Shown here piece by piece: positions 1-64,000 of a stretch of 64,000 nt of DNA. Location of the stretch: the NCBI RefSeq assembly GCF_001562055.1, contig NZ_LLWE01000024.1, forward strand, positions 186,001 to 250,000. The letters run 5' to 3'. The DNA comes from Polycladidibacter stylochi. Its GTDB lineage: Bacteria; Pseudomonadota; Alphaproteobacteria; Rhizobiales; Stappiaceae. The stretch's first letter is position 1. Each line of letters begins with the position of its first letter. The notes below the pieces were generated by a model, which was not told the origin of the DNA, did not search any database, and saw nothing but the letters and a program-made list of their open reading frames with translations. Made by a program: the position numbers and the translations under genes.

Positions 1-78
1 GTTTGCCAATATGATAGAGATGAATAACTATTGAACTTTGATTAACTGAGAACGTAGTTTTAGCCAAGTGCAATATGT

Positions 79-107
79 TTGACGACTGCGACAATTTGCA
101 ATAAATG
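79..107 (+). promoter_or_regulatory. Candidate sigma-70 promoter for metZ
   Basis: A TTGACG -35 hexamer at 79-84 is followed after 17 bases by TAAATG at 102-107, a weak -10. Transcription from it would start near 113-115, just at the 5' edge of the SAM-II aptamer, which is the main reason to favour it. No other good hexamer pair was seen upstream. Confidence 0.5.
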
Positions 108-114
108 TACCTCA

Positions 115-175
115 TTGTGGCGATTTGGTCGGCCGGCTTGCTGCCACATAAAAGAATTTGCTAAAGGGCCGGGTT
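115..175 (+). promoter_or_regulatory. SAM-II riboswitch aptamer upstream of metZ
   Basis: The segment has the layout of the alphaproteobacterial SAM-II (metA-motif) aptamer. P1 is formed by GTGGC (117-121) and GCCAC (143-147); the GATTTG that follows P1 and the GGCTTGC before its 3' arm match the family as I know it. GCTAAA is at 160-165. The pseudoknot pairs CGGCC (130-134) with GGCCG (167-171). SAM-II elements bind S-adenosylmethionine and repress methionine biosynthesis genes; metZ begins 60 bases downstream. The match rests on remembered consensus, not on a covariance-model search. Confidence 0.9.
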
Positions 176-231
176 TCTGCAAGTAACCTTGGTCCTTTTG
201 TGAGGTTCTTCAATATTGTAACGCAGGAACC
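172..231 (+). promoter_or_regulatory. Possible expression platform of the metZ riboswitch
   Basis: Three mutually exclusive short pairings can be drawn. GGTT (172-175) pairs with AACC (185-188), directly next to the aptamer pseudoknot. AACCT (185-189) pairs with AGGTT (203-207). GGTTC (204-208) pairs with GAACC (227-231), which overlaps the metZ Shine-Dalgarno AGGA at 225-228. SAM binding could favour the first and third pairings and hide the ribosome site; without SAM the second pairing could free it. The complementarity is visible; the switching order is inferred. Confidence 0.45.
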
Positions 232-234
232 ATA

Positions 235-1416
235 ATGACTAATAAAAACTGGAAACCAGCTACCAAACTTGTTCATGGTGGCACCACACGCTCTCCGTTT
301 GGAGAAACGTCAGAAGCTTTATTCCTCACCCAAGGGTTTGTTTACGATAGCGCAGAAGCAGCTGAAGCACGCTTTTTAGGCGATAACAGCGGCTACATTT
401 ACTCGCGCTACGCAAATCCAACGGTTTCCATGTTTGAACAACGAATGTGCGATCTGGAAAACGCTGAAGCAGCGCGGGCCACATCTTCCGGAATGGCTGC
501 CGTAAATTCAGCAATTATGGCATGTGTAAAAGCAGGTGACCACTTCGTAGCACCTAAAGCGCTGTTTGGTTCTTGCCGCTATATCATAGAGAAAATCTTG
601 CCACGCTATGGCGTAGAAACAACATTAATAGATGGTAGCAACATCGAAGAATGGAAAGCAGCCATCCGCCCAAATACAAAAGGTGCCTTCTTAGAAAGTC
701 CGACCAACCCAACTCTTTCGGTTGTTGACATTCAAGCAGTCGCGGATTTAGTACACGAAGTAGGCGGCCGCCTCATCGTAGATAACGTATTCGCAACAGC
801 CATTTGGCAATCCCCATTACAGTTGGGGGCCGACGTTGTCATCTATTCAGCCACAAAACACATAGACGGGCAGGGGCGCTGCTTGGGCGGTATCGTGCTC
901 TCAGACGAAAAGTGGATCACAGAAGAGTTCCACGACATGTTCAAGCATACGGGTCCTTCCATGAGCCCCTTCAATGCTTGGGTGCTTTTAAAGGGGCTGG
1001 AAACACTGGACCTTCGCGTTAAACGCCAAAGTGAAACCGCTGCCAAGATAGCTGACCTCTTAAGTCAAAGCGAGAAGGTGAGCACTCTCATTTACCCTGG
1101 CCGCGAAGATCACCCACAAGCAGATATTGTGAAAAAACAAATGCGTGGTGGCTCAACCATGCTAGCTTTTGACATTGCAGGTGGTAAAGAAGCTGCTTTC
1201 AAGTTCTCAAATGCATTGGAAATTGTTAGCCTTTCCAATAACCTTGGGGATGCAAAAAGCTTAATAACCCACCCCGCGACCACCACCCACCAAAGTGTTG
1301 CAGAAGAAGCACGCTTGGAGCTTGGCATCAGCGATCATACACTACGTGTTTCTGTCGGCCTCGAAGATCAAGAGGACTTGCTTGAAGATTTCAGCAAAGC
1401 ATTAGCTGCAATCTAA
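235..1416 (+). CDS. metZ: O-succinylhomoserine sulfhydrylase MetZ
   Basis: This PLP enzyme of the Cys/Met metabolism family (393 aa) makes homocysteine from O-succinylhomoserine and sulfide in the cytoplasm, the direct sulfhydrylation branch of methionine synthesis. Visible features are the YSRYANPT segment (residues 57-64), SSGMAA (84-89), ESPTNPTL (154-161), VDN (182-184) and the PLP lysine in YSATKH (K208). The ATG has AGGA six bases upstream and lies 60 bases after a SAM-II riboswitch. MetZ rather than cystathionine gamma-synthase is chosen from length, overall sequence and the riboswitch. The acyl donor partner, MetX, is about 9 kb away. Confidence 0.93.
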   Translation: MTNKNWKPATKLVHGGTTRSPFGETSEALFLTQGFVYDSAEAAEARFLGDNSGYIYSRYANPTVSMFEQRMCDLENAEAARATSSGMAAVNSAIMACVKAGDHFVAPKALFGSCRYIIEKILPRYGVETTLIDGSNIEEWKAAIRPNTKGAFLESPTNPTLSVVDIQAVADLVHEVGGRLIVDNVFATAIWQSPLQLGADVVIYSATKHIDGQGRCLGGIVLSDEKWITEEFHDMFKHTGPSMSPFNAWVLLKGLETLDLRVKRQSETAAKIADLLSQSEKVSTLIYPGREDHPQADIVKKQMRGGSTMLAFDIAGGKEAAFKFSNALEIVSLSNNLGDAKSLITHPATTTHQSVAEEARLELGISDHTLRVSVGLEDQEDLLEDFSKALAAI

Positions 1417-1429
1417 AAGACTGAGCTGT

Positions 1430-1475
1430 AGTCCATTCTTATTAAGGTGATCTTCACTTTATAAAAGAATGGACT
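1430..1475 (+). terminator. Long inverted repeat downstream of metZ
   Basis: AGTCCATTCTT (1430-1440) pairs perfectly with AAGAATGGACT (1465-1475). The loop contains a second small stem (GTGA with TCAC). It begins 14 bases after the metZ stop and probably ends or protects its transcript, but no T-run follows, so rho-independent termination is not certain. Confidence 0.5.
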
Positions 1476-1555
1476 GCTGCAAATTTACCTAAAGTTATTT
1501 TAGGTCATATATAATCGTTGCTCTGGTGTTTAAATTGCGACCAGGGGACGAATTA

Positions 1556-2785
1556 ATGCTCAGCAATTCTTTGGTTTTAATTACAGCCCTCATTGTTTTC
1601 ATAGCTTTAATATCTAACAGGCTGCGCAATAATCAACGCTGGCAGGCCACTCTCACACCATTGGCATCCATTATCGGCAGTGGTTTTCTAGTCTCTGTAC
1701 CGATATTGGCATTCGAAATTGGTAACTGGGCCATCATCGGCATAATTATTCTCATAACAGGAGCTTACTTTATCGGCTCAGTTATCCGCTTTAATATCCG
1801 CTATGCAGAACCTCTATTTTCTCAACCAGACACCTTCAAAAAGCATAGCCTGACTCTCTCTTTAGAAAAAATCTCTCAATTATTACTCGCATTTGCCTAC
1901 TTTATTTCCATCGCCTACTATTTGGTACTGCTAGGAAATTTCCTTTTAAAAGGAATGGGTTTCGAAAATACGCTATATGCTAAAATTATTGCAAGTGCGC
2001 TTCTCATTGCTATTGGAACAGCAGGAATTTGCGGAGGCCTATCCTCCGTCGAGCGTGTAGAAAAATATGCCGTTGCGTTTAATTTGGCCATCATCGCGGG
2101 CTTACTCGTTGGCCTGATGTTTTATAATGGCGAGCATTTAACAAATGGAACTTGGCATCTTGCCAACATAAAAACCCCGATAAGCCTTCATAAAATTCAA
2201 GTACTTCTTGGACTTCTCATCATTGTACAAGGATTTGAGACATCAAGGTTTTTAGGAGATGAATATGGAGCTCCAACACGAATTTCATCTATGCGGCAAG
2301 CGCAGCTGCTCTCCGCTGTAATCTATATAGTTTTCTTCGCTTCCATAACCATTCTCTTCGGGTTTTTGCAGGAAGATCGCTCAATAGCAGCCGTCATATC
2401 GTTGGTTGGGCACGTGGCTCTGGTTTTACCACTTATGCTAACACTAGGTGCAGTAGCCAGTCAGTTTGGTGCCGCCATTGCAGACTCGCTCGGGAGTGCA
2501 GGACTATTAGAAGACACCAGCGAAAGGTATATTTCAGTTAATCACGCTTATCTCATCATCACTGTAGTTGCTCTGGCAATACTATGGAATACCGATGTCA
2601 CGCAAATCGTTACATTGGCTTCGCAGGCCTTTGCCCTTTTCTATTTAACACAATGTGGCGTCGCTCTTGCCATCACCTGTATCGAAAAGGAAATCCCAAA
2701 CCGAGCTAGAAAGGCATTAGGCTTTTCGTTAGTTGCTCTATTATGTCTTTCAGTCATTTTGTTTGGGCTACCTTCAAACGTTTAG
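1556..2785 (+). CDS. Multi-pass membrane protein, transporter-like, unrecognised family
   Basis: I do not recognise this 409-aa protein. It has roughly ten to twelve hydrophobic helices with short loops. An N-terminal PLASIIGSGFL segment in the first helical part resembles the glycine-rich unwound helix 1 of APC/LeuT-fold transporters. A distinctive acidic loop, GFETSRFLGDEYGA, lies about residue 225-240. The ATG at 1556 is preferred over one 30 bases earlier because AGGGGACGA lies just upstream and the extra ten residues are polar. It is alone on its strand, following metZ and convergent with the next gene. A substrate cannot be named. Confidence 0.75.
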   Translation: MLSNSLVLITALIVFIALISNRLRNNQRWQATLTPLASIIGSGFLVSVPILAFEIGNWAIIGIIILITGAYFIGSVIRFNIRYAEPLFSQPDTFKKHSLTLSLEKISQLLLAFAYFISIAYYLVLLGNFLLKGMGFENTLYAKIIASALLIAIGTAGICGGLSSVERVEKYAVAFNLAIIAGLLVGLMFYNGEHLTNGTWHLANIKTPISLHKIQVLLGLLIIVQGFETSRFLGDEYGAPTRISSMRQAQLLSAVIYIVFFASITILFGFLQEDRSIAAVISLVGHVALVLPLMLTLGAVASQFGAAIADSLGSAGLLEDTSERYISVNHAYLIITVVALAILWNTDVTQIVTLASQAFALFYLTQCGVALAITCIEKEIPNRARKALGFSLVALLCLSVILFGLPSNV

Positions 2786-2802
2786 AAGATAGCCCGTTAG
2801 GC

Positions 2803-3222
2803 TTATAGGTTTGGACCGAAAGCAACATCACGTCTTGCTGAACTAATTGAAATCGCAATACCGGCCAGCACATCGAGAAGCGCGATCAGCGTGAGTAAGA
2901 AGAACACCGGCGTTGCTGCAGTAAACACAGAAATGAATTCAATCAAATAAACAATGAACACAACAGTAGAGATCATGTGATCCAAAAGGGTCTGTGCTCC
3001 AAATTTTGTTGCTTTAATTAACTCCACAAAGAGTAATATCAATGCAAATGCGATGATTAACTCCGATAACTTCAAATGAAACAGCGCATCGGATGCAAGA
3101 CTAAATGAAATCACGTCATAGTTTAAATAGTTAATCCCACCATAACCCAGAAAACCAGCAGCCAGTAGATTATATATAATAAGCGGGAAAACCGTCAGCG
3201 GTACGACACGTAAGAACGCCAT
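2803..3222 (-). CDS. Small hypothetical four-helix membrane protein
   Basis: This 139-aa protein has four hydrophobic stretches (about residues 8-28, 50-68, 82-102 and 104-126) and a short polar C-terminus ending DVAFGPNL. Nothing catalytic is visible and I do not recognise a family with confidence. It is convergent with the preceding transporter-like gene, 17 bases apart with only a weak AGCC/GGCT hairpin between. It is separated from dgt by 124 AT-rich bases. Codon use looks like that of its neighbours, and the even hydrophobic pattern supports a real gene. Confidence 0.75.
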   Translation of the reverse strand: MAFLRVVPLTVFPLIIYNLLAAGFLGYGGINYLNYDVISFSLASDALFHLKLSELIIAFALILLFVELIKATKFGAQTLLDHMISTVVFIVYLIEFISVFTAATPVFFLLTLIALLDVLAGIAISISSARRDVAFGPNL

Positions 3223-3346
3223 TTTTTATCCTTAGAGCTAAAATACACAGTTCTACCAATACTTAATAAGCCTTTATTATAAAAGCACTATATTGATGGA
3301 TACTTCCCAAACCAACAAGAAGCTTTCAAACTTAAAAGGCGCTTAT

Positions 3347-4699
3347 TTAAACATGGTCAAAAATAGATCCCATGCGCGGACTAAACAACCGATCGTATGT
3401 CTTTAGCAGTGTACCATCGCTCATCTCGGCAATATAGTCACAAATAACACGCATATCTCCCTGCGATCTTTCAAAATTCCTAAAATGCTCGCGAGGCAAA
3501 AAACTTTGGGGTGCGCTAGCAACAACCTCAAATACCTTCACAACCATTTGCTGGCCTTTAAACTCAAGCTGCTGCACATTTGGGCTAAAAATGACCTGTT
3601 GAGCCACTAACTCTTGCAAAGCATTCAAAAAGTCACGGGAACCAGGCTTAATTTGCACCCGAAAACGCAATAAAGGCTCTTTAAAACGGTTGATTTCGAT
3701 AAGTTCAACTGCCTCAATAAAATGCCCGACAAGCATTGAAATGTACATTTTCCGCTTAGCACCATCACCAAATAAACCGGAAACCAAACTATCAAAAATA
3801 TTATTGCCGGTTTTCTGGCCATATCGTTCGGCATGTTCATTTAAAAAGGCAGAACATATTTTTTCATCAACAACAGCTCTAAACTGTGCCTCACTAATAA
3901 AGCCCAATTCGATTGCATCTTCCAAATCATGCACGCCATAAGCAATATCATCAGCTGCATCCATTATGGAGCAATCAAGTGATTTATGCATTGCTTTGCT
4001 ATGACGGCCTTTTCGTTCAAAAAAAGCTGTAAATTCTTGCTGGTCTGCATCACACAAAGGCGATAGTATCCAGCTAACCACATCTTGCTCACTATCCAAA
4101 TAGGCTTTGGGCGGAACACACTTTAAAGGGTCAATCAGTGGCACCACACTAGGGCCTTGGCTTAAGCAGGGCTGCTGATTAGCATTCATCAACCGACTAT
4201 AAGCAACAGGATATTTAAGCAGTCCCAACAAAGTGCGCCGGGTTAAATCTGCACCGTTCTCTTCAGAAAAAACCTCAAGCTTACTAATCAATCGCAGCGT
4301 ATGGCCATTTCCCTCAAAACCACCATGATCTCGCATGCAATAGTTTAGGGCTACTTCCCCACCATGCCCAAACGGTGGGTGCCCCAAATCATGCCCCAAC
4401 CCCAGTGTTTGCACAAGGCTAAGTGGCGGTAAGTATGCGTGCCCTTCATGGCCTGTCTCTAACGTGTGATTTAATGATTTTAAAATACCGCCAGCAATTT
4501 GCGATACTTCCAAAGAGTGCGTCAGCCGCGTTCGGTAAAAATCGTTGTCACCCAGGTTAAGAATTTGGGTCTTTCCCTGCAGCCGCCGAAATGAGCTAGA
4601 GTGAATAATACGCGAATAATCTATATCAAAAGGATCGCGCACATCGCCTTTGCGTTTTGTTTTGCCACTTTTGCGAAAAATCCAGTTACTCATAACCAT
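3347..4699 (-). CDS. dgt: dGTP triphosphohydrolase (dGTPase), HD superfamily
   Basis: This 450-aa HD-domain enzyme hydrolyses dGTP to deoxyguanosine and triphosphate. The FRRLQGKTQ segment (38-46) is typical of dGTPases. The metal site is visible as H61 (THSLEVSQIAG), H103-D104 in LGHDLGHPPFGHGGE, and a later aspartate in DAADDIAYGVHDLEDA (about 248-263). Two starts lie close together (MVMSNW); the first, at 4699, has GAG five bases upstream. It stands alone between the small membrane protein and the ECF sigma factor. Housekeeping dNTP control is the default role; related dGTPases can also limit phage, but nothing here indicates that. Confidence 0.92.
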   Translation of the reverse strand: MVMSNWIFRKSGKTKRKGDVRDPFDIDYSRIIHSSSFRRLQGKTQILNLGDNDFYRTRLTHSLEVSQIAGGILKSLNHTLETGHEGHAYLPPLSLVQTLGLGHDLGHPPFGHGGEVALNYCMRDHGGFEGNGHTLRLISKLEVFSEENGADLTRRTLLGLLKYPVAYSRLMNANQQPCLSQGPSVVPLIDPLKCVPPKAYLDSEQDVVSWILSPLCDADQQEFTAFFERKGRHSKAMHKSLDCSIMDAADDIAYGVHDLEDAIELGFISEAQFRAVVDEKICSAFLNEHAERYGQKTGNNIFDSLVSGLFGDGAKRKMYISMLVGHFIEAVELIEINRFKEPLLRFRVQIKPGSRDFLNALQELVAQQVIFSPNVQQLEFKGQQMVVKVFEVVASAPQSFLPREHFRNFERSQGDMRVICDYIAEMSDGTLLKTYDRLFSPRMGSIFDHV

Positions 4700-4788
4700 T
4701 AAATCTCATAATCTTATTGCAAAGATCCATTCAAAATCCTGCACTAACATATTGAGAGAAAATGTATAGGAGAACAAAAACAGTCTCT

Positions 4789-5691
4789 TCAATGCATTGC
4801 TGTTTCATCTAAGGCAAAAAGCTTGAGTTTATCTGGGTTACGGATAGCGAATATTCTTTTCACCGAACGATCCACCTCTAGACATATAATTGTTTCAACG
4901 CCCTGGGGACCTATTGATAAAAGTGCTGTTTCACCATTCGCTTCGACAAACCGGTATTCCAGTTTGCTCCAGAATTTTCGCCAAAAACCCGCAATGAGCC
5001 GAGTTACCCGATCTGAACTGGCAATAACATTAATAGCGGCCGAAACCTTGCCACCACCATCAGCCCAAAACTCAACATCTTCAGCAATTAACTGCGATAA
5101 AGCCTCAATCTCTCCAGCAACCAAGGCTTTAAAAAAACGGTCAGCCAATGCTCGTTGTTCTTGTTTTTGCCTTATATTGGGGCGCACTTTTTCCAAACGA
5201 TGGCGGGCACGAAAAACAAGCTGCCGGCAAGTACCTTCCGGCTTGTCTAAAATATCAGAAATTTCGCGATAATTCAGTTCCAGTAATTCGGCAAGCAGAA
5301 AAGCAGCACGCTCATTGGGTGGTAGATTATCCATAGCATGCATCATCGCGATAGAAAACTGATCTCGCCTTTCCATAGGATCAGCAAAATCATGCAAAAC
5401 CTCGCTTGTTATAGGCTCTGGCAACCAGCAACCGGTATAGTTTACACGGGTTCGATAAGCACTTTTTAAAGTATCAAGGCAAACATTCGTGCAAGTTTTA
5501 TGAAGCCATGCAGAGGGGCTTTTTATGTCTTTGAGGTCTTGTCCCATAAACTTGAGAAAGGTCTCTTGCAGGGCATCATCAGCATCGTCAATAGTGCCCA
5601 ACATTCGATAAGCTAATGAGCGCAGTTTCCTGCGCTCAGTTGAAAACAATGAGCTTTGATAAGCGGTTTCATTTTCGCTCAAAGCTGGCAT
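4789..5691 (-). CDS. ECF41-type RNA polymerase sigma factor with SnoaL-like C-terminal domain
   Basis: This 300-aa extracytoplasmic-function sigma factor has region 2 at about residues 13-80, region 4 at about 115-170, and a C-terminal SnoaL-like extension to residue 300. ECF41 hallmarks are the WLPEP linker motif (89-93), DGGGK (211-215) and NPDKL (285-289). In this group the C-terminal domain acts in place of an anti-sigma factor. The start lies two bases after the stop of the partner gene, with GGAG eight bases upstream, so translation is probably coupled. A matching ECF41 promoter lies upstream of the pair, predicting autoregulation. The inducing signal is unknown. Confidence 0.92.
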   Translation of the reverse strand: MPALSENETAYQSSLFSTERRKLRSLAYRMLGTIDDADDALQETFLKFMGQDLKDIKSPSAWLHKTCTNVCLDTLKSAYRTRVNYTGCWLPEPITSEVLHDFADPMERRDQFSIAMMHAMDNLPPNERAAFLLAELLELNYREISDILDKPEGTCRQLVFRARHRLEKVRPNIRQKQEQRALADRFFKALVAGEIEALSQLIAEDVEFWADGGGKVSAAINVIASSDRVTRLIAGFWRKFWSKLEYRFVEANGETALLSIGPQGVETIICLEVDRSVKRIFAIRNPDKLKLFALDETAMH

Positions 5692-5693
5692 TT

Positions 5694-6146
5694 CTAATGC
5701 TCCATACCGTTATGCGCACCAATATTAACACGGTTCCAAGCATTAATAAGCGCAACATCATAACTAATAGAACGTATGGTATCAGCATCGTAACTTTTTA
5801 ATAAATTAGCATGAAGTTCTGGTAGCTGACGCGTATTTTCTTTGCTTGGATGGGTCAACGCTTCAGCCCAAGCTAGCACAGAAGTTTCTTGCGGTGTAAA
5901 TATATCGGTTTCACGCCATATAACCAATTTATCAAGACGCTCTTGTTTTTCACCATCATTGCGTGCCTCAGCAAGGTGCATATTAAGGCAAAAATCACAG
6001 GCATTTATCTGAGAAACCCGAACCCGCATCAAATGGCGAACTGAAGCTGGTATTTTCGAATTTACCAACTCCATTTCGGTAGCTTGAAGCCCTTTAAAAA
6101 ATGGGTCGGCAGCATCAAATAGGGAAAATCTTGCATTCATCGTCAT
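5694..6146 (-). CDS. Carboxymuconolactone decarboxylase / AhpD-like protein, ECF41 partner
   Basis: This 150-aa protein belongs to the CMD/AhpD-like all-helical family. The C50-x2-C53-x3-H57 motif (ACDFCLNMH) is the redox-type active site of AhpD-like members. Such genes are the standard genomic partners and promoter targets of ECF41 sigma factors, and here it is the first gene of the pair. Two ATGs compete: 6146 and 6140. The second has AAGGA at better spacing (nine bases) and may be the true start. The substrate is unknown; peroxidase-like or decarboxylase-like chemistry are both possible. Confidence 0.88.
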   Translation of the reverse strand: MTMNARFSLFDAADPFFKGLQATEMELVNSKIPASVRHLMRVRVSQINACDFCLNMHLAEARNDGEKQERLDKLVIWRETDIFTPQETSVLAWAEALTHPSKENTRQLPELHANLLKSYDADTIRSISYDVALINAWNRVNIGAHNGMEH

Positions 6147-6174
6147 CTATCCTTTAATAAATGGATACTTTAAT

Positions 6175-6201
6175 GACGATCAGCAAAGCCTATTCGTTAC
6201 A
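6175..6201 (-). promoter_or_regulatory. ECF41-type promoter upstream of the CMD-sigma operon
   Basis: On the minus strand TGTAACG (6195-6201) is followed after exactly 16 bases by CGTC (6175-6178). This is close to the published ECF41 promoter pattern (TGTCACA, 16-base spacer, CGTC). It lies 29 bases before the CMD-like start codon, in the only gap upstream of the pair, and just downstream of the argG terminator. Confidence 0.75.
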
Positions 6202-6219
6202 TCTATGCGAAAAATTCTT

Positions 6220-6257
6220 AAAAAAAATGCCTGCCCTAGAAAAACCAGAACAGGCAT
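6220..6257 (-). terminator. Rho-independent terminator of argG
   Basis: On the minus strand ATGCCTG (6251-6257) and CAGGCAT (6227-6233) form a stem followed by an uninterrupted T-run (6220-6226). It begins 19 bases after the argG stop codon and isolates the ECF41 operon from argG read-through. Confidence 0.8.
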
Positions 6258-6275
6258 CCCAAAAGATGAAGGCGT

Positions 6276-7502
6276 TTAGATACCAACCTTCTTGCGGCGG
6301 TTCGCCAATGTACGCAAACGCAGTGCGTTTAGGCGAATAAAGCCCGCTGCGTCTTTCTGGTCATAAGCACCATGGTCGTCTTCAAAAGTCACTAACTCCT
6401 CTGAATAGAGAGAATTTGGTGAATCGCGACCAACAACAATCACATTACCCTTGTAAAGCTTCAGCTTAACTGTGCCTGAAACCGGTTCCTGTGACTTATC
6501 GATAAGTGCTTGCAGCATCTCGCGTTCTGGCGAGAACCAGAAACCGTTATAAATGAGTTTTGCATAACGCGGCATCAACTCATCTTTCAGGTGCGCAGCC
6601 TCGCGGTCCATGGTGAGAGATTCCATTGCACGGTGCGCAGAAAGCAAAATCGTACCACCTGGTGTCTCGTAAATACCGCGCGATTTCATACCAACAAAAC
6701 GGTTTTCAACCAGATCCAAGCGGCCGATGCCATTATCACGACCATAATCATTCAACTTGGCAAACAATGTGGCAGCTGACATATGAACGCCGTTAATGGC
6801 AACAGCATCACCTTTTTCAAAGGTAATTTCTATTTCTGTAGCCTGATCTGGAGCTTCTTCAGGGCTCACAGTACGCTGGAACACATAAGCTGGTGCTTCT
6901 TCATTCGGGTCTTCCAACACTTTACCTTCAGAAGAAGAGTGCAACATATTGGCATCGACCGAGAAAGGAGCTTCACCGAGCTTATCCTTTGGTACCGGAA
7001 TCTGGTGCTGCTCTGCAAAGTTCAGCAAGTCGGTACGCGATTTGAAAGACCAGTCACGCCAAGGTGCAATAACTTTGATGTCTGGGTTAAGCGCATAACA
7101 GCCAAGCTCAAAACGAACCTGATCGTTACCTTTACCAGTTGCCCCGTGTGCAACAGCATCCGCACCGGTTTCCTCGGCAATTTCAATCAAACGCTTGGAA
7201 ATAAGCGGACGGGCAATTGAAGTACCAAGCAGGTAAACACCTTCATAAACGGCGTTGGCACGGAACATTGGGAATACGAAATCTGAAATGAACTCCTCGC
7301 GCAGATCATCAATATAGATCTCTTTGATGCCCAACATTTCGGCTTTTCGTCGTGCTGGCTCCAGCTCTTCACCCTGACCAAGGTCAGCGGTAAATGTTAC
7401 GACTTCGCAGCCAAATTCTGTCTGCAACCACTTGAGAATAATCGATGTGTCAAGCCCGCCAGAATAGGCAAGCACAACCTTTTTGATGTCGCCTTGGGCC
7501 AT
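6276..7502 (-). CDS. argG: Argininosuccinate synthase
   Basis: This 408-aa enzyme joins citrulline and aspartate with ATP hydrolysis to make argininosuccinate, the penultimate step of arginine synthesis. The N-terminal ATP pyrophosphatase loop is [16 protein letters not shown] (about 12-27); [13 protein letters not shown] (about 119-131) and the [13 protein letters not shown] segment are also family signatures. The length is the usual one for type I enzymes. The start ATG sits near 7502 after a 365-base gap that should contain its promoter, and a strong terminator follows. It is transcribed alone. Confidence 0.97.
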
Positions 7503-7750
7503 TGATTAGATTCCAAACTACGTTAATGCGTTAATCGCTTCGGCTGTGCACTCTAATAGCCAGACCACGCAAAACAAAGAGGAAAACAAACGTTTATTTA
7601 TCACTTAATAAGAATACTTTAGTCTAATACACAGCTATAAAGAGCGTAGATCGGTCTCATGAAATTTCATCCATCAAGATAACTCACTGTTATAACTAAA
7701 AAAAATGATAATATATCTCTTTCAAAACTCACAGAGATTTTACAAAAGTA

Positions 7751-7791
7751 GAATTCTGCCTGAAGCCGAGGCTAATAAACTTCAGGCATTC
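7751..7791. repeat. Inverted repeat in the argG-gloB gap
   Basis: In the 7503-7867 intergenic stretch GCCTGAAG (7758-7765) pairs with CTTCAGGC (7780-7787), with an outer GAAT (7751-7754)/ATTC (7788-7791) extension. It lies upstream of argG and downstream of gloB's upstream neighbours with no T-run; its function is unknown. The rest of this AT-rich gap holds no ORF or RNA gene that I can identify. Confidence 0.4.
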
Positions 7792-7867
7792 TCAACAATA
7801 AATATGCTTGGTATCCAAGTAAGTTGTTAATTGAACCCCTTAAAACACTACTAGCCACTTTGAGTGG

Positions 7868-8677
7868 TTAAAAGTTGTCCTTCATTTGGCGCAGCTTGCT
7901 GAACACATCGGCATCACTAGCATCAACAAGATCAAGGCTTTGGCGAATATCTAGCTGGTCTACCCGTAAAAATGGATTGGTTGCCAACTCCTGTGCCATT
8001 GTACTTGGCAACGTGGGTTTATCGTTAGCACGCAGTTTTAAAACGTCTTGCTGACGTTTCAATAAAGTTTGGTTCTTGCTATCAACGCTCAAAGCAAACC
8101 GCCCGTTTGCCTCAGTATATTCATGCCCACAGAAAACCAGAGTTTCAGCAGGAATCTCGCGCTTCAATTGATTAAGTGAGGCCCATAACATCTCGCCATC
8201 ACCCTCAAAGAGTCGGCCACAACCTAAAGAAAACAATGCATCTCCCGTATGAACCATATTAGCATCGGGTACCCACCAGCTGATGCTATCTAATGTATGC
8301 CCGGGCGTGCCGATTGCTTTTGCTTCCAAACCATTTAGATCAATACAATCGCCAGATTCTAAAGCCAGATCTACAAAACCCAGCTTTTGGGCAGAGCGCG
8401 CGTGCCCAACAACTTTTGCCCCTGTTTGCGCAACCAGCTCGTTAACCCCGCCAATGTGATCGTGGTGATGATGGGTTAGAAGAATGTAAGTCAGTTTCCA
8501 GCCAGTTACTTTCAGCGCCTCAAGATATGGTCCCGCCTCTGGAACATCAAAGGCAACAGCTGTTTCACTCTTGCGATTATAAAGCAGCACACCATAATTA
8601 TTTTGGAAGCAGGTAAATTGGCATACCTGCGTAAAATCACTTGTCGCTATGAGTGGATAATCTTGGAGGTTTCTCAT
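7868..8677 (-). CDS. gloB: Hydroxyacylglutathione hydrolase (glyoxalase II)
   Basis: This metallo-beta-lactamase-fold enzyme hydrolyses S-lactoylglutathione to lactate and glutathione, the second step of methylglyoxal detoxification. The binuclear metal motif THHHHDH is at residues 68-74 counted from the chosen start; FCGHEYT supplies later ligands and GTPGHT the first downstream histidine. The start at 8677 (269 aa) is chosen because GGAGAAGACA lies directly upstream and the resulting length fits GloB; an in-frame codon 33 bases upstream has no such site. It is divergent from the methyltransferase gene, as is common in Hyphomicrobiales. Confidence 0.94.
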   Translation of the reverse strand: MRNLQDYPLIATSDFTQVCQFTCFQNNYGVLLYNRKSETAVAFDVPEAGPYLEALKVTGWKLTYILLTHHHHDHIGGVNELVAQTGAKVVGHARSAQKLGFVDLALESGDCIDLNGLEAKAIGTPGHTLDSISWWVPDANMVHTGDALFSLGCGRLFEGDGEMLWASLNQLKREIPAETLVFCGHEYTEANGRFALSVDSKNQTLLKRQQDVLKLRANDKPTLPSTMAQELATNPFLRVDQLDIRQSLDLVDASDADVFSKLRQMKDNF

Positions 8678-8850
8678 TGTCTTCTCCGCTAGTAGGCTGC
8701 CATGAAACAATTAATAAGCTATCTGGAAGTTCTAATAGCCAAAACCGTCGAGAACAAGTTCAGGTTTTTTCCCATTTATAGCGTGTTTGTTGTTGCAGCA
8801 TCGCTCAATCGACACCATAGATATAAGAAACGGGCCATTTAGGTAAGAAT

Positions 8851-9651
8851 ATGCATCTTGATGTTTTGCACCTTAAACAGTTCTACGATTTGCCATTAGG
8901 TCGTATGTTACGCGTACTAATCAATCGGCGGGTGCGTAAGATATGGCCTGCAATGGCAAACTATAGCCTACTTGGTCTTGGCTATACGGGGCCATTCTTA
9001 CGACCTTACTTGAAAGAAACACCTAGAATTTTTGCAGGCATGCCAGCAGCCCAAGGGGTTGTTAAGTGGCCACGTGAAGACAGTTATGCCAATATGGCAT
9101 TCCTTACAGATTGCCAAAGTCTTCCCTTTCCAGATTCCAGTATTGACCGTATCATTCTGGTTCATGCTCTAGATATGGCACTAAATCCAAGCGCTTTATT
9201 GAATGAAGTACACCGCGTGCTTGTTCCTGGAGGCCGCGTTATCGCCATAGTACCCAACCGGCGCGGGGTTTGGGCGCAGTCGGAAGTTTCTCCCTTTGGC
9301 TATGGAACACCTTATTCACGCGGACAGTTGGAAAACTTTCTAAGCAATCACTTTCTATCGGTAACAGCAAAAGAAGAAGCACTTTACGTGCCTCCTACAA
9401 AATCTCGACTTATTATGCGTAATGCCCGCCTATTTGAGCGTATAGGTGCAGTGGTGGGTTCAAGCTTTGCCGGCCTGTTAATTATGGAAGCAGAAAAACA
9501 GGTCTACCGAGGCATATCAACACCACGTAAAAGCATGGTACGTGTTCTAAAACCAGTATTTATTCCCGAGGCAAAACCTGTTGGTGCCCAGCGTCAGTCG
9601 CCAATAGTAACTTCAAATAAGCCGCAAAAACCAATTACGCAAGAAAACTAG
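8851..9651 (+). CDS. Class I SAM-dependent methyltransferase, substrate unknown
   Basis: This 266-aa protein has a Methyltransf_11-like fold: a glycine-rich SLLGLGYTG segment early, a LPFPDSSIDRIILVHALDM acidic-post-motif region near residue 90-110, and EVHRVLVPGGRVIAIVPN (about 122-140), the usual motif III area. The C-terminus is a basic, proline-rich tail. AGGTAAG precedes the ATG. It is divergent from gloB, an arrangement seen in other alphaproteobacteria, but the methylated substrate is not known. The reading is a confident methyltransferase, with no specific function assigned. Confidence 0.85.
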   Translation: MHLDVLHLKQFYDLPLGRMLRVLINRRVRKIWPAMANYSLLGLGYTGPFLRPYLKETPRIFAGMPAAQGVVKWPREDSYANMAFLTDCQSLPFPDSSIDRIILVHALDMALNPSALLNEVHRVLVPGGRVIAIVPNRRGVWAQSEVSPFGYGTPYSRGQLENFLSNHFLSVTAKEEALYVPPTKSRLIMRNARLFERIGAVVGSSFAGLLIMEAEKQVYRGISTPRKSMVRVLKPVFIPEAKPVGAQRQSPIVTSNKPQKPITQEN

Positions 9652-9680
9652 AGCTCACCTAATTTGAAACGAGGCAAACC

Positions 9681-10310
9681 CTATTTACGCTCAAGCAAAA
9701 AGATTGCCTGGTCACTAATAAGGTTTCGTAACCACCAAGGTCCACTATAAACGATAGGCTTTCCTTTTGCATCAAGTGCTTCAGCACGCAACACGCGGGC
9801 ATCTACCTCATCAGCCAGAGCCAAAAAATCTCTCAAAGTACAAAAGTGAATATTGGGCGTATTGTACCACTCATAGGGCAGATAGTCGGTTACCGGCATA
9901 CGGCCCCGCCATAGCAGCTGTAGTCTGTTGCGCCAGTGTCCAAAATTCGGAAATGAAACAACAACCTTTTTCCCTATTCGCAATAACTCGATTAAAACCT
10001 GTTTGGGGTCCATCGTCGCTTGCAAAGTTTGGCTTAGTATCGCGTAATCGAAGGCCGCATCAGGATAAGCATCCAAATCCTTATCAGCATCTCCTTGGAC
10101 AACGGAAAGCCCTCTGGCAACACACTCATTCACCCCTGCCTGCGAGATTTCAATTCCCCGGCCATCAACCTGCCTGAGGTTGACCAAAAGCTCCAATAGC
10201 TCACCCTTACCACAGCCAATATCCAGCACCTTAGCTTGCGGCACCACAAAATCACAAAGGATTTGGTAGTCTCCACGGGCATGAGCGACTTCGACATTCT
10301 TACGCATCAT
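9681..10310 (-). CDS. metW: Methionine biosynthesis protein MetW
   Basis: This 209-aa protein has a class I methyltransferase fold with motif I VLDIGCGKGELLELL (about 29-43). MetW is encoded next to MetX in many proteobacteria and is thought to support MetX activity rather than act as a free methyltransferase. AAGGATTAT precedes the double ATG. It follows metX by 24 bases on the same strand, so the two form an operon. Start alternatives differ by a single residue. Confidence 0.93.
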   Translation of the reverse strand: MMRKNVEVAHARGDYQILCDFVVPQAKVLDIGCGKGELLELLVNLRQVDGRGIEISQAGVNECVARGLSVVQGDADKDLDAYPDAAFDYAILSQTLQATMDPKQVLIELLRIGKKVVVSFPNFGHWRNRLQLLWRGRMPVTDYLPYEWYNTPNIHFCTLRDFLALADEVDARVLRAEALDAKGKPIVYSGPWWLRNLISDQAIFLLERK

Positions 10311-10334
10311 ATAATCCTTAAATCACTCAGCCTA

Positions 10335-11546
10335 TTAGTCCGATTGCTTTACCGGCGCTTCAATACCACGCGCTTTCGCGGCACCTGTCAAAAATCCCCG
10401 CATTGTCTTGAACATTTCAGGTTCATTAAGCAAAAATGCGTCATGTCCACGCGAGCTATCAATTTCCACAAACGATACATTCGCCGCTGCCGCGTTGAGA
10501 GCTTGCACAACCGCCTTACTTTCCGAGGTGGGGAACAACCAGTCAGTTGTAAATGACATCACACAAAAGCGGGTTTTACTATGTAAAAACGCTCCGGCCA
10601 GCTTCCCATCATGTGGCGCAGCCAAATCAAAATAATCCATCGCTCTGGTAACATACAAATACGAGTTGGCATCAAAGCGATCGACAAAAGTCATGCCTTG
10701 ATGACGTAAATAGCTCTCAATTTGGAAGTCTGCATCAAAACCAAAACTAACCGATGAGCGATCTTGCAAATTTCGACCGAATTTATCGTGCAAAGAAGCA
10801 TCCGACATGTAAGTAATATGTGCTGCCATCCTAGCGACAGAAAGCCCTTTTGTCGGGCGTTTGTTTTCAACCGCATAATTGCCGTGACACCAGTCAGGGT
10901 CCGCCATAACAGCTTGGCGGCCGACCTCATGAAACGCTATGTTTTGCGAAGAATGTCGCGCCGCTGTAGCAATTGGAACGCAAGAGAACACCATTTCAGG
11001 GTAGGCAGCTGCCCATTGCAACACCTGCATCCCTCCCATAGAGCCACCAATTACGGCAAAGAGTGTCTCAATACCCAAAGATAGAACAAGTTTGCGTTGC
11101 GCACGAACCATATCACCAATCGTAACTACAGGCAGATCAAGGCCATACGATTTTCCAGTAGCAGGGTTATGCGTTGCTGGGCCGGTTGTGCCAAAGCAGC
11201 CCCCCAGCACATTAGAGCAAATAACGAAGTATTTGTTTGTATCTACGGGGCAGCCAGGACCAACCATCATCGACCACCAACCCGGCTTTCCCGTCACTGG
11301 ATTGGTCGAGGCCACATACTGATCGCCTGTTAATGCGTGACAAACAAACACCGCATTCGATTTATCGGCGTTGAGCTCCCCGTAAGTTTCATAGGCGATT
11401 TGCCAAGGAGCAATGCTAACACCTGCATCCAGCTTGAGCGGGTCTTCCAAACCAAAGCGCATCATTTTGCCGACAGGATGTGTTGCTTGTTCCTGCGCCG
11501 ATTGATGCTGCGCGCCTTCTGCGCTACCTTTGGTTGGTTGTGTCAT
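10335..11546 (-). CDS. metX: Homoserine O-acyltransferase MetX
   Basis: This alpha/beta hydrolase (403 aa) activates homoserine by acyl transfer, the first committed step of methionine synthesis. The nucleophile elbow is [13 protein letters not shown] (serine about residue 168); the acid and base are in DWLFPTSES and HDAFLLN near the C-terminus. Family members use acetyl-CoA or succinyl-CoA. The presence of MetW and of a MetZ-type sulfhydrylase in the window favours succinyl transfer, but the residues that decide this were not analysed. GGAG lies five bases before the ATG. No SAM-II element was found upstream. Confidence 0.93.
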
Positions 11547-11722
11547 CTCATCTCCAATGACTATTCATAAATATCTCAAAATACGAAGCAGCCCTTATTA
11601 TCGGAGGCTCATCTTCTAGATAATCTTGCTAGGCGGCCAGTATTGATCTGTCAATGCTCCCATATTCACAACAGTAGGCAAAGCCTCAAAAATTATGCCA
11701 TTTTACAAAGACATACGTTAGC

Positions 11723-11773
11723 CTCCTGTAAATACTTGCCGTGAACTACAGGAAACTTGAGCTTTTTAAGCTC
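11723..11773. repeat. Two inverted repeats in the metX-hisC divergent gap
   Basis: The 11547-11858 gap separates divergent metX and hisC. It contains CCTGTA (11724-11729) pairing with TACAGG (11747-11752), and then GAGCTT (about 11759-11764) pairing with AAGCTC (about 11768-11773). A TTGACA hexamer near 11794 could be a hisC -35, but no good -10 stands at the right distance. I see no riboswitch, RNA gene or ORF here. Confidence 0.35.
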
Positions 11774-11858
11774 ATAACAACCAAAGGTAATATTTGACAG
11801 CTGGGGTTTGTTGGTGCACACGAATATGCCACCATTCAATGTTAAGGAATGAATTAAA

Positions 11859-12962
11859 ATGGACCGAGTGCCTTCAAGACCAGAACCACGAGCAGGAATA
11901 TTAGACATTGCGCCTTATGTTCCCGGCAAATCTTCTGTTTCAGGCCAACCAACCAAGCACAAACTTTCTTCCAATGAAACACCATTAGGCGCTAGCCCTA
12001 AAGCGCTGGAAGCATATAGGTCCATCAATCATTTAGAACATTATCCAGACGGAAGTGCAGAAGAGCTGCGCCAAACCCTCGCTAAAATTCATGGTTTGAA
12101 TGCTGATCGCATTATTTGTGGCAGTGGTTCCGACGAAATTCTCAGCCTCATTGCCTATACTTATTTAGGGCAGGGAGATGAGGCCATTTATTCTCAACAT
12201 GGCTTTTCTGTATACAAAATTGCAATAATGGCGGCTGGCGCAACACCAATCGTGGCACCAGAAAAAAACCTCACCACAGATGTAGACGCCGTTTTAGAGC
12301 GCGTTACCAATAAAACTAAAGTGGTGTTTATAGCCAATCCAAACAACCCCACTGGCACCTACCTGCCATTTGATGAAGTTAAACGCTTGCATGAGGGCTT
12401 ACCAAAAAACTGCTTGCTGGTATTAGATGCAGCCTATGCAGAATATGTGCGCCGCAATGACTATGAGGCAGGAATTTCGCTGGCTTCTTCCGCAGATAAC
12501 GTTATCATGACGAGAACGTTCTCAAAAGTTTACGGCTTGGCTGCACTTCGCGTGGGCTGGGGCTTTGGGCCTGAGCATGTTATTGATGCAATGAACCGTA
12601 TCCGTGGTCCTTTTAATATGAATAGCGCCGCATTGGCTGCTGGTATTGCAGCAGCTAAAGATCAGGACTTCCTGCATAAAGCCATAGCCCATAACAGTGA
12701 GTGGCTCCCCATTGTAACAGAACAAGTCACCCAATTGGGGCTCAAAGTTACTCCGAGCGTTGGCAATTTTATTTTGATTCACTTCAGCGAAGAAAAAGGT
12801 AAAACAGCACAAGATGCAGATGCCTTTTTGCAATCAAAAGGCTGTATTTTACGTCAAGTAGGCTCTTACGGCTTGCCCAATTGCCTTCGGATGTCTATTG
12901 GCAGTGAAGCAGCTAACCTTGATGTTATTGCAGCACTGAAAGAGTTTTTACATAGCAACTGA
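11859..12962 (+). CDS. hisC: Histidinol-phosphate / aromatic aminotransferase HisC
   Basis: This fold-type I PLP aminotransferase (367 aa) has [10 protein letters not shown] (about 28-37), [11 protein letters not shown] (about 162-172), LDAAYAEYV and the PLP lysine in [17 protein letters not shown]. HisC makes histidinol phosphate from imidazole-acetol phosphate. Immediately downstream lies the arogenate/prephenate dehydrogenase gene, 12 bases away. In alphaproteobacteria this hisC copy next to tyrC often serves aromatic amino-acid transamination too, so its substrate range may be broad. It starts with a weak AAGGAATG upstream. Confidence 0.9.
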
Positions 12963-12974
12963 ATGAAAGAGTAA

Positions 12975-13910
12975 ATGTCTGACCCCTTGTTTCAACGTGT
13001 GGCGCTAATTGGCATTGGCTTGATTGGCTCCTCACTAGCACGTGTCATGCGCCGCGAAAAATTGGCGCGAGAAATCATCATCTCAACACGATCCGAGGCA
13101 ACACTAAAACGTGCCATGGAGCTGGAACTGGGCGACTATTATTATTTAAACGCAGCGAAAGCGGTTGAAGGCGCAGATTTAGTAATACTATGCACACCAG
13201 TTGGTGCCTGCGAGCAGGTTGCAAAGCAAATTGCCCCCCATTTAAGTGAGGGTGCTATTGTGACAGATGTTGGCTCTGTTAAGGCTGCTGTCATAGCTGC
13301 AGTGAAGCCACACCTACCAACAACTGTGCACTTTATTGCAGGCCACCCGGTGGCGGGAACTGAATATTCTGGACCGGATGCCGGTTTTGCCAGCCTGTTT
13401 GAAAACCGCCGTTGCATTTTAACACCGGAAGAAGGCACAAGCCCAGCGGCTTTGGAAAAGCTGATAAAATACTGGCAATCCTGCGGCTCTGAGGTGGAAA
13501 CCATGGCGCCTGAGCATCATGATCTAGTGCTCGCGGTGGTATCGCACCTACCTCATATAATTGCCTACAATATAGTCGGTACAGCGGACGATTTGGAAAC
13601 TGTAACCAAATCTGAGGTTATTAAATATTCTGCTTCAGGCTTTCGCGACTTTACCCGCTTAGCATCCTCCGATCCCACCATGTGGCGCGATGTATGCCTC
13701 AACAATAAAGATGCGATTTTAGAAATGCTGGCACGCTTTTCCGAAGACTTGTCAGCGCTACAACGTGCAATTCGCTGGGGAGATGGAGACAGCCTGTTTA
13801 ATCTATTTACCCGCACACGAGGCATTCGCAAACAGCTGATTGAAGCGGGCCAAGAATCTCCCGCTCCAAACTTCGGACGTCAAAACGAGGCAGGAGATCC
13901 AGCCCAATAG
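12975..13910 (+). CDS. tyrC: Prephenate/arogenate (cyclohexadienyl) dehydrogenase
   Basis: This 311-aa NAD-dependent enzyme of tyrosine synthesis oxidatively decarboxylates prephenate or arogenate. The Rossmann motif is ALIGIGLIGSSLARVM (about 9-24). The catalytic segment GHPVAGTEYSGPDAG (about 122-136), and SHLPHIIAYN (about 189-198) with its conserved histidine, are present. No chorismate mutase or ACT domain is fused, as expected for the alphaproteobacterial type; a separate chorismate mutase is encoded at 25076-25393. It forms an operon with hisC and is followed by a strong hairpin. Substrate preference is not decidable here. Confidence 0.92.
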   Translation: MSDPLFQRVALIGIGLIGSSLARVMRREKLAREIIISTRSEATLKRAMELELGDYYYLNAAKAVEGADLVILCTPVGACEQVAKQIAPHLSEGAIVTDVGSVKAAVIAAVKPHLPTTVHFIAGHPVAGTEYSGPDAGFASLFENRRCILTPEEGTSPAALEKLIKYWQSCGSEVETMAPEHHDLVLAVVSHLPHIIAYNIVGTADDLETVTKSEVIKYSASGFRDFTRLASSDPTMWRDVCLNNKDAILEMLARFSEDLSALQRAIRWGDGDSLFNLFTRTRGIRKQLIEAGQESPAPNFGRQNEAGDPAQ

Positions 13911-13917
13911 GTTTATG

Positions 13918-13939
13918 CCCTGATAAGGCAATATCAGGG
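13918..13939. terminator. Bidirectional hairpin between tyrC and the CobW gene
   Basis: CCCTGATA (13918-13925) pairs perfectly with TATCAGGG (13932-13939) around a six-base loop. It lies in the 36-base gap between two convergent stop codons, where a shared terminator is expected. There is no clear T-run on either strand. Confidence 0.55.
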
Positions 13940-13946
13940 AAACACC

Positions 13947-15161
13947 CTAGTTTTTAAAACCACTAAAACCGCCTATTGATAATGGATTATCCATCAAAGC
14001 GGTTTTATCGGGGGTATCACTAGCTATACCGCCAGTAAAAGCATCAAACATCCGTTTGACAAACCCTTCGGCAAGCCCGTTCACAATGAAAACCAGCTTG
14101 CTTTGGCGCTCATCATCAGGCCATTTTGCTAAACGGGCAGGGGGGTGAAACACATGCTGTACCCCATGTATTACTACCGGTTGATCTGGATGCTCGCCAA
14201 CAAGGATAATACCTTTAACACGTAAGAGTTTTGGGCCATGTGCGCTGCGCAGCAAGTCCATAAACATTTCTAGCCCACCAGCTGAAATTGGTCGCTCACT
14301 TACCAATGTAAAGGCACGAATATTCTTACTATGTCTGTTCACATCATGTGCATGTCCATCATCATCCCCATGATGATGGTGGTGGTGGCTATGTTCTTCC
14401 CCCTCATGGGCATGATGGTGATGAGCATCTCTATAAGCTTCTTCATTGAGCCAGCGCTTCACCTCAGGCACTTTACTATCGGGATTATAAAGGCCGCAAT
14501 TAATCAAATCAGCAACTTCCTGCTCACCAATACTGCGGGTAATAGTTGTCGCCCCCGGGTTAAGGCGTTTTAATTCTGCTTTTAGAGCTATGAAAGTCTT
14601 TTCCTGCTCTTCACCCTTTACCAAATCGCTTTTTGTGATGACCAAACGGTCCGCCACAGCAACTTGGCGCACGGCTTCCTCATGCTCAGCCAAACTATTC
14701 AAGCCATTGACGGCATCAACGAGCGTAACCACCCCGTCGAGACGATAGCGCATGACCAGATAAGGATGTAGCATAACGCTATGAAGCACAGGTGCCGGGT
14801 CTGCAAGGCCAGTTGTTTCAATAACCACACGCTTCAACTTTTCAAGGCGGCCATTATCCAGCTTACGCAATAGGTTTTCTAGCGTGGCAACCAAATCACC
14901 GCGAATAGTGCAGCATAAACAACCTGAGGAAAGCTCAATAATACCGTCATCCACCTTATCAACCAGCAGATGATCTAGGCCAACCTCGCCAAATTCATTT
15001 ATAATAACAGCTGTATCCGCCATATCTGGCGATTTTAGAATTTCATTCAAGAGGCTGGTTTTTCCTGAACCTAAAAAACCAGTTATGATATTCAAAGGAA
15101 TTGGTTCAGGAGGCCTACGTCTATTCTGTGCCTGACCGTAGCCAGTCTCTATTTCACTCAT
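13947..15161 (-). CDS. CobW/COG0523 family GTPase, metal chaperone with His-rich loop
   Basis: This 404-aa G3E GTPase has the P-loop GFLGSGKTSLLNEIL (about 28-42), the metal-binding CxCC motif in SSGCLCCTIRGDL (about 78-90), ETTGLADPAPV, and the TKSD base-recognition motif. A histidine-rich loop at about residues 247-274 separates it from the C-terminal CobW_C domain. Such proteins deliver metals, often zinc, to client enzymes. No cobalamin gene is nearby, so a role in zinc rather than B12 is more likely, though the metal is inferred. It follows the D,D-carboxypeptidase gene by 94 bases. No zinc-repressor box was found upstream. Confidence 0.9.
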   Translation of the reverse strand: MSEIETGYGQAQNRRRPPEPIPLNIITGFLGSGKTSLLNEILKSPDMADTAVIINEFGEVGLDHLLVDKVDDGIIELSSGCLCCTIRGDLVATLENLLRKLDNGRLEKLKRVVIETTGLADPAPVLHSVMLHPYLVMRYRLDGVVTLVDAVNGLNSLAEHEEAVRQVAVADRLVITKSDLVKGEEQEKTFIALKAELKRLNPGATTITRSIGEQEVADLINCGLYNPDSKVPEVKRWLNEEAYRDAHHHHAHEGEEHSHHHHHHGDDDGHAHDVNRHSKNIRAFTLVSERPISAGGLEMFMDLLRSAHGPKLLRVKGIILVGEHPDQPVVIHGVQHVFHPPARLAKWPDDERQSKLVFIVNGLAEGFVKRMFDAFTGGIASDTPDKTALMDNPLSIGGFSGFKN

Positions 15162-15255
15162 AAAAACCTGCCAGCATAACTTCGTTGTCAGCTACTCTGT
15201 CTAAACACTTCTTGGTAACTGTGCAAATCAACCGACATATCAAACACTACAACGA

Positions 15256-16650
15256 TCAGTTATTTGTTGGAGCGTATAAGCCTCCCTTACCGCTAAACAA
15301 TGGGGTAAGGTCACCTTTTTCCTTCTGCTTTTTATTCGTCGAATAGAGCGAACCGGCTTCTTGAGAAGCGCCCTTTCGTTGGTTGGCTTCCTCAACGCCA
15401 AAAGGGTCTGTCCTTTTATCTTTTCGAACAAGCTCAAGGCCACCTTTGGCCGAGTTTACGGGAAGCAGCGAGCCCTGTTTCGGTTTAGGTCTTGGAACAA
15501 GCGCATTGCCAGATCGAGCCAACAACTCCATTTTATTCTTAACCCCGTTACTCAGCCCAACTCGCACAGGAACGGGATTATAGTCTTTGACACGAAGGCC
15601 AAGAATATTTTCGTAAACGGCGGGCCAGTTCACTTTGGTTTTGCCGCTTTTAGATTTTCGCGAAACCTTCTCGCCTTCAGGAAAGGCCCCAGCAGTTGTA
15701 GCATAAGCAAGCATATCATCGCTTAAATGCGATTTTCCAAACCGGTCAACAAGCTCTTGAGCTTTGGGTTTCTTTCCCCGCTTACAATACCCTTTTTTGG
15801 GGGGCTCTTTACCTTTTCCATCCAAAGAGTAAAGGCTAGGCCCATCATATCTTCCAAGCGATACCTCAGTTAGCTTTTTAGCAAAAGCACCTCGCTCCAA
15901 AACAGAAGAAGCCCCTAAAACTACAGAGATAATATCTCTCCCACCATGGCTTACTGTCGTGGCAACATTAAAGCCGGAGTCGCAAATATAACCTGTTTTC
16001 ATCCCGTTTGCCCCGGCAACACGCAGCAAAAACTCTTTATTGCCTGAGGGAAGGGTTTTGCCACCAAACTTGATACCGGAATTTTTCCAATAGTGTTTGT
16101 ATTGGGGAAAATCCAACCAGAGTTTGCGCGCGAGTATTGCCATATCGCGAGCAGTTGTCACCTGCTGTTTTGCCGGTAAGCCATTAGGATTTACAAAGTG
16201 AGTATTACCCATACCAAGGCGCTGAGCAGCACGGTTCATTTCTGCAACAAAATCAGCCTCACTACCACTCACCGCTTCAGAGACCGCTACGGCAATATCA
16301 TTGGCTGATTTTACAATCACCATAGTCAAGGCATTATCCAATGTCATAACCGTACCCACCTTAAAGCCCATTTTACTGGGTGGCTGGGCTAGGGCATGAG
16401 CAGAAACAATAACAGGGTCAGATAATTTCAACCGGCCGCTTTTAATTGCCTCGAATGTAACATAGGCTGTCATCATCTTTGTTAGCGAAGCTGGATACCA
16501 CCGGTCAGTAGCTTTATGCTGCTCAAGCACCTTTCCACTTCGCGCATCAACCGAAATCCAAGTGGCAACATCCGCTTGTGATGAAATCGGGTAAAAAAGA
16601 ACCCCTAATGATACGAATAATATCGATAGATTTATTGTTTTTTTTAGCAC
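15256..16650 (-). CDS. D-alanyl-D-alanine carboxypeptidase (S11 / PBP5 family) with long C-terminal tail
   Basis: This secreted serine peptidase (464 aa) trims the terminal D-Ala from peptidoglycan stem peptides in the periplasm. A signal peptide spans about 1-26. The active-site triad motifs are SLTK (S55, K58), SAN in KSANDIAVAV (about 115) and KTG in GMKTGYICDSG (about 215). Beyond the catalytic domain lies a 170-residue, lysine- and proline-rich tail with no recognisable SPOR or PBP5 C-terminal domain, unusually long and low in complexity near its end. It probably shares a transcript with the downstream CobW gene. Confidence 0.92.
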   Translation of the reverse strand: MLKKTINLSILFVSLGVLFYPISSQADVATWISVDARSGKVLEQHKATDRWYPASLTKMMTAYVTFEAIKSGRLKLSDPVIVSAHALAQPPSKMGFKVGTVMTLDNALTMVIVKSANDIAVAVSEAVSGSEADFVAEMNRAAQRLGMGNTHFVNPNGLPAKQQVTTARDMAILARKLWLDFPQYKHYWKNSGIKFGGKTLPSGNKEFLLRVAGANGMKTGYICDSGFNVATTVSHGGRDIISVVLGASSVLERGAFAKKLTEVSLGRYDGPSLYSLDGKGKEPPKKGYCKRGKKPKAQELVDRFGKSHLSDDMLAYATTAGAFPEGEKVSRKSKSGKTKVNWPAVYENILGLRVKDYNPVPVRVGLSNGVKNKMELLARSGNALVPRPKPKQGSLLPVNSAKGGLELVRKDKRTDPFGVEEANQRKGASQEAGSLYSTNKKQKEKGDLTPLFSGKGGLYAPTNN

Positions 16651-16892
16651 GATATAATCCTAATCGAGTTCTTTTCAAATAAACTTGCCATTAATCGCCA
16701 TCTTACATAAACTAAATTACCTTAGAGTAAATAATAAATATAGTAGGGTTACTTTATAACTAATGGTGTAAATTATATTCTATAAGTACTAATTAAAAAA
16801 ATTCATGATTATAATATATAACAATATAACAGGAATTCGCTTTGAGTTAGCACATTATGACAATACCACTTGCTTACAAAATGGGTACTGAA

Positions 16893-17486
16893 ATGTACAA
16901 AGTTATTGGACATAAAAACAATCGTACACTCAGAGTTTTATGGGCTTTAGAAGAAATGTCGCAGTCCTATGAATTGGTGGAGGCACAGCCTAGGTCAGAT
17001 ACGGCTAAACTATATTCCAATAATGCAAAAGTTCCATCATTACAGGTTGGCGACACCATAATTAATGACTCACTTGCAATTATTGAATTTCTTGCTGACA
17101 AACACCAAATGCTCACGTTTACAGCGGGTACGATAGAAAGAGCAAAGCAAGACAGTTTCACTTTCTTAATTCTTGATGAAATTGAAGGGGCTTTGTGGAC
17201 GGCAGCCAAGCACAGTTTTGTCTTACCTGAAAAACTGCGTGTACCTGAAGTCAAAGCCGCCTGCAAATATGACTTTGATAATGCTCTAAATACCTTAGCA
17301 GACCGCCTCGGAACACAAAAATATCTGATGGGCGATAAGTTCACAATTCCGGATTTAGTAATGGGGCATTGTGCTCTATGGGCAAACAAAGCTGGTTTTA
17401 AAATAGAAAACCCCAAAATTCAGCGGTATTTAGAGGCCATTTTAAATAGAAAAGCACTTATAAATATTATCAGCAGCTCAATTTAA
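16893..17486 (+). CDS. Glutathione S-transferase family protein
   Basis: This is a 197-aa GST-like protein: an N-terminal thioredoxin-like domain (MYKVIGHKNNRTLRVLWALEE; PSLQVGDTIINDSLAIIEFL with the glutathione-contact S in NDSLAI) and a helical C-terminal domain. The start at 16893 is chosen by family alignment; an in-frame ATG at 16857 would add 12 residues, and neither has a strong ribosome site. The 206-base upstream region is very AT-rich and holds nothing else that I can identify. The substrate is unknown. Confidence 0.85.
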   Translation: MYKVIGHKNNRTLRVLWALEEMSQSYELVEAQPRSDTAKLYSNNAKVPSLQVGDTIINDSLAIIEFLADKHQMLTFTAGTIERAKQDSFTFLILDEIEGALWTAAKHSFVLPEKLRVPEVKAACKYDFDNALNTLADRLGTQKYLMGDKFTIPDLVMGHCALWANKAGFKIENPKIQRYLEAILNRKALINIISSSI

Positions 17487-17559
17487 TCGTCCAATAAGTT
17501 TCATTCTAGGTACTTTTATTTTCTTATACTCTCAAAATAACTGAGGGTGGGAGAATTTA

Positions 17560-17964
17560 ATGCTTGATATCAGTTCGAATGCATTGGCGATACTAGCTGC
17601 TACGCTGGCCTCCGTAATTTATGGCAGTATCTGGTATGGTGCGCTCGCCAAGCAGTGGATGAGCGCTGCAAGAATAAGCGAATCAGAGGCGGCAATTTCG
17701 CCGTTCAAAGCGCTCTTGATTTTTGTTTGCCAATTCATAACAGCAACAGGTATTGCAGCCCTATTGGTCTCTCTATCAATTAACACTATCGAGCAGGCCT
17801 TGTTTATTGCTTTTGCGGTTTGGCTTGGCTTTGTCCTGTCAGTCATGACAATCAATTATAGCTTTCAAAAAGCACCGAAAGCCTTACTTATTATCGATTC
17901 AGGCCATTGGCTTGGGGTTTTGCTCCTACAAGCAGTCATTTTTGTTTTTGCCTCTTCTCTCTAA
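17560..17964 (+). CDS. DUF1761 family membrane protein
   Basis: This 134-aa protein has four predicted helices and the N-terminal YGSIWYGALAKQWMSA segment typical of DUF1761, a family of small integral membrane proteins of unknown function. GGGTGGGAG precedes the ATG. It lies 73 bases after the GST-like gene and 163 bases before acs, on the same strand. No catalytic residues are evident. Confidence 0.85.
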   Translation: MLDISSNALAILAATLASVIYGSIWYGALAKQWMSAARISESEAAISPFKALLIFVCQFITATGIAALLVSLSINTIEQALFIAFAVWLGFVLSVMTINYSFQKAPKALLIIDSGHWLGVLLLQAVIFVFASSL

Positions 17965-18095
17965 CAGCCTTAAGACGCTGTGTCAGTTGTCCACTAGCAT
18001 AAAGTGGGAAGACTTCTTTCCAACGACGAAAGTTATAGGTCCTGCGGCTGGACGTCGCAGCAAGAGCAAACCATAATGCCACCGGGAACAAATGC

Positions 18096-18111
18096 TGCTG
18101 GCTTTCCAGCA
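18096..18111 (+). repeat. Hairpin just upstream of the acs ribosome binding site
   Basis: TGCTGG (18096-18101) pairs with CCAGCA (18106-18111) around a four-base loop, five bases before the GGGAGG ribosome site of acs. It could affect translation initiation. Two further small complementary pairs lie at about 18009-18020 and 18046-18060 in the same leader. Confidence 0.35.
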
Positions 18112-18127
18112 ACACGGGAGGATAAAT

Positions 18128-20077
18128 ATGACATCAGAGGTTTTTCCTGTACCAGCCGATATCGCTGCAGGTGCATTAATTAATAATGATCGCTATCAGG
18201 AAATGTACCAGCGCTCAATAACCGATCCGGAAGGTTTCTGGGCCGAACATGGCAAACGTCTGGATTGGATAAAACCCTACACAAAAGTTAAAAATACCTC
18301 CTACGATTACCACAATGTCGACATTAAGTGGTTTGAAGACGGTACTTTAAACGTATCGGCCAATTGCGTTGATAGGCATTTGGCAACAAAAGCTGATCAG
18401 CCAGCGATTATATGGGAAGGTGATGACCCAAGTGAGCAAAAAACAATCACCTATGGTCAACTTTCTGAAGAAGTGAACAAGTTTGCCAATATGTTGAAGG
18501 CAAACGGCGTCAAAAAAGGTGACCGTGTCACCATTTACCTACCTATGATACCAGAAGCAACATACTCTATGCTCGCCTGTGCTCGTATAGGGGCCGTTCA
18601 CTCTATCGTATTCGGCGGTTTCTCTCCCGATAGCTTAGCAGGACGTATCGAAGGCTGTAGCTCTCGTTTTGTTATAACAGCTGATGAGGGGTTGCGTGGT
18701 GGCCGTAAAGTCCCCCTAAAAGTCAATACAGATAAAGCTATCGAGCGTTGCGGCGGCGTTGATAAAGTCTTTGTTGTGCGCCGCACTGGCTCAGATGTAG
18801 CCATGCAAGATGGCCGCGATGTTTGGGTTGACGATGAAACCGCGAAAGTTTCAAGCATCTGTACGCCAGAGGAAGTAAACGCAGAAGATCCGCTTTTCAT
18901 CCTCTATACCTCTGGCTCTACTGGACAGCCCAAAGGGGTCGTGCACACTTCAGGGGGCTACTTGGTTTACGCCTCCATGACACATGAATATGTGTTCGAC
19001 TATAAACCAGGGGAAGTCTACTGGTGTACCGCAGATGTGGGCTGGGTAACTGGCCACAGCTACATCGTATACGGCCCGCTGGCCAATGGTGCGACCACAC
19101 TCATGTTCGAAGGTGTTCCCACATATCCTGACGCTTCACGTTTTTGGCAGGTCTGCGACAAGCACAATGTGAGCATTTTCTACACAGCACCTACTGCAAT
19201 CCGCGCACTCATGGGTGCAGGTGATGAGTTTGTCACCAAAACAAGCCGGAAATCACTTCGTATTCTTGGTTCTGTTGGCGAACCAATAAACCCGGAAGCT
19301 TGGAGCTGGTATCATAACACAGTAGGTGAGGGGCGTTGTCCAATTGTTGATACCTGGTGGCAAACAGAAACCGGTGGTATCCTTATCACTCCGCTACCTG
19401 GCGCAACTCCGCTCAAACCAGGTTCAGCGACACGTCCATTCTTCGGCGTAGAACCGGCAATAGTAGATGCCGAAGGTAATTTCTTGGAAGGGACAACAGA
19501 GGGCAACCTTGTCATTAAAGACAGTTGGCCAGGGCAAATGCGCACCGTTTACGGTGATCATGAGCGTTTTGTGCAAACCTACTTTGCCACCTATAAAGGC
19601 CTTTACTTTACTGGCGACGGTTGCCGCCGCGATGAAGACGGTTACTATTGGATTACCGGCCGCGTTGACGATGTAATCAATGTATCTGGCCACAGAATGG
19701 GCACTGCAGAAGTCGAGAGCGCTCTCGTCGCGCACCCGAAAGTCTCCGAGGCTGCTGTTGTTGGCTATCCACACGACATCAAAGGGCAGGGCATATACGC
19801 CTATGTGACCTTGATGGAAGGCGAAGAACCATCCGAAGAGCTGCATAAGGAGCTGGTTAAGCACGTTCGTGCCGAAATCGGTCCAATTGCATCACCCGAT
19901 CTAATCCAGTTCGCGCCAGGACTTCCTAAAACCCGCTCAGGTAAGATTATGCGTCGAATCCTGCGTAAGATTGCCGAAGATAGCTTTGATAATCTCGGTG
20001 ATACTTCCACACTTGCAGATCCAACTGTCGTTGGCGATTTGATTAATAATCGCCAAAATAGAAGCGAAGACGCTTAA
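18128..20077 (+). CDS. acs: Acetyl-CoA synthetase
   Basis: This 649-aa AMP-forming enzyme activates acetate to acetyl-CoA. It shows the ANL-superfamily P-loop [12 protein letters not shown] (about 256-267), WWQTETGG (about 412-419), [25 protein letters not shown], and the C-terminal RSGKIMRR whose lysine is the site of regulatory acetylation in known Acs enzymes. The start at 18128 is chosen because GGGAGGATAAAT lies directly upstream and the length fits; an in-frame codon 36 bases upstream lacks this. It is a single gene ended by a strong terminator. Confidence 0.97.
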
Positions 20078-20085
20078 ACAGTATT

Positions 20086-20116
20086 AGCCCCGCGTATCCC
20101 ATAGCTACGCGGGGCT
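20086..20116 (+). terminator. Terminator of acs
   Basis: AGCCCCGCGTA (20086-20096) pairs perfectly with TACGCGGGGCT (20106-20116), an 11-bp GC-rich stem beginning nine bases after the acs stop. The downstream run is short (ATAAT), but stem strength and position support termination. Confidence 0.75.
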
Positions 20117-20178
20117 ATAATGCTAGGGCATACTCTTGAAAAGTGGCTCCCGGTTTTCGGATAAGAATACGCGTCAAA

Positions 20179-20196
20179 ATAATAGTTATCTATTAT
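20179..20196 (-). terminator. Possible weak terminator of the HNH nuclease gene
   Basis: On the minus strand ATAATAG (20190-20196) and CTATTAT (20179-20185) form a seven-base stem followed by TTT. It starts six bases beyond the HNH stop codon. The stem is all but free of G-C pairs, so its strength is doubtful. Confidence 0.35.
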
Positions 20197-20201
20197 GGAG
20201 T

Positions 20202-20759
20202 TTACGGCTCCAGCTCCGTATCCCAATATAAAAAGTCCATCCAGCTCTCGTGTAAGTAGTTAGGCGGGAAATGACGACCATTATTGTGTAAATCATAGAC
20301 ACTAGGATTAAACGGCATTTGCCGCGGTCTCATACCCATTTCTTGCCAGGAACGATTGGACTTCTTCAAATTACATGGTGAACATGCCGTTATAACATTG
20401 TCCCAAGTCGTCTGCCCGCCCTTGGAACGCGGAATAAGATGATCGAAGGTTAAATCCTTCGGCGAACCGCAATATTGGCATTCAAATTTATCGCGCAAAA
20501 AAACATTAAATCGGGTGAAAGCCGGATTACGTTCTGCCTCTACATAGTTTTTTAACGCAACCACACTCGGCAACCGAAAATCAAAGCTGGGACTATGAAC
20601 ACTAACGTCATATTCCGAAACTATATTCACACGATCGAGAAACACAGCTTTCACGGTATCCTGCCACGACCAAAGCGAAAGCGGATAATAAGAAAGTGGT
20701 CTGTAGTCAGCATTCAGTACCAATGAAGGATAGGTACCAGCGGTAACTGCAACATTCAC
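20202..20759 (-). CDS. HNH endonuclease family protein
   Basis: This 185-aa protein has an N-terminal PSLVLNADYRPLSYYPLSLWSW segment shared by a widespread family of chromosomal HNH proteins. The HNH zinc-finger-like domain at about 93-145 contains C-x2-C (CQYC), the FDHLIPRSKGG catalytic His region, and C-x2-C (CSPC). Such genes are common in alphaproteobacteria and not obviously mobile. The role is unknown; DNA repair or processing is possible. It stands alone, with a 238-base AT-rich gap behind it in which I see nothing else. Confidence 0.9.
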   Translation of the reverse strand: MNVAVTAGTYPSLVLNADYRPLSYYPLSLWSWQDTVKAVFLDRVNIVSEYDVSVHSPSFDFRLPSVVALKNYVEAERNPAFTRFNVFLRDKFECQYCGSPKDLTFDHLIPRSKGGQTTWDNVITACSPCNLKKSNRSWQEMGMRPRQMPFNPSVYDLHNNGRHFPPNYLHESWMDFLYWDTELEP

Positions 20760-20997
20760 AACTTGCTCCTTGAATTCGTGAGTTGGTTAAAAACCTGAAC
20801 TCGAAGCTCGTGAGCTGTTGCAATATACTAGGCAGCAAATGACAGCTATGTGAAGGCACAAGCGTATAACTGTGCGTTCTTGCAGTGTTAGTCTAAGCGA
20901 ATCACTAAGCTAAATGATTGTTTTCTAGATATATCTTAAATCAAAAAAATCTGTGCAGAAGAGGCGGATACCTTGATTAGTATCCGCCCAATCTAAA

Positions 20998-22401
20998 TTA
21001 GAAACTACGAATATCGACAAAATGGCCTGCTACTGCAGCCGCTGCTGCCATTGCAGGAGATACCAAGTGTGTACGCCCTTTAAACCCTTGGCGGCCTTCA
21101 AAGTTACGGTTCGAGGTTGAAGCGCAGCGCTCGCCCGGCTTCAACTTGTCCGCGTTCATTGCCAAGCACATAGAGCAACCCGGCTCACGCCATTCAAAAC
21201 CAGCCTCAACAAAAACCTTATCAAGCCCTTCGGCTTCTGCCTGCGCTTTTACAAGACCGGAACCAGGTACGATCATAGCGCTGACGCTGTCAGCAACCTT
21301 TTTGCCTTTAACAACGCTCGCAGCAGCACGTAAGTCTTCAATGCGGCCATTTGTACAAGAACCAACAAAAACACGATCAATCTTGATATCGGTAATTTTT
21401 GTACCAGGCTCAAGCCCCATGTATTCCAAAGCACGTTCTTTAGAAACGCGGCGGGTTTCTTCTTCAATTTCGGCAGGATTTGGCACCACACCATCAATCG
21501 AAACAACATCTTCTGGAGAGGAGCCCCAAGTGACAATAGGTGGTAGAGAAGCCGCATCCAATACGATTTCCTTGTCAAACACTGCTTCTTCATCACTAAA
21601 CAGGGTTTTCCAGTAGGCAACAGCAGCCTCCCAGTTTTCACCGGTTGGTGCTTTAGGCCGCCCGTCCATGTAGGCAAATGTTTTTTCATCTGGTGCAATC
21701 AAGCCCGCACGTGCACCTGCCTCAATGGACATGTTGCAAACGGTCATGCGCCCTTCAATGGACAATTCGCGAATGGCTTCACCAGCATATTCGATAACGT
21801 AACCAGTACCACCAGCAGTACCGATTTCACCAATGATTGCCAAAACTATGTCTTTCGCGGTTACACCCGCTGGCAACTTACCATTCACAGTAACACGCAT
21901 GTTTTTGGCTTTACGCTGAATGAGAGTTTGTGTTGCCAAAACGTGCTCAACTTCGGAAGTACCAATACCGTGAGCCAGAGAACCAAAAGCACCATGAGTT
22001 GAAGTATGGCTATCACCACATACAATCGTCATGCCCGGCAATGTAAAGCCTTGCTCAGGACCAACAATATGTACCACACCTTGGCGATGATCCATTTCGG
22101 AATAATATTCAACGCCAAATTCAGCGGCATTATCAGCAAGTGTTTGAACCTGCAGCGCACTTTCAGGATCATCAATACCCTGACTACGATCGGTTGTCGG
22201 CACGTTATGGTCAACAACAGCCAAAGTGCGCTCAGGGTGGCGAACCTTACGCCCTGTCATGCGCAAGCCCTCAAATGCTTGTGGGCTGGTTACTTCATGC
22301 ACAAGGTGACGGTCAATGTATAACAGGTTCGTACCATCTTCTTGGGTTGCAACCACATGGGCATCCCAGATTTTATCATAGAGTGTTTTGGCCTGCGACA
22401 T
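20998..22401 (-). CDS. leuC: 3-isopropylmalate dehydratase large subunit
   Basis: This 467-aa aconitase-family enzyme isomerises 2- to 3-isopropylmalate in leucine synthesis with the LeuD subunit, which is not in the window. Cluster ligands are seen in GSCTNGR (about 345-351) and PGCSMC (about 406-411), and the family signatures [12 protein letters not shown] and NMSIEAGAR are present. GGAGAAGCGCC precedes the ATG. Its upstream gap (22402-22654) carries a promoter presumably, but I found no leader peptide or T-box. It follows rplS in the usual Hyphomicrobiales order. Confidence 0.97.
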
Positions 22402-22654
22402 GGCGCTTCTCCTGGAAACGATCTGACAGTACGCATTCTAGTTCGCGTTTATATCGCGCTCAAGAAGTGTCCAAACGGGCAGTAGTACGTGTGACGATCG
22501 ATTTTTATGCGGTATCCCGCTTTGTTTAGAATTCAGGTGTGAAAAGCAAAAACCGCCCTTCACTTACCCTATTTCTTGAACCAGTTCTGCAAAAATCACA
22601 AGCCTTTCAAGTATTGAGTTTCTCTCAATGCGCCTCGTATTAGTCAAAACAACA

Positions 22655-22682
22655 AAAACCCCGCCACAAGTGACGGGGTTTT
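22655..22682 (-). terminator. Rho-independent terminator of rplS
   Basis: On the minus strand AAAACCCCG (22674-22682) pairs with CGGGGTTTT (22655-22663) and the T-run continues a base further. It lies 26 bases beyond the rplS stop and separates the ribosomal operon from leuC. Confidence 0.85.
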
Positions 22683-22708
22683 CAAAACCTTTAAAACAAA
22701 AACTATTC

Positions 22709-23164
22709 TTATTCAGAAGCAGCTTCGGCTTTCTTTTCAGCAGCTTTCGCAGCACGAGCTGCAGCAGCGTTTGCACGGTCAATTTCGTTAAGACGTTTCG
22801 CGCGTACGTTTGTTGCTTCAACAATACGTGCAGACTTACCGCGACGCTCACGCAAGTAGTAAAGTTTCGCACGGCGAACTTTACCGCGGCGAACAACTTC
22901 AACACCTTCAACCATTGGGCTGAAAATTGGGAATACACGTTCAACGCCTTCACCGTAAGAGATCTTACGAACAGTGAAGTTTTCGTTGATGCCGCCGCCA
23001 GAACGCGCAATACAAACGCCTTCATAAGCCTGTACACGGGTACGTGTACCTTCGGTCACACGAACTGAAACGCGAACAGTATCACCAGGAGAAAATTCAG
23101 GAAGCTTACGCTTCTCTTCAATACGCGCCATTTCTTCGGCGTTCAGCTGCTCAATGATATTCAT
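22709..23164 (-). CDS. rplS: 50S ribosomal protein L19
   Basis: L19 (151 aa from the chosen start) sits at the 30S-50S interface. The conserved core is visible: [53 protein letters not shown] and [22 protein letters not shown]. The C-terminal Ala/Lys/Glu tail is longer than in E. coli but usual for alphaproteobacteria. The start MNIIEQLN at 23164 is preferred over an in-frame codon 75 bases upstream because L19 proteins begin there and GGAAG lies upstream. It is the last gene of the rpsP-rimM-trmD-rplS group, 208 bases after trmD. Confidence 0.97.
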
Positions 23165-23372
23165 GGCAGTTCTTCCATTCATAAACTTTTGGTCAGAGCG
23201 TCCACACCCGATCACAGCCGAACGGGACGAATTCACCAAGCCTTGGCAATATGCCGGGAAGTAGAGACCAAGGTTTGTAAAATCTGCTCTTAGCAGACCA
23301 ACCCTAGACTCCGGTTGGCGGGTTATTAGCCCTTTTTCGGGAGAATGTCACCCAAAAATTCAACGAAAATCG

Positions 23373-24074
23373 TTATTTTTGCTTTTCCAGATAAGCCTGC
23401 CACAAATCAGGCCGCCGCTCTTGGGTGATACGTTTAGACTGTTCCAATCGCCATTCGTCAATCAAGCGGTGATTACCACCTGTCAAGACATCGGGAATCG
23501 TCCGCCCTTCAAATTCGGCGGGACGGGTATAATGGGGGTGCTCCAGCAAACCGGTTTCAAAACTCTCGGTTTCACCGCTTTCTTTATTACCCATAACACC
23601 GGGCAAAAGCCGCACCACACTATCGAGCAGGACTGTCGCAGCAACCTCGCCGCCCGAAAGGATATAATCGCCAATCGAAACTTCCTGAAGTTGCCGCGCT
23701 TCTATCACCCGCTCGTCTATACCCTCAAAACGACCACAAACAATAACAGCACCGGGTCCTTCAGCCAATTCACGGGCATAGGCTTGTGTCAGCGGTTTAC
23801 CACGTGGGCTCATAAGCAACTTGGGGCGCTCATCATTGACAGGAGCCACATCATCGAGACACTTGGCAAGAATATCTGCACGTAGCACCATCCCCGCACC
23901 GCCACCTGATGGTGTATCATCAACAGAGCGGTGCCTGTCAGTGGCATAATCTCGCGGGTTATGGGCTTGAACAGACCAGTCACCACGCGCAAGGGCCTTA
24001 CCAGAGAGAGCTTGACCTAAAACACCGGGAAACATATCGGGATAGAGCGTCAAAACGCTGGCTTTAAAGCCCAT
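23373..24074 (-). CDS. trmD: tRNA (guanine-N1)-methyltransferase TrmD
   Basis: This SPOUT-class enzyme (233 aa) methylates G37 in tRNAs with a G at position 36, preventing frameshifts. The deep trefoil-knot region is visible: [16 protein letters not shown] (about 51-66), [22 protein letters not shown] (about 112-123) and [13 protein letters not shown] (about 132-144). AGGAGAAGATA precedes the ATG. It follows rimM by 30 bases in the conserved operon. Confidence 0.97.
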
Positions 24075-24104
24075 TATCTTCTCCTAGTAAAAATCTACAC
24101 GCAC

Positions 24105-24653
24105 TTAAATGTCAGCGTCTGGTTCGCGCTCACCTTCTTCAAGCATACCTTCGGGCATGACGATATGCACCAAACCGGCCTCAAGGTCCACGTTTGGTAC
24201 CACTTCTTTAGTAAACGGCAAAAGAAGCGGGGCGCCAGATTTGGGAGAAATTTCAATCAAATCACCCGCACCGAAGTTCGGTAGGGCAAGTACAGTTCCA
24301 ATCTCTATTCCATCGGCATCAATCGCTTTCAAGCCAATCAGATCGGAATGGTAGAATTCGTCGCTATCCTCGATTTCCGGCAGGCGGTCCCGAGGAATAT
24401 AAAGCTTCACGCCATTCAGCGCTTCTGCCTCATTGCGTGTATTCACGCCTTCAAACTTGGTCACAACAACCGTTTTTTGAATACGCGCACGCTTGATCTT
24501 GAACTTACGGCTGCCGTCTTCTGTTTCCAGCTTACCGTAGTCGCAAAACGAGAGTGGGTCATCGCCAAACGGCTTAACCCGCACCTCGCCTTTGATGCCA
24601 TGAGCGGCACCAATTTGGGCCAGAAGAATTTTATCACTCGCTGAGTGTGTCAT
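24105..24653 (-). CDS. rimM: 16S rRNA processing protein RimM
   Basis: RimM (182 aa) assists maturation of the 30S head. The N-terminal RimM domain (LAQIGAAHGIKGEVRVKPF, about 10-28) and the PRC-barrel-like C-terminal domain (SDLIGLKAIDADGIEIGTVLALPNFGAGDLIEI, then LPFTKEVVPNVDLEAG) are clear. It lies between rpsP and trmD in the standard order, with 26 and 30 bases between genes. The acidic C-terminus (EEGEREPDADI) is common in this group. Confidence 0.96.
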   Translation of the reverse strand: MTHSASDKILLAQIGAAHGIKGEVRVKPFGDDPLSFCDYGKLETEDGSRKFKIKRARIQKTVVVTKFEGVNTRNEAEALNGVKLYIPRDRLPEIEDSDEFYHSDLIGLKAIDADGIEIGTVLALPNFGAGDLIEISPKSGAPLLLPFTKEVVPNVDLEAGLVHIVMPEGMLEEGEREPDADI

Positions 24654-24679
24654 AAAGCCCCCTCTGGCCCAATCAATTC

Positions 24680-25057
24680 TTATTCAGCAGAAGCTTCTGC
24701 TTCAGCAGCTGCTTTTGCTTCCGCTTCTGCAGCCAGTTTCTCGTCAAGACGCTCTTGAGCCTTCTTGCCAAGTTTCGCTTTGTTCGGGTTGTTGCGTGGC
24801 TCACGCTTCAACAGGCCAGCTGTATCCAGGAAGCGGTGTACGCGGTCGGTTGGCTTTGCACCATTGGAAAGCCAGTGCTTGATGCGCTCTTCGTTCAGTT
24901 CAACGCGGTTTTCAGCGTCTTTAGGAAGCATTGGGTTGTAACGGCCAACTACTTCGATGAAACGGCCATCACGTGGGGAACGTACGTCAGCAATAACGAT
25001 ACGGTAGAAAGGACGTTTCTTAGCACCACCACGGGCAAGACGGATTTTAACAGACAT
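24680..25057 (-). CDS. rpsP: 30S ribosomal protein S16
   Basis: S16 (125 aa) is recognised by [40 protein letters not shown] compressed across residues 3-42, followed by the family's Pro-rich middle. The Ala/Glu-rich C-terminal extension (about 100-125) is typical of alphaproteobacteria. AGGAGAAAAAC precedes the ATG. It follows the chorismate mutase gene by 18 bases. Confidence 0.97.
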
Positions 25058-25075
25058 GTTTTTCTCCTAGAATTT

Positions 25076-25393
25076 TTAGTCTGCGCTGCGATTGGCAGCG
25101 ATAGCTTCATGATGCCGAATGACTTCCTTCACAATGAAGTTCAGGAACTTCTCGGCAAAATCAGGATCGAGGTTGGCGTCAGTTGCCAAGCGGCGCAGAC
25201 GTTCGATCTGAACTTTTTCCCGGTTGGGATCAGCCGGGGGTAGGCCGTGGGTTGCTTTTAACTCCCCTACAGCCTGTGTGCAGCGAAATCGTTCCGCCAG
25301 CATATGAACCAGTGCTGCATCGATATTATCGATGCTATTGCGTAATCCCCCCAGAACCTGCTGGGCTTTTGCTGTGCTGTCGATATCGCTCAA
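25076..25393 (-). CDS. Chorismate mutase (AroQ class)
   Basis: This 105-aa all-helical monofunctional mutase converts chorismate to prephenate. It has the AroQ signature: LRNSIDNIDAALVHMLAERF with the conserved Arg/Asp pair, the VGELKATHGLPPADPNREKVQIERL segment with its substrate-contact Lys and Arg residues, and the C-terminal FIVKEVIRHHEAIA helix. It starts with TTG directly after the ffh TAA stop (no intervening base), using AAGGG upstream inside the ffh end, so translation is likely coupled. Its place between ffh and rpsP is standard in Hyphomicrobiales. It supplies prephenate for the tyrC product. Confidence 0.92.
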   Translation of the reverse strand: MSDIDSTAKAQQVLGGLRNSIDNIDAALVHMLAERFRCTQAVGELKATHGLPPADPNREKVQIERLRRLATDANLDPDFAEKFLNFIVKEVIRHHEAIAANRSAD

Positions 25394-26935
25394 TTACTTT
25401 TTCCCTTTACCTAAACCGGGTAATCCGGCGCCTCCCCCAAGTCCAGGTAGTTTGGGTGCCCCTGCACCACCTGGTAAACTGGTAAAGTCTTTTGGCAGCT
25501 CCATACCGCCTGGCAGTTGGCCACTTTTAGCCATTTGCTCCAGCGCTTTTGGGTCTATGTTTGGCATACCGCCGCCCATACCGGGCATTCCGCCCCCCAT
25601 AGCGCCCATCATTTTACCAAGCATGCCTTTACCTTTGCCCTTACTCACAGCCTTCATCATATCGGCCATCTGTCGGTGCATTTTCAAAAGCTTGTTAACG
25701 TCCGCAACTTGCATACCGGAACCGGCTGCGATGCGTTTTTTACGGCTCGCTTTCAAAAGGTCAGGCTTGGCACGCTCTTTTTTGGTCATAGACTGGATAA
25801 TCGCTACTTGCCGCTTAATGACATTGTCATCAAGGTTCGCTGCTTCCAGCTGTTTTTTCATTTTGCCAACGCCGGGTAACATGCCCATAAGGCCAGACAT
25901 ACCACCCATTTTTTCCATTTGCTTCAACTGCTCGGCAAGATCGTTAAGATCGAAATGACCTTTCTGCATCTTGCGTGCCATCTCGGCAGCTTTTTCGGCA
26001 TCAATCGCTTCTGCGGCTTTTTCAACCAGCGAAACAATATCGCCCATACCCAAGATACGGTCAGCAATCCGTTTTGGGTGAAATTCTTCAAGTTCCTCGG
26101 CTTTTTCACCAGTACCAATCATTTTAATCGGTTTGCCGGTTACAGCACGCATGGAAAGCGCAGCACCACCGCGCCCGTCACCATCCATACGGGTGAGCAT
26201 GATACCGGTGATACCAACACGCTCGTCAAAGTTCTTTGCCAGATTAACAGCATCCTGACCGGTTAAGGCATCAGCAACCAGCAAAATTTCATGCGGGTTA
26301 GCCGCCTTTTTGATGTCGGACATTTCCTGCATCAACGGCTCGTCAATATGCGTGCGGCCCGCTGTATCCAGCATCACAACATCATAACCGCCAAGCTTGG
26401 CAGCGGTCATTGCACGCTTAGCAATATCGACAGGATCTTGGCCTTCAACGATCGGCAGCGTATCAACTTCGTTTTGTTCACCAAGAACGCGCAGCTGCTC
26501 TTGCGCAGCCGGACGGCGTGTATCAAGAGAAGCCATCAAGACTTTCTTTTTGTCGCGCTTGGTCAGACGCAGACCAATTTTGCCCGTTGCAGTGGTTTTA
26601 CCTGCACCTTGCAGACCCACCATCATCACACAAACCGGTGCCGGCGCATTCAAATCAATGCTCTGGCTTTCTTCGCCAAGCATTTCCACCAATTGATCGT
26701 GAACAATCTTAACAACCATCTGCCCGGGTTTAATGGATTTAACCACCTCGGCACCCACAGCGCGGTTGCGTACTTTATCGGTAAAGGAACGAACAATCGG
26801 CAATGCCACATCGGCCTCGATTAAAGCACGGCGAACTTCGCGTAGCGCTTCATTCACATCGGCTTCAGAAAGCGCGCCCCGTTTGGTGAGCTTATCTAAA
26901 ATGCCGCCAAGGCGATCTGACAGGTTCTCGAACAT
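25394..26935 (-). CDS. ffh: Signal recognition particle protein Ffh
   Basis: This 513-aa SRP54 GTPase targets nascent membrane proteins. The N domain is at 1-90; the G domain has GLQGAGKTTATGKI (about 107-120), DTAGR (about 190) and TRMDGDGRGGA (about 247-257); the Met-rich M domain starts at about 300. The C-terminus is glycine/methionine-rich and ends in GLGKGKK, as usual in alphaproteobacteria. AAAGGGACGCT precedes the ATG. The SRP RNA gene itself is not in the window. A separate small RNA appears to be encoded upstream on the same strand. Confidence 0.97.
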   Translation of the reverse strand: MFENLSDRLGGILDKLTKRGALSEADVNEALREVRRALIEADVALPIVRSFTDKVRNRAVGAEVVKSIKPGQMVVKIVHDQLVEMLGEESQSIDLNAPAPVCVMMVGLQGAGKTTATGKIGLRLTKRDKKKVLMASLDTRRPAAQEQLRVLGEQNEVDTLPIVEGQDPVDIAKRAMTAAKLGGYDVVMLDTAGRTHIDEPLMQEMSDIKKAANPHEILLVADALTGQDAVNLAKNFDERVGITGIMLTRMDGDGRGGAALSMRAVTGKPIKMIGTGEKAEELEEFHPKRIADRILGMGDIVSLVEKAAEAIDAEKAAEMARKMQKGHFDLNDLAEQLKQMEKMGGMSGLMGMLPGVGKMKKQLEAANLDDNVIKRQVAIIQSMTKKERAKPDLLKASRKKRIAAGSGMQVADVNKLLKMHRQMADMMKAVSKGKGKGMLGKMMGAMGGGMPGMGGGMPNIDPKALEQMAKSGQLPGGMELPKDFTSLPGGAGAPKLPGLGGGAGLPGLGKGKK

Positions 26936-27061
26936 AGCGTCCCTTTTAAATCTCTAAATTGCTGACACACAGATTATTAGCCACCGGCATGCCGCTCTCT
27001 ATTTCACGATAAGATCACACGAGAGCGCCCGAATTTGCATGGCCTACCAACAGCTCATAGC

Positions 27062-27097
27062 AAAAAAGCACCCGAGGGCGCAACGCGCTGTCGGGTG
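27062..27097 (-). terminator. Terminator of the candidate RNA upstream of ffh
   Basis: On the minus strand CACCCGA (27091-27097) pairs with TCGGGTG (27069-27075). An inner GCGC/GCGC stem with a three-base loop extends it, and six T residues (27062-27067) follow. It is a textbook intrinsic terminator placed where no annotated gene ends. Confidence 0.85.
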
Positions 27098-27171
27098 TTG
27101 ACCTCCGGGATCTCTTTATACCTATGCGGGTCCCAGTCAGTTACTCTTATGTCATCCAATCGTGGAATTGC
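27062..27171 (-). ncRNA. Candidate small RNA upstream of ffh
   Basis: Between ffh and the divergent lipase-like gene the minus strand has a promoter, a structured stretch of about 110 bases and a strong intrinsic terminator, with no ORF inside. After the 5' part, UGACUGGGA and UCCCGGAGGUCA form a nine-pair hairpin with a small bulge (about 27105-27142). The terminator follows at once. It lacks the conserved SRP RNA apical sequence, and I cannot place it in another family. It could be an independent sRNA or an attenuated leader of ffh, whose start is 127 bases further on. Confidence 0.6.
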
Positions 27172-27177
27172 CTTGCC

Positions 27178-27204
27178 TTTATAAGTAAAGCGACCAAAAG
27201 TCAA
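27178..27204 (-). promoter_or_regulatory. Sigma-70-like promoter for the candidate RNA
   Basis: On the minus strand TTGACT (27199-27204) and TATAAA (27178-27183) are separated by 15 bases, or 16 if GTTGAC is read as the -35. The hexamers are near-consensus though the spacing is short. The predicted start is about 27171. Confidence 0.6.
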
Positions 27205-27322
27205 CAAAAACTATAGCACCATTATATTCCCAGCACTCCGTTATTTCATTGTCTTCAGTAAATGATAACTATGAACTAGATGCTCTCAGATATATTTTAA
27301 ATGGGTTGATAAGTGAGTTCCT

Positions 27323-28288
27323 ATGAAAAAGCTTTTTCTGATTTTAGCTAGTGTCTCAGCCATTTACTTATATTTTGATCAACCACTAAGAACTAATGAA
27401 CCTGCTTATTTAAAACCACCGCAAGTCACGGGCACCACAACACAATATCTAGCTCAAAGTGAAGCAAAGTTTTCAGATATTCGCAGCGGACTAGATAAAC
27501 AGGTTATTTGGGCCGATGCGCCTGAGCAAAAAACCAATCTAGCCTTGGTTTATCTACATGGATTTAGCGCTAGCAAAGAAGAAATCAGACCCTACCCCGA
27601 TTTGCTGGCAAAGCATTATCAGGCAAATTTGTTTTACCAACGTCTTTCAGGGCATGGACGTGGAGGCGCTGCAATGGGCAAGGCAACTGCTGAGCAGTGG
27701 ATGCATGATACTTTGGAAGCTCTGGAAATCGGCAATCGTATCGGTAACAAAACAGTACTCATTGCCACATCTACCGGCGGAACACTGGCTGCATGGGCCG
27801 CGCTTACCGGAAAACTAAAGAAAAGCAATGTGGTGGCAATTGTTTTTGTCTCCCCCAACTTCGCTATCAAGGCTGCAGGCAGCTCTTTACTCACCCGCCC
27901 GATAACACGCGATGCCCTACCCTTTATTCTTGGTAGCAAAAGAAACACGGATACGAAACAATCACCTGAAAAGCAGCATGGTTGGACAATGAACTATCCC
28001 TTCTCTGCTGTTTTCCCCATGGCTGAACTGGTTGCCTATGTGCAAACACTAGCCTTTGAAAAAGCACAGGTCCCTGCCCTGTTTATATACTCTCCCCAAG
28101 ACAAGACGGTCGATGCAGCCGCAACAGACCTCGCCTATGAAACTTGGGGAGCCGCCAAAGAGCGCATACTCGTGACAAACTCCTCCGACGAAAACAACCA
28201 TCTCATTATGGGGAAAGTTTCGAGCCCGAATACAACCATTCCACTTTCAAAACGAACTATAGATTGGCTGGGTAAAATCTTGCAATAA
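27323..28288 (+). CDS. Secreted or membrane-anchored alpha/beta hydrolase (lipase-like)
   Basis: This 321-aa alpha/beta hydrolase has an N-terminal hydrophobic signal or anchor (about 3-18). The oxyanion region is YLHGFSASKEE and the nucleophile elbow is ATSTGGT (Ser about residue 150; Gly before it replaced by Thr in the GxSxG motif). A C-terminal acid lies in YSPQDKTVD and the histidine in ENNHLIMG. The set fits a serine esterase/lipase of the periplasm. Its substrate is unknown. It is divergent from the candidate small RNA and convergent with the YggS gene. Confidence 0.85.
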   Translation: MKKLFLILASVSAIYLYFDQPLRTNEPAYLKPPQVTGTTTQYLAQSEAKFSDIRSGLDKQVIWADAPEQKTNLALVYLHGFSASKEEIRPYPDLLAKHYQANLFYQRLSGHGRGGAAMGKATAEQWMHDTLEALEIGNRIGNKTVLIATSTGGTLAAWAALTGKLKKSNVVAIVFVSPNFAIKAAGSSLLTRPITRDALPFILGSKRNTDTKQSPEKQHGWTMNYPFSAVFPMAELVAYVQTLAFEKAQVPALFIYSPQDKTVDAAATDLAYETWGAAKERILVTNSSDENNHLIMGKVSSPNTTIPLSKRTIDWLGKILQ

Positions 28289-28299
28289 ACAGCTCTGCA

Positions 28300-28974
28300 C
28301 TAACTGTAATCGCGCGCTCCGAAAATGGCAGAACCAACCCGTACATGGCTCGCCCCATGCTGTATAGCTATTGGGTAATCTGCTGACATACCCATGGAGA
28401 GTTTTTCAACACCGTTGCGCTTGGCAATTTTCTCTAGCAACGCAAAGTGCATGCCCGGCGCCTCATTAACAGGAGGAATACACATCAAACCTTCGATTGA
28501 AAGCCCCAGCTCATCGCGACACAACTGGATAAATGCATCAGTGTCTTGCGGAGCAATACCGGCCTTTTGCTCTTCTTCGCCAGTATTGACCTGAATATAC
28601 AGCCTAACTTGTTTGCCCTGCTTATCCATTTCGCTTTTCAAAGAACGGGCTATTTTTTCACGGTCCACACTATGAATCACATCAAAAGTCGCTATAGCCT
28701 CTTTTGCTTTGTTTGATTGCAAAGGTCCAATCAGGTGAAGCTCTACATCGGTGTAATCCGAGCGTAACTCCGCCCATTTTTTCATAGCTTCCTGCACTTT
28801 GTTCTCGCCAAAAACACGTTGACCAGCTTCAAGCACAGGTCGAATATCTTCAACAGCAAATGTTTTCGACACTGCAATTAGGCAAACAGACCCGCTGGCA
28901 CGTCCAGCTTCTTTTTCTGCCAAAGTAATTGCAGCTTTTACCTCATTAAGACACTCATTAGCTTTTGAAGACAT
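28300..28974 (-). CDS. YggS/PROSC family PLP-binding protein
   Basis: This 224-aa single-domain alanine-racemase-fold protein controls free PLP levels and amino-acid pools. The PLP lysine is in LIAVSKTF, and the family markers FGENKVQEAMKKW, HLIGPLQSNK, HSVDR and LSMGMSADYPIAIQHGASHVRVGSAIFG are all present. The start at 28974 has GGAG six bases upstream and gives the family's length; an in-frame codon 33 bases earlier has no ribosome site. It is convergent with the hydrolase and divergent from leuS. Confidence 0.94.
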   Translation of the reverse strand: MSSKANECLNEVKAAITLAEKEAGRASGSVCLIAVSKTFAVEDIRPVLEAGQRVFGENKVQEAMKKWAELRSDYTDVELHLIGPLQSNKAKEAIATFDVIHSVDREKIARSLKSEMDKQGKQVRLYIQVNTGEEEQKAGIAPQDTDAFIQLCRDELGLSIEGLMCIPPVNEAPGMHFALLEKIAKRNGVEKLSMGMSADYPIAIQHGASHVRVGSAIFGARDYS

Positions 28975-29216
28975 ATCACACTCCGCAAACATGTATTTCC
29001 CGTTCACATGCGCTTTGAAAATCGCGATTGCAAGCCCATTTTACTTTGGTTCCACCATATCTGTGCCAATTCTCAAGACTGATGGGAAAATTATCAAGCC
29101 CTACTTGGAAATTAATCGGTTCTTAGCTTGACCAACGAGGCAATTTCTGGTGACAGTCCTTACAAGAGATAGTGGCCCCTGTGGCCCGAATGAAAATAGT
29201 AAGAATGGCGAATTTT

Positions 29217-31829
29217 ATGGCTACGGAGCGATACAACGCGCGCGAAACTGAAGCGCGCTGGCAAAAGGTTTGGAACGACAATAAAGTATTCACCTCGGAC
29301 AACGATGATCCGCGGGAGAAATACTATGTGCTAGAAATGTTCCCCTATCCTTCTGGCCGCATCCACGTCGGCCACGTGCGCAATTATGCGATGGGTGATG
29401 TTGTAGCACGTTTCAAGCGCGCACTTGGCTATAATGTCCTCCACCCAATGGGTTGGGATGCATTCGGCATGCCCGCAGAAAATGCTGCAATGGAAAACGG
29501 TGGCCACCCGAAAACCTGGACCTATCAAAACATAGCCACCATGCGCGGCCAGTTACAATCCATGGGTCTCTCATTAGAGTGGGAACGTGAATTTGCTACC
29601 TGCGACGAGGATTACTACGCACAACAGCAACGCTTGTTCCTTGACTTCCTTAAAGCAGGTTTGATTTACCGTAAGAAGTCAAAAGTTAACTGGGATCCGG
29701 TTGACATGACCGTACTTGCCAACGAGCAAGTAATTGACGGTAAAGGTTGGCGTTCAGGTGCTACAGTTGAGCAAAAAGAACTGACACAATGGTTCTTTAA
29801 AATCTCCGAATTCTCCGAGGATCTTTTGGAGGGCTTGGAAACTCTTGATCGTTGGCCAGAAAAAGTACGCTTGATGCAGAAAAACTGGATCGGTCGTTCC
29901 GAGGGGCTCAAAGTACGCTTTGAGCTGGTAGAGGCTGCTCCAACCGGTGATACCGAGCTAGAAATCTTCACCACCCGACCAGATACCCTGTTCGGTGCTT
30001 CTTTTATGGGTTTGTCGCCAGATCATCCGATCACACAAAAACTGGCAGAAAACAACGCGGAACTGCAAGACTTTATTACCGAATGCCGCAAAATCGGCAC
30101 TACCGAAGAAGCGATTGAAACCGCAGAAAAGCTAGGTTTCGATACTGGCTTGCGTGTGAAACACCCACTCGACCCTTCATGGGAATTACCGGTCTATGTC
30201 GCCAACTTCATTTTGATGGATTACGGCACAGGCGCGATTTTCGCGTGTCCCGCCCATGACCAACGAGATTTGGACTTTGCCCGTAAATACGGTTTACCAG
30301 TGAAAGCCGTTGTCCTTCCCGAGGGTGAAAACCCAGAAACATTCACTGTCGAAAACGAAGCCTATACAGGCGACGGTTCCATCTTTAATTCTGAATTCCT
30401 GACAGACTTATCTATTTCGGAAGCGAAACAATCCGTTTCCGATAAGCTTTCACAACAAGTTGCTAATGGTAAACCTCAAGGTGAGCGCGAGATCAATTAC
30501 CGCCTGCGCGACTGGGGTATTTCCCGTCAGCGTTATTGGGGCTGTCCAATTCCTATCATCCACTGCGATGATTGTGGCGTCCAACATGCGCCGGTTGAAA
30601 GCCTGCCAATCAAACTGCCGGAAGATGTGAGTTTTGATCGTCCGGGCAATCCACTGGATCGTCACCCCACTTGGGGCAAAACCACATGTCCAAACTGTGG
30701 TAAGGAAGCCAAACGCGAAACAGATACCATGGATACCTTCGTCGATTCATCTTGGTATTTCGCACGCTTTACCGACCCGAAAAACACCAATCCAACAGAC
30801 CCGAAAGCAGCCAACGCATGGTTGCCGGTAGATCAGTATATTGGTGGTGTTGAGCACGCGATTCTGCACTTGCTGTATTCGCGCTTCTTTACTCGCGCCA
30901 TGCAGATTACCGGTCATTTGGACTTAAAAGAACCATTCAAGGGCCTGTTTACCCAAGGCATGGTAAACCACGAAACCTACAAGGCATCTTCTGATGGCCG
31001 CTGGGTTTCTCCTGCCGATATCAAAATTGAACAAACGGACACAGGCCGTACTGCAACGCTTTTGGACACGGGTGAACCGGTTATCATTGGCTCTATCGAG
31101 AAGATGTCCAAATCGAAAAAGAATGTGGTCGATCCAACCGATATCATCGACACCTACGGTGCCGATACCGCCCGCTGGTTTGTTCTTTCAGATAGCCCCC
31201 CAGAGCGCGATATTATCTGGACAGAAGAAGGTGTGCTCGGTGCTTGGCGTCATGTACAACGTGTTCACCGCATTATCGGTGAAGTGGCAGAAAAATCCAA
31301 GGCAACTACTAAGCCGGATAAGTTTAGTGATGAAGCAACTGCCTTGCGCCGCGCCTCTCATAAAACACTGTCTGCTATTACCAAAGACTTTGAAGGGCTT
31401 GGATTCAACCGGGCTGTAGCGCGCCTTTATGAATTCACCAATGTCATTTCTAAGGCCCTTCAGTCTGATCTCAACCAAGAGGATATTAGCTTTGCTCTGC
31501 GCGAAGCAGCAAACTTTATGCTGTTGCTTATGAGTCCAATTACTCCACACCTTGCGGAAGAGTGCTGGAACACATTGGGTAATGAGGGCATAATATCACA
31601 AGCTGCGTGGCCAACTTTAGAAGAAGACTTGCTTGTCGAGAACTCCATCACATTGCCAATCCAGATTAATGGCAAAAAGAAGGGTGAACTTAACATTGCA
31701 AGAGATGCCTCTAAAGAAGAAGTAGAAGCCGCAACTCTTGCTCACTCGAGTGTACAAAATGCTCTTGGTGGCAATGCACCACGTAAAATTATTGTTGTAC
31801 CTCAAAGGATTGTGAATGTCGTTATCTAA
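29217..31829 (+). CDS. leuS: Leucyl-tRNA synthetase
   Basis: This 870-aa class I synthetase charges tRNA-Leu. The HIGH-type motif is [13 protein letters not shown] (about 41-53), the editing domain spans about 240-410 ([10 protein letters not shown] at its core), DSSWYFARF is in the catalytic core, and [12 protein letters not shown] (about 624-635) is the second ATP signature. The family start is MATERYN at 29217; in-frame upstream codons, including a GTG at 29172, exist, and no strong ribosome site separates them. It heads a leuS-lptE-holA operon; its end overlaps lptE by 14 bases. Confidence 0.97.
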
Positions 31830-32421
31830 CAGATCTCGCTTTACTCCTAGCAGCGCCCGCCGGTTTATAACCGGCGGAGCCGCTGTTGTGTTTGGTGTGT
31901 TATCTTTAACCGCCTGCCAGTTCCGTCCGTTATATGGTGAGTTGCCAACAAGCAACCAAACCGGCAAAGCAACCGGAACGGTACAGCAAGAACTAGCTTC
32001 GGTAGATATTGCAATCTCAAGCTATGCCAGTGCCAGTGGTATCGATCGCGCCACACAGGTAATGAAAAACGAACTCACCTATGGTTTTCGGGGTGCTCAC
32101 CCTTTAACCCATAAAAAGTACGACCTAAAAATTCAGGCTGATAAAATCATTAGTTCGGTAGGTGTACAAGCATTAGCTGATGTACCATCTGCTTACAGCC
32201 TTACCATAAATACAAGTTTTATCTTGGTTGATAGCCAGACAGAAAAAACATTGTATACAGGTCGCTCATTTGCAGAAGCCTCCTATGATTTCTCTTCGCA
32301 GCGCTTTGCTAATGAGCGTGCCGAAAGAAACGCTGAAGACAGAGCGGTTAAAGTTGTCGCAAAAGATATCCAAGTACGCCTGGCTTCCTATTTTGCCACA
32401 CACGAGAAAGCCCAGGATTAA
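31816..32421 (+). CDS. lptE: LPS-assembly lipoprotein LptE
   Basis: This 201-aa lipoprotein plugs the LptD outer-membrane translocon and helps deliver LPS. The signal peptide ends with lipobox LTAC (Cys at about 35), followed by QFRPLYG, which matches alphaproteobacterial LptE proteins. Context leuS-lptE-holA is diagnostic. The start overlaps the leuS end by 14 bases with AAAGGATTG just upstream, and the stop overlaps the holA start. Confidence 0.92.
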
Positions 32422-33470
32422 TGGTTGCATTAAAACCAGTTGAGATAGAACGTTTTGTTTCGTCACCGCCACAAAATGTAAACTTGATACTGGTCTATGG
32501 TCCCGACACTGGTCTTGTAAGCGAACATTGTCAGAAGTTATTTTTATCTGTAAGTGACGATAATTCTGATCCGTTTACCAACATCAAGCTCGACGCCTCT
32601 GAAGTAACCAGCGATCCCAATCGCCTGATTGATGAAGCGCTCACCATACCGCTTTTTGGTGGGCGACGGTGTATTTGGGTAAAAGACAATAGCCCAAAAA
32701 ACATATTTCCTGCTGTTGAGCCACTGATTAAAAATCCTGACTTTGAAGCTTTGGTCATTATTGAATCTGGCGACCTTAAAAAAACAAATCCACTCAGAAA
32801 AAAGATCGAAGCCAGTACGACTGCCTACGCTATTCCGTGCTACTCGGATGCGTCTAAAGACCTTGATCACTTGATTGATGAAGAAACCCAATCTATGGGT
32901 CTACAAATATCTCGTGAAGCGCGCATATCTCTACACGCCTTCCTGGGGGCTGATAGGATGGCCAGCCGTGGTGAAATCCGCAAATTATGCCTTTATGCCA
33001 AAGATGACAGTCGTATCGAACATCACCATATTGATGAAATCATCGGCGATGCCTCGGCATTTGCCATAGATGAACTCATAGATGCCGCCGCACTTGGATT
33101 AACCGACAAGCTAGACCACGGCCTGGAACGCTTGAAAGAAACCGGCATGGACGCCGGCGTCATCGCTAACAATGCGCTACGCCACTTCCAGTTCTTACAT
33201 CTAGCACGCACTAATATCGATAGGGGCCAAACCCCTGATAGCGTCATCTCTAAAGCACGCCCGCCTATTTTTTGGAAACGTAAATCACTCGTTCAAAGAC
33301 AACTCACTATTTGGAATAGTAGCAGACTGGAACGCGCATTAGTTAGGCTGGATGAAGCTGTAAAAGAGGCTCGCTTAAATGGCCCGATTATTGGTCGCTC
33401 AGTCGTCTCTCATACATTTTTGGCAATTGCACAAGTTGCAAAGCATGTAAGCGCAAAGTCCCACCATTAA
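32421..33470 (+). CDS. holA: DNA polymerase III subunit delta
   Basis: The 349-aa clamp-loader delta subunit opens the sliding clamp. It has the alphaproteobacterial form, beginning [12 protein letters not shown], with the degenerate AAA+ site (LVYGPDTGLVSEH), LFGGRRCIWV and the ESGDLKKTNPLRKKIE strand-helix. TAATG joins it to lptE, a one-base overlap. It is followed by an inverted repeat and faces parB. Confidence 0.94.
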   Translation: MVALKPVEIERFVSSPPQNVNLILVYGPDTGLVSEHCQKLFLSVSDDNSDPFTNIKLDASEVTSDPNRLIDEALTIPLFGGRRCIWVKDNSPKNIFPAVEPLIKNPDFEALVIIESGDLKKTNPLRKKIEASTTAYAIPCYSDASKDLDHLIDEETQSMGLQISREARISLHAFLGADRMASRGEIRKLCLYAKDDSRIEHHHIDEIIGDASAFAIDELIDAAALGLTDKLDHGLERLKETGMDAGVIANNALRHFQFLHLARTNIDRGQTPDSVISKARPPIFWKRKSLVQRQLTIWNSSRLERALVRLDEAVKEARLNGPIIGRSVVSHTFLAIAQVAKHVSAKSHH

Positions 33471-33480
33471 TTGACGCACT

Positions 33481-33520
33481 AAAGCAGTTTGCGGCTTCAT
33501 AGTAGCAATCAAACTGCTTT
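33481..33520 (+). terminator. Inverted repeat downstream of holA
   Basis: AAAGCAGTTTG (33481-33491) pairs perfectly with CAAACTGCTTT (33510-33520), starting ten bases after the holA stop. The T-run is short. It probably terminates the leuS-lptE-holA transcript. Confidence 0.6.
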
Positions 33521-33595
33521 AACCTATTCCATTCACGGCTATTCCTACCCGAAATCACTATCACTTTTCAGGAATACGCTCTAAGAAATTTGGAT

Positions 33596-33621
33596 ATAAA
33601 AAAAGGGGCTTAAGCCCCTTT
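33596..33621 (-). terminator. Terminator of the parAB operon
   Basis: On the minus strand AAAGGGGC (33614-33621) pairs with GCCCCTTT (33602-33609) around a TTAA loop and runs into T residues extending to about 33598. It is 26 bases past the parB stop. Confidence 0.8.
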
Positions 33622-33647
33622 CATAAGCAAATTTTATGTAGAAGATG

Positions 33648-34544
33648 CTAGTTTTGAATTCCTAATAATCGACAAACTTCGTCAAGCTGTTCAACACTGG
33701 TGTACTTAATCTTAAGCTCACCAACGCCTTTTTCTGCCTTATGAGCGATATTAACCTTTAAGCCCAAACCATCAGCTAAGCGTTTTTCAAGTGCCTTTGT
33801 ATCAGCATCCTTTTCAGGCTTAGGCTGCGGTGGTTTCTTTTCAAGAATAGAAGGATCCTGGGCGATCTTCTCGACATCACGGACAGTTAATCCCTTCTCG
33901 ACAATCAAATCAGCAATCGTCGCAGGGTCTTCAACCGTAATCAAAGCACGCGCGTGCCCTGCTGTAATCAATCCCTCTGCCAAATAGTCTTTAACTGAAT
34001 TTGGAAGTTTTAAAAGCCGCAGAGTATTAGCAACATGAGAGCGACTTTTGCCAATAACCTTGGAAAGCTCAACTTGAGAATATGAGAACTCGCTAATCAG
34101 CTGCTCGTAGCCTAACGCCTCTTCAATCGGGTTTAAGTCTGCCCTTTGGACATTTTCAATAATCGCAAGTTCAAGCGCTTCCTGATCGGTCACATTACGC
34201 ACAATAACAGGTGCTTCGTGTAAGCTGGCCCGCTGTGCTGCACGCCAACGCCGCTCACCAGCAATTATCTCAAAATGACCTGGCTTTCCCGGTGTTGGCC
34301 GCACTAGAATTGGCGAGACAATTCCCTTTTCTCGCACAGATTCGGTTAAGCTCTCCAAATCACTTTCAGTAAATGATTTACGCGGATTACGTGGATTAGG
34401 GCTTAAATACTCAATAGGTACTTTCTTGATATCGCGTGTCCGGTCAGGCGCAACCATCGGCTCAGCATTCACATCGCCTATCAAAGCGGCCAAACCACGC
34501 CCTAACCGCTTATTACCTTTGCCACCTTCTTCAGGTTTCGCCAT
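33648..34544 (-). CDS. parB: Chromosome partitioning protein ParB
   Basis: This 298-aa CTP-dependent clamp protein loads at parS sites and spreads over the origin region. The N-terminal basic segment KRLGRGLAALIG is present; the CTPase/ParB domain contains NPRNPRKSF and GERRWRAAQ (about 96-104); the helix-turn-helix lies at about 145-175 (SQVELSKVIGKSRSHVANTLRLL). The C-terminal dimerisation domain ends in CRLLGIQN. It follows parA by 59 bases. Four good parS sites lie 1-5 kb upstream. Confidence 0.97.
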   Translation of the reverse strand: MAKPEEGGKGNKRLGRGLAALIGDVNAEPMVAPDRTRDIKKVPIEYLSPNPRNPRKSFTESDLESLTESVREKGIVSPILVRPTPGKPGHFEIIAGERRWRAAQRASLHEAPVIVRNVTDQEALELAIIENVQRADLNPIEEALGYEQLISEFSYSQVELSKVIGKSRSHVANTLRLLKLPNSVKDYLAEGLITAGHARALITVEDPATIADLIVEKGLTVRDVEKIAQDPSILEKKPPQPKPEKDADTKALEKRLADGLGLKVNIAHKAEKGVGELKIKYTSVEQLDEVCRLLGIQN

Positions 34545-34603
34545 ATCAATCCACCACGTTGCTTATTATAAATTCAAATAGTACGTCTCTTTCGCTCAGC
34601 TCA

Positions 34604-35431
34604 CTAAGCGGCAGCCATGCGCATATCACGTTCACGTTGAATAATCTCTGAGGCTAACCGTAAATATGCCTGTGATCCAGAACATTTTAAATCATAAAGC
34701 AATGCGGGCTTACCATAACTGGGAGCCTCCGATACACGAACGTTCCTAGGAATGACCGTTTCATATACTGCATCGCCCATAGTTTCTCGAACGTCTTGAA
34801 CAACTTGAGTAGAAAGGTTGTTACGGCTGTCATACATGGTCAACACAATACCGTGTATGGATAGCTCAGGATTAAGCGTCTGCTTCACCTGTTCAACAGT
34901 ACTCAAAAGCTGGCTCAAACCTTCAAGTGCAAAAAACTCGCACTGTAACGGCACCAAAATACTATGCGACGCTGCCAATGCATTAATGGTAAGTAGATTT
35001 AGAGAAGGCGGACAATCAACAAGGACATACGAGAAGCTCTCATTCGCATCGCCTTCTAAATACTCAACCAAACCATTTATGGCATTACGCATTCTATAAG
35101 TTCGATCTGGAGCAGATGATATTTCCAGCTCAACACCCAGCAAATCCATAGTCGACGGCGCAATCCATAATCTTGGTACAGCCGTTTCTTGTACAGCCTG
35201 CCCTAACGAGCAATCGCCGCACATAATATCGTAGGTCGAGAATTCACGCGCACGGCGATCAATACCTAAACCAGTAGAGGCATTGCCTTGCGGGTCCAAA
35301 TCTATAATCAGAACACGCTCGCCAATAGCAGCCAGAGCAGTTCCAAGATTAATCGCCGTCGTTGTCTTGCCGACACCACCTTTTTGATTGGCAATGGTCA
35401 GGACACGCGGTGCTTGTGGTAGTAAACTCAT
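34604..35431 (-). CDS. parA: Chromosome partitioning ATPase ParA
   Basis: This deviant Walker-A ATPase (275 aa) moves ParB-bound origins. The KGGVGKTTTAINLG motif (about 18-31), LIIDLDPQGNASTGL (about 47-61) and LVDCPPSLNLLT (Walker B, about 122-133) are clear. Its start lies 11 bases after the rsmG stop in the conserved mnmG-rsmG-parA-parB operon. Confidence 0.97.
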   Translation of the reverse strand: MSLLPQAPRVLTIANQKGGVGKTTTAINLGTALAAIGERVLIIDLDPQGNASTGLGIDRRAREFSTYDIMCGDCSLGQAVQETAVPRLWIAPSTMDLLGVELEISSAPDRTYRMRNAINGLVEYLEGDANESFSYVLVDCPPSLNLLTINALAASHSILVPLQCEFFALEGLSQLLSTVEQVKQTLNPELSIHGIVLTMYDSRNNLSTQVVQDVRETMGDAVYETVIPRNVRVSEAPSYGKPALLYDLKCSGSQAYLRLASEIIQRERDMRMAAA

Positions 35432-35442
35432 CCGACAAACCC

Positions 35443-36114
35443 CTATTTGGTTGGTGCGCGCGCGCCCATTTTGGAAATAACTAGTACGCGGCTTAACGGG
35501 TCTATGAGGCTCTCTTTTTCTATCAGATCTAGCTCATAGAAGTGAGATGCTTCTTCAATCTCTCGCTGATAATCTTTACCTTTGTGGAAAACAGCGCGTG
35601 CACCCCTAGAAATAAACTGATGTGAAAAATCACAGAGCATCTTTAAATTCGCCAGAGCCCTAGCTGAAACTCCATCAATTGGCTCTTGCCAACCGGCAGT
35701 TACCTTTTCAATCCGTCCTGCATGTACTTTCACATTGCAACCTGTTTCACGTGCAACAGTACGCAAAAAAGCAACTTTCCGCTGATTGCTTTCAACCATA
35801 TGAACAACTGCCTCTGGCTGATCGCGCAATAAAATTGCCGTTACCAAACCCGGAAAACCTGCCCCACTGCCAAAATCAATCCAAGACTTTGCCTCTGGTA
35901 GCGTCTGCTGAATCTGAATACAGTCAGCCACATGGCGAAGCCATATTTCACCCATAGTCGATGGTGCTATTAGGTTTTGCGCTGGTTGCCACTTCCGCAC
36001 CAAATCAACGTATTTACTTAGCTCTGAAAATGTTTCACGTGAAACAGATGGGTATAATTTTTGGACAAATTTTAATTGTTCTTGATCGTTCATCATAATA
36101 TCAGGCCCGTTCAT
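35443..36114 (-). CDS. rsmG: 16S rRNA (guanine527-N7)-methyltransferase RsmG
   Basis: This 223-aa class I methyltransferase modifies G527 (E. coli numbering). It shows the [24 protein letters not shown] stretch and motif [15 protein letters not shown] (about 79-92), with later [15 protein letters not shown]. The 36114 start overlaps the mnmG stop in an ATGA; in-frame ATGs at 36096 and 36093 are alternatives. Two ParB sites (35743-35758 and 36031-36046) lie within the coding sequence. Confidence 0.95.
35743..35758. promoter_or_regulatory. parS site (15/16), inside rsmG
   Basis: TGTTTCACGTGCAACA differs at one position from the parS palindrome TGTTTCACGTGAAACA. It lies within rsmG, where it is a good candidate for ParB loading. 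Confidence 0.75.
36031..36046. promoter_or_regulatory. parS site (perfect), inside rsmG
   Basis: The 16-base palindrome TGTTTCACGTGAAACA matches the canonical parS exactly. It is the strongest ParB-binding site in the window and about 1.5 kb upstream of the parB start. Confidence 0.95.
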
Positions 36115-37985
36115 TCAGCCGCTACCAAACCATTACGTCTTATATGTGCAAGCAATAGAGTTAACGCCGCCGGCGTAATGCCATCAATCCGCCCAGCTTG
36201 TCCTAAAGTTGCCGGTCTTACCGTTTCCAGTTTCTGGCAAATTTCATTAGAAAGACCAGAGAGAGACTTGTAGTCCAGATCGTGAGGTATCTTTAATTCC
36301 TCATCGCGTTTTAATGCTTCAATATCCGCTGCCTGACGCTGCAAATAAACAGCATACATTGCATCAACAGCAACCTGTTCTGCAATTTTCTCATCTATTT
36401 CTGTCAGCTCAGGGAAGATAGCAGACAATTGACCAAAACTGATATTTGGATACGACAGCAAATCAAAGACGGAGCGTTTAACACCATCTTGATTGATTGG
36501 CAGGCCGTGCTTACGGCCCTCATTAGGGGACAAGCGTAAAGACTGCATCAACTCTTTTGCTTCTATCAATGCCTTCTGCTTATCATCAAACGCCTGCTGA
36601 CGTTCAGCGCCGACACAGCCCCATTTAATGCCAAGCGGCGTTAAGCGCTGGTCAGCATTATCGGCCCTCAACAACAAGCGATATTCGGCACGCGAGGTAA
36701 ACATGCGATACGGCTCGCTGATCCCGCGTGTCACAAGATCATCAATCATAACGCCTATATAACCATCAGCCCGGCCCACAACAATTTCTTCACCACCGGC
36801 AACTTGAGCAGCTGCATTCAATCCGGCAACCAAACCTTGTGCACCAGCTTCTTCGTAACCGGTAGTTCCGTTAATTTGCCCAGCTAAGAACAAACCCTTT
36901 TGCTTTTTCAGCTCTAAAGTCGGCAGCAATTCTGTCGGGTCAATATGGTCGTATTCTATGGCATAAGCAGGCTTAAACACCTCGACTTTTTCAAGGCCGG
37001 GAATAGTCCGCAAAAATTCTATCTGAACATCTTCAGGCAAAGACGTCGAAATTCCATTAGGATAAACACTATCTGTATTCCGTCCCTCTGGCTCTAGAAA
37101 AACTTGGTGCCCGTCACGATCGCCAAACCGAACAATCTTGTCTTCAATAGAAGGACAATAGCGCGGCCCCCGCCCTTTAATCTCGCCAGAGTACATGGCC
37201 GAACGATGAATATTATCGCGAATAATCTGATGCGTTTCGGAAGTCGTCCGAGTGATGTAGCAAGAGACTTGATCTGTTGAGACAGCCTTGGACAAGTAAG
37301 AAAAAGGCTGCGGATCATCATCACCCGGCTGCTCAGCCAACTGCGACCAATCAATGGTACGGCCATCAAGTCGTGCTGGTGTGCCTGTCTTTAAGCGGCC
37401 CAAGCGCAAACCCAATTTTTCCAGCGTCTCAGATAATCCCAAAGCAGGTGCTTCGCCATCACGGCCTGCTGGTATTTTCTTCTCACCAATATGAATCAAA
37501 CCGCGTAAAAAAGTTCCCGTAGTGAGCACCACAGCCTTCGCAGCTAACTCGCGCCCGTCAGACAAACGAACACCACAAATAACACCTTGCTCGAATATGA
37601 GGTCATCACCCTCCCCTTCCACAACATGAAGGTTTGGTATCGACTTGATCTCGCTTTGCATAGCATCACGATACAGTTCACGATCAGCCTGTGCCCGTGG
37701 ACCTTGCACAGCAGGTCCCTTGCGGCGGTTCAACATTCTAAACTGGATTCCGCCAGCATCGGCCACACGGCCCATCAAACCGTCAAGCGCATCAATCTCT
37801 TTAACCAAATGCCCCTTACCCAAACCACCAATAGCAGGGTTACACGACATAACACCAACACTCGCAAATTGGTGTGTAAGTAATGCGGTTTTGGCCCCCA
37901 TACGGGCAGCTGCAGCTGCAGCTTCACAACCAGCATGACCGCCACCAATTACGACCACATCAAAAGCAAGATTAATTCCAGACAT
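36111..37985 (-). CDS. mnmG: tRNA uridine-5-carboxymethylaminomethyl modification enzyme MnmG
   Basis: This FAD protein (624 aa) works with MnmE to modify wobble uridine 34. The Rossmann motif is [14 protein letters not shown] (about 9-22); [24 protein letters not shown] and PGRDGEA-type segments, and the C-terminal [30 protein letters not shown] are diagnostic. The start at 37985 (MSGINLAF) has AGGA five bases upstream and fits family length; the open frame extends 75 bases further. It overlaps rsmG by four bases. Confidence 0.96.
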
Positions 37986-38232
37986 AGAGGTCCTGTTTTC
38001 CACTCTCAAGCAACCAGCCATAACGCCTCTTCTTGAATAGAGCGTCGTTATGTTTTGCAAGTTATGGCTATGAATTGATTATTTTCGCTTACAGATACAG
38101 CAGTCTACGCATTTGGTCAAAGAAAACCAACGAGCCTGCTTTCAATAAAAAATAGAGGAGCGGCTCTCCCTCTCCCCTATTATCCAAATAACTCACAATG
38201 ATTTGCACATTTCATAACATGGGCAACAAAAA

Positions 38233-38248
38233 CGTTTCACGTGAAACA
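38233..38248. promoter_or_regulatory. parS site (15/16), just after mnmE
   Basis: CGTTTCACGTGAAACA matches parS at 15 of 16 bases. It lies in the 267-base gap between mnmE and mnmG, five bases beyond the mnmE stop. Confidence 0.9.
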
Positions 38249-38252
38249 CTCA

Positions 38253-39620
38253 CTATTTTCCGATGCAAAAATCGCCGAAAATCACATCCAGCAAATCCTC
38301 AACATCAACACGGCCTGTGATGCGCCCAAGCTGATTGGCTGCTGCGCGTAGCTCTTCACTACGTAATTCGATTGGATATCCATCCATCGAAATCGCCCGC
38401 CTCAAATTCTCCAAACAACCATTCAAATAGTGACGATGTCGTTCGCGGGTAATAACTGGAGCCTCATTAAGCCCCATATTCTTTTCTGCAAACTCTGTTA
38501 GCTCGCACAGTAACCGATCCATGCCACCTTCAGCCTTTACGGAGCACTGTAAGGTGCGGACGGAATTCTCAGCAATAGCCTGTGGTGGATTACTATAACT
38601 CTTTTGCAAATCGACTTTTGTTTGCAATACCCATAATTCACCTGAGAACGCAGTCATCAACTCATGCTCAACACCCTCTGCCGATTGTGGCGCCTGTGTC
38701 CATAAAATCAAATCAGCCTGTTCGGCATGAGAAAGTGCTCGGCGTATCCCCTCTTGCTCAACAATACCGGCCTGTTCCCGCAGCCCAGCAGTATCTAGCA
38801 GAGTTACCGGATACCCTCCTAAATCAAGATGAACCTCTAAAACGTCACGAGTGGTCCCAGCCTCTGGCGTTACAATTGCCACGTCGCGATTAGCCAAATG
38901 ATTCATTAAACTGGACTTACCAGCATTAGGAGATCCTAACAAAACCACTTGCAAGCCCGAACGTAATCGCTCCCCTCGCCTGGAATCTTTCAGGTGACTA
39001 TCTATTTGCTGCTTGATGATATCAAGCTCTTGCCAAACCTGCTCGGCAACAGAATCTGGCACATCATCTTCATCCGAAAAATCCAGCTCAGCTTCAATCA
39101 TGGCACGAGAATGGATTAGCGCCTTGCGCCAACTCTCGTACAACTCGCCCAATGCTCCTTGCATTTGACGTTGAGCTTGGCGACGCTGCGCTTCTGTCTC
39201 AGCGTCAATGAGATCAGCCAGCCCTTCAACCTCTGTCAGGTCTAACTTGTTGTTATGGAAGGCCCGACGCGTGAATTCACCTTGTTCTGCAGGACGACTA
39301 TTGGGGAATTGGCCCAAAACATCCAAAAGGGCTGCAACGACTGCACGTCCACCATGACAGTGAATTTCTACCGTATCTTCACCGGTAAAGCTTTTAGGTC
39401 CTTCAAACCACAACACCAAAGCATGATCGATAACGCTATTATCTCGTGGGTCGTATATTTTTTTCAATGCAGATTCACGAGAAACAGGAAACCGCCCCTT
39501 AATTAGTTGCCGCAGTATCTCCCCTGCCTGAGTGCCAGAAATTCTAATAACAGCCACACCCGCAGGTAAGCTGCCGCTAGAAAGAGCATAAATAGTTTCT
39601 TGGGTGCTCACGTTAGGCAT
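38253..39620 (-). CDS. mnmE: tRNA modification GTPase MnmE
   Basis: This 455-aa GTPase is the partner of MnmG in wobble uridine modification. The N-terminal folate-binding domain (ETIYALSSGSLPAGVAVIRISG) is followed by helical regions, the G domain GSPNAGKSSLMNHL (about 223-236) with DTAGLREQ, and the C-terminal zinc-free motif FCIGK at the end. The start at 39620 (MPNVSTQ) has GAG at usable spacing and agrees with homologues; the frame extends 51 bases upstream. It probably runs into mnmG, although a parS-containing gap of 267 bases lies between. Confidence 0.96.
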   Translation of the reverse strand: MPNVSTQETIYALSSGSLPAGVAVIRISGTQAGEILRQLIKGRFPVSRESALKKIYDPRDNSVIDHALVLWFEGPKSFTGEDTVEIHCHGGRAVVAALLDVLGQFPNSRPAEQGEFTRRAFHNNKLDLTEVEGLADLIDAETEAQRRQAQRQMQGALGELYESWRKALIHSRAMIEAELDFSDEDDVPDSVAEQVWQELDIIKQQIDSHLKDSRRGERLRSGLQVVLLGSPNAGKSSLMNHLANRDVAIVTPEAGTTRDVLEVHLDLGGYPVTLLDTAGLREQAGIVEQEGIRRALSHAEQADLILWTQAPQSAEGVEHELMTAFSGELWVLQTKVDLQKSYSNPPQAIAENSVRTLQCSVKAEGGMDRLLCELTEFAEKNMGLNEAPVITRERHRHYLNGCLENLRRAISMDGYPIELRSEELRAAANQLGRITGRVDVEDLLDVIFGDFCIGK

Positions 39621-39682
39621 AGAGTATCTCGCTTCAATAGTCCGTATCGACACACTTATTTTGCGCAACAATAGCCGGAAGA

Positions 39683-39698
39683 TGATTCACGTGAAACA
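39683..39698. promoter_or_regulatory. parS site (15/16), upstream of mnmE
   Basis: TGATTCACGTGAAACA matches parS at 15 of 16 bases. It is in the gap between mnmE and the GNAT gene. Confidence 0.85.
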
Positions 39699-39799
39699 CT
39701 TAGAAATTCATTTCTTCAGAAAACGCACACTCAAATAGCCCTTAGCATGTATTAACTGAAGCAATATTCAACATATAAAATTTTAAGTAAATTATATCA

Positions 39800-40366
39800 C
39801 TAGCTAGTCCATGAGGATGTATTTAATCGATACAAAACTTGCTCTGCCAAAGGGTGATCCTTTTCCACTAAGGGGTGTAAAAAGTCATCCTCTTGGTTAT
39901 AACTCATGCCAAGTTTACTCATCACACGTTGCGATTTTAAGTTTCCTTTGGCTGTTAATGCAACAATTTCATCTAACTCTAACTCATTAAATCCATAGCC
40001 AAGCCATGCCTTCGCTGCTTCAACAGCTATCCCCTGCCCCCAACAAGAGCGTTTCAATCGCCAGCCAATTTCTACACAGGGCCCAAAATGCAACTCATCT
40101 TGATAATGCGGAATATTAAGCCCAACAAATCCATAGGGCTCTCCACTTACCTTGTCTTCAACCATTTCAAAGCAAAAACCATTGAGCTGTGCACGGGCAA
40201 TCATACGCTCCATCATAACTTTAGTTTCGTCCTTTGTCATAACAGAAGGAAAAAACTCCATCACAGCTGGATCACTACACATCTCAAAAAAACAATCTAA
40301 GTCACGACCTTCAATGGCACGTAACTTCAAACGCTCGGTTTCTAAAACAGGAACTCGCAATTTCAT
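39800..40366 (-). CDS. GNAT family N-acetyltransferase
   Basis: This 188-aa protein resembles RimJ/RimL-type acetyltransferases: LETERLKLRAI at the N-terminus, WRLKRSCWGQGIAVEAAKAWLGYGF as the acetyl-CoA loop (about 105-130) and ALTAKGNLKSQRVMSKLGM near the end. The start at 40366 has GTAGGAG upstream; an in-frame codon 33 bases earlier does not. It lies between rho and mnmE on the same strand, directly behind the rho terminator. The substrate is unknown. Confidence 0.88.
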   Translation of the reverse strand: MKLRVPVLETERLKLRAIEGRDLDCFFEMCSDPAVMEFFPSVMTKDETKVMMERMIARAQLNGFCFEMVEDKVSGEPYGFVGLNIPHYQDELHFGPCVEIGWRLKRSCWGQGIAVEAAKAWLGYGFNELELDEIVALTAKGNLKSQRVMSKLGMSYNQEDDFLHPLVEKDHPLAEQVLYRLNTSSWTS

Positions 40367-40378
40367 ATAAACTCCTAC

Positions 40379-40409
40379 AAAAAAAACCCCGGTAGTCACC
40401 TACCGAGGT
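40379..40409 (-). terminator. Rho-independent terminator of rho
   Basis: On the minus strand a ten-position stem (40400-40409 with 40386-40395, one mismatch, four-base loop) is followed by eight T residues (40379-40386). It lies 45 bases beyond the rho stop and ends 12 bases before the ATG of the GNAT gene, whose ribosome site lies in between. Confidence 0.85.
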
Positions 40410-40453
40410 CTAAATGTTAGATAATCAAAACAATCACTGCAAGGTGTAAACCT

Positions 40454-41719
40454 TTAAGTGTTCATTGTATCGAAAAACTCGTCATTCGATTTTGTCTGAC
40501 GCAACTTATCGAGCAAGAACTCTGCGGCATCCACAGTACCCATCGGGTTGAGGATACGACGAAGCACAAAGGTCTTCTTAAGCTTGTCAGCAGGTACCAG
40601 CAGTTCTTCCTTACGTGTACCGGAACGTTGAATATCAACGGCAGGGAACACACGCTTGTCAGAAATCTTGCGGTCCAGAATAATTTCGGAGTTACCAGTA
40701 CCTTTAAATTCTTCAAAGATAACTTCGTCCATGCGGCTACCGGTATCAATCAGTGCTGTTGCAATGATTGTCAAGGAACCGCCCTCTTCAATGTTACGAG
40801 CAGCACCAAAGAAGCGCTTAGGACGCTGGAGCGCATTCGCATCCACACCACCGGTCAAAACTTTACCAGAGGAAGGTACAACGGTGTTGTAGGCTCTGCC
40901 CAAGCGGGTAATACTATCAAGCAGAATAACGACATCTCGGCCATGCTCAACAAGGCGCTTGGCCTTCTCGATAACCATTTCGGCCACTTGAACGTGGCGG
41001 GTTGCTGGCTCATCAAATGTTGAAGAAACAACTTCACCATTAACCGTACGCTGCATATCTGTCACTTCTTCCGGCCGCTCATCAATCAGCAGCACGATCA
41101 GATAGCACTCAGGGTGATTGGTCGTAATCGATTTGGCAATATTTTGTAGGAAAACGGTTTTACCGGTGCGTGGCGGCGCTGTAATCAAAGCGCGCTGGCC
41201 TTTACCAAGTGGTGCAACCAGATCAATGATACGCGGGGAAATATCCTTGGAAGTATTATTCTCTATTTCAAGATTAAAGCGTTCATTAGGATATAAAGGT
41301 GTCAGGTTATCGAAATGAACCTTGTGACGGGCTTTTTCAGGATCTTCAAAATTAATCTTGTTGACTTTGAGAAGAGCGAAATAGCGTTCACCTTCTTTTG
41401 GACTACGAATTTGTCCTTCAACAGTATCACCGGTACGCAAAGAAAAGCGGCGGATTTGCGAAGGTGAAACGTAAATATCGTCTGGCCCAGGAAGGTAGTT
41501 GGCATCTGGAGAACGCAAGAATGCAAAACCATCTTGCAATACCTCGACGACGCCTTCGCCGATAATTTCGATATCTTGTTCTGCAAGACGTTTCAAAATA
41601 GCAAACATAAGTTCTTGTTTGCGCATTGTGCTTGCGTTTTCTACCTCATGCTCTTCAGCAAAAGCGAGCAGTTCGGTAGGGGTTTTGGATTTGAGGGCGC
41701 TGAGCTTCATCGAACGCAT
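40454..41719 (-). CDS. rho: Transcription termination factor Rho
   Basis: This hexameric RNA-DNA helicase (421 aa from the chosen start) ends many transcripts. The N-terminal Rho_N helices ([15 protein letters not shown]), the CSD RNA-binding domain ([27 protein letters not shown] region), Walker [16 protein letters not shown] (about 175-189) and [12 protein letters not shown] are visible. The start at 41719 ([10 protein letters not shown]) fits the family length; the frame remains open to a TTG at 41770, which would add 17 residues. Neither start has a strong ribosome site. A 207-base upstream region separates it from hemJ. Confidence 0.96.
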
Positions 41720-41957
41720 TTGTGCATCAGATGGCTCTACAGGCTCTATACTTGGATGTGTTTCACTCAAGGCTAAGAGAACTCAATTTTGTTTGGAGAA
41801 GTTGCAGCTACAATAAACATTCGTGTGTTGCACCTGTAAAGTGCATAGCCAATATTTATTGATCACTACAGGATGTGAAGTTGGCGAGAACATACAGGCT
41901 GCAAACCCATATGGCAAGAGTCAATCCGCAATATATTTCGATGAAAACTAGCAGTAA

Positions 41958-41971
41958 TCACTAATTAGTGA
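41958..41971. repeat. Perfect palindrome downstream of hemJ
   Basis: TCACTAATTAGTGA is a perfect 14-base palindrome, six bases past the hemJ stop and about 240 bases upstream of rho. It could be an operator for rho or part of the end of the hemE-hemJ transcript. No known regulator motif is recognised. Confidence 0.35.
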
Positions 41972-41977
41972 ATATGA

Positions 41978-42403
41978 TTAGGGTTTAAAAATCACATAAT
42001 AGACAATTCCTAGCATTAACAAAGTTGGTAATTCATTTATAATCCTGTAATATTTCTCACTCTTTTTATTGTTATCCTGCGCAAATTGCTTCAAGTGAGC
42101 TGCGAGTAATCCGTGAAAGCCACTCAGTATTAAAACTAGGGATAATTTCATTAAAAACCAAAAGTCAGTAAAAACATCCAATTCATAGGCTGTCCAAAGA
42201 CCAAAAATCCAGGATGAGATCATGGCAGGATTCATTATCGCTTTCATTAAGCGACGTTCCATGACCTTGAATGTCTCACTTTTATCGCTGCCGATCTCGG
42301 CTGTTACATGATAGACGAAAAGTCGGGGCAAATAAAACAAGCCTGCCATCCAGGCTATAACCGAAATGATATGTAAATATTTCACCCAGCTATAAATATC
42401 CAT
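41978..42403 (-). CDS. hemJ: Protoporphyrinogen oxidase HemJ
   Basis: This 141-aa four-helix membrane protein catalyses protoporphyrinogen IX oxidation in most bacteria lacking HemG/HemY. The N-terminal WVKYLHIISVIAWMAGLFYLPRLFVYH contains the conserved His residue and arginine of the family, and the C-terminal NELPTLLMLGIVYYVIFKP is typical. It lies 19 bases after hemE, with TAGGAGACGGG before the ATG, consistent with a hemE-hemJ operon. Confidence 0.93.
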   Translation of the reverse strand: MDIYSWVKYLHIISVIAWMAGLFYLPRLFVYHVTAEIGSDKSETFKVMERRLMKAIMNPAMISSWIFGLWTAYELDVFTDFWFLMKLSLVLILSGFHGLLAAHLKQFAQDNNKKSEKYYRIINELPTLLMLGIVYYVIFKP

Positions 42404-42422
42404 CGCCCCGTCTCCTAAATAA

Positions 42423-43454
42423 TTAAAGCTTGCCTTTAACCCTTGCTACCATTTGCGCCACATGCTCAGGTGGTGTTTGTGGTACAACCCCGTGACCCAA
42501 GTTGAAAATATGCGGGCCGTTTTCAAAGGTCTTCAAAGCATAATCAATACCTTCATCCAGCGCTTTACCACCGGCTACCAACCGCATTGGATCTATATTG
42601 CCTTGTACAGGTACCATTTCCTGAATTTTAACAGCAATTTCAGCAGGCACAGTCCAGTCAAGCCCAACCGCATCCACACCAGTTAGTTTAACATAGTTAA
42701 CAAGTCGTGATGATGAAGCCTTTGGGAAGCCAATTATTTTCGCTTCTGGACGAAGTTTTTTAACACCGGAAACAATCTGTCTTGTTGGCTCGATACACCA
42801 ACGCTGGAAACCAAGATCATCCAGTACGCCTGCCCATGTATCGAAAATCTGTACAGCATCAGCACCAGCATCAAGCTGGTCAACCAGATACGTGATTGAT
42901 GCTGTTACCAGCTCATCAATAAACGCCTGCAATAAATCCGGGTTCTGGAAAGAGCCAATTCGCGCTGCTGTTTGTTCCTGTGTTGTATGTCCGGCGACAG
43001 AATAGCAAGCAACGGTCCACGGAGCCCCGCAGAAGCCAAGCAAAGTGGTTTCAGTAGGTAACTGCGCTCTTAAGCGACCAACGGTTTCTAAAACTGGTTT
43101 CAAATGATCTTTAATTCGAGCCTGATCAAGCTTCTCGATTATTTCACGTGAAAGGGGATCGAGGACTGGTCCCTTCCCTTCTTCAAAGCGAACCGGATAT
43201 CCCAATGCATCTGGCACAACAAAAATGTCTGAAAACAAAATGGATGCATCAAAGCCATAACGGCGTATCGGTTGCAGTGTTACCTCAGTTGCTAAATCTG
43301 GATTATAGCAAAAATCAAGAAAGTTTGGCGCTTTAGCTCGCTCAGCTCGATATTCGGGTAGATAGCGTCCTGCCTGACGCATCATCCAAATTGGCGGTCT
43401 TTCTAGTTTTTCGCCAGATAAGACTCTCATAACAGCACGTTGGTTCGATTGCAT
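42423..43454 (-). CDS. hemE: Uroporphyrinogen decarboxylase
   Basis: HemE (343 aa) decarboxylates the four acetate side chains of uroporphyrinogen III to give coproporphyrinogen III. The N-terminal signature PPIWMMRQAGRYLPEYR (about 22-38) and the GFCGAPWTVACYSVAG region are clear. The start at 43454 has AAGAG upstream and fits the family; the frame extends to a GTG at 43472. The gene borders the candidate origin and contains a weak ParB-site variant. Confidence 0.96.
   Translation of the reverse strand: MQSNQRAVMRVLSGEKLERPPIWMMRQAGRYLPEYRAERAKAPNFLDFCYNPDLATEVTLQPIRRYGFDASILFSDIFVVPDALGYPVRFEEGKGPVLDPLSREIIEKLDQARIKDHLKPVLETVGRLRAQLPTETTLLGFCGAPWTVACYSVAGHTTQEQTAARIGSFQNPDLLQAFIDELVTASITYLVDQLDAGADAVQIFDTWAGVLDDLGFQRWCIEPTRQIVSGVKKLRPEAKIIGFPKASSSRLVNYVKLTGVDAVGLDWTVPAEIAVKIQEMVPVQGNIDPMRLVAGGKALDEGIDYALKTFENGPHIFNLGHGVVPQTPPEHVAQMVARVKGKL
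43140..43155. promoter_or_regulatory. Weak parS-like site inside hemE
   Basis: TATTTCACGTGAAAGG keeps the TTTCACGTGAAA core but differs from parS at three outer positions (13/16). It is the site nearest the candidate origin. Binding by ParB is uncertain. Confidence 0.4.
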
Positions 43455-43472
43455 GATGCGTTTCTCTTTCAC

Positions 43473-43883
43473 AGTTCTTCTAAAATAAAGAATCCCCTTT
43501 AGGGGTATTTGTTTTTTCTATTAGGCAGTGGATTACAAGGATCATTGAGAACACACAATCTACCCAAAGAAAAACTCATATGGGATAAACTCATTAACCA
43601 TTTGGTAACGATCCATCAACAGCTGTATATAACATTACAAAAGTAATGAATATTCAACGGCCTAATTATTTTTAGAGCGGCTGATATTTTTGAATTGTAC
43701 CTAGAGCACGCTGTGCATATTCTGGGTTTAAAATGTGTAATCCTAGTTTTCCAAATCGTTTCATAAGTAATGTTCTCAAAACATAGCAATGTGAATGAAT
43801 TTGGTGATACGGGGAGAAAAATCGCGCTTGGGCACAAAATGCCCGTTTCTTACACAGGTGCGCTCGTACTTGAGGATTAAATC
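43473..43883. other. Candidate chromosomal replication origin (oriC) between hemE and ppsR
   Basis: This AT-rich gap of about 410 bases lies between divergent hemE and ppsR, the neighbourhood of the Caulobacter origin. Genes on each side run away from it. TTAACCATTTGGTAAC (43594-43609) resembles a CtrA site (TTAA-N7-TTAA, one change). TGTATATAA (43624-43632) and TGTGCATAT (43712-43720) are each one change from the DnaA box TGTGNATAA. A CcrM-type GAATC is at 43490-43494 and CCCCT/AGGGG forms a small hairpin at 43494-43505. No ORF is convincing. Classical tight DnaA boxes are missing, so this is a candidate. Confidence 0.5.
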
Positions 43884-44744
43884 TTGGGTAACTCAGCTAA
43901 ATATTTTCATTTACATATGGTTTCAGATTCTACAGGTGAAACACTGCTCACTGCAGTTCGTGCTACCACGGCTCAATACGAAGGAATTGCTCCTATTGAG
44001 CACATTTATCCCTTAATCCGGCAAGATAAGCAGATGGATCGGGTATTAGAAGAAATTGAATCTGCACCCGGTATCGTGCTGTATACGCTGGTGGAAAGAG
44101 ATGCAGCGCTAAAGCTGGAAGCCAAGTGCAAAGAGCTTTCACTGCCGGTGGTAAATATACTTGATCCGGTCCATCAGGCTTTTAATGCCTACTTGAAAGT
44201 CCAGCCGACCTGGAAAGTCGGTGGTCAGTACATGATGGACGAAGAGTATTTTCAGCGTATGGAAGCGTTGAATTACACGATGATGCATGATGACGGCCAA
44301 ATTGCGCATGATTTGGAGGAGGCAGATGTTGTTTTGGTCGGTATAAGTCGTACTTCCAAAACCCCCACCTGTATTTACTTGGCAAATAGAGGGGTAAAAG
44401 CTGCTAACGTACCGCTTGTACCTGAAATAAAACCGCCTCGCGCTTTGTTTAAGCTAAAAAAACCACTTGTTGTTGGACTGATGGCCACAGCTGAAAGAAT
44501 ACGCGACATCAGGCAAAATCGTGTTCTTTCAATTTCACCAGGTGCAGATAATGAACGTTATGTTGATCGGAAATTAATTGCGCAGGAAATAAAAATGTGC
44601 AGGACATTGTGTAAAGAAAATGGTTGGCCGCTTATAGATGTTACACGGCGTTCTATTGAAGAAACCGCTGCCGAAATAATCCAGTATTTAACCTTGCATA
44701 AAGCAGGAAAACTAGATCTCAACGATCTAATAAAATCAAAATAG
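43884..44744 (+). CDS. ppsR: Pyruvate, phosphate dikinase / PEP synthase regulatory protein (DUF299)
   Basis: This 286-aa bifunctional kinase/pyrophosphorylase controls pyruvate phosphate dikinase or PEP synthase. The N-terminal HLHMVSDSTGETLLTAVRA and the P-loop GISRTSKTPTCIYLANRG (about 154-171) are diagnostic. It starts with TTG, supported by TGAGGATTAAATC upstream; a GTG/ATG alternative would lose the conserved start. It is the first of five genes reading away from the candidate origin. Confidence 0.93.
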   Translation: MGNSAKYFHLHMVSDSTGETLLTAVRATTAQYEGIAPIEHIYPLIRQDKQMDRVLEEIESAPGIVLYTLVERDAALKLEAKCKELSLPVVNILDPVHQAFNAYLKVQPTWKVGGQYMMDEEYFQRMEALNYTMMHDDGQIAHDLEEADVVLVGISRTSKTPTCIYLANRGVKAANVPLVPEIKPPRALFKLKKPLVVGLMATAERIRDIRQNRVLSISPGADNERYVDRKLIAQEIKMCRTLCKENGWPLIDVTRRSIEETAAEIIQYLTLHKAGKLDLNDLIKSK

Positions 44745-44752
44745 GTAACTCG

Positions 44753-45349
44753 ATGAGCAACTTGGTTCTTGCAAGTGGTAGCCAGATAAGGGCAACCCTT
44801 TTAAAAAATGCGGGCCTGACACTGACAATTGATCCCGCTGATATTGATGAGCGTTCACTTGAGGCAAAACTGTCTGAAAAAGGTGCAAGCCCTGAAGAAA
44901 TTGCGCTGGAACTCGCCAAGGAAAAGGCAATTCATGTTTCTAAAAGGCAACCTCAACAGTTGGTTATTGGTGCCGATCAGGTGCTTTCTTTTGAAGATAT
45001 CCGCCTCAACAAACCAAAAAATATGGCGGAAGCTCAACAGCGTCTCAGGGATTTTTCAGGCAAAAGCCATCAGCTCCATTCAGCAATATGCGTGGCTCTG
45101 AATGGGACCTCCCTTTTTCAAGCAACATCTACTGCAAACCTGTTTGTTAGAAAACTGGAAGAGGCGTTTTTAGATTGGTATATGCACAATAGTGGTGAGA
45201 GTATTTTACAAAGTGTTGGTGCCTACCAATTAGAGGGTATCGGCATTCAATTGTTTGAGAAAATTGAAGGTGATTACTTCACTATTCTTGGGCTTCCCCT
45301 ATTACAATTGCTTAACTTTCTTCGATCTGAGGGACATCTAAAAACATGA
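44753..45349 (+). CDS. maf: Maf family nucleotide pyrophosphatase
   Basis: This 198-aa protein starts with LVLASGSQIRATLLKNAGL, the Maf signature, followed by the VIGADQVLSFEDIRLNKPKNMAEAQQRL region that holds the catalytic aspartate. Maf proteins hydrolyse non-canonical or pyrimidine nucleoside triphosphates. It lies eight bases after ppsR and overlaps aroE by four. Its exact nucleotide preference is not visible here. Confidence 0.93.
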   Translation: MSNLVLASGSQIRATLLKNAGLTLTIDPADIDERSLEAKLSEKGASPEEIALELAKEKAIHVSKRQPQQLVIGADQVLSFEDIRLNKPKNMAEAQQRLRDFSGKSHQLHSAICVALNGTSLFQATSTANLFVRKLEEAFLDWYMHNSGESILQSVGAYQLEGIGIQLFEKIEGDYFTILGLPLLQLLNFLRSEGHLKT

Positions 45350-46191
45350 GAAAAGCTGCAATAACAGGATATCCCCTGTCACACTCCAAATCCCCGGTAA
45401 TCCATGGATATTGGCTAAAAAAATATGGTTTGCAGGGAGAATATGGCGTTGTTGAAGTCGCGCCGGAAACAGCAATAGATTTCTATGAAAATCTGTCCCG
45501 AAATAATCTAATCGGTTGTAACGTTACCATACCAAATAAAGAAAGTGCTTTTAAAGCGGCGGCTCAGTTGGATGATGCTGCAAAAGCAATTGGGGCGGTA
45601 AACACCTTATGGCTGGATGAAAATAGCACGTTGAATGGTTCAAATACCGATGCTCTGGGCTTTCTGGGTAATCTGGATCAAAATGCACCTGGCTGGGATT
45701 CCCAATCTGGTGATAATTGCGGGAAAAAAGCAGTTGTATTAGGTGCCGGTGGGGCAGCTCGGGCAATTATTTGGGCACTTCTTCAGCGCGGTTTCAAAGA
45801 AATTCACATAATTAATCGTACAGCAAAACGAGCAGAGGAACTTGCGGATCATTTCGGTAGAAATATTTTTATAACCCTGTGGGAAAATCGTGAGAAAGAG
45901 CTGCATAACTGCCAACTTCTTGTCAATACGACTTCACTAGGTATGAAAGGTCAGCCTAACCTAGAGTTATCACTGGATAACCTGTCAAAAAGTGCAGTGG
46001 TTACTGACATAGTATATGCACCTTTGATGACTGATCTCTTGAAATCGGCCCAAGATAGAGGAAACACGGTTGTTGATGGTTTAGGGATGCTGCTGCATCA
46101 GGCTGTACCCGGATTTGAACAGTGGTTTGGTGTAAAACCGGAAGTCACAGCAGAACTGCGCCAACTGGTAATCGAGCAAATGGAAAGTTGA
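45346..46191 (+). CDS. aroE: Shikimate dehydrogenase
   Basis: This 281-aa NADPH-dependent enzyme reduces 3-dehydroshikimate to shikimate. The shikimate-binding SHSKSPVIHGYWLKKYG (about 13-29), NVTIPNKE with the catalytic lysine (about 59-66), NTDALGFLGN and the nucleotide motif VLGAGGAARAI (about 130-140) are present. It overlaps maf by ATGA and precedes coaE by two bases. The reductive shikimate route it serves feeds chorismate to the mutase encoded at 25 kb. Confidence 0.95.
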   Translation: MRKAAITGYPLSHSKSPVIHGYWLKKYGLQGEYGVVEVAPETAIDFYENLSRNNLIGCNVTIPNKESAFKAAAQLDDAAKAIGAVNTLWLDENSTLNGSNTDALGFLGNLDQNAPGWDSQSGDNCGKKAVVLGAGGAARAIIWALLQRGFKEIHIINRTAKRAEELADHFGRNIFITLWENREKELHNCQLLVNTTSLGMKGQPNLELSLDNLSKSAVVTDIVYAPLMTDLLKSAQDRGNTVVDGLGMLLHQAVPGFEQWFGVKPEVTAELRQLVIEQMES

Positions 46192-46193
46192 TA

Positions 46194-46772
46194 ATGCGCA
46201 TTATTGGCTTAACCGGTTCAATCGGCATGGGTAAATCAACGACAGCTAAGATGTTTGCCAAAGCAGGTGCTGCCGTATACGACGCCGATGCCGCAGTCCA
46301 TAAACAATACAAGGAAAAGGCTGTACCTGCCATAGCAGCCGCTTTTCCATCAGCCATAAAAGAGGGTGCCATTTGCCGACAAGAACTGGGTAAACTGGTG
46401 CTTGGCAATCCTGAGGCTTTTAAAAGGCTTGAGGATATTGTGCATCCACTCGTTCAAGAGGAAGAAAGGGCCTTTCTTCAAAGTGCATGGGAGCAAAAAC
46501 GTCGGTTCGTTGTGCTGGATATACCCTTACTGCTCGAAAAGCCGGTTGCAGACCGCGTAGACACAATTGTTGTCGTTACAGCGAATGAAAAGTTACAGCG
46601 TGAACGTGTTTTAGCCCGACCCAACATGACCGCTGATAAAATGCAGGCAATTTTAAGCAAACAAATGCCGGATGCACAAAAGCGGTTGAAAGCACACTTC
46701 ATAGTGCATACAGATCGTGGTTTGAAAGCGGCAGAACAACAGGTTAATGCCATACTAAAGGCGCTCTCCTAG
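46194..46772 (+). CDS. coaE: Dephospho-CoA kinase
   Basis: This 192-aa P-loop kinase does the last step of coenzyme A synthesis. IIGLTGSIGMGKSTTAKMF (about 2-20) is the Walker A region, DADAAVH the CoA-site segment and DIPLLLEK the Walker B area. The ATG at 46194 lies two bases after the aroE stop and begins exactly where CoaE proteins begin; the open frame extends 72 bases upstream inside aroE and is not used. Confidence 0.95.
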   Translation: MRIIGLTGSIGMGKSTTAKMFAKAGAAVYDADAAVHKQYKEKAVPAIAAAFPSAIKEGAICRQELGKLVLGNPEAFKRLEDIVHPLVQEEERAFLQSAWEQKRRFVVLDIPLLLEKPVADRVDTIVVVTANEKLQRERVLARPNMTADKMQAILSKQMPDAQKRLKAHFIVHTDRGLKAAEQQVNAILKALS

Positions 46773-46800
46773 AGCCAAAAATTGTAAGCAAGGTTATAAT

Positions 46801-47502
46801 ATGCGTGAGATTTCTTTCGACACCGAAACAACAGGCTTGAATCCTTTAGATGGCGATCGCCTTGTTGAAATTGGTGGTGTTGAACTAATGAATCTGGTTC
46901 CAACTGGCCGTGTTTATCACGTCTATATCAACCCCCAGCGCGATATGCCTGAGGAAGCTTACCGTGTTCATGGCCTATCTGCTGAATTTTTGGCCGATAA
47001 ACCCTTGTTTTCCGAAGTTGCCGATGATTTCTTGGAATTTGTTGGTGACGCCCGCTTGGTTATTCACAACGCCCCATTTGATATGGGGTTCATCAATATG
47101 GAGCTGGGCCGCATCAACCGGCCGCCGATATCTAATACCCAAGTTCTTGATACCTTGAAAATGGCGCGACGCAAATTCCCAACGGGCTCTGCGTCTCTTG
47201 ATGCGCTGTGTAGCCGTTTTGGTATCGATAATTCTAAGCGTACCAAACACGGCGCACTACTTGATGCCGAGCTTTTGGCCGAAGTCTATCTTGAGCTGAA
47301 TGGTGGGAAGCAAAAGAACCTTATTCTATCACCAGATGAAGTTGATAGCGGCAAAGCTGATGAGCAAGGCACAATTGAAAGAGCACCAGCTAAGCAGCGT
47401 TCTACCAAACTCGTTTCACGCCTAACAGCCGAGGATATCGAACAGCATCAGCAATTCATCAGCGCTATGAAAGCTGACCCTTTGTGGAAAAAATATATGT
47501 AA
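46801..47502 (+). CDS. dnaQ: DNA polymerase III epsilon subunit (3'-5' exonuclease)
   Basis: This 233-aa proofreading exonuclease has the DEDDh motifs: FDTETTGLNP (Asp/Glu, about 6-15), HNAPFDMGFINMEL (about 83-96) and RTKHGALLDAELLAEVY (His/Asp, about 153-169). The C-terminal tail that binds the polymerase lacks recognisable motifs but ends MKADPLWKKYM, usual for alphaproteobacteria. It is the last gene of the ppsR-maf-aroE-coaE-dnaQ run. A 142-base gap follows, with an ATTGATA/TATCAAT repeat at 47508-47534. Confidence 0.95.
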   Translation: MREISFDTETTGLNPLDGDRLVEIGGVELMNLVPTGRVYHVYINPQRDMPEEAYRVHGLSAEFLADKPLFSEVADDFLEFVGDARLVIHNAPFDMGFINMELGRINRPPISNTQVLDTLKMARRKFPTGSASLDALCSRFGIDNSKRTKHGALLDAELLAEVYLELNGGKQKNLILSPDEVDSGKADEQGTIERAPAKQRSTKLVSRLTAEDIEQHQQFISAMKADPLWKKYM

Positions 47503-47644
47503 TCAAAATTGATATGAGTAGAGGAGGTATCAATACAATTAATATACTCTAGTGAAAATACTATAATTACAGCAGCGATTTATAACAAATAAATAAATTG
47601 AGTTGAGCTACAATGATTGGACAAAGTCCACTTGTTGAGCCGAT

Positions 47645-48439
47645 ATGAAACCTCTCACTTTACTCATTTGGATACAGCTTGTTATCGCAATGTTGGGTTT
47701 GATAGGATTTGAAATGATCCAAGCCCATCTACGCGGCTTATGGGCGTTGATCATAATAGAATTCATATTGGGTGCCTTCTTGCAACCACCGTTTGCAATT
47801 GCGCTTGGAGTTATTACCTTTCTTGCTGCTATTATAGGTTTGTTCTTGGGCATGTTCAGCGAAGGACAAACAGCAATAATTATATTAGCATTTATTTTTA
47901 TTCCTCTTGCTCCGATGACCTCTTCAGCAATTAAAGCTGGTGTTTATCTGCTTGCTGAAACTGCACAATTCAATGAAGTCAAGCGTAACTACGAGCTACT
48001 TATAAATCCCAAAACAAAAATAATGACAACCGTAATGCTGTCTGATCATTTTTCGGCCTTGACGAAAACAGCAGAAAACAAGTCACCAACAATAAATTGG
48101 TATTTAGTAGAAAATTATAGCGATATAAGTGGCTTACTAGGAAAAACAGTAGCTGAAAAACGACTTAGAATATTCTTAGATAAACTTAAGCAATTGGTTG
48201 ACCAGCATGGCTATCTAGTTTTTGTAGACACAAAAACTCACTATTTATTCGCCCTTGTTAAATTGCAATCTGACGCAATAACGCCAAATGAACTAATAGA
48301 TTTGGTGTTAGCTCAAGAAAAATCTTCAGGTTTTAGTATCAAAGAGCAAGAGCAATGTCGGCACCAATTGAATTGCAAAATTAAAGCCAACAAGATCACA
48401 GACCAAAGCAGACTTGATAGTAAAGAGGCTTTACAATGA
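47645..48439 (+). CDS. Four-helix membrane protein with degenerate GGDEF-like domain
   Basis: Residues 1-95 form four hydrophobic helices (about 4-26, 31-46, 48-70, 75-92). Residues about 148-227 follow the diguanylate-cyclase fold pattern: a strand (NWYLVENYSDI), two helices (GKTVAEKRLRIFLDKLKQLVDQHG), then the active-site hairpin, where VDTKTHYLFALV replaces the usual GGDEF region. So it cannot be a cyclase, but could bind cyclic di-GMP or a partner. The plan matches Bacillus YdaK. It is first in a five-gene operon and overlaps the next gene by four bases. The domain match is by eye and should be tested by structure comparison. Confidence 0.65.
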   Translation: MKPLTLLIWIQLVIAMLGLIGFEMIQAHLRGLWALIIIEFILGAFLQPPFAIALGVITFLAAIIGLFLGMFSEGQTAIIILAFIFIPLAPMTSSAIKAGVYLLAETAQFNEVKRNYELLINPKTKIMTTVMLSDHFSALTKTAENKSPTINWYLVENYSDISGLLGKTVAEKRLRIFLDKLKQLVDQHGYLVFVDTKTHYLFALVKLQSDAITPNELIDLVLAQEKSSGFSIKEQEQCRHQLNCKIKANKITDQSRLDSKEALQ

Positions 48440-49356
48440 GCCAATTAATCAAAGCTATTTCAATCTGCGCTGGTTTATACGGTCCAATAGAGGAGCAGCC
48501 TTCCAATATATGGCTTCAACAATATGCAAGAGACACAAGGCGTCCAGTTAAATCAGTTATAGTTGATAAGAGAAAAATTATAGCTCCGCTGGATCAAGTG
48601 CCCTATTGGTTTCAGCAGCCAAATCGTAGTTGGCTTGTCATTCCAGAGCATATTGAACATAAGAAGAAGCTAAATATAGCACAAGTTGCACTAAAAAATG
48701 GCATTAGGCCGGGATTTCTACTGCCTGAAAGCCCACTTATTTTATATCGTTCTCCTCAAAAACTAAGAGAGACGTACGAACTGGTAAAAGTAGGTGCACT
48801 CGCAGTACAGCCTCAAAAAAAAATAGAATTAGCGAAGCGTTATAAATCTGCATTATTATTGGCTGGCCTAGGGTTACCTGTTAGCGGCTTTATGTTCATA
48901 GCAAGTGATGCAGCATACAGCAGGCCTGTTGATGGATTAATTCTTTTCACAAAAAAAACACCTGATTATCCTGAATTATATCCAATGATAATCAAAGAAA
49001 AGCAAAGAAGTGTCGTCCCTGTCTTTTTTAATACTTCAATAGCTGTTGGTGCGAAGGCAAGTACACAAGTAAACCCGAATGAAACTAACTTTCAGCCCGA
49101 AACCTATACTTACAAATGGCGATTTTTAGGGGCAGACTTCGAAAGTGGTCCTGATTCAATTACAACAGATTTCTGGGGTAAGCTGGTTTTGGCTGCTGTG
49201 GCATTTTCAGCCTATTTCCTAAGTTACATAGTATTGCCTGTTGGTTCGGCCTCTGAATTACTCTCTAGCTTATTTGGTTGGTTAGCAGTGGTAGTAAGTG
49301 CAGTTACTACCGTTTTGCTATTTTTTGCCCTAGTTGCAGGAAGGCTGGGTAAATGA
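48436..49356 (+). CDS. Unrecognised membrane protein of the exopolysaccharide operon
   Basis: I do not recognise this 306-aa protein. It has a hydrophilic N-terminal part (1-135), a first hydrophobic stretch at about 138-156, a predicted exported segment at about 157-248 with YTYKWRFLGADFESGPDS, and two C-terminal helices (about 250-270 and 278-302). No nucleotide, sugar-transfer or PilZ motif is visible. Overlaps of four bases on both sides, including with the glycosyltransferase gene, point to a joint function, perhaps as a coupling or c-di-GMP-sensing subunit; that is inference. Confidence 0.75.
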   Translation: MSQLIKAISICAGLYGPIEEQPSNIWLQQYARDTRRPVKSVIVDKRKIIAPLDQVPYWFQQPNRSWLVIPEHIEHKKKLNIAQVALKNGIRPGFLLPESPLILYRSPQKLRETYELVKVGALAVQPQKKIELAKRYKSALLLAGLGLPVSGFMFIASDAAYSRPVDGLILFTKKTPDYPELYPMIIKEKQRSVVPVFFNTSIAVGAKASTQVNPNETNFQPETYTYKWRFLGADFESGPDSITTDFWGKLVLAAVAFSAYFLSYIVLPVGSASELLSSLFGWLAVVVSAVTTVLLFFALVAGRLGK

Positions 49357-50609
49357 GTAGCTACGACCTTTTCTTTATCCTGGGATTTTTAGGTATTTGG
49401 AGTGCTCAGCTATACTGGAATCTCCTATCTATTGGCAGTGTTGCTGTATATTTTCGTAACCGTAATAATAAAATTCTAGAGGGGATAAATCAATTCACTG
49501 AATGGCCTACAGTGACAATACTTATACCAGCATACAACGAAGCAGCTGTAATAGCGAACACACTATCAGCAATGGAGCAGCTGGATTACGATCAAAAGAA
49601 GCTACAAATAATTGTGGTGAATGATGGTTCGACAGATGCAACTAAAAATATAGCTGAGGGCTTTGCCAATCAATCCCGAACAATAGAAGTCTACAATATC
49701 CCTAAAGATATGGGAGGTAAGGGCAAATCGCGCACACTAAATAATGGTTTGGTAAAGGCAACAGGCGAAATTATTGTTGTCTATGATGCCGACAACACAC
49801 CGGAATCCAACTGCCTAAAAAGGTTGGTATACACTCTGATCAAATCGCCTGAATTGGTTGCTGTGAACGGTAAAGTGAGAACCCGTAATTGGAACCAGAG
49901 TTGGCTTACAAGGTTTATTGCGATCGAGTTTATTTTTACGCAATGGGTGTTTCAGGCGGGGCGTTGGTACTGGCTCAACCTATCAACGCTTATGGGTACC
50001 AACTATGCTATCTGGCGTAATGTTCTCGATACACTTGGTGGCTTTGACGAGAACTCGTTGGTTGATGATACCGAAATGAGTCTTAGAATTTTTGCAGGTG
50101 AAAAAAAAATCCGCTGGGTGCCCTATGCTGTTACATGGGAACAAGAACCAGAGAACTTTAATGTTTGGCTCAAACAAAGAACGCGTTGGTCTCAGGGTAA
50201 TTTATATGTATTGCAAAAATACCTGCCCGTTGGGCTCGCTCGCCCCAAAAGTGTGGGAATGGAGATCTTTCACAGTGTGTTCAGCTATATAATTTTTTTA
50301 CCAGCATTGGTGTTTAGTCATGTCATTTTTTATGGTGGCCTATTGGGATTACTAAACACTTCTGTCAAAGGTCCCTACTCAATACTATGGGCTATGTCAT
50401 TTATACTTTTTGTTCTTCAGTCTTTTTTTACTTTGAGAGTGGAAAGAGCACCAAGTATTTTATATTTTTATGCAGTTATTTCATACGTTACATATATTCA
50501 GTTATTTATTATTGTCGCTCTTCGTGCTGTTTACTTAACCATCAAGGATAATTTAACAGGTAGAGGCATGAACTGGGAAAAAACGTCGAGATCAGATGAA
50601 AATGATTAA
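49353..50609 (+). CDS. Processive family-2 glycosyltransferase, polysaccharide synthase
   Basis: This 418-aa membrane glycosyltransferase has the cellulose/hyaluronan-synthase catalytic set: VVNDGSTD (D91), the DxD metal motif D145-A-D147, DDTE (238-241) as the TED-like acceptor site and QRTRW (275-279). A helix lies at the N-terminus (about 5-33) and three or four after residue 305. The chain stops 26 residues beyond the last helix, so it has no PilZ domain and cannot sense c-di-GMP like BcsA. It should polymerise a polysaccharide while moving it across the inner membrane; the sugar is unknown. It overlaps the next gene by 14 bases. Confidence 0.92.
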   Translation: MSSYDLFFILGFLGIWSAQLYWNLLSIGSVAVYFRNRNNKILEGINQFTEWPTVTILIPAYNEAAVIANTLSAMEQLDYDQKKLQIIVVNDGSTDATKNIAEGFANQSRTIEVYNIPKDMGGKGKSRTLNNGLVKATGEIIVVYDADNTPESNCLKRLVYTLIKSPELVAVNGKVRTRNWNQSWLTRFIAIEFIFTQWVFQAGRWYWLNLSTLMGTNYAIWRNVLDTLGGFDENSLVDDTEMSLRIFAGEKKIRWVPYAVTWEQEPENFNVWLKQRTRWSQGNLYVLQKYLPVGLARPKSVGMEIFHSVFSYIIFLPALVFSHVIFYGGLLGLLNTSVKGPYSILWAMSFILFVLQSFFTLRVERAPSILYFYAVISYVTYIQLFIIVALRAVYLTIKDNLTGRGMNWEKTSRSDEND

Positions 50610-52533
50610 AGGTATAAAACCAATGTGCCCTCTTAAGCTGCATTGTAGATTATTACTAACTTTCATCCTCGTACTGATTATCTATTCAATGCAGCTCAAT
50701 GTCGGGAGTGCTCAGGCTATAGCTGATGCTAATTATCATGGAAAAACACAGGAGCGAATTTCATCAATTACACTTTCTGGGCAAACTGATAGGCAAATAA
50801 GATTCTTCAACATACGTAAGAATAGCCGCTGGCAAAATGTTTATTTACGGTTTCGTGCCGTTGGCGCAAAACAAACATCACTAACTATTTTTCTTGATGG
50901 TGAGTTGATTGAAGGCATAGAGGTATTACCTTACAAAGATTATGCAATATCACTTGGAAACATTGAAGATGGTTTTCATTCGATTAGTTTTGTTGCTTCA
51001 AATGGCAACTTAGCACCAAATCTACGTCATCTGAATAATTGCTTGTTGCAAGATATACCGTTCATGCAGTTGCAACAGGTTGAACTGTTGGCAGACTATG
51101 TAAGCGTATTACCCATAGCAATATCTTCATTACCTGAACCGTTGTTCTCATTGGAAGAGGATACAGTCCTTAATGCAATGATGATTATGGATCACAAAGA
51201 TATTCCGACTAAGGAAGTAGCTATTGAGATTGCCGCATTTCTTGGAAGTTTTGGGCGTACTATCCTATGGTCTCCTCCAGGACGAAAAGTTAGTAAAAGG
51301 GTAGATTTTGAGGTAGAATTAGAACACCGTCCATTATTAAAGACACCGGCCATAATTTCTGTGTATCCGCGTTGGAATCCACCGGGTTACTCATTATATG
51401 GCGAAACAAGCCTATCAAACTATCAAAAGCCTGCTCGTTTGCGTATCACATTTCGAGATCTAGAAGCTCTCAAATGGGCTAAGTATGCAATCATATCAGA
51501 AAAGTATCGAAACCAGCTCAATAAGCCTCAAATATTTATTGAACGTGAAGTATCTGAAGAAAAGGCCAGATATTACCGCAAGTTTGAGAGCCTATCAGAT
51601 TATGGAATGTCGAACATAAGGCTTTCAAGAAAACAAGCGACCTATTTGGTAACAGCCCCCCCAGGGCATATGTTTGAGCCCTATGGCATCACCAATATTG
51701 TGTTCCAAAGTCGGGCAGGTTTAAGACGGGGTTCGGCTTTGGATTTCTTGATTAATAACCAAATGAGTGGTTCGATAGATTTAACGCAAATTACCCAAGG
51801 CGAGGGAATTGCAAACTTTAATGTAGAACTCAATACGGCCTTAAGAAATTTATCGTTGAGTTTTGATCCTATCCTAATATCAAATGATGATTGCCTACCG
51901 GGTAATGCTGCCTTTCTGGAAATCAAAGCAGATACCAGCAAATTGGGAATTAAACCCAGACCAATGACAGGTATTGGCGCTTTACCTACCAATCTCGTTG
52001 TGCGCCCGATATCTTATCTGAATGATAATTCAGTTGCGTTCGCAACGCTCCTTACCTTGAGTGGCATTACAGTAAAGCTTCTAGCACCAAATAGTAGCTT
52101 GGATATGAAGCTGGCAGCAGATAAGAAAGATGCCACATTGTCCATCACTATTGACCCAGATGAGTTCAATAAACTTAGTATCCAAAATCAATCAAGGATT
52201 CATGCACCCCTTAATATTCAAGGTGTTTTTGTTGCTCTTACAGGTACTGGTTATCAGATAATCGCATCTGACGAAAACTCATTACAGCAGCTAATTGAGC
52301 AGCTTCCATCGTATTTGCCTGTTATTTCAGATGGAATCGAGCTGCTATATTTTTCCTCAAGTGTCGGCTTTATTGAACTTGATACAGATAAAGTTGAGGC
52401 AGAAATTTTTTCTTTAACTTTGGACTTACCCCATTACTGGCTGTTGCTAGGTTCAGTGTTATTCATTGTTATTTTCCTGGCAATTGTCGTTATCATTCGT
52501 TTTCTAGTCTCACTGAGAAAAGTAAGACGCTAG
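50596..52533 (+). CDS. BcsB-like periplasmic membrane-anchored protein
   Basis: This 645-aa protein has a signal sequence (about 15-41), a long periplasmic part rich in beta strand, and a C-terminal helix (about 616-636) followed by SLRKVRR. The plan and the DIPTKEVAIEIAAFLGSFG segment resemble the BcsB/YdaN family, which holds the nascent glucan at the synthase exit. Sequence identity is probably low. The first ATG (50596) overlaps the glycosyltransferase gene; ATGs at 50602 and 50623 are alternatives, the last with AAAGG upstream. It ends one base before the next gene. Confidence 0.7.
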   Translation: MKMIKGIKPMCPLKLHCRLLLTFILVLIIYSMQLNVGSAQAIADANYHGKTQERISSITLSGQTDRQIRFFNIRKNSRWQNVYLRFRAVGAKQTSLTIFLDGELIEGIEVLPYKDYAISLGNIEDGFHSISFVASNGNLAPNLRHLNNCLLQDIPFMQLQQVELLADYVSVLPIAISSLPEPLFSLEEDTVLNAMMIMDHKDIPTKEVAIEIAAFLGSFGRTILWSPPGRKVSKRVDFEVELEHRPLLKTPAIISVYPRWNPPGYSLYGETSLSNYQKPARLRITFRDLEALKWAKYAIISEKYRNQLNKPQIFIEREVSEEKARYYRKFESLSDYGMSNIRLSRKQATYLVTAPPGHMFEPYGITNIVFQSRAGLRRGSALDFLINNQMSGSIDLTQITQGEGIANFNVELNTALRNLSLSFDPILISNDDCLPGNAAFLEIKADTSKLGIKPRPMTGIGALPTNLVVRPISYLNDNSVAFATLLTLSGITVKLLAPNSSLDMKLAADKKDATLSITIDPDEFNKLSIQNQSRIHAPLNIQGVFVALTGTGYQIIASDENSLQQLIEQLPSYLPVISDGIELLYFSSSVGFIELDTDKVEAEIFSLTLDLPHYWLLLGSVLFIVIFLAIVVIIRFLVSLRKVRR

Positions 52534-52534
52534 T

Positions 52535-53542
52535 ATGATTGGCAGACAAAAATGCGCTGTAAAGTATAAATTCCGGACTTTATGGTGGCTTGGTTTCGCG
52601 TTTCCGTGTGCTTTTAGTTTTGTAGGTTTAGTTCTCATATGGTTGATCTACTTAACTCCAAAATATAATTTGTTTGCAGGTGTCATTTGGCAACCTGATT
52701 TCCAAACGATGGAAGGATTAACTCATGGGCAATTACCATATGGACCATGGGCAGCGGCTGGTTCCAAAACAATAATGGTTCAATTTGGAAAGGTTCGATC
52801 TGTTGTCGCTAGGGGAAATCAAGGTGCTGAAATTGTTTGGCCTGGAAAGTTAGGGGCAAATACATCATGGCAAACGCTGGCAGCACAAGCAGGACAATGC
52901 AATATTATTGTGGGCCTATCAGGTATTTACCAAGAAGCAGAGGCACGAGAGAACTTCGATCACCTTGTTCAAAGCTCCTTGGATTATATTGAGAAAAATG
53001 CGTATTTGGGACAACCATTCGCGTGGTATTTTCCAGTTGAAATTGATCCTAGTTGGAAGGATATGCCAAACTTAAAAAAAAGCTTAAGCGCTTTGCCTCG
53101 CCCACTATGGATATCCGCTTATGCTGGTATAAAAAAAGCACAACATCCTAGGCGAATTGCACGATGGTTATTAAACAATCTCCCAAAAGATGTCGGGGTG
53201 TTGTGGCAAGATGGTGTGGGTGCGCATTCACGTACTTTAAAAAATTCAGTTAAACTTATTTCTGCTCTTCATGAAAAGTTAGGTACTAAACGCCTCATAA
53301 TCATAACGGAAAGTTTTAGAACAAATCATGATAAAACAACAAGGCCAGCCACTGGAGCAGAGTTATTTGACCAAATAGCAACCTATCAAAAACACTTTCC
53401 CCAATTGCAGCGTTATGTTTTTGAAGGCCCTAAGTTTTTTGGTTGGCCACAACTATTATCTTTAAAATTCCATATAGCGCTTTTTAATAGGCATAGTATT
53501 TATCAGAGTTTAGAAGCCAAAGACAAAGAGGGTTGTATATAA
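52535..53542 (+). CDS. DUF4434-like TIM-barrel protein, possible glycoside hydrolase
   Basis: This 335-aa protein has one N-terminal helix (about 16-40) and an exported domain. GVIWQPDFQTME (49-60), a WYFPVEIDPSW segment (about 164-174) and LWQDGVGAHS (about 222-231) match what I remember of DUF4434, a TIM-barrel family related to glycoside hydrolases. The acidic residues in these motifs could be catalytic. It may trim or release the exported polysaccharide, as the GH8 enzymes do in cellulose operons. It starts one base after the BcsB-like gene and is the last gene in the operon. Confidence 0.6.
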   Translation: MIGRQKCAVKYKFRTLWWLGFAFPCAFSFVGLVLIWLIYLTPKYNLFAGVIWQPDFQTMEGLTHGQLPYGPWAAAGSKTIMVQFGKVRSVVARGNQGAEIVWPGKLGANTSWQTLAAQAGQCNIIVGLSGIYQEAEARENFDHLVQSSLDYIEKNAYLGQPFAWYFPVEIDPSWKDMPNLKKSLSALPRPLWISAYAGIKKAQHPRRIARWLLNNLPKDVGVLWQDGVGAHSRTLKNSVKLISALHEKLGTKRLIIITESFRTNHDKTTRPATGAELFDQIATYQKHFPQLQRYVFEGPKFFGWPQLLSLKFHIALFNRHSIYQSLEAKDKEGCI

Positions 53543-53560
53543 AATATTGAAATAGTTAGA

Positions 53561-54835
53561 TTAAAACAATTTGAAAATGGAAAGCTCAACTCTAAATTCT
53601 CCATAATCGCGGGAACCATCAAAACGCGAGCCAACTAAGTATTCAGTACGTAAGCTGCTATTATAACTACCGGGAAAATGCCAGACAGCACCGGTCCCTA
53701 TTTCGTAATAGTTGTTGAAATCATCATCAGCAAGATCGAAGCCAATTTCGCCAATAAGGTAGCTCCTCAATTCGCCAAAAGGATGTGACAACAAAACAAG
53801 CCCAGAGCGATTACGAATTTGCCCGATAACATTGTAATCTTCGCGTGAGTATGTGGCGACATTACCGTAAAAGTCAGTGAACATTTCAAGAGGAAATGAG
53901 GTTTCCTTTTGAAGGCAGTCGGAAAATAAAGGCGGCAAGTTAGGTGGCTTTGATTGCCAAAATGTTGTTACCCCTGCCTCTAAATGAAATTGAGCTCTGT
54001 TTCGGTTGCGGTCAATAAGATCAAAAGCTGTTCCCAATTCTCCATAAATCACAATTGGATACTCTTCAAATGGCCTGATATCACCACCTACTCCAACAAC
54101 TGCTTGATTGATGTCATAGATAACAGCGTTTTTACCGCCTGTTGATTCGGTGTCTGCGTCCACACGCGCTAAACCATATAGGCGGATATTATGTTCCAAT
54201 TTTTGTCCCAAACGAATACGCATGGGAAAAAGTAGGCCATTGATGTCAGAGCTATAACTTGGCGCGGTATATAACTCGCCAAACCAAGGATCTTGTGTAA
54301 TTGGACGATTGTTTGCTTGAATATTAGCAATCGAGCTACAAGCTATATCAACGACTTGTTCATCTTTTGCAGTTAGCAAGCTTTCAAATTGCATTTCTGC
54401 TATTTCAGGAAGTGCAATATCATTGAGTAAATACGCTGTTTGCAGGGATATTTGGATATCATCTGGTTGGAGTGCCAAATACTTTCTAGCCGCTGTAAGA
54501 GCTTTGCGTTTTTCTCCAGTTCGCAAAAACAAGTAGACCTGAGCCCTATAAACCGTTGGGTCATTTGGTGTTAAGTGCTCAAGCTCTTTTAGCTGGCTAC
54601 TACCAGTTGATGGGTCTGCTGAATTGGTTTTGTAAAAGCTGGCCCATAACTCATATATTTCATTACCGGGTCTATAATAGCTTTGGTCACGAGCAATTAC
54701 TGGTTTTATTGCACTAATCTCTTGTGCAGCTGTTTGGCCAACAGCTGTTATTAAGAAAACAAATATATACCCGAAATGCAACGCAGCACTTAATACATTA
54801 GCAAGGTAATAGAATAATTTTTCTAGTACCCACAT
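53561..54835 (-). CDS. TPR plus outer-membrane beta-barrel protein, NfrA-C-like exporter
   Basis: This 424-aa protein has a signal peptide (about 1-37), two or three TPR-like helices at about 75-150, and a beta-rich C-terminal part starting near WFGELYTAPSYSS (about 185) with alternating aromatic strands. It ends in phenylalanine (IFKLF), the classic BAM recognition end. The arrangement matches the C-terminal half of NfrA or PgaA/BcsC exporters, with fewer TPRs. It is convergent with the exopolysaccharide operon, 18 bases from its end, and probably exports the product through the outer membrane. A hairpin at 54846-54863 sits next to its ribosome site. Confidence 0.75.
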   Translation of the reverse strand: MWVLEKLFYYLANVLSAALHFGYIFVFLITAVGQTAAQEISAIKPVIARDQSYYRPGNEIYELWASFYKTNSADPSTGSSQLKELEHLTPNDPTVYRAQVYLFLRTGEKRKALTAARKYLALQPDDIQISLQTAYLLNDIALPEIAEMQFESLLTAKDEQVVDIACSSIANIQANNRPITQDPWFGELYTAPSYSSDINGLLFPMRIRLGQKLEHNIRLYGLARVDADTESTGGKNAVIYDINQAVVGVGGDIRPFEEYPIVIYGELGTAFDLIDRNRNRAQFHLEAGVTTFWQSKPPNLPPLFSDCLQKETSFPLEMFTDFYGNVATYSREDYNVIGQIRNRSGLVLLSHPFGELRSYLIGEIGFDLADDDFNNYYEIGTGAVWHFPGSYNSSLRTEYLVGSRFDGSRDYGEFRVELSIFKLF

Positions 54836-54845
54836 AAATACTCTC

Positions 54846-54863
54846 GATTTAGATAACTAAATC
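54846..54863 (-). promoter_or_regulatory. Perfect inverted repeat in the leader of the outer-membrane exporter gene
   Basis: On the minus strand GATTTAG and CTAAATC form a seven-base stem around a four-base loop. It ends ten bases before the start codon, directly upstream of the GAGAG ribosome site, so as RNA or as an operator it could control this gene. Confidence 0.4.
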
Positions 54864-54939
54864 AGGGATAGAGCATTCGTGGAATCGTGGCTACTTTCCT
54901 AATTATTCGGGTTATTTATGTCATGAGTAAAGGTGATTA

Positions 54940-54964
54940 AAAGAGCCCTTTTCAGGGGCTCTTT
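54940..54964 (-). terminator. Terminator of the hydroxyacid dehydrogenase gene
   Basis: AAAGAGCCC (54940-54948) pairs with GGGCTCTTT (54956-54964) around a seven-base loop, two bases past the stop codon of the downstream-reading dehydrogenase. On the minus strand the stem ends in TTT. It works in principle in both directions. Confidence 0.75.
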
Positions 54965-54966
54965 AT

Positions 54967-55953
54967 TCATAGCATTGAAGGTAAAACTCTATCTGGCGGT
55001 CTATGGCCATCCATAAATGCCTTAATATTGATGATTACTTTCTCACCCATATCAATGCGACCTTCAATTGTTGCAGAGCCCATATGTGGTAACAACACAA
55101 TACGCTCGTTATTCAGTAGCTTGTTATTAATCGCAGGTTCAAACTCAAAAACATCCAAGCCAGCACCAGCCAGCTCACCCGCTTCTATTTGTCGAATAAG
55201 CGCGTTTTCATCAACAATTTCACCTCGTGCTGTATTCACGATATAAGCATCCGGTTTCATAAGTTTTAAGCGCCGTGCAGAGAGCAGGTGGTAGGTTGCT
55301 GGTGTGTAAGGGCAATGAATAGACACCACATCCATACGCGCGAGCATTTGGTCCAGGCTTTCCCAAAAAGTTGCCTCAAGGGTTTCTTCAACCTCTAAAG
55401 GCTCCCGAATGCGGTTATGATAGTGAATGGACATACCAAACGCTTTTGCCCGCCGCGCAACAGCTTGCCCAATACGCCCCATACCAATGATACCAAGACG
55501 CTTACCCCAAATGCGACGGCCTAGCATCCATTGGGGAGACCAGCCAGCCCATTCTTTATTTTCTATTTTTTTGATACCTTCGGACAATCGACGAGGCACA
55601 GCCAGCATTAGTGCCATGGTCATGTCTGCGGTATCCTCTGTCATTACGCCAGAGGTATTGGTAACAGTAATCCCGCGGTTATTTGCGGTAGCTACATCAA
55701 TGCTGTCAACACCGTTACCATAGTTGGCAATCAGTTTTAGACTTGGATTGGCTTGTGCCAAAATTGAAGCATCTATGCGGTCTGTAACTGTTGGAACAAG
55801 AACATCGGCTGTCTTGACAGCTTCCACAAGTTCAGCTTGTGTAAAAGGTCTATCAGCTTCATTAAGCTTAGTATCAAATAACTCGCGCATTCTTGTTTCG
55901 ACAACATCTGGCAATTTGCGCGTAACGACCACAACGGGCTTCTTTTTTGGCAT
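54967..55953 (-). CDS. D-2-hydroxyacid dehydrogenase (glyoxylate/hydroxypyruvate reductase-like)
   Basis: This 328-aa NAD(P)-dependent enzyme has the Rossmann motif LGIIGMGRIGQAVARRAKAFG (about 152-172), the substrate arginine in NTARGEIVDENAL (about 235-247), and the catalytic Glu and His in the EFEPAIN and LPHMGSAT segments. These fit the glyoxylate/hydroxypyruvate reductase group. The start at 55953 is supported by AGGA three bases upstream and homologue length; the frame extends 54 bases more. It is transcribed alone. Confidence 0.92.
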   Translation of the reverse strand: MPKKKPVVVVTRKLPDVVETRMRELFDTKLNEADRPFTQAELVEAVKTADVLVPTVTDRIDASILAQANPSLKLIANYGNGVDSIDVATANNRGITVTNTSGVMTEDTADMTMALMLAVPRRLSEGIKKIENKEWAGWSPQWMLGRRIWGKRLGIIGMGRIGQAVARRAKAFGMSIHYHNRIREPLEVEETLEATFWESLDQMLARMDVVSIHCPYTPATYHLLSARRLKLMKPDAYIVNTARGEIVDENALIRQIEAGELAGAGLDVFEFEPAINNKLLNNERIVLLPHMGSATIEGRIDMGEKVIINIKAFMDGHRPPDRVLPSML

Positions 55954-56199
55954 AGTTCCTGCCCTTTTGAAAAACCAATGAGGATATGTTAATCCTCTTC
56001 CACCCACTATCGAGTTGCTGAAGTGCTTTGCCGACAGCCCTCATGGTTTCATTAACAGATGGTGCATGTAAAACAAGTCTTGTAAATTAAGGCTATTTAC
56101 ACTAGCAGCGATATTAAGCACATCCTAGCCGATAAGGTAAAATAGTCACTAACCACATAGGCTAACTCCTAGGCACAAACGCACGAACTTGGTACAGCT

Positions 56200-56742
56200 A
56201 TGTTAAGCAAATGTATTTTTAAGACGCGTCATTTACTATCTGGTATTATGCTATTGTTTGCACTAGCATATTTAGGAGGTAACGCTTGGGCTCAAAAACA
56301 AAAAATAGGACCTAGCGGTTATCCCGTTCCTCGTTTTATCAGCCTAAAGTCTGATCGCGTTAATGTGAGAGTCGGCCCGGGAAGAGACTACGATATTGCG
56401 TGGACATTTGTTCGCGCACGATTACCTGTTGAAATAACCCAAGAATATGGGGACTGGCGCCGTATTCGCGATTGGGAAGGAAAAACTGGCTGGATTTTTA
56501 AATCTCTTTTAACTGGTTATCGCTCCGCGCTGATAACACCATGGAATAAAGCGCCAGAAAAAACACCTTTATTACGCCGCCCCGGCCCAAATGAGAGAAT
56601 AATCGCCTATTTAAAACCTTATGTTTTGGCAGGAGTACTAGGCTGCCAAGGAGGCTATTGCCACGTCTCGGGTAAAGATTTTGAAGGCTGGGTGGACCAA
56701 ACCAAGTTGTTTGGCGTCTACAGTGACGAAAATTTTGAATAA
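56200..56742 (+). CDS. Secreted bacterial SH3-domain protein
   Basis: This 180-aa exported protein has a signal peptide (about 1-31; cleaved near NAWA) and two SH3-like repeats: SLKSDRVNVRVGPGRDYDIAW (about 48-68) with WEGKTGWIFKSLLTG, and a more divergent one near 130-170. Such domains bind peptidoglycan or serve as accessory domains; many alphaproteobacteria encode one beside D-2-hydroxyacid dehydrogenase. It is divergent from the dehydrogenase and ended by a very strong terminator. Confidence 0.9.
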   Translation: MLSKCIFKTRHLLSGIMLLFALAYLGGNAWAQKQKIGPSGYPVPRFISLKSDRVNVRVGPGRDYDIAWTFVRARLPVEITQEYGDWRRIRDWEGKTGWIFKSLLTGYRSALITPWNKAPEKTPLLRRPGPNERIIAYLKPYVLAGVLGCQGGYCHVSGKDFEGWVDQTKLFGVYSDENFE

Positions 56743-56770
56743 AAAACCCCGCTAACTAACGGGGTTTTTT
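56741..56770 (+). terminator. Strong rho-independent terminator after the SH3 gene
   Basis: AAAAAACCCCG (56741-56751) pairs with CGGGGTTTTTT (56760-56770) around an eight-base loop. It begins within the stop codon's last bases and serves both the SH3 gene and, on the minus strand, the fab operon. Confidence 0.9.
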
Positions 56771-56793
56771 AGCATTCCGATCATTTGTTATGA

Positions 56794-57624
56794 TCAAGCT
56801 TCGGCTTTCTGTTCTCGAAGCAGTTTATCTGCCTGCTTAAGAGCATCCAAGCGTGGCATGGAAACAATGTTGTAGCCAGAATCAACAAAATGAACTTCGC
56901 CAGTTACACCACCGGACAGATCTGAGAGTAAGTAGAGACCTGAGCCTCCCAGTTGCTCTTCAGTTACCGTTTCTTTTAATGGTGAGTTGTTTTGCTGATA
57001 ATTGAACATCAAGCGGGCATCTGAAATACCGGAACCTGCCAATGTACGTACAGGACCAGCAGAAAGCGCATTTACGCGAATGCCGTGTTCCCCATAGTCC
57101 ATCGCAAGATAGCGTACAGACGCCTCAAGAGCAGCCTTTGCAACGCCCATAACATTATAGTTAGGCATAACGCGTGTTGCGCCCCCATAAGTCAAAGTGA
57201 CCATTGAGCCGCCATTTGTCATAAGCTCTGCAGCACGTTTTGCGACCTCAACAAATGAGAAGCAGGAAATTTGCATCGTGCGGGAAAAGTTATCCCGGGT
57301 AGTGTCGGCAAATTTTCCCTTCAGTTCGTTCTTATCGGAAAAAGCAATCGCATGCACGAGGAAGTCGATAGACCCCCATTCTTCTTTCAATTTAGCAAAT
57401 ACTGCATCCACGCTATCAATATCTTCAACATCGCATGGCAACAGTAGCGATGAACCGACGCTTTCAGCAAGCGGTTTAACACGGCGTCCAAATGCATCAC
57501 CTTGATAGGTGAAAGCCATTTCTGCACCGTGATCGCTAAGAGTTTTGGCAATGCTCCAGGCAATTGAGTGATCGTTAGCAACACCCATTACGAGACCGCG
57601 CTTGCCCTTCATGAGCTGGCTCAT
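56794..57624 (-). CDS. fabI: Enoyl-ACP reductase FabI
   Basis: This 276-aa NADH-dependent short-chain reductase does the last step of each fatty-acid elongation cycle. The GVANDHSIAWSIAKTL nucleotide segment (about 14-29), and the catalytic Tyr-x6-Lys of NYNVMGVAKAALEASVRYLA (about 158-177) fit FabI. The start at 57624 has AGGAG upstream and fits family length; the frame extends 39 bases. It is the last gene of fabA-fabB-fabI; its end faces the SH3 gene terminator. Confidence 0.95.
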   Translation of the reverse strand: MSQLMKGKRGLVMGVANDHSIAWSIAKTLSDHGAEMAFTYQGDAFGRRVKPLAESVGSSLLLPCDVEDIDSVDAVFAKLKEEWGSIDFLVHAIAFSDKNELKGKFADTTRDNFSRTMQISCFSFVEVAKRAAELMTNGGSMVTLTYGGATRVMPNYNVMGVAKAALEASVRYLAMDYGEHGIRVNALSAGPVRTLAGSGISDARLMFNYQQNNSPLKETVTEEQLGGSGLYLLSDLSGGVTGEVHFVDSGYNIVSMPRLDALKQADKLLREQKAEA

Positions 57625-57686
57625 GTGAAACTCCTGTTTGTTAAAAGGAAGCCATGCAATCAAGGCTGGCTTCAGTATTGTTTCAA

Positions 57687-58904
57687 TTAGTCAGCGTAGC
57701 GCTTAAAGACGACAGTTGCATTGGTACCACCAAAGCCAAACCCGTTAGAAAGCACACAATTCAAGCCAGCATTATCTACGCGTTCGCGAACAATTGGCAT
57801 ATCTGCAAACTCAGGGTCAATTTCCTCAATATGAGCTGAAGCGGCAATGAAGTCACCTTGCATCATTAACAAGGAATAAATTGCTTCTTGAACGCCAGCA
57901 GCCCCCAAAGAGTGCCCTGTTAACGCTTTTGTAGCAGAAATTGGCGGTACTTTATCACCAAATACTTCGCGAATTGCTTCAATCTCTTTGATATCGCCCA
58001 CAGGTGTTGAAGTTGCATGTGGGTTAATATAATCCACTTCGCAATCAACATCTTTCAAAGCAAGCTTCATGCAGCGAGCGGCACCTTCACCACTTGGTGC
58101 TACCATATCATGGCCGTCGGATGTTGCGCCATAACCCACGATTTCAGCGTAAATCTTGGCACCGCGTGCTTTAGCGTGTTCCAGCTCTTCCAGAACCAGT
58201 ACACCAGCACCACCGGCAATCACAAAACCGTCACGGTTTTTGTCATAAGGGCGTGAAGCTGTTTCGGGTGTATCGTTGTACTTTGAGGACATAGCCCCCA
58301 TAGCGTCAAATAGATTTGATAGCGACCAATCCAGCTCTTCGCCACCACCGGCGAATACCACATCCTGCTTGCCCCATTGAATGAGCTCAAAGGCGTTACC
58401 AATACAAATGTTGGTTGTCGCACATGCAGCAGAGATAGAATAGTTTACGCCGTGGATTTTAAAAGGTGTTGCCAAAGTAGCTGAATTTGTAGAACTCATT
58501 GCTTTTGGAACAGCTGTTGGGCCAATGCGGCGTGGGCCTTTTTCACGGGTAATATCGGCAGCTTCAACAATTGCTTTGGTTGAAGGACCACCAGAACCCA
58601 TAATCAAGCCAGTACGCTCATTGGAAACCATGTCCTCAGGCAAATCAGCATCAGCAATTGCTTGCTCCATTGCCATGTAGTTCCAAGCAGCACCTGCACC
58701 CATAAAGCGGGTCGTACGCCGATCTAATGCTTCAAATGGGTTAACCTTGGGCTCCCCATGCACCTGACAACGAAAACCAAGATCAGCATAATCTTTTGCT
58801 GCAACGATCCCGGACTTGCCTTCGCGCAGGCTATCCATAACTTCTTCAGGATTATTGCCGATGGAGGATACGATCCCCATACCGGTAACGACCACTCGCC
58901 TCAT
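57687..58904 (-). CDS. fabB: Beta-ketoacyl-ACP synthase I FabB
   Basis: This 405-aa condensing enzyme elongates unsaturated fatty acids made with FabA. Its catalytic Cys is in [12 protein letters not shown] (about 162-173), the two histidines are in [10 protein letters not shown] (about 294-303) and TGHSLGAAG (about 329-337), and the glycine-rich GFGFGGTNA lies near the end. The adjoining fabA makes FabB more likely than FabF. It is separated from fabA by 114 bases containing a strong intercistronic hairpin, and from fabI by 62 bases. Confidence 0.95.
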
Positions 58905-58926
58905 GAAAGACTCCCGTGGAAATACA

Positions 58927-58956
58927 CCAAGACCGCGCTAGTGTAGCGCGGCTTGG
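58927..58956 (-). repeat. Strong intercistronic hairpin between fabA and fabB
   Basis: CCAAGACCGCGCTA (58927-58940) pairs with TAGCGCGGCTTGG (58944-58956), with one bulged A and a three-base loop. In the fabA-fabB reading direction it stands 63 bases after fabA and 22 bases before the fabB start. It could partly end or process the transcript so that FabA and FabB amounts differ. A smaller AAGGC/GCCTT repeat follows at about 58975-58989. Confidence 0.6.
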
Positions 58957-59018
58957 TTCAATTACATATAAACAAGGCTAAAGTGCCTTGTGATTGTGTC
59001 ATTTCAAAGTTCAGCTAA

Positions 59019-59531
59019 TTACTCAGCGTCTTGAAACAAACCAACACGCAAATCTTTAGCAACGTAAATGGTTTCACCATCTGCCTTTACCCAACCGTCA
59101 GCAATAGCCAGTTTGAGTTTTGAGCGCATGACGCGTTTTAGCTCTACACCGTACTCAATGCGTTTTACTTCCGGTGTAACCATGCCTGTGAATTTGATTT
59201 CACCGACAGAAAGAGCACGGCCTCGCCCCGGCTCTCCAAGCCAACCCAAGAAAAAGCCGGTCATTTGCCAAAGGGCATCTAGACCCAAACAGCCTGGCAT
59301 AACCGGATCGCCAGGGAAATGGCACTCGAAGAACCACAGATCATCACGAATATCCAGCTCTGCACGGATATGGCCTTTGCCATTCTCGCCGCCATCCTCG
59401 GAAATCTCGGTGATGCGATCAAACATTAACATTGGAGGAGCTGGCAATTGAGCATTGCCTGGCCCAAACAACTCGCCGCGACCGCAAGCAAGGAGATCTT
59501 CGTAGTTGAAACTGGAACGCCTGTTTTGCAT
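59019..59531 (-). CDS. fabA: 3-hydroxydecanoyl-ACP dehydratase/isomerase FabA
   Basis: This 170-aa hot-dog-fold enzyme dehydrates beta-hydroxyacyl-ACP and isomerises the C10 product, starting anaerobic unsaturated fatty-acid synthesis. The catalytic His in [23 protein letters not shown] (about 70-92) and the aspartate in the same stretch are visible. GGGAATAG precedes the ATG. It heads the fabA-fabB-fabI operon and is divergent from irr across a 376-base gap. Confidence 0.95.
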
Positions 59532-59739
59532 TCTATTCCCGCATTAATTGTTCGTTTTAAAGAATGCCGCAGGGAAAATGTGTACCCGCATACCCTCAAA
59601 ACGATGGTTTTGTTTGTTTCCTATCCGCGCCTTCCTAGCACAAGCGAATAAATATCGAAAGGGCACAATATGTGAGATTGCGTGTGCCCAATTTGCGCAG
59701 TTGCCTTAGACAAATTCTATTCTTATTATTATTGTAAAG

Positions 59740-59759
59740 CAGAATGGCAAATTGTTCTG
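59740..59759. promoter_or_regulatory. Possible iron-regulator-like dyad in the fabA-irr gap
   Basis: In the 59532-59907 divergent gap, CAGAA (59740-59744) mirrors TTCTG (59755-59759) around ten bases. This is reminiscent of, but not a good match to, ICE/Irr boxes with TTCTAAA halves. The gap also has a T-rich, AT-rich core near 59715-59735 with no other gene-like signal. Confidence 0.25.
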
Positions 59760-59907
59760 TAAAATAGCAGCCACATGCTGCAACACTTAAGGCAAAAGGT
59801 GTGCTGTCTTCGAAACACGGATACACACAACAATAATACCCAGTCATTTAAAATCAATTGGGTATAATGCAGTAGAGTAGCTTAAAACTTAAAGTGACAG
59901 TGGGTAA

Positions 59908-60336
59908 ATGACCATGCATTTAGAAAATACAAGCCAAGATGTAACAGGATTGTTACGCGGCGCGGGTTTGCGGCCAACGAGACAACGCGTAGCGCTTGCT
60001 GAATTACTCTTCTCAAAAGGGAATAGACATATTTCAGCGGAAAACCTCCATGAGGAAGCTATTGTTGCCAATGTTCCTGTTTCCTTGGCAACCGTTTACA
60101 ACACACTCCACCAGTTTACTGAGGTTGGTTTATTGCGTGAAGTAGCCGTTGAGGGTACCAAAACGTATTTTGATACCAACACGCACGAGCATCAGCATTT
60201 CTTTTACGAGGACGAAAACATCGTTGTCGATATCCCCGGTAAAGGCGTTACTTTAGATGACTTGCCTCAGCCACCGGAGGGTATGGAAATTACTCGGGTT
60301 GATGTTGTTGTTCGCCTAAGGAAAAAAGCAAACTAA
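59908..60336 (+). CDS. irr: Fur-family iron-response regulator Irr
   Basis: This 142-aa Fur-superfamily regulator has an N-terminal winged helix (GLRPTRQRVALAELLFSKGNRHISAENLHEE; SLATVYNTLHQFTEVGLLREV recognition region, about 57-77) and a metal/haem-binding C-terminal half with HEHQHFFYEDENIVVDIP (about 97-114). That segment is diagnostic for Irr over Fur or Zur, with no CxxC pairs. Irr controls iron and haem genes and can be degraded with haem; hemE and hemJ in this window could be targets. It is placed next to fabA, as in other Hyphomicrobiales. Confidence 0.92.
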   Translation: MTMHLENTSQDVTGLLRGAGLRPTRQRVALAELLFSKGNRHISAENLHEEAIVANVPVSLATVYNTLHQFTEVGLLREVAVEGTKTYFDTNTHEHQHFFYEDENIVVDIPGKGVTLDDLPQPPEGMEITRVDVVVRLRKKAN

Positions 60337-60354
60337 TGTGCGCTCTCATTTAAG

Positions 60355-60379
60355 CCGGCTGTTCTTAATCATCAGCCGG
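60355..60379. terminator. Bidirectional hairpin between irr and nth
   Basis: CCGGCTG (60355-60361) pairs with CAGCCGG (60373-60379) around an 11-base loop, in the 52-base gap between the convergent irr and nth stop codons. No clear T-run follows on either side. Confidence 0.5.
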
Positions 60380-60388
60380 TCATTGGGG

Positions 60389-61084
60389 TTAAACAATTTT
60401 CTCTTTCGACTTACAAAGGTCGAATATAATACATTTTGCGCATTCCGGTTTTCTTGCTTTGCAGATGTAGCGGCCATGCAGGATAAGCCAGTGATGTGCT
60501 TGCATAATGTACTCGCGAGGTATGAGCTTTTCCAGTTTGCGCTCTACCTCCAACGGCGTCTTTCCAGGTGCAAGCACAAGACGGTTTCCAATACGAAATA
60601 AATGAGTGTCAACAGCAATGGTTGGCTGACCAAAGGCAATATTAAGAACGACATTAGCAGTTTTACGGCCAACGCCGGGCAGTGCTTCAAGGGCTTCACG
60701 CGTTTGCGGTACTTCCCCGCTATGCTTTTCTATCAATTTCTTTGATAGGGCATAAACGTTTTTTGCCTTATTGCGATAAAGGCCAATTGTACGAATTTCT
60801 TCGCGAATTCTGTCCTCACCCAGAGCAACCATTTTTTCTGGACTATCGGCAATAATAAAGAGATTTTTGGTGGCCTTATTCACACCTGCATCTGTTGCTT
60901 GTGCTGATAGAACAACAGCCACAAGCAGTGTGAAATCGTTGGTATGGTCCAGCTCACCCTTTGGTTCGGGATTGTTTTCATAAAACCGGTCAAAGAGTTG
61001 CTTGATTTCAGCTTTTGAATAACGGCTTTTGTTGGATCTGCGTGCTGGAGCTGCTTTTACTTTTTGGGTACTACGAGAAGTCAT
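60389..61084 (-). CDS. nth: Endonuclease III
   Basis: This 231-aa bifunctional DNA glycosylase/lyase removes oxidised pyrimidines. The helix-hairpin-helix LEALPGVGRKTANVVL (about 135-150) contains the catalytic Lys, VDTHLFRIGNRL the catalytic Asp, and the C-terminal iron-sulfur cluster loop C-x6-C-x2-C-x5-C (CKARKPECAKCIIFDLC) is complete. An N-terminal basic tail of about 20 residues is present. It is convergent with irr. Confidence 0.95.
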   Translation of the reverse strand: MTSRSTQKVKAAPARRSNKSRYSKAEIKQLFDRFYENNPEPKGELDHTNDFTLLVAVVLSAQATDAGVNKATKNLFIIADSPEKMVALGEDRIREEIRTIGLYRNKAKNVYALSKKLIEKHSGEVPQTREALEALPGVGRKTANVVLNIAFGQPTIAVDTHLFRIGNRLVLAPGKTPLEVERKLEKLIPREYIMQAHHWLILHGRYICKARKPECAKCIIFDLCKSKEKIV

Positions 61085-61171
61085 TGTGTTACAATACTTT
61101 CACGATCAGTGTGTTATTCGCCCGCCAAAAGCAAGGCTATTGAAAACGCGCAAATCCGCGTGATGGTATTT

Positions 61172-61189
61172 GAGGAAATACCAAGTGCT
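61172..61189. repeat. Hairpin in the nth / AraC-MGMT divergent gap
   Basis: GGTATTT (about 61172) is complementary to AAATACC (about 61189) with a four-base loop. The 61085-61293 gap contains no RNA gene or ORF that I can support. Confidence 0.35.
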
Positions 61190-61293
61190 CGCAAATCGGG
61201 TCGTCAACATTGGCAACGCACCTTAGTATACCTCTAGCTTTTTAAAAGATATCAATGAATGTGCCAATTTAAAAAATAGGATGTAATGGCAGT

Positions 61294-62196
61294 ATGGACA
61301 AAACAGTAACAGACTATTCAAACGAACACTATAAAACTGTCCAAACCACATTGCAGTACATCTCGGAAAACTGGCGTGAACAACCCTCTTTAGAAGAGCT
61401 TTCTAAACTTGTATCAATGCAACCCATTCAACTTCAACGGCTATTTAGCAAATGGGCAGGGTTAACACCAAAACAGTTTTTGCAGGCAATTACTATCGAC
61501 CATGCGCGGGCAATGCTGCAAAATGCCAGTTCTGTATTTGATACCACATATGAGCTTGGTCTATCTGGTCCGGCACGTTTGCATGATTTATTCGTGACGC
61601 ACGAAGCTATGACACCTGGTGATTATCGCCGCCGTGGCGCAGGTATAACCATCTCCTACGGGTTTCACCCCTGCCCTTTTGGCCTGGCACTTGTTATGGC
61701 GACTGAACGCGGTCTTGCAGGCCTTGCATTTGCAGATGACAACAACCAGGCGCAAACTTTGGAAGATATGTGCCAGCGTTGGCCTGCTGCTGAATTTGTT
61801 GAAGATCAAGCGGCTACAGCACCCTATGTCCAGCGAATATTTAATCATCATCAATGGCGGGCTGAAGAGCCGCTAAAACTGATTTTTATTGGTACAGATT
61901 TCGAAATAAGAGTGTGGGAAAGCTTGTTGAAAATACCGCTTGGCGCAGCCACAACATATTCGGATATCGCCAAAAACTTAGGTAAACCAAAAGCATCGCG
62001 TGCTGTAGGTACAGCTGTTGGTAAAAACCCGATTTCTTTTGTTGTGCCCTGCCATCGTGTATTGGGTAAATCAGGAAATCTTTGTGGCTATCACTGGGGC
62101 TTAACCCGTAAACGAGCCATTTTAGGCTGGGAAGCAGGCATTAGCGGTGTGCTGGATATGGCAGACCAAGGGCAAGGGTCGCTTCCCTTAAAATAG
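61294..62196 (+). CDS. AraC-type regulator fused to O6-methylguanine-DNA methyltransferase (Ada-like)
   Basis: This 300-aa protein fuses an AraC DNA-binding domain (about 15-105: two helix-turn-helix segments, LEELSKLVSMQPIQLQRLFSKWAGLTPKQFLQ) to an MGMT domain (about 125-285). The alkyl-acceptor cysteine is in PCHRV (about 250), with ASRAVGTAVGKNPISFVV just before. It lacks the N-terminal Ada cysteine domain that senses methylphosphotriesters, so how it would be activated is unclear. It starts after a gap with only a weak ribosome site. It overlaps the convergent GST gene by nine bases. Confidence 0.9.
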   Translation: MDKTVTDYSNEHYKTVQTTLQYISENWREQPSLEELSKLVSMQPIQLQRLFSKWAGLTPKQFLQAITIDHARAMLQNASSVFDTTYELGLSGPARLHDLFVTHEAMTPGDYRRRGAGITISYGFHPCPFGLALVMATERGLAGLAFADDNNQAQTLEDMCQRWPAAEFVEDQAATAPYVQRIFNHHQWRAEEPLKLIFIGTDFEIRVWESLLKIPLGAATTYSDIAKNLGKPKASRAVGTAVGKNPISFVVPCHRVLGKSGNLCGYHWGLTRKRAILGWEAGISGVLDMADQGQGSLPLK

Positions 62197-62781
62197 ATTG
62201 GTTGGTATGAGGTCTTGCTCCAGAAGAAACCGTCTATGCTCTTCATAGGCTGGTAGTGGAGTAGCGCCATGCTGTAAGTACTTTCGGTAGATAGTTGCTA
62301 CAAAAATATCCGAAAGGCTAAATGCGTGACCGTAGCAAAAACCACTATGACCCCATAATAACGGGGCTACTTTTTCAAGACCCTTCGCAATCCATGTCGC
62401 TCGAAGTGTTTTTTTATCTTTTGGGCTTAATTCCGGCCTGAAAAAACGAAGAACACTCCGGTTTTGCGGGCTGTGTATTGTCGTGCCGATGTAAGAGCAA
62501 ATAGAGCAAATTTGTGCCCTATCCTTTGTATTTTCCCCAAAAACAGAAGGGGAAGGATGAAGCTCTTCTAGGTATTCAATTATCGCCATGGATTCGCTTA
62601 GAATAAAGCCATTGTGATCCAGAGCGGGTACAAATCCAAAAGGATTGATGAATTGGCGATAGCTATTTGCCAGCTCTTCATTTGAGACTTCTACACGTTC
62701 CCAATCAAGGTGTTTATATTGCAAAACCCACTCGACCCGTTCTGAACTATTGGAGCCAATAGCGCTGTAGAGTTTAAGCAT
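62188..62781 (-). CDS. Glutathione S-transferase family protein
   Basis: This 197-aa protein has an N-terminal thioredoxin-like domain (MLKLYSAIGSNSSERVEWVLQYKHLDWERVEV; FVPALDHNGFILSESMAIIEYLEE, with glutathione-contact SES) and an all-helical C-terminal half. Overall it resembles maleylacetoacetate isomerase-like GSTs but without a clear catalytic assignment. Its end overlaps the AraC-MGMT gene end by nine bases. It lies 54 bases after trpB. Confidence 0.9.
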   Translation of the reverse strand: MLKLYSAIGSNSSERVEWVLQYKHLDWERVEVSNEELANSYRQFINPFGFVPALDHNGFILSESMAIIEYLEELHPSPSVFGENTKDRAQICSICSYIGTTIHSPQNRSVLRFFRPELSPKDKKTLRATWIAKGLEKVAPLLWGHSGFCYGHAFSLSDIFVATIYRKYLQHGATPLPAYEEHRRFLLEQDLIPTNLF

Positions 62782-62835
62782 CGCATTTACATTCCAAATG
62801 TTGGGCGAAGCATATTATCTCCGCCCTACGAACTC

Positions 62836-64000
62836 TTAAAGATCGAACCCGAGCATACCACCAACGGTAAACACGTCTTTATCGCCGCGTCCACATAGGT
62901 TCATGACAATAACCTGATCCTTGTCCATTTGCGGAGCAAGTTTCATCACGTGCGCAAGAGCGTGGCTAGGCTCAAGAGCAGGAATGATACCTTCAACACG
63001 GGTTAGTAGCTGAAAGGCGTCTAAAGCTTCACTGTCTGTTGCGGGTACATAATTCACGCGGCCTGTCTCTTTGAGCCAAGAGTGTTCCGGCCCAATGCCT
63101 GGGTAATCAAGGCCAGCTGAAATAGAATGCCCCTCCAAAATTTGCCCGTCGTCATCTTGAAGAAGATAAGTGCGGTTACCGTGTAAGACACCAGACTTGC
63201 CAGCGTTTAACGAGGCACAGTGTTCATCACCATCAAGGCCCTTACCACCAGCCTCAACGCCGTAAATGCTGACAGATTCATCATCGAGGAAAGGATGGAA
63301 GAGCCCAATGGCGTTAGATCCGCCACCAACAGCGGCAACGAGAGCATCAGGAAGCTTACCTTCCGCTTCCATGAGCTGCTTTTTGGTTTCTTCACCAATA
63401 ACCGCTTGAAAGTCACGCACCATTTCTGGGTATGGGTGTGGTCCTGCTGCTGTGCCAATGAGGTAGTAAGTATCCTCGACATTGGTAACCCAGTCACGCA
63501 ATGCTTCGTTCATAGCATCTTTGAGCGTGCCTGCACCGGCTGTGACCGGCACAATTTCAGCACCAAGTAGCTTCATACGGAAAACGTTGGGCTTTTGCCG
63601 CTCTACATCTGTTGCGCCCATGTAAACAACACATGGAAGACCAAAACGTGCACAAACAGTAGCTGTCGCGACGCCATGCTGACCCGCACCTGTTTCGGCA
63701 ATAATACGGGTTTTGCCCATGCGTTTCGCGAGCAGAATTTGCCCAAGGCAGTTGTTAATCTTGTGTGAGCCGGTGTGGTTTAGCTCATCACGCTTGAAGT
63801 AAACCTTAGCACCGCCAAGTTCTTCGGTTAAGCGCTCGGCAAAATATAACGGCGAAGGACGCCCAGTATAATGGGTATTGAGCTTTTGGATTTCCGACAA
63901 AAACTCTGGGTCATTCTTGGCATCTTTATAAGCTTTCTCAAGCTCTAAAATGAGCGGCATTAAAGTTTCGGCAACAAAACGACCGCCAAATTCTCCGAAA
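62836..64000 (-). CDS. trpB: Tryptophan synthase beta chain (truncated by window edge)
   Basis: The coding sequence runs off the right edge. From a Met inside the gene 374 residues are seen, and 13 further in-frame codons ([11 protein letters not shown] and neighbours) reach base 64000, so the true start is outside. TrpB joins indole and serine. The PLP lysine is in [13 protein letters not shown], the loop [12 protein letters not shown] and the GGGSNAIG phosphate site are present, and the usual length is about 400 residues. No trp partner is visible; trpF and trpA positions cannot be seen. Confidence 0.96.

Follow-up and report, generated by a model that had tools for sequence, protein, structure and literature searches.

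A block of six genes in Polycladidibacter stylochi is probably a horizontally acquired exopolysaccharide locus of the PGR (phage glycan receptor) type, in a six-gene variant that has no linked epimerase and most likely builds its polymer from N-acetylmannosamine (ManNAc). It occupies positions 47645-54835 of the window, by which we mean the whole 64,000-nucleotide stretch that was analyzed. The PGR locus, pgrA-G, was published in 2025 from Acinetobacter baumannii, where it is thought to make a ManNAc polymer required by phage StAb3; pgrD and pgrF mutants resist that phage, and deletion of pgrD abolishes adsorption (PMC12507263). As far as that description goes, the locus is reported from Acinetobacter alone. 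New here is that homologues of the fifth gene occur both in Nfr-type loci and in two phage tail proteins.

Gene content and relationship to the PGR locus

The six frames lie where the sequence-only reading had placed them. Five run rightwards with overlaps of 4, 4 and 14 bases and then a one-base gap, and the sixth is convergent. The sole further frame of at least 100 aa between them is an antisense one of 103 aa. PADLOC returned nothing for the six proteins, and thus nothing points to a defence system already known.

By BLAST, genes 1 to 6 are homologous to pgrA-E and pgrG, and a check against loci L010 and L007 shows that order and orientation agree. The best expectation values are 2e-18 for PgrD, 2e-38 for PgrE (where 3e-35 was also recorded) and 1e-70 for PgrG, while those for PgrA (2e-7 in A. 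baumannii, 3e-7 in A. variabilis) and PgrB (6e-5 in A. variabilis, 9e-4 in A. baumannii) are weak, and the assignment of these two genes leans on position. Because homologous genes recur with order and orientation unchanged in 7/7 Acinetobacter records retrieved with the glycosyltransferase, the arrangement is not due to chance; the records themselves nearly duplicate one another within two lineages (four A. baumannii and three of A. variabilis type). An occurrence of the six genes together in another genus, which had been proposed as a check, is thereby found, and the combination can no longer be called undescribed or unassigned, since the PGR locus is its published counterpart. The proposal of a synthase-type exopolysaccharide locus is also supported: the glycosyltransferase shares 37% identity with its Listeria Pss counterpart, and the locus further encodes a barrel of DUF4434 type and a TPR protein.

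The likeness to the PGR locus extends to every gene, with five co-directional genes A-E in equal order and a convergent G. The differences are that these bacteria belong to another class, that genes 1, 2 and 4 share just about 20-25% identity with their counterparts, and that the PGR locus has pgrF, a UDP-GlcNAc 2-epimerase gene, between E and G. The locus had been called complete; this needs qualifying, since the cluster lacks the sugar epimerase that accompanies the Acinetobacter loci, and we therefore file the locus as a PGR variant.

The synthase and its probable substrate

Gene 3 (49353-50609, + strand, 418 aa) is a GT2 synthase by homology, tree and motifs. It matches Pfam Glyco_tranf_2_3 at E 6e-30, and the catalytic motifs noticed at first reading are present (DAD at 145, DDTE at 238, QRTRW at 275). 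It is 53% (over 417 aa) and 50% identical to the PgrC proteins and groups with them in the tree at a support of 100/98. Among studied enzymes, Listeria PssC is nearest by identity (37% over 418 aa), and the Enterococcus enzyme is also 37% identical. NfrB falls in a separate synthase clade and is described as carrying a fused MshEN domain, whereas the Pfam matches of gene 3 are to glycosyltransferase families only, with no GT2-MshEN fusion.

A locus of this kind might also make a polymer that is not based on ManNAc, with gene 3 using UDP-GlcNAc or UDP-Glc and the epimerase of the genome serving another pathway. In NCBIfam, gene 3 matches PgaC_IcaA best (E 3e-39), and E. coli PgaC is 27% identical over 244 aa (E 6e-24) and shares its wider tree group (88/97, not starred). 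From this resemblance to the PNAG synthase, another N-acetylhexosamine polymer is possible. The scores, however, fall far under the PNAG and cellulose equivalog cut-offs (135 of 422 bits for PgaC_IcaA and 91 of 699 for CelA). E. coli pgaABCD resembles the present locus in having a GT2 synthase, a TPR porin and a TIM-barrel domain in PgaB, but the six genes are without a deacetylase match in Pfam. Also against a different sugar is the 53% identity to PgrC, because wecB belongs to the PgrC locus in 7/7 records.

The location of the epimerase speaks on the other side. The genome has a single UDP-GlcNAc 2-epimerase homologue (G000:C1:495726-496835), about 246 kb beyond the window and adjoining lpdA. 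It also lies beside lpdA in the closest relative, G013, in which the search for gene 4 gave no match, and the idea of the epimerase as a co-acquired partner was rejected for this reason. An epimerase homologue occurs without gene 4 in 18/40 relatives; gene 4 as a query (E up to 1e-5) retrieves just 3/7 of the Acinetobacter records, so its absence from relatives is weaker evidence than the glycosyltransferase and empty-site results given below. Linkage of wecB to the glycosyltransferase is seen in 7/7 Acinetobacter records and in a Latilactobacillus plasmid, and the stretches examined from Listeria, Enterococcus and Priestia list no such gene. On balance, we regard a polymer built on some other sugar as unlikely and favor ManNAc.

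Genes 1, 2 and 4

These three genes have no Pfam or NCBIfam assignment. Gene 1 (47645-48439, + strand) encodes a protein of 264 aa that starts with membrane helices and has a soluble C-terminal part. For PgrA, a fold like that of diguanylate cyclases has been claimed in print, and gene 1 had been read as degenerate GGDEF-like; a motif scan finds neither a GGDEF-type signature nor RxxD, so that a GGDEF remnant able to bind c-di-GMP is not supported. A single-sequence fold of gene 1, made with no alignment, was uninformative (pLDDT 46), and nothing was drawn from it. Gene 2 (48436-49356, + strand) encodes an unknown protein of 306 aa with hydrophobic segments that are mostly C-terminal by hydropathy; its best NCBIfam match is no better than E 0.9 and it has no Pfam family. 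Gene 4 (50596-52533, + strand, 645 aa) appears to encode a periplasmic BcsB-like subunit, with hydrophobic segments at the N- and C-termini by hydropathy. The likeness to BcsB comes from this topology, from the name of the A. baumannii homologue and from Listeria PssD, to which its profile aligns weakly. PssD itself matches Pfam BcsB, but gene 4 does not, and a PDB sequence search with gene 4 found nothing below E 0.08.

These genes bear on whether the block instead extends the Listeria Pss/Bacillus Yda group by a system joined to a Gram-negative exporter, with gene 1 acting as a c-di-GMP switch in the manner of PssE. The Listeria polymer is described as beta-1,4-ManNAc with alpha-galactose (PMC11439720), and the published pssA-E locus combines the 37% identical glycosyltransferase with a BcsB-type partner and an inactive-GGDEF partner, PssE (PMC4125290). 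Besides the identity of the glycosyltransferase to the Listeria and Enterococcus enzymes, there are weak hhalign matches of gene 1 to PssE (probability 11%, 145 columns) and of gene 4 to PssD (probability 19%, 306 columns). However, Listeria PssE retains an I-site (RTSD at 199; the Enterococcus counterpart has a single RxxD, at 223), and gene 1 has no RxxD. Apart from the glycosyltransferase, none of the six genes has a BLAST match at E below 1 to the Listeria or Enterococcus pss proteins, gene 4 against PssD included. PssA and PssB have no counterpart in the window, and the Listeria stretch examined has no DUF4434 or outer-membrane gene. Genes 1-5 each match the PGR counterpart better, and we find membership in the Pss/Yda group quite improbable.

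Gene 5 and its homologues in Nfr-type loci and phage tails

Gene 5 (52535-53542, + strand, 335 aa) encodes a predicted periplasmic TIM barrel of the PgrE/YbcH (DUF4434) family and is a candidate glycoside hydrolase. The DUF4434-like barrel proposed earlier is upheld by hhalign, in which the profile resembles that of E. coli YbcH with a probability of 97% (E 9e-12), together with a DUF4434 match that falls below the Pfam cut-off (E 2e-4, 21 of 30 bits). A PDB sequence search gave nothing below E 0.2. Three acidic residues are invariant, E169, D226 and E259, and in the predicted model (pLDDT 72, pTM 0.72) the invariant glutamates lie where barrel strands 4 and 7 end, the arrangement of retaining enzymes in clan GH-A. 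A fold search of the PDB with the model found 40 chains (E up to 0.001), which we read as TIM barrels (query TM 0.33-0.52), with the C-terminal domain of PgaB at ranks 6 and 7. Against a viral library there were 12 matches, with no clear tail counterpart.

Homologues of gene 5 are present in Nfr-type loci with NfrB and NfrA, from Pseudomonas and Burkholderiales plasmids. E. coli nfrBA-ybcH, the NGR/Nfr system, is a phage receptor for which ManNAc has been proposed (PMC8669469, PMC8669472). As described, it shares with the present locus a synthase, a TPR outer-membrane protein and a DUF4434 protein (YbcH), but the operon has just three genes, none resembling pgrA, B or D. The four Nfr-type loci with a gene 5 homologue (L048, L049, L050 and L057; 35-36% identity in the first two) also have a BcsB-type gene, and 3/4 have wecB. 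They differ in having an NfrB-type synthase and NfrA, hhalign relates their BcsB to gene 4 at just 2%, too low to be usable, and L048 carries acetylation-type genes. In two further genomes, gene 5 homologues stand beside wecB and NfrA; these loci are G+C-rich with unreliable ORF picking, and only the wecB and NfrA matches were used. Around a Paraburkholderia homologue (L056), the 20 kb examined contain neither nfr nor wecB.

Two phage tail proteins from metagenomes also begin with a gene-5-type domain, and their remainder is largely homologous to N4 gp65. N4 gp65 and gp66 themselves have no such domain. In the cultured-phage collection, gene 5 matches only two records labelled Acinetobacter phage MD-2021a, which look like bacterial DNA; the phage-tail version therefore rests on the two metagenomic contigs, and further scans gave no third.

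Since gene 5 homologues occur in Nfr-type loci with wecB and in phage tails, a ManNAc-type polymer is favored, and the suggestion is that gene 5 cuts or binds it. Tentatively, and at slightly under an even chance, we propose that gene 5 may be a polymer-specific glycosidase that marks ManNAc-type loci whatever their synthase, and that phages may have captured it to serve as a tail depolymerase, joined to the module of gp65 type that NGR-using phages carry.

Gene 6

Gene 6 (53561-54835, - strand) encodes a 424-aa protein with a short TPR part and a presumed outer-membrane barrel. It is 36% identical to PgrG (E 1e-70), has a conserved block around YSREDYNVIG and ends in phenylalanine. Its Pfam matches to TPR are weak, and a PDB sequence search returned mostly TPR proteins. 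It had been taken for an NfrA-like barrel. NfrA is a 990-aa protein with an NfrA_C domain, as described, and neither gene 6 (at E up to 1) nor PgrG (at E up to 0.5) has an NfrA_C match; the profile similarity to NfrA is limited to 114 columns of the TPR part, with a probability of 53%, so that label is dropped.

Insertion and distribution

The inserted stretch (47503-54966, no strand assigned) lies between dnaQ (46801-47502) and a dehydrogenase gene (54967-56007). In 14/14 same-genus loci examined, the dehydrogenase gene directly follows dnaQ. The G+C content of the six module genes is 0.369-0.407, versus 0.436-0.479 for six flanking genes. Because of the empty site and the lower G+C, the module looks inserted; a search for flanking repeats found none that were convincing. 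The gene 3 glycosyltransferase is carried by 0/384 other genomes of the class (E up to 1e-70) and 0/396 of the order (E up to 1e-60), and at strict cut-offs it is absent from all other genomes in the phylum sample too, in scans that scored at most four first-look candidates per genome and at cut-offs that miss distant homologues. At these cut-offs, conserved co-occurrence among alphaproteobacteria, which had been put forward as a check, is not supported.

A rare and inserted block could be a decayed or silent island with no working product. This is very improbable given that the six frames are all open and about the length of their homologues, with the motifs of the glycosyltransferase and the acidic residues of gene 5 intact.

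Proposed pathway and implications

In the PGR-type pathway that we favor, the single WecB homologue of the genome would supply UDP-ManNAc, which gene 3, a member of the PgrC clade, would polymerize while moving the chain through the inner membrane. Genes 1 and 2 are putative inner-membrane partners or regulators. Gene 4 would receive the chain in the periplasm, the membrane-anchored barrel of gene 5 may bind or trim it, and gene 6 would export it to the surface, where phages may use it as a receptor.

The PGR locus is thus extended beyond Acinetobacter to another bacterial class, where it forms a block that is apparently self-contained. A related synthase and, separately, one accessory protein held in common now connect PGR with Nfr/NGR and Listeria Pss. 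If gene 5 is a glycosidase of ManNAc loci, an unassigned sugar would become predictable across unrelated loci by way of gene 5. The tail-protein fusions offer a direct lead to a candidate glycan-cutting enzyme, and to the way in which these glycans are dealt with by N4-like phages and others that use NGR.

Relationship to the phage glycan receptor locus

Genes 1-5 (plus strand) and gene 6 (minus strand) occupy 47645-54835, with exactly the positions and overlaps given by the sequence-only reading. Gene 3 encodes a GT2 glycosyltransferase (GT) with DAD, DDTE and QRTRW motifs. Pfam and NCBIfam offer no assignment for genes 1, 2 and 4; in Pfam the DUF4434 match of gene 5 is sub-threshold and the TPR matches of gene 6 are weak.

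Gene 4, as a tblastn query against plasmid-collection records, pointed to a plasmid locus of Acinetobacter in which the five genes recur in identical order, adjoined by a gene 6 homologue and wecB. With the GT as query, 21 records came up at E up to 1e-40; seven are from Acinetobacter, and three of these seven are longer than 3.6 Mb. The gene 6 search recovers the identical seven, and gene 4 recovers three of them. In all seven, which are near-copies of two lineages, the PgrA-E homologues share a strand, and wecB and PgrG are convergent to them; L007 also has an IS5 transposase gene between gene E and wecB. Identity to the A. baumannii counterparts (L010) is 53% for the GT (E 4e-167), 36% for gene 6 (E 1e-70), 32% for gene 5 (E 3e-35), 19% for gene 4 (E 2e-18), 25% for gene 1 (E 2e-7) and 22% for gene 2 (E 9e-4).

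The Acinetobacter locus has been published as the phage glycan receptor (PGR) locus, pgrA-G (McCalla et al. 2025, PMC12507263), and in the available portion of that paper gene order and roles agree with those of the window genes. The same portion reports resistance to phage StAb3 in pgrD and pgrF mutants, abolition of adsorption by pgrD deletion, and PGR loci, at least partial, in 958 of 994 complete A. baumannii genomes, and it proposes a ManNAc-containing polymer as the product. A word search of its main text finds neither "Listeria" nor "alphaproteobacteria". The phrase "phage glycan receptor" occurs, among the literature matches listed and as far as these could be consulted, in this paper and one 2026 review. 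The PGR locus differs in containing pgrF (wecB, UDP-GlcNAc 2-epimerase), which the window cluster does not. The core of the earlier reading, an exopolysaccharide locus, stands, and its claim of an undescribed system gives way to the published match in order and roles. The window locus is a genuine exopolysaccharide locus of the PGR kind, in a six-gene variant.

An Acinetobacter-like PGR locus (PgrG, wecB, PgrE, PgrD) also lies near the end of L040 (IMGVR_UViG_3300031134_000454), a contig labelled viral and one of the three found with the gene 5 profile, a few kb from genes that we read as phage-like. Two records of 174-175 kb named Acinetobacter phage MD-2021a (CAKLQF020000007.1 and CAKLQH020000006.1; hits H32-H37) each include a homologue of PgrG and a PgrE gene that shares 98.7% identity with the A. 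baumannii one; they are probably bacterial DNA deposited as phage.

Rarity and probable insertion of the locus

Co-occurrence in other alphaproteobacteria, which the sequence-only reading proposed as a check, was not borne out: searches for the GT gave no match in 384 other class-sample genomes or 397 other phylum-sample genomes (both at E up to 1e-70), nor in 396 other order-sample genomes (E up to 1e-60), these samples overlapping. A search for gene 4 (E up to 1e-3) gave no match in any of 40 relatives, 15 of which belong to the same genus. In 14 of 14 same-genus relatives read past dnaQ (46801-47502 in the window), the very next gene is the homologue of the dehydrogenase gene at 54967-56007; the fifteenth, G008, was left out, its dnaQ being near a contig end. 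The dnaQ neighbours differ in three genomes from other families of the order. The six genes have a G+C of 0.369-0.407 vs 0.436-0.479 for six flanking genes, and no convincing flanking repeat was found around the block. The best six plasmid-collection matches of the dehydrogenase gene are in Sinorhizobium, Methylobacterium and Shinella, at 70-72% identity, consistent with an alphaproteobacterial source. The locus is intact-looking and rare, and was probably transferred.

Relatives of the synthase

A tree of 15 rows places the window GT beside two PgrC proteins (100/98), inside a wider ten-member group (88/97, not starred) that also takes in enzymes of Listeria, Enterococcus, Paenibacillus, Priestia, Latilactobacillus and Aminicenantes and E. 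coli PgaC; three NfrB proteins fall in a separate clade (100/100). Several parts of the tree have long branches, and its deep branching order is uncertain. The window GT is closer to Listeria PssC (37% identity) than to PgaC (27% over 244 aa). The Listeria polymer is described, in the part of PMC11439720 available, as beta-1,4-ManNAc with alpha-galactose, and PssE, in the corresponding part of PMC4125290, as an I-site c-di-GMP receptor. RTSD occurs at 199 in Listeria PssE, and there is a single RxxD at 223 in the Enterococcus counterpart and at 112, near the membrane part, in A. variabilis PgrA. Motif inspection found no RxxD in gene 1 or A. baumannii PgrA, so c-di-GMP control of the window locus is unproven.

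Among these relatives, a Latilactobacillus plasmid has wecB listed close to its GT, but no wecB is listed in the Listeria, Enterococcus and Priestia stretches read. In that plasmid (L. sakei pKCA54, L053:3989-7559), typed as mobilizable, the GT is followed by a GH8 hydrolase and wecB.

An epimerase outside the cluster

The source genome has a single PgrF homologue (E up to 1e-3), a UDP-GlcNAc 2-epimerase 44% identical to PgrF (G000:C1:495726-496835; L016:7724-8836), which can be considered a candidate supplier of UDP-ManNAc. As we read the translations, it is a lone gene next to lpdA and sucAB. The epimerase also adjoins lpdA in the closest relative, G013, where it is 57% identical to that of the source genome, vs 98% for lpdA; hence this gene changes fast or was replaced. 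Gene 4 is absent from the G013 search result despite the lpdA-linked epimerase, and epimerase homologues (E up to 1e-30) occur in 18 of the 40 relatives, none of which gave a gene 4 match (E up to 1e-3). There is therefore no sign that epimerase and module were acquired jointly.

Gene 5 across loci

With one of two phage tail proteins (described below) as query, the gene 5 domain appears in 12 plasmid-collection records, seven of which are the Acinetobacter PGR loci. Four of the other five (L048, L049, L050 and L057) combine NfrA with a synthase of NfrB type and a BcsB-type gene, and three of these four have wecB within the stretch read. The fifth, Paraburkholderia sp. PREW-6R (L056), has none of these in the 20 kb read; its gene 5 homologue (L056:9153-10280) may be an isolated hydrolase or a remnant. 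With the L048 and L049 proteins gene 5 shares 35-36% identity (E 1e-42 to 1e-43), and the synthases of those two loci fall in a different clade from the window GT. In an evenly drawn sample of the phylum, 3 of 348 other genomes gave a gene 5 match, and in the class sample 0 of 336 did. Two of these three were read, and in both the stretch includes wecB and a homologue of NfrA; in one, gene 5 matches strongly but a stop codon interrupts the frame of the match, in the other it matches weakly (E 5e-11), and the third shares a genus with the latter. That one protein accompanies synthases of two types, and usually has a UDP-ManNAc epimerase gene nearby, argues for a polymer common to PGR-type and Nfr-type loci.

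The Paraburkholderia plasmid locus L048 has AlgF- and MBOAT-type O-acetylation genes after NfrA (L048:12612-14692), which suggests an acetylated version of the polymer there.

Fold of gene 5 and its occurrence in phage tail proteins

The gene 5 model, from a four-row alignment (pLDDT 72, pTM 0.72), appears to have eight strand-helix units by our count, taking strands 86-101 as an extra hairpin. Invariant residues, kept in bacterial, phage and YbcH sequences, are E169 at the end of the fourth strand (163-170), D226 just past the sixth (220-225) and E259 at the end of the seventh (254-259). Retaining enzymes of clan GH-A place their glutamates on strands 4 and 7, and the model shows a like placing of E169 and E259. 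Low-TM Foldseek matches of the model include chitinases, mannanases and the C-terminal domain of PgaB, so the predicted structure supports only the fold class and no more specific assignment. A literature search found nothing joining YbcH with glycoside hydrolase.

The gene 5 profile search found three viral contigs, and a second scan the identical three. Two of these, a small base, show the domain in phage tails: L042 and L043 each have a tape-measure gene and a gene for the central fibre J (PHROGs 24 and 31), and J is followed a short way downstream by a 733- or 1733-aa protein (L042:8804-11005, L043:9761-14962) whose first ~270 residues are gene-5-like (PgrE matches at E 3e-29 and 1e-36). 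The L043 J protein is nearest to those of Xanthomonas phages. Much of the remainder resembles N4 gp65: residues 284-730 of the shorter protein match gp65 618-1073 (E 1e-17), and in the longer, 275-728 match 611-1072 (E 1e-24) and 1072-1713 match 616-1264 (34.7% over 662 aa, E 7e-103). In N4 gp65 itself no gene-5-like domain is seen. Both proteins also match the tail fibre of Justusliebigvirus PaulScherrer, Bas60 (E 2e-26 and 1e-29), and the available part of PMC11990801 lists Bas60-62 and N4 as phages targeting NGR, the Nfr-type system. The 733-aa protein matches a PHROG with the name "tail sheath and receptor binding protein". Nothing joining DUF4434 with phage was found in a literature search.

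The second ORF beyond the fused tail protein of L042 (11415-13067) matches GDSL lipase/acylhydrolase families, one just above and one below the cut-off, and weakly Calx-beta; its product is perhaps a second glycan esterase.

The value of the finding for follow-up lies in gene 5 and its use by phages.
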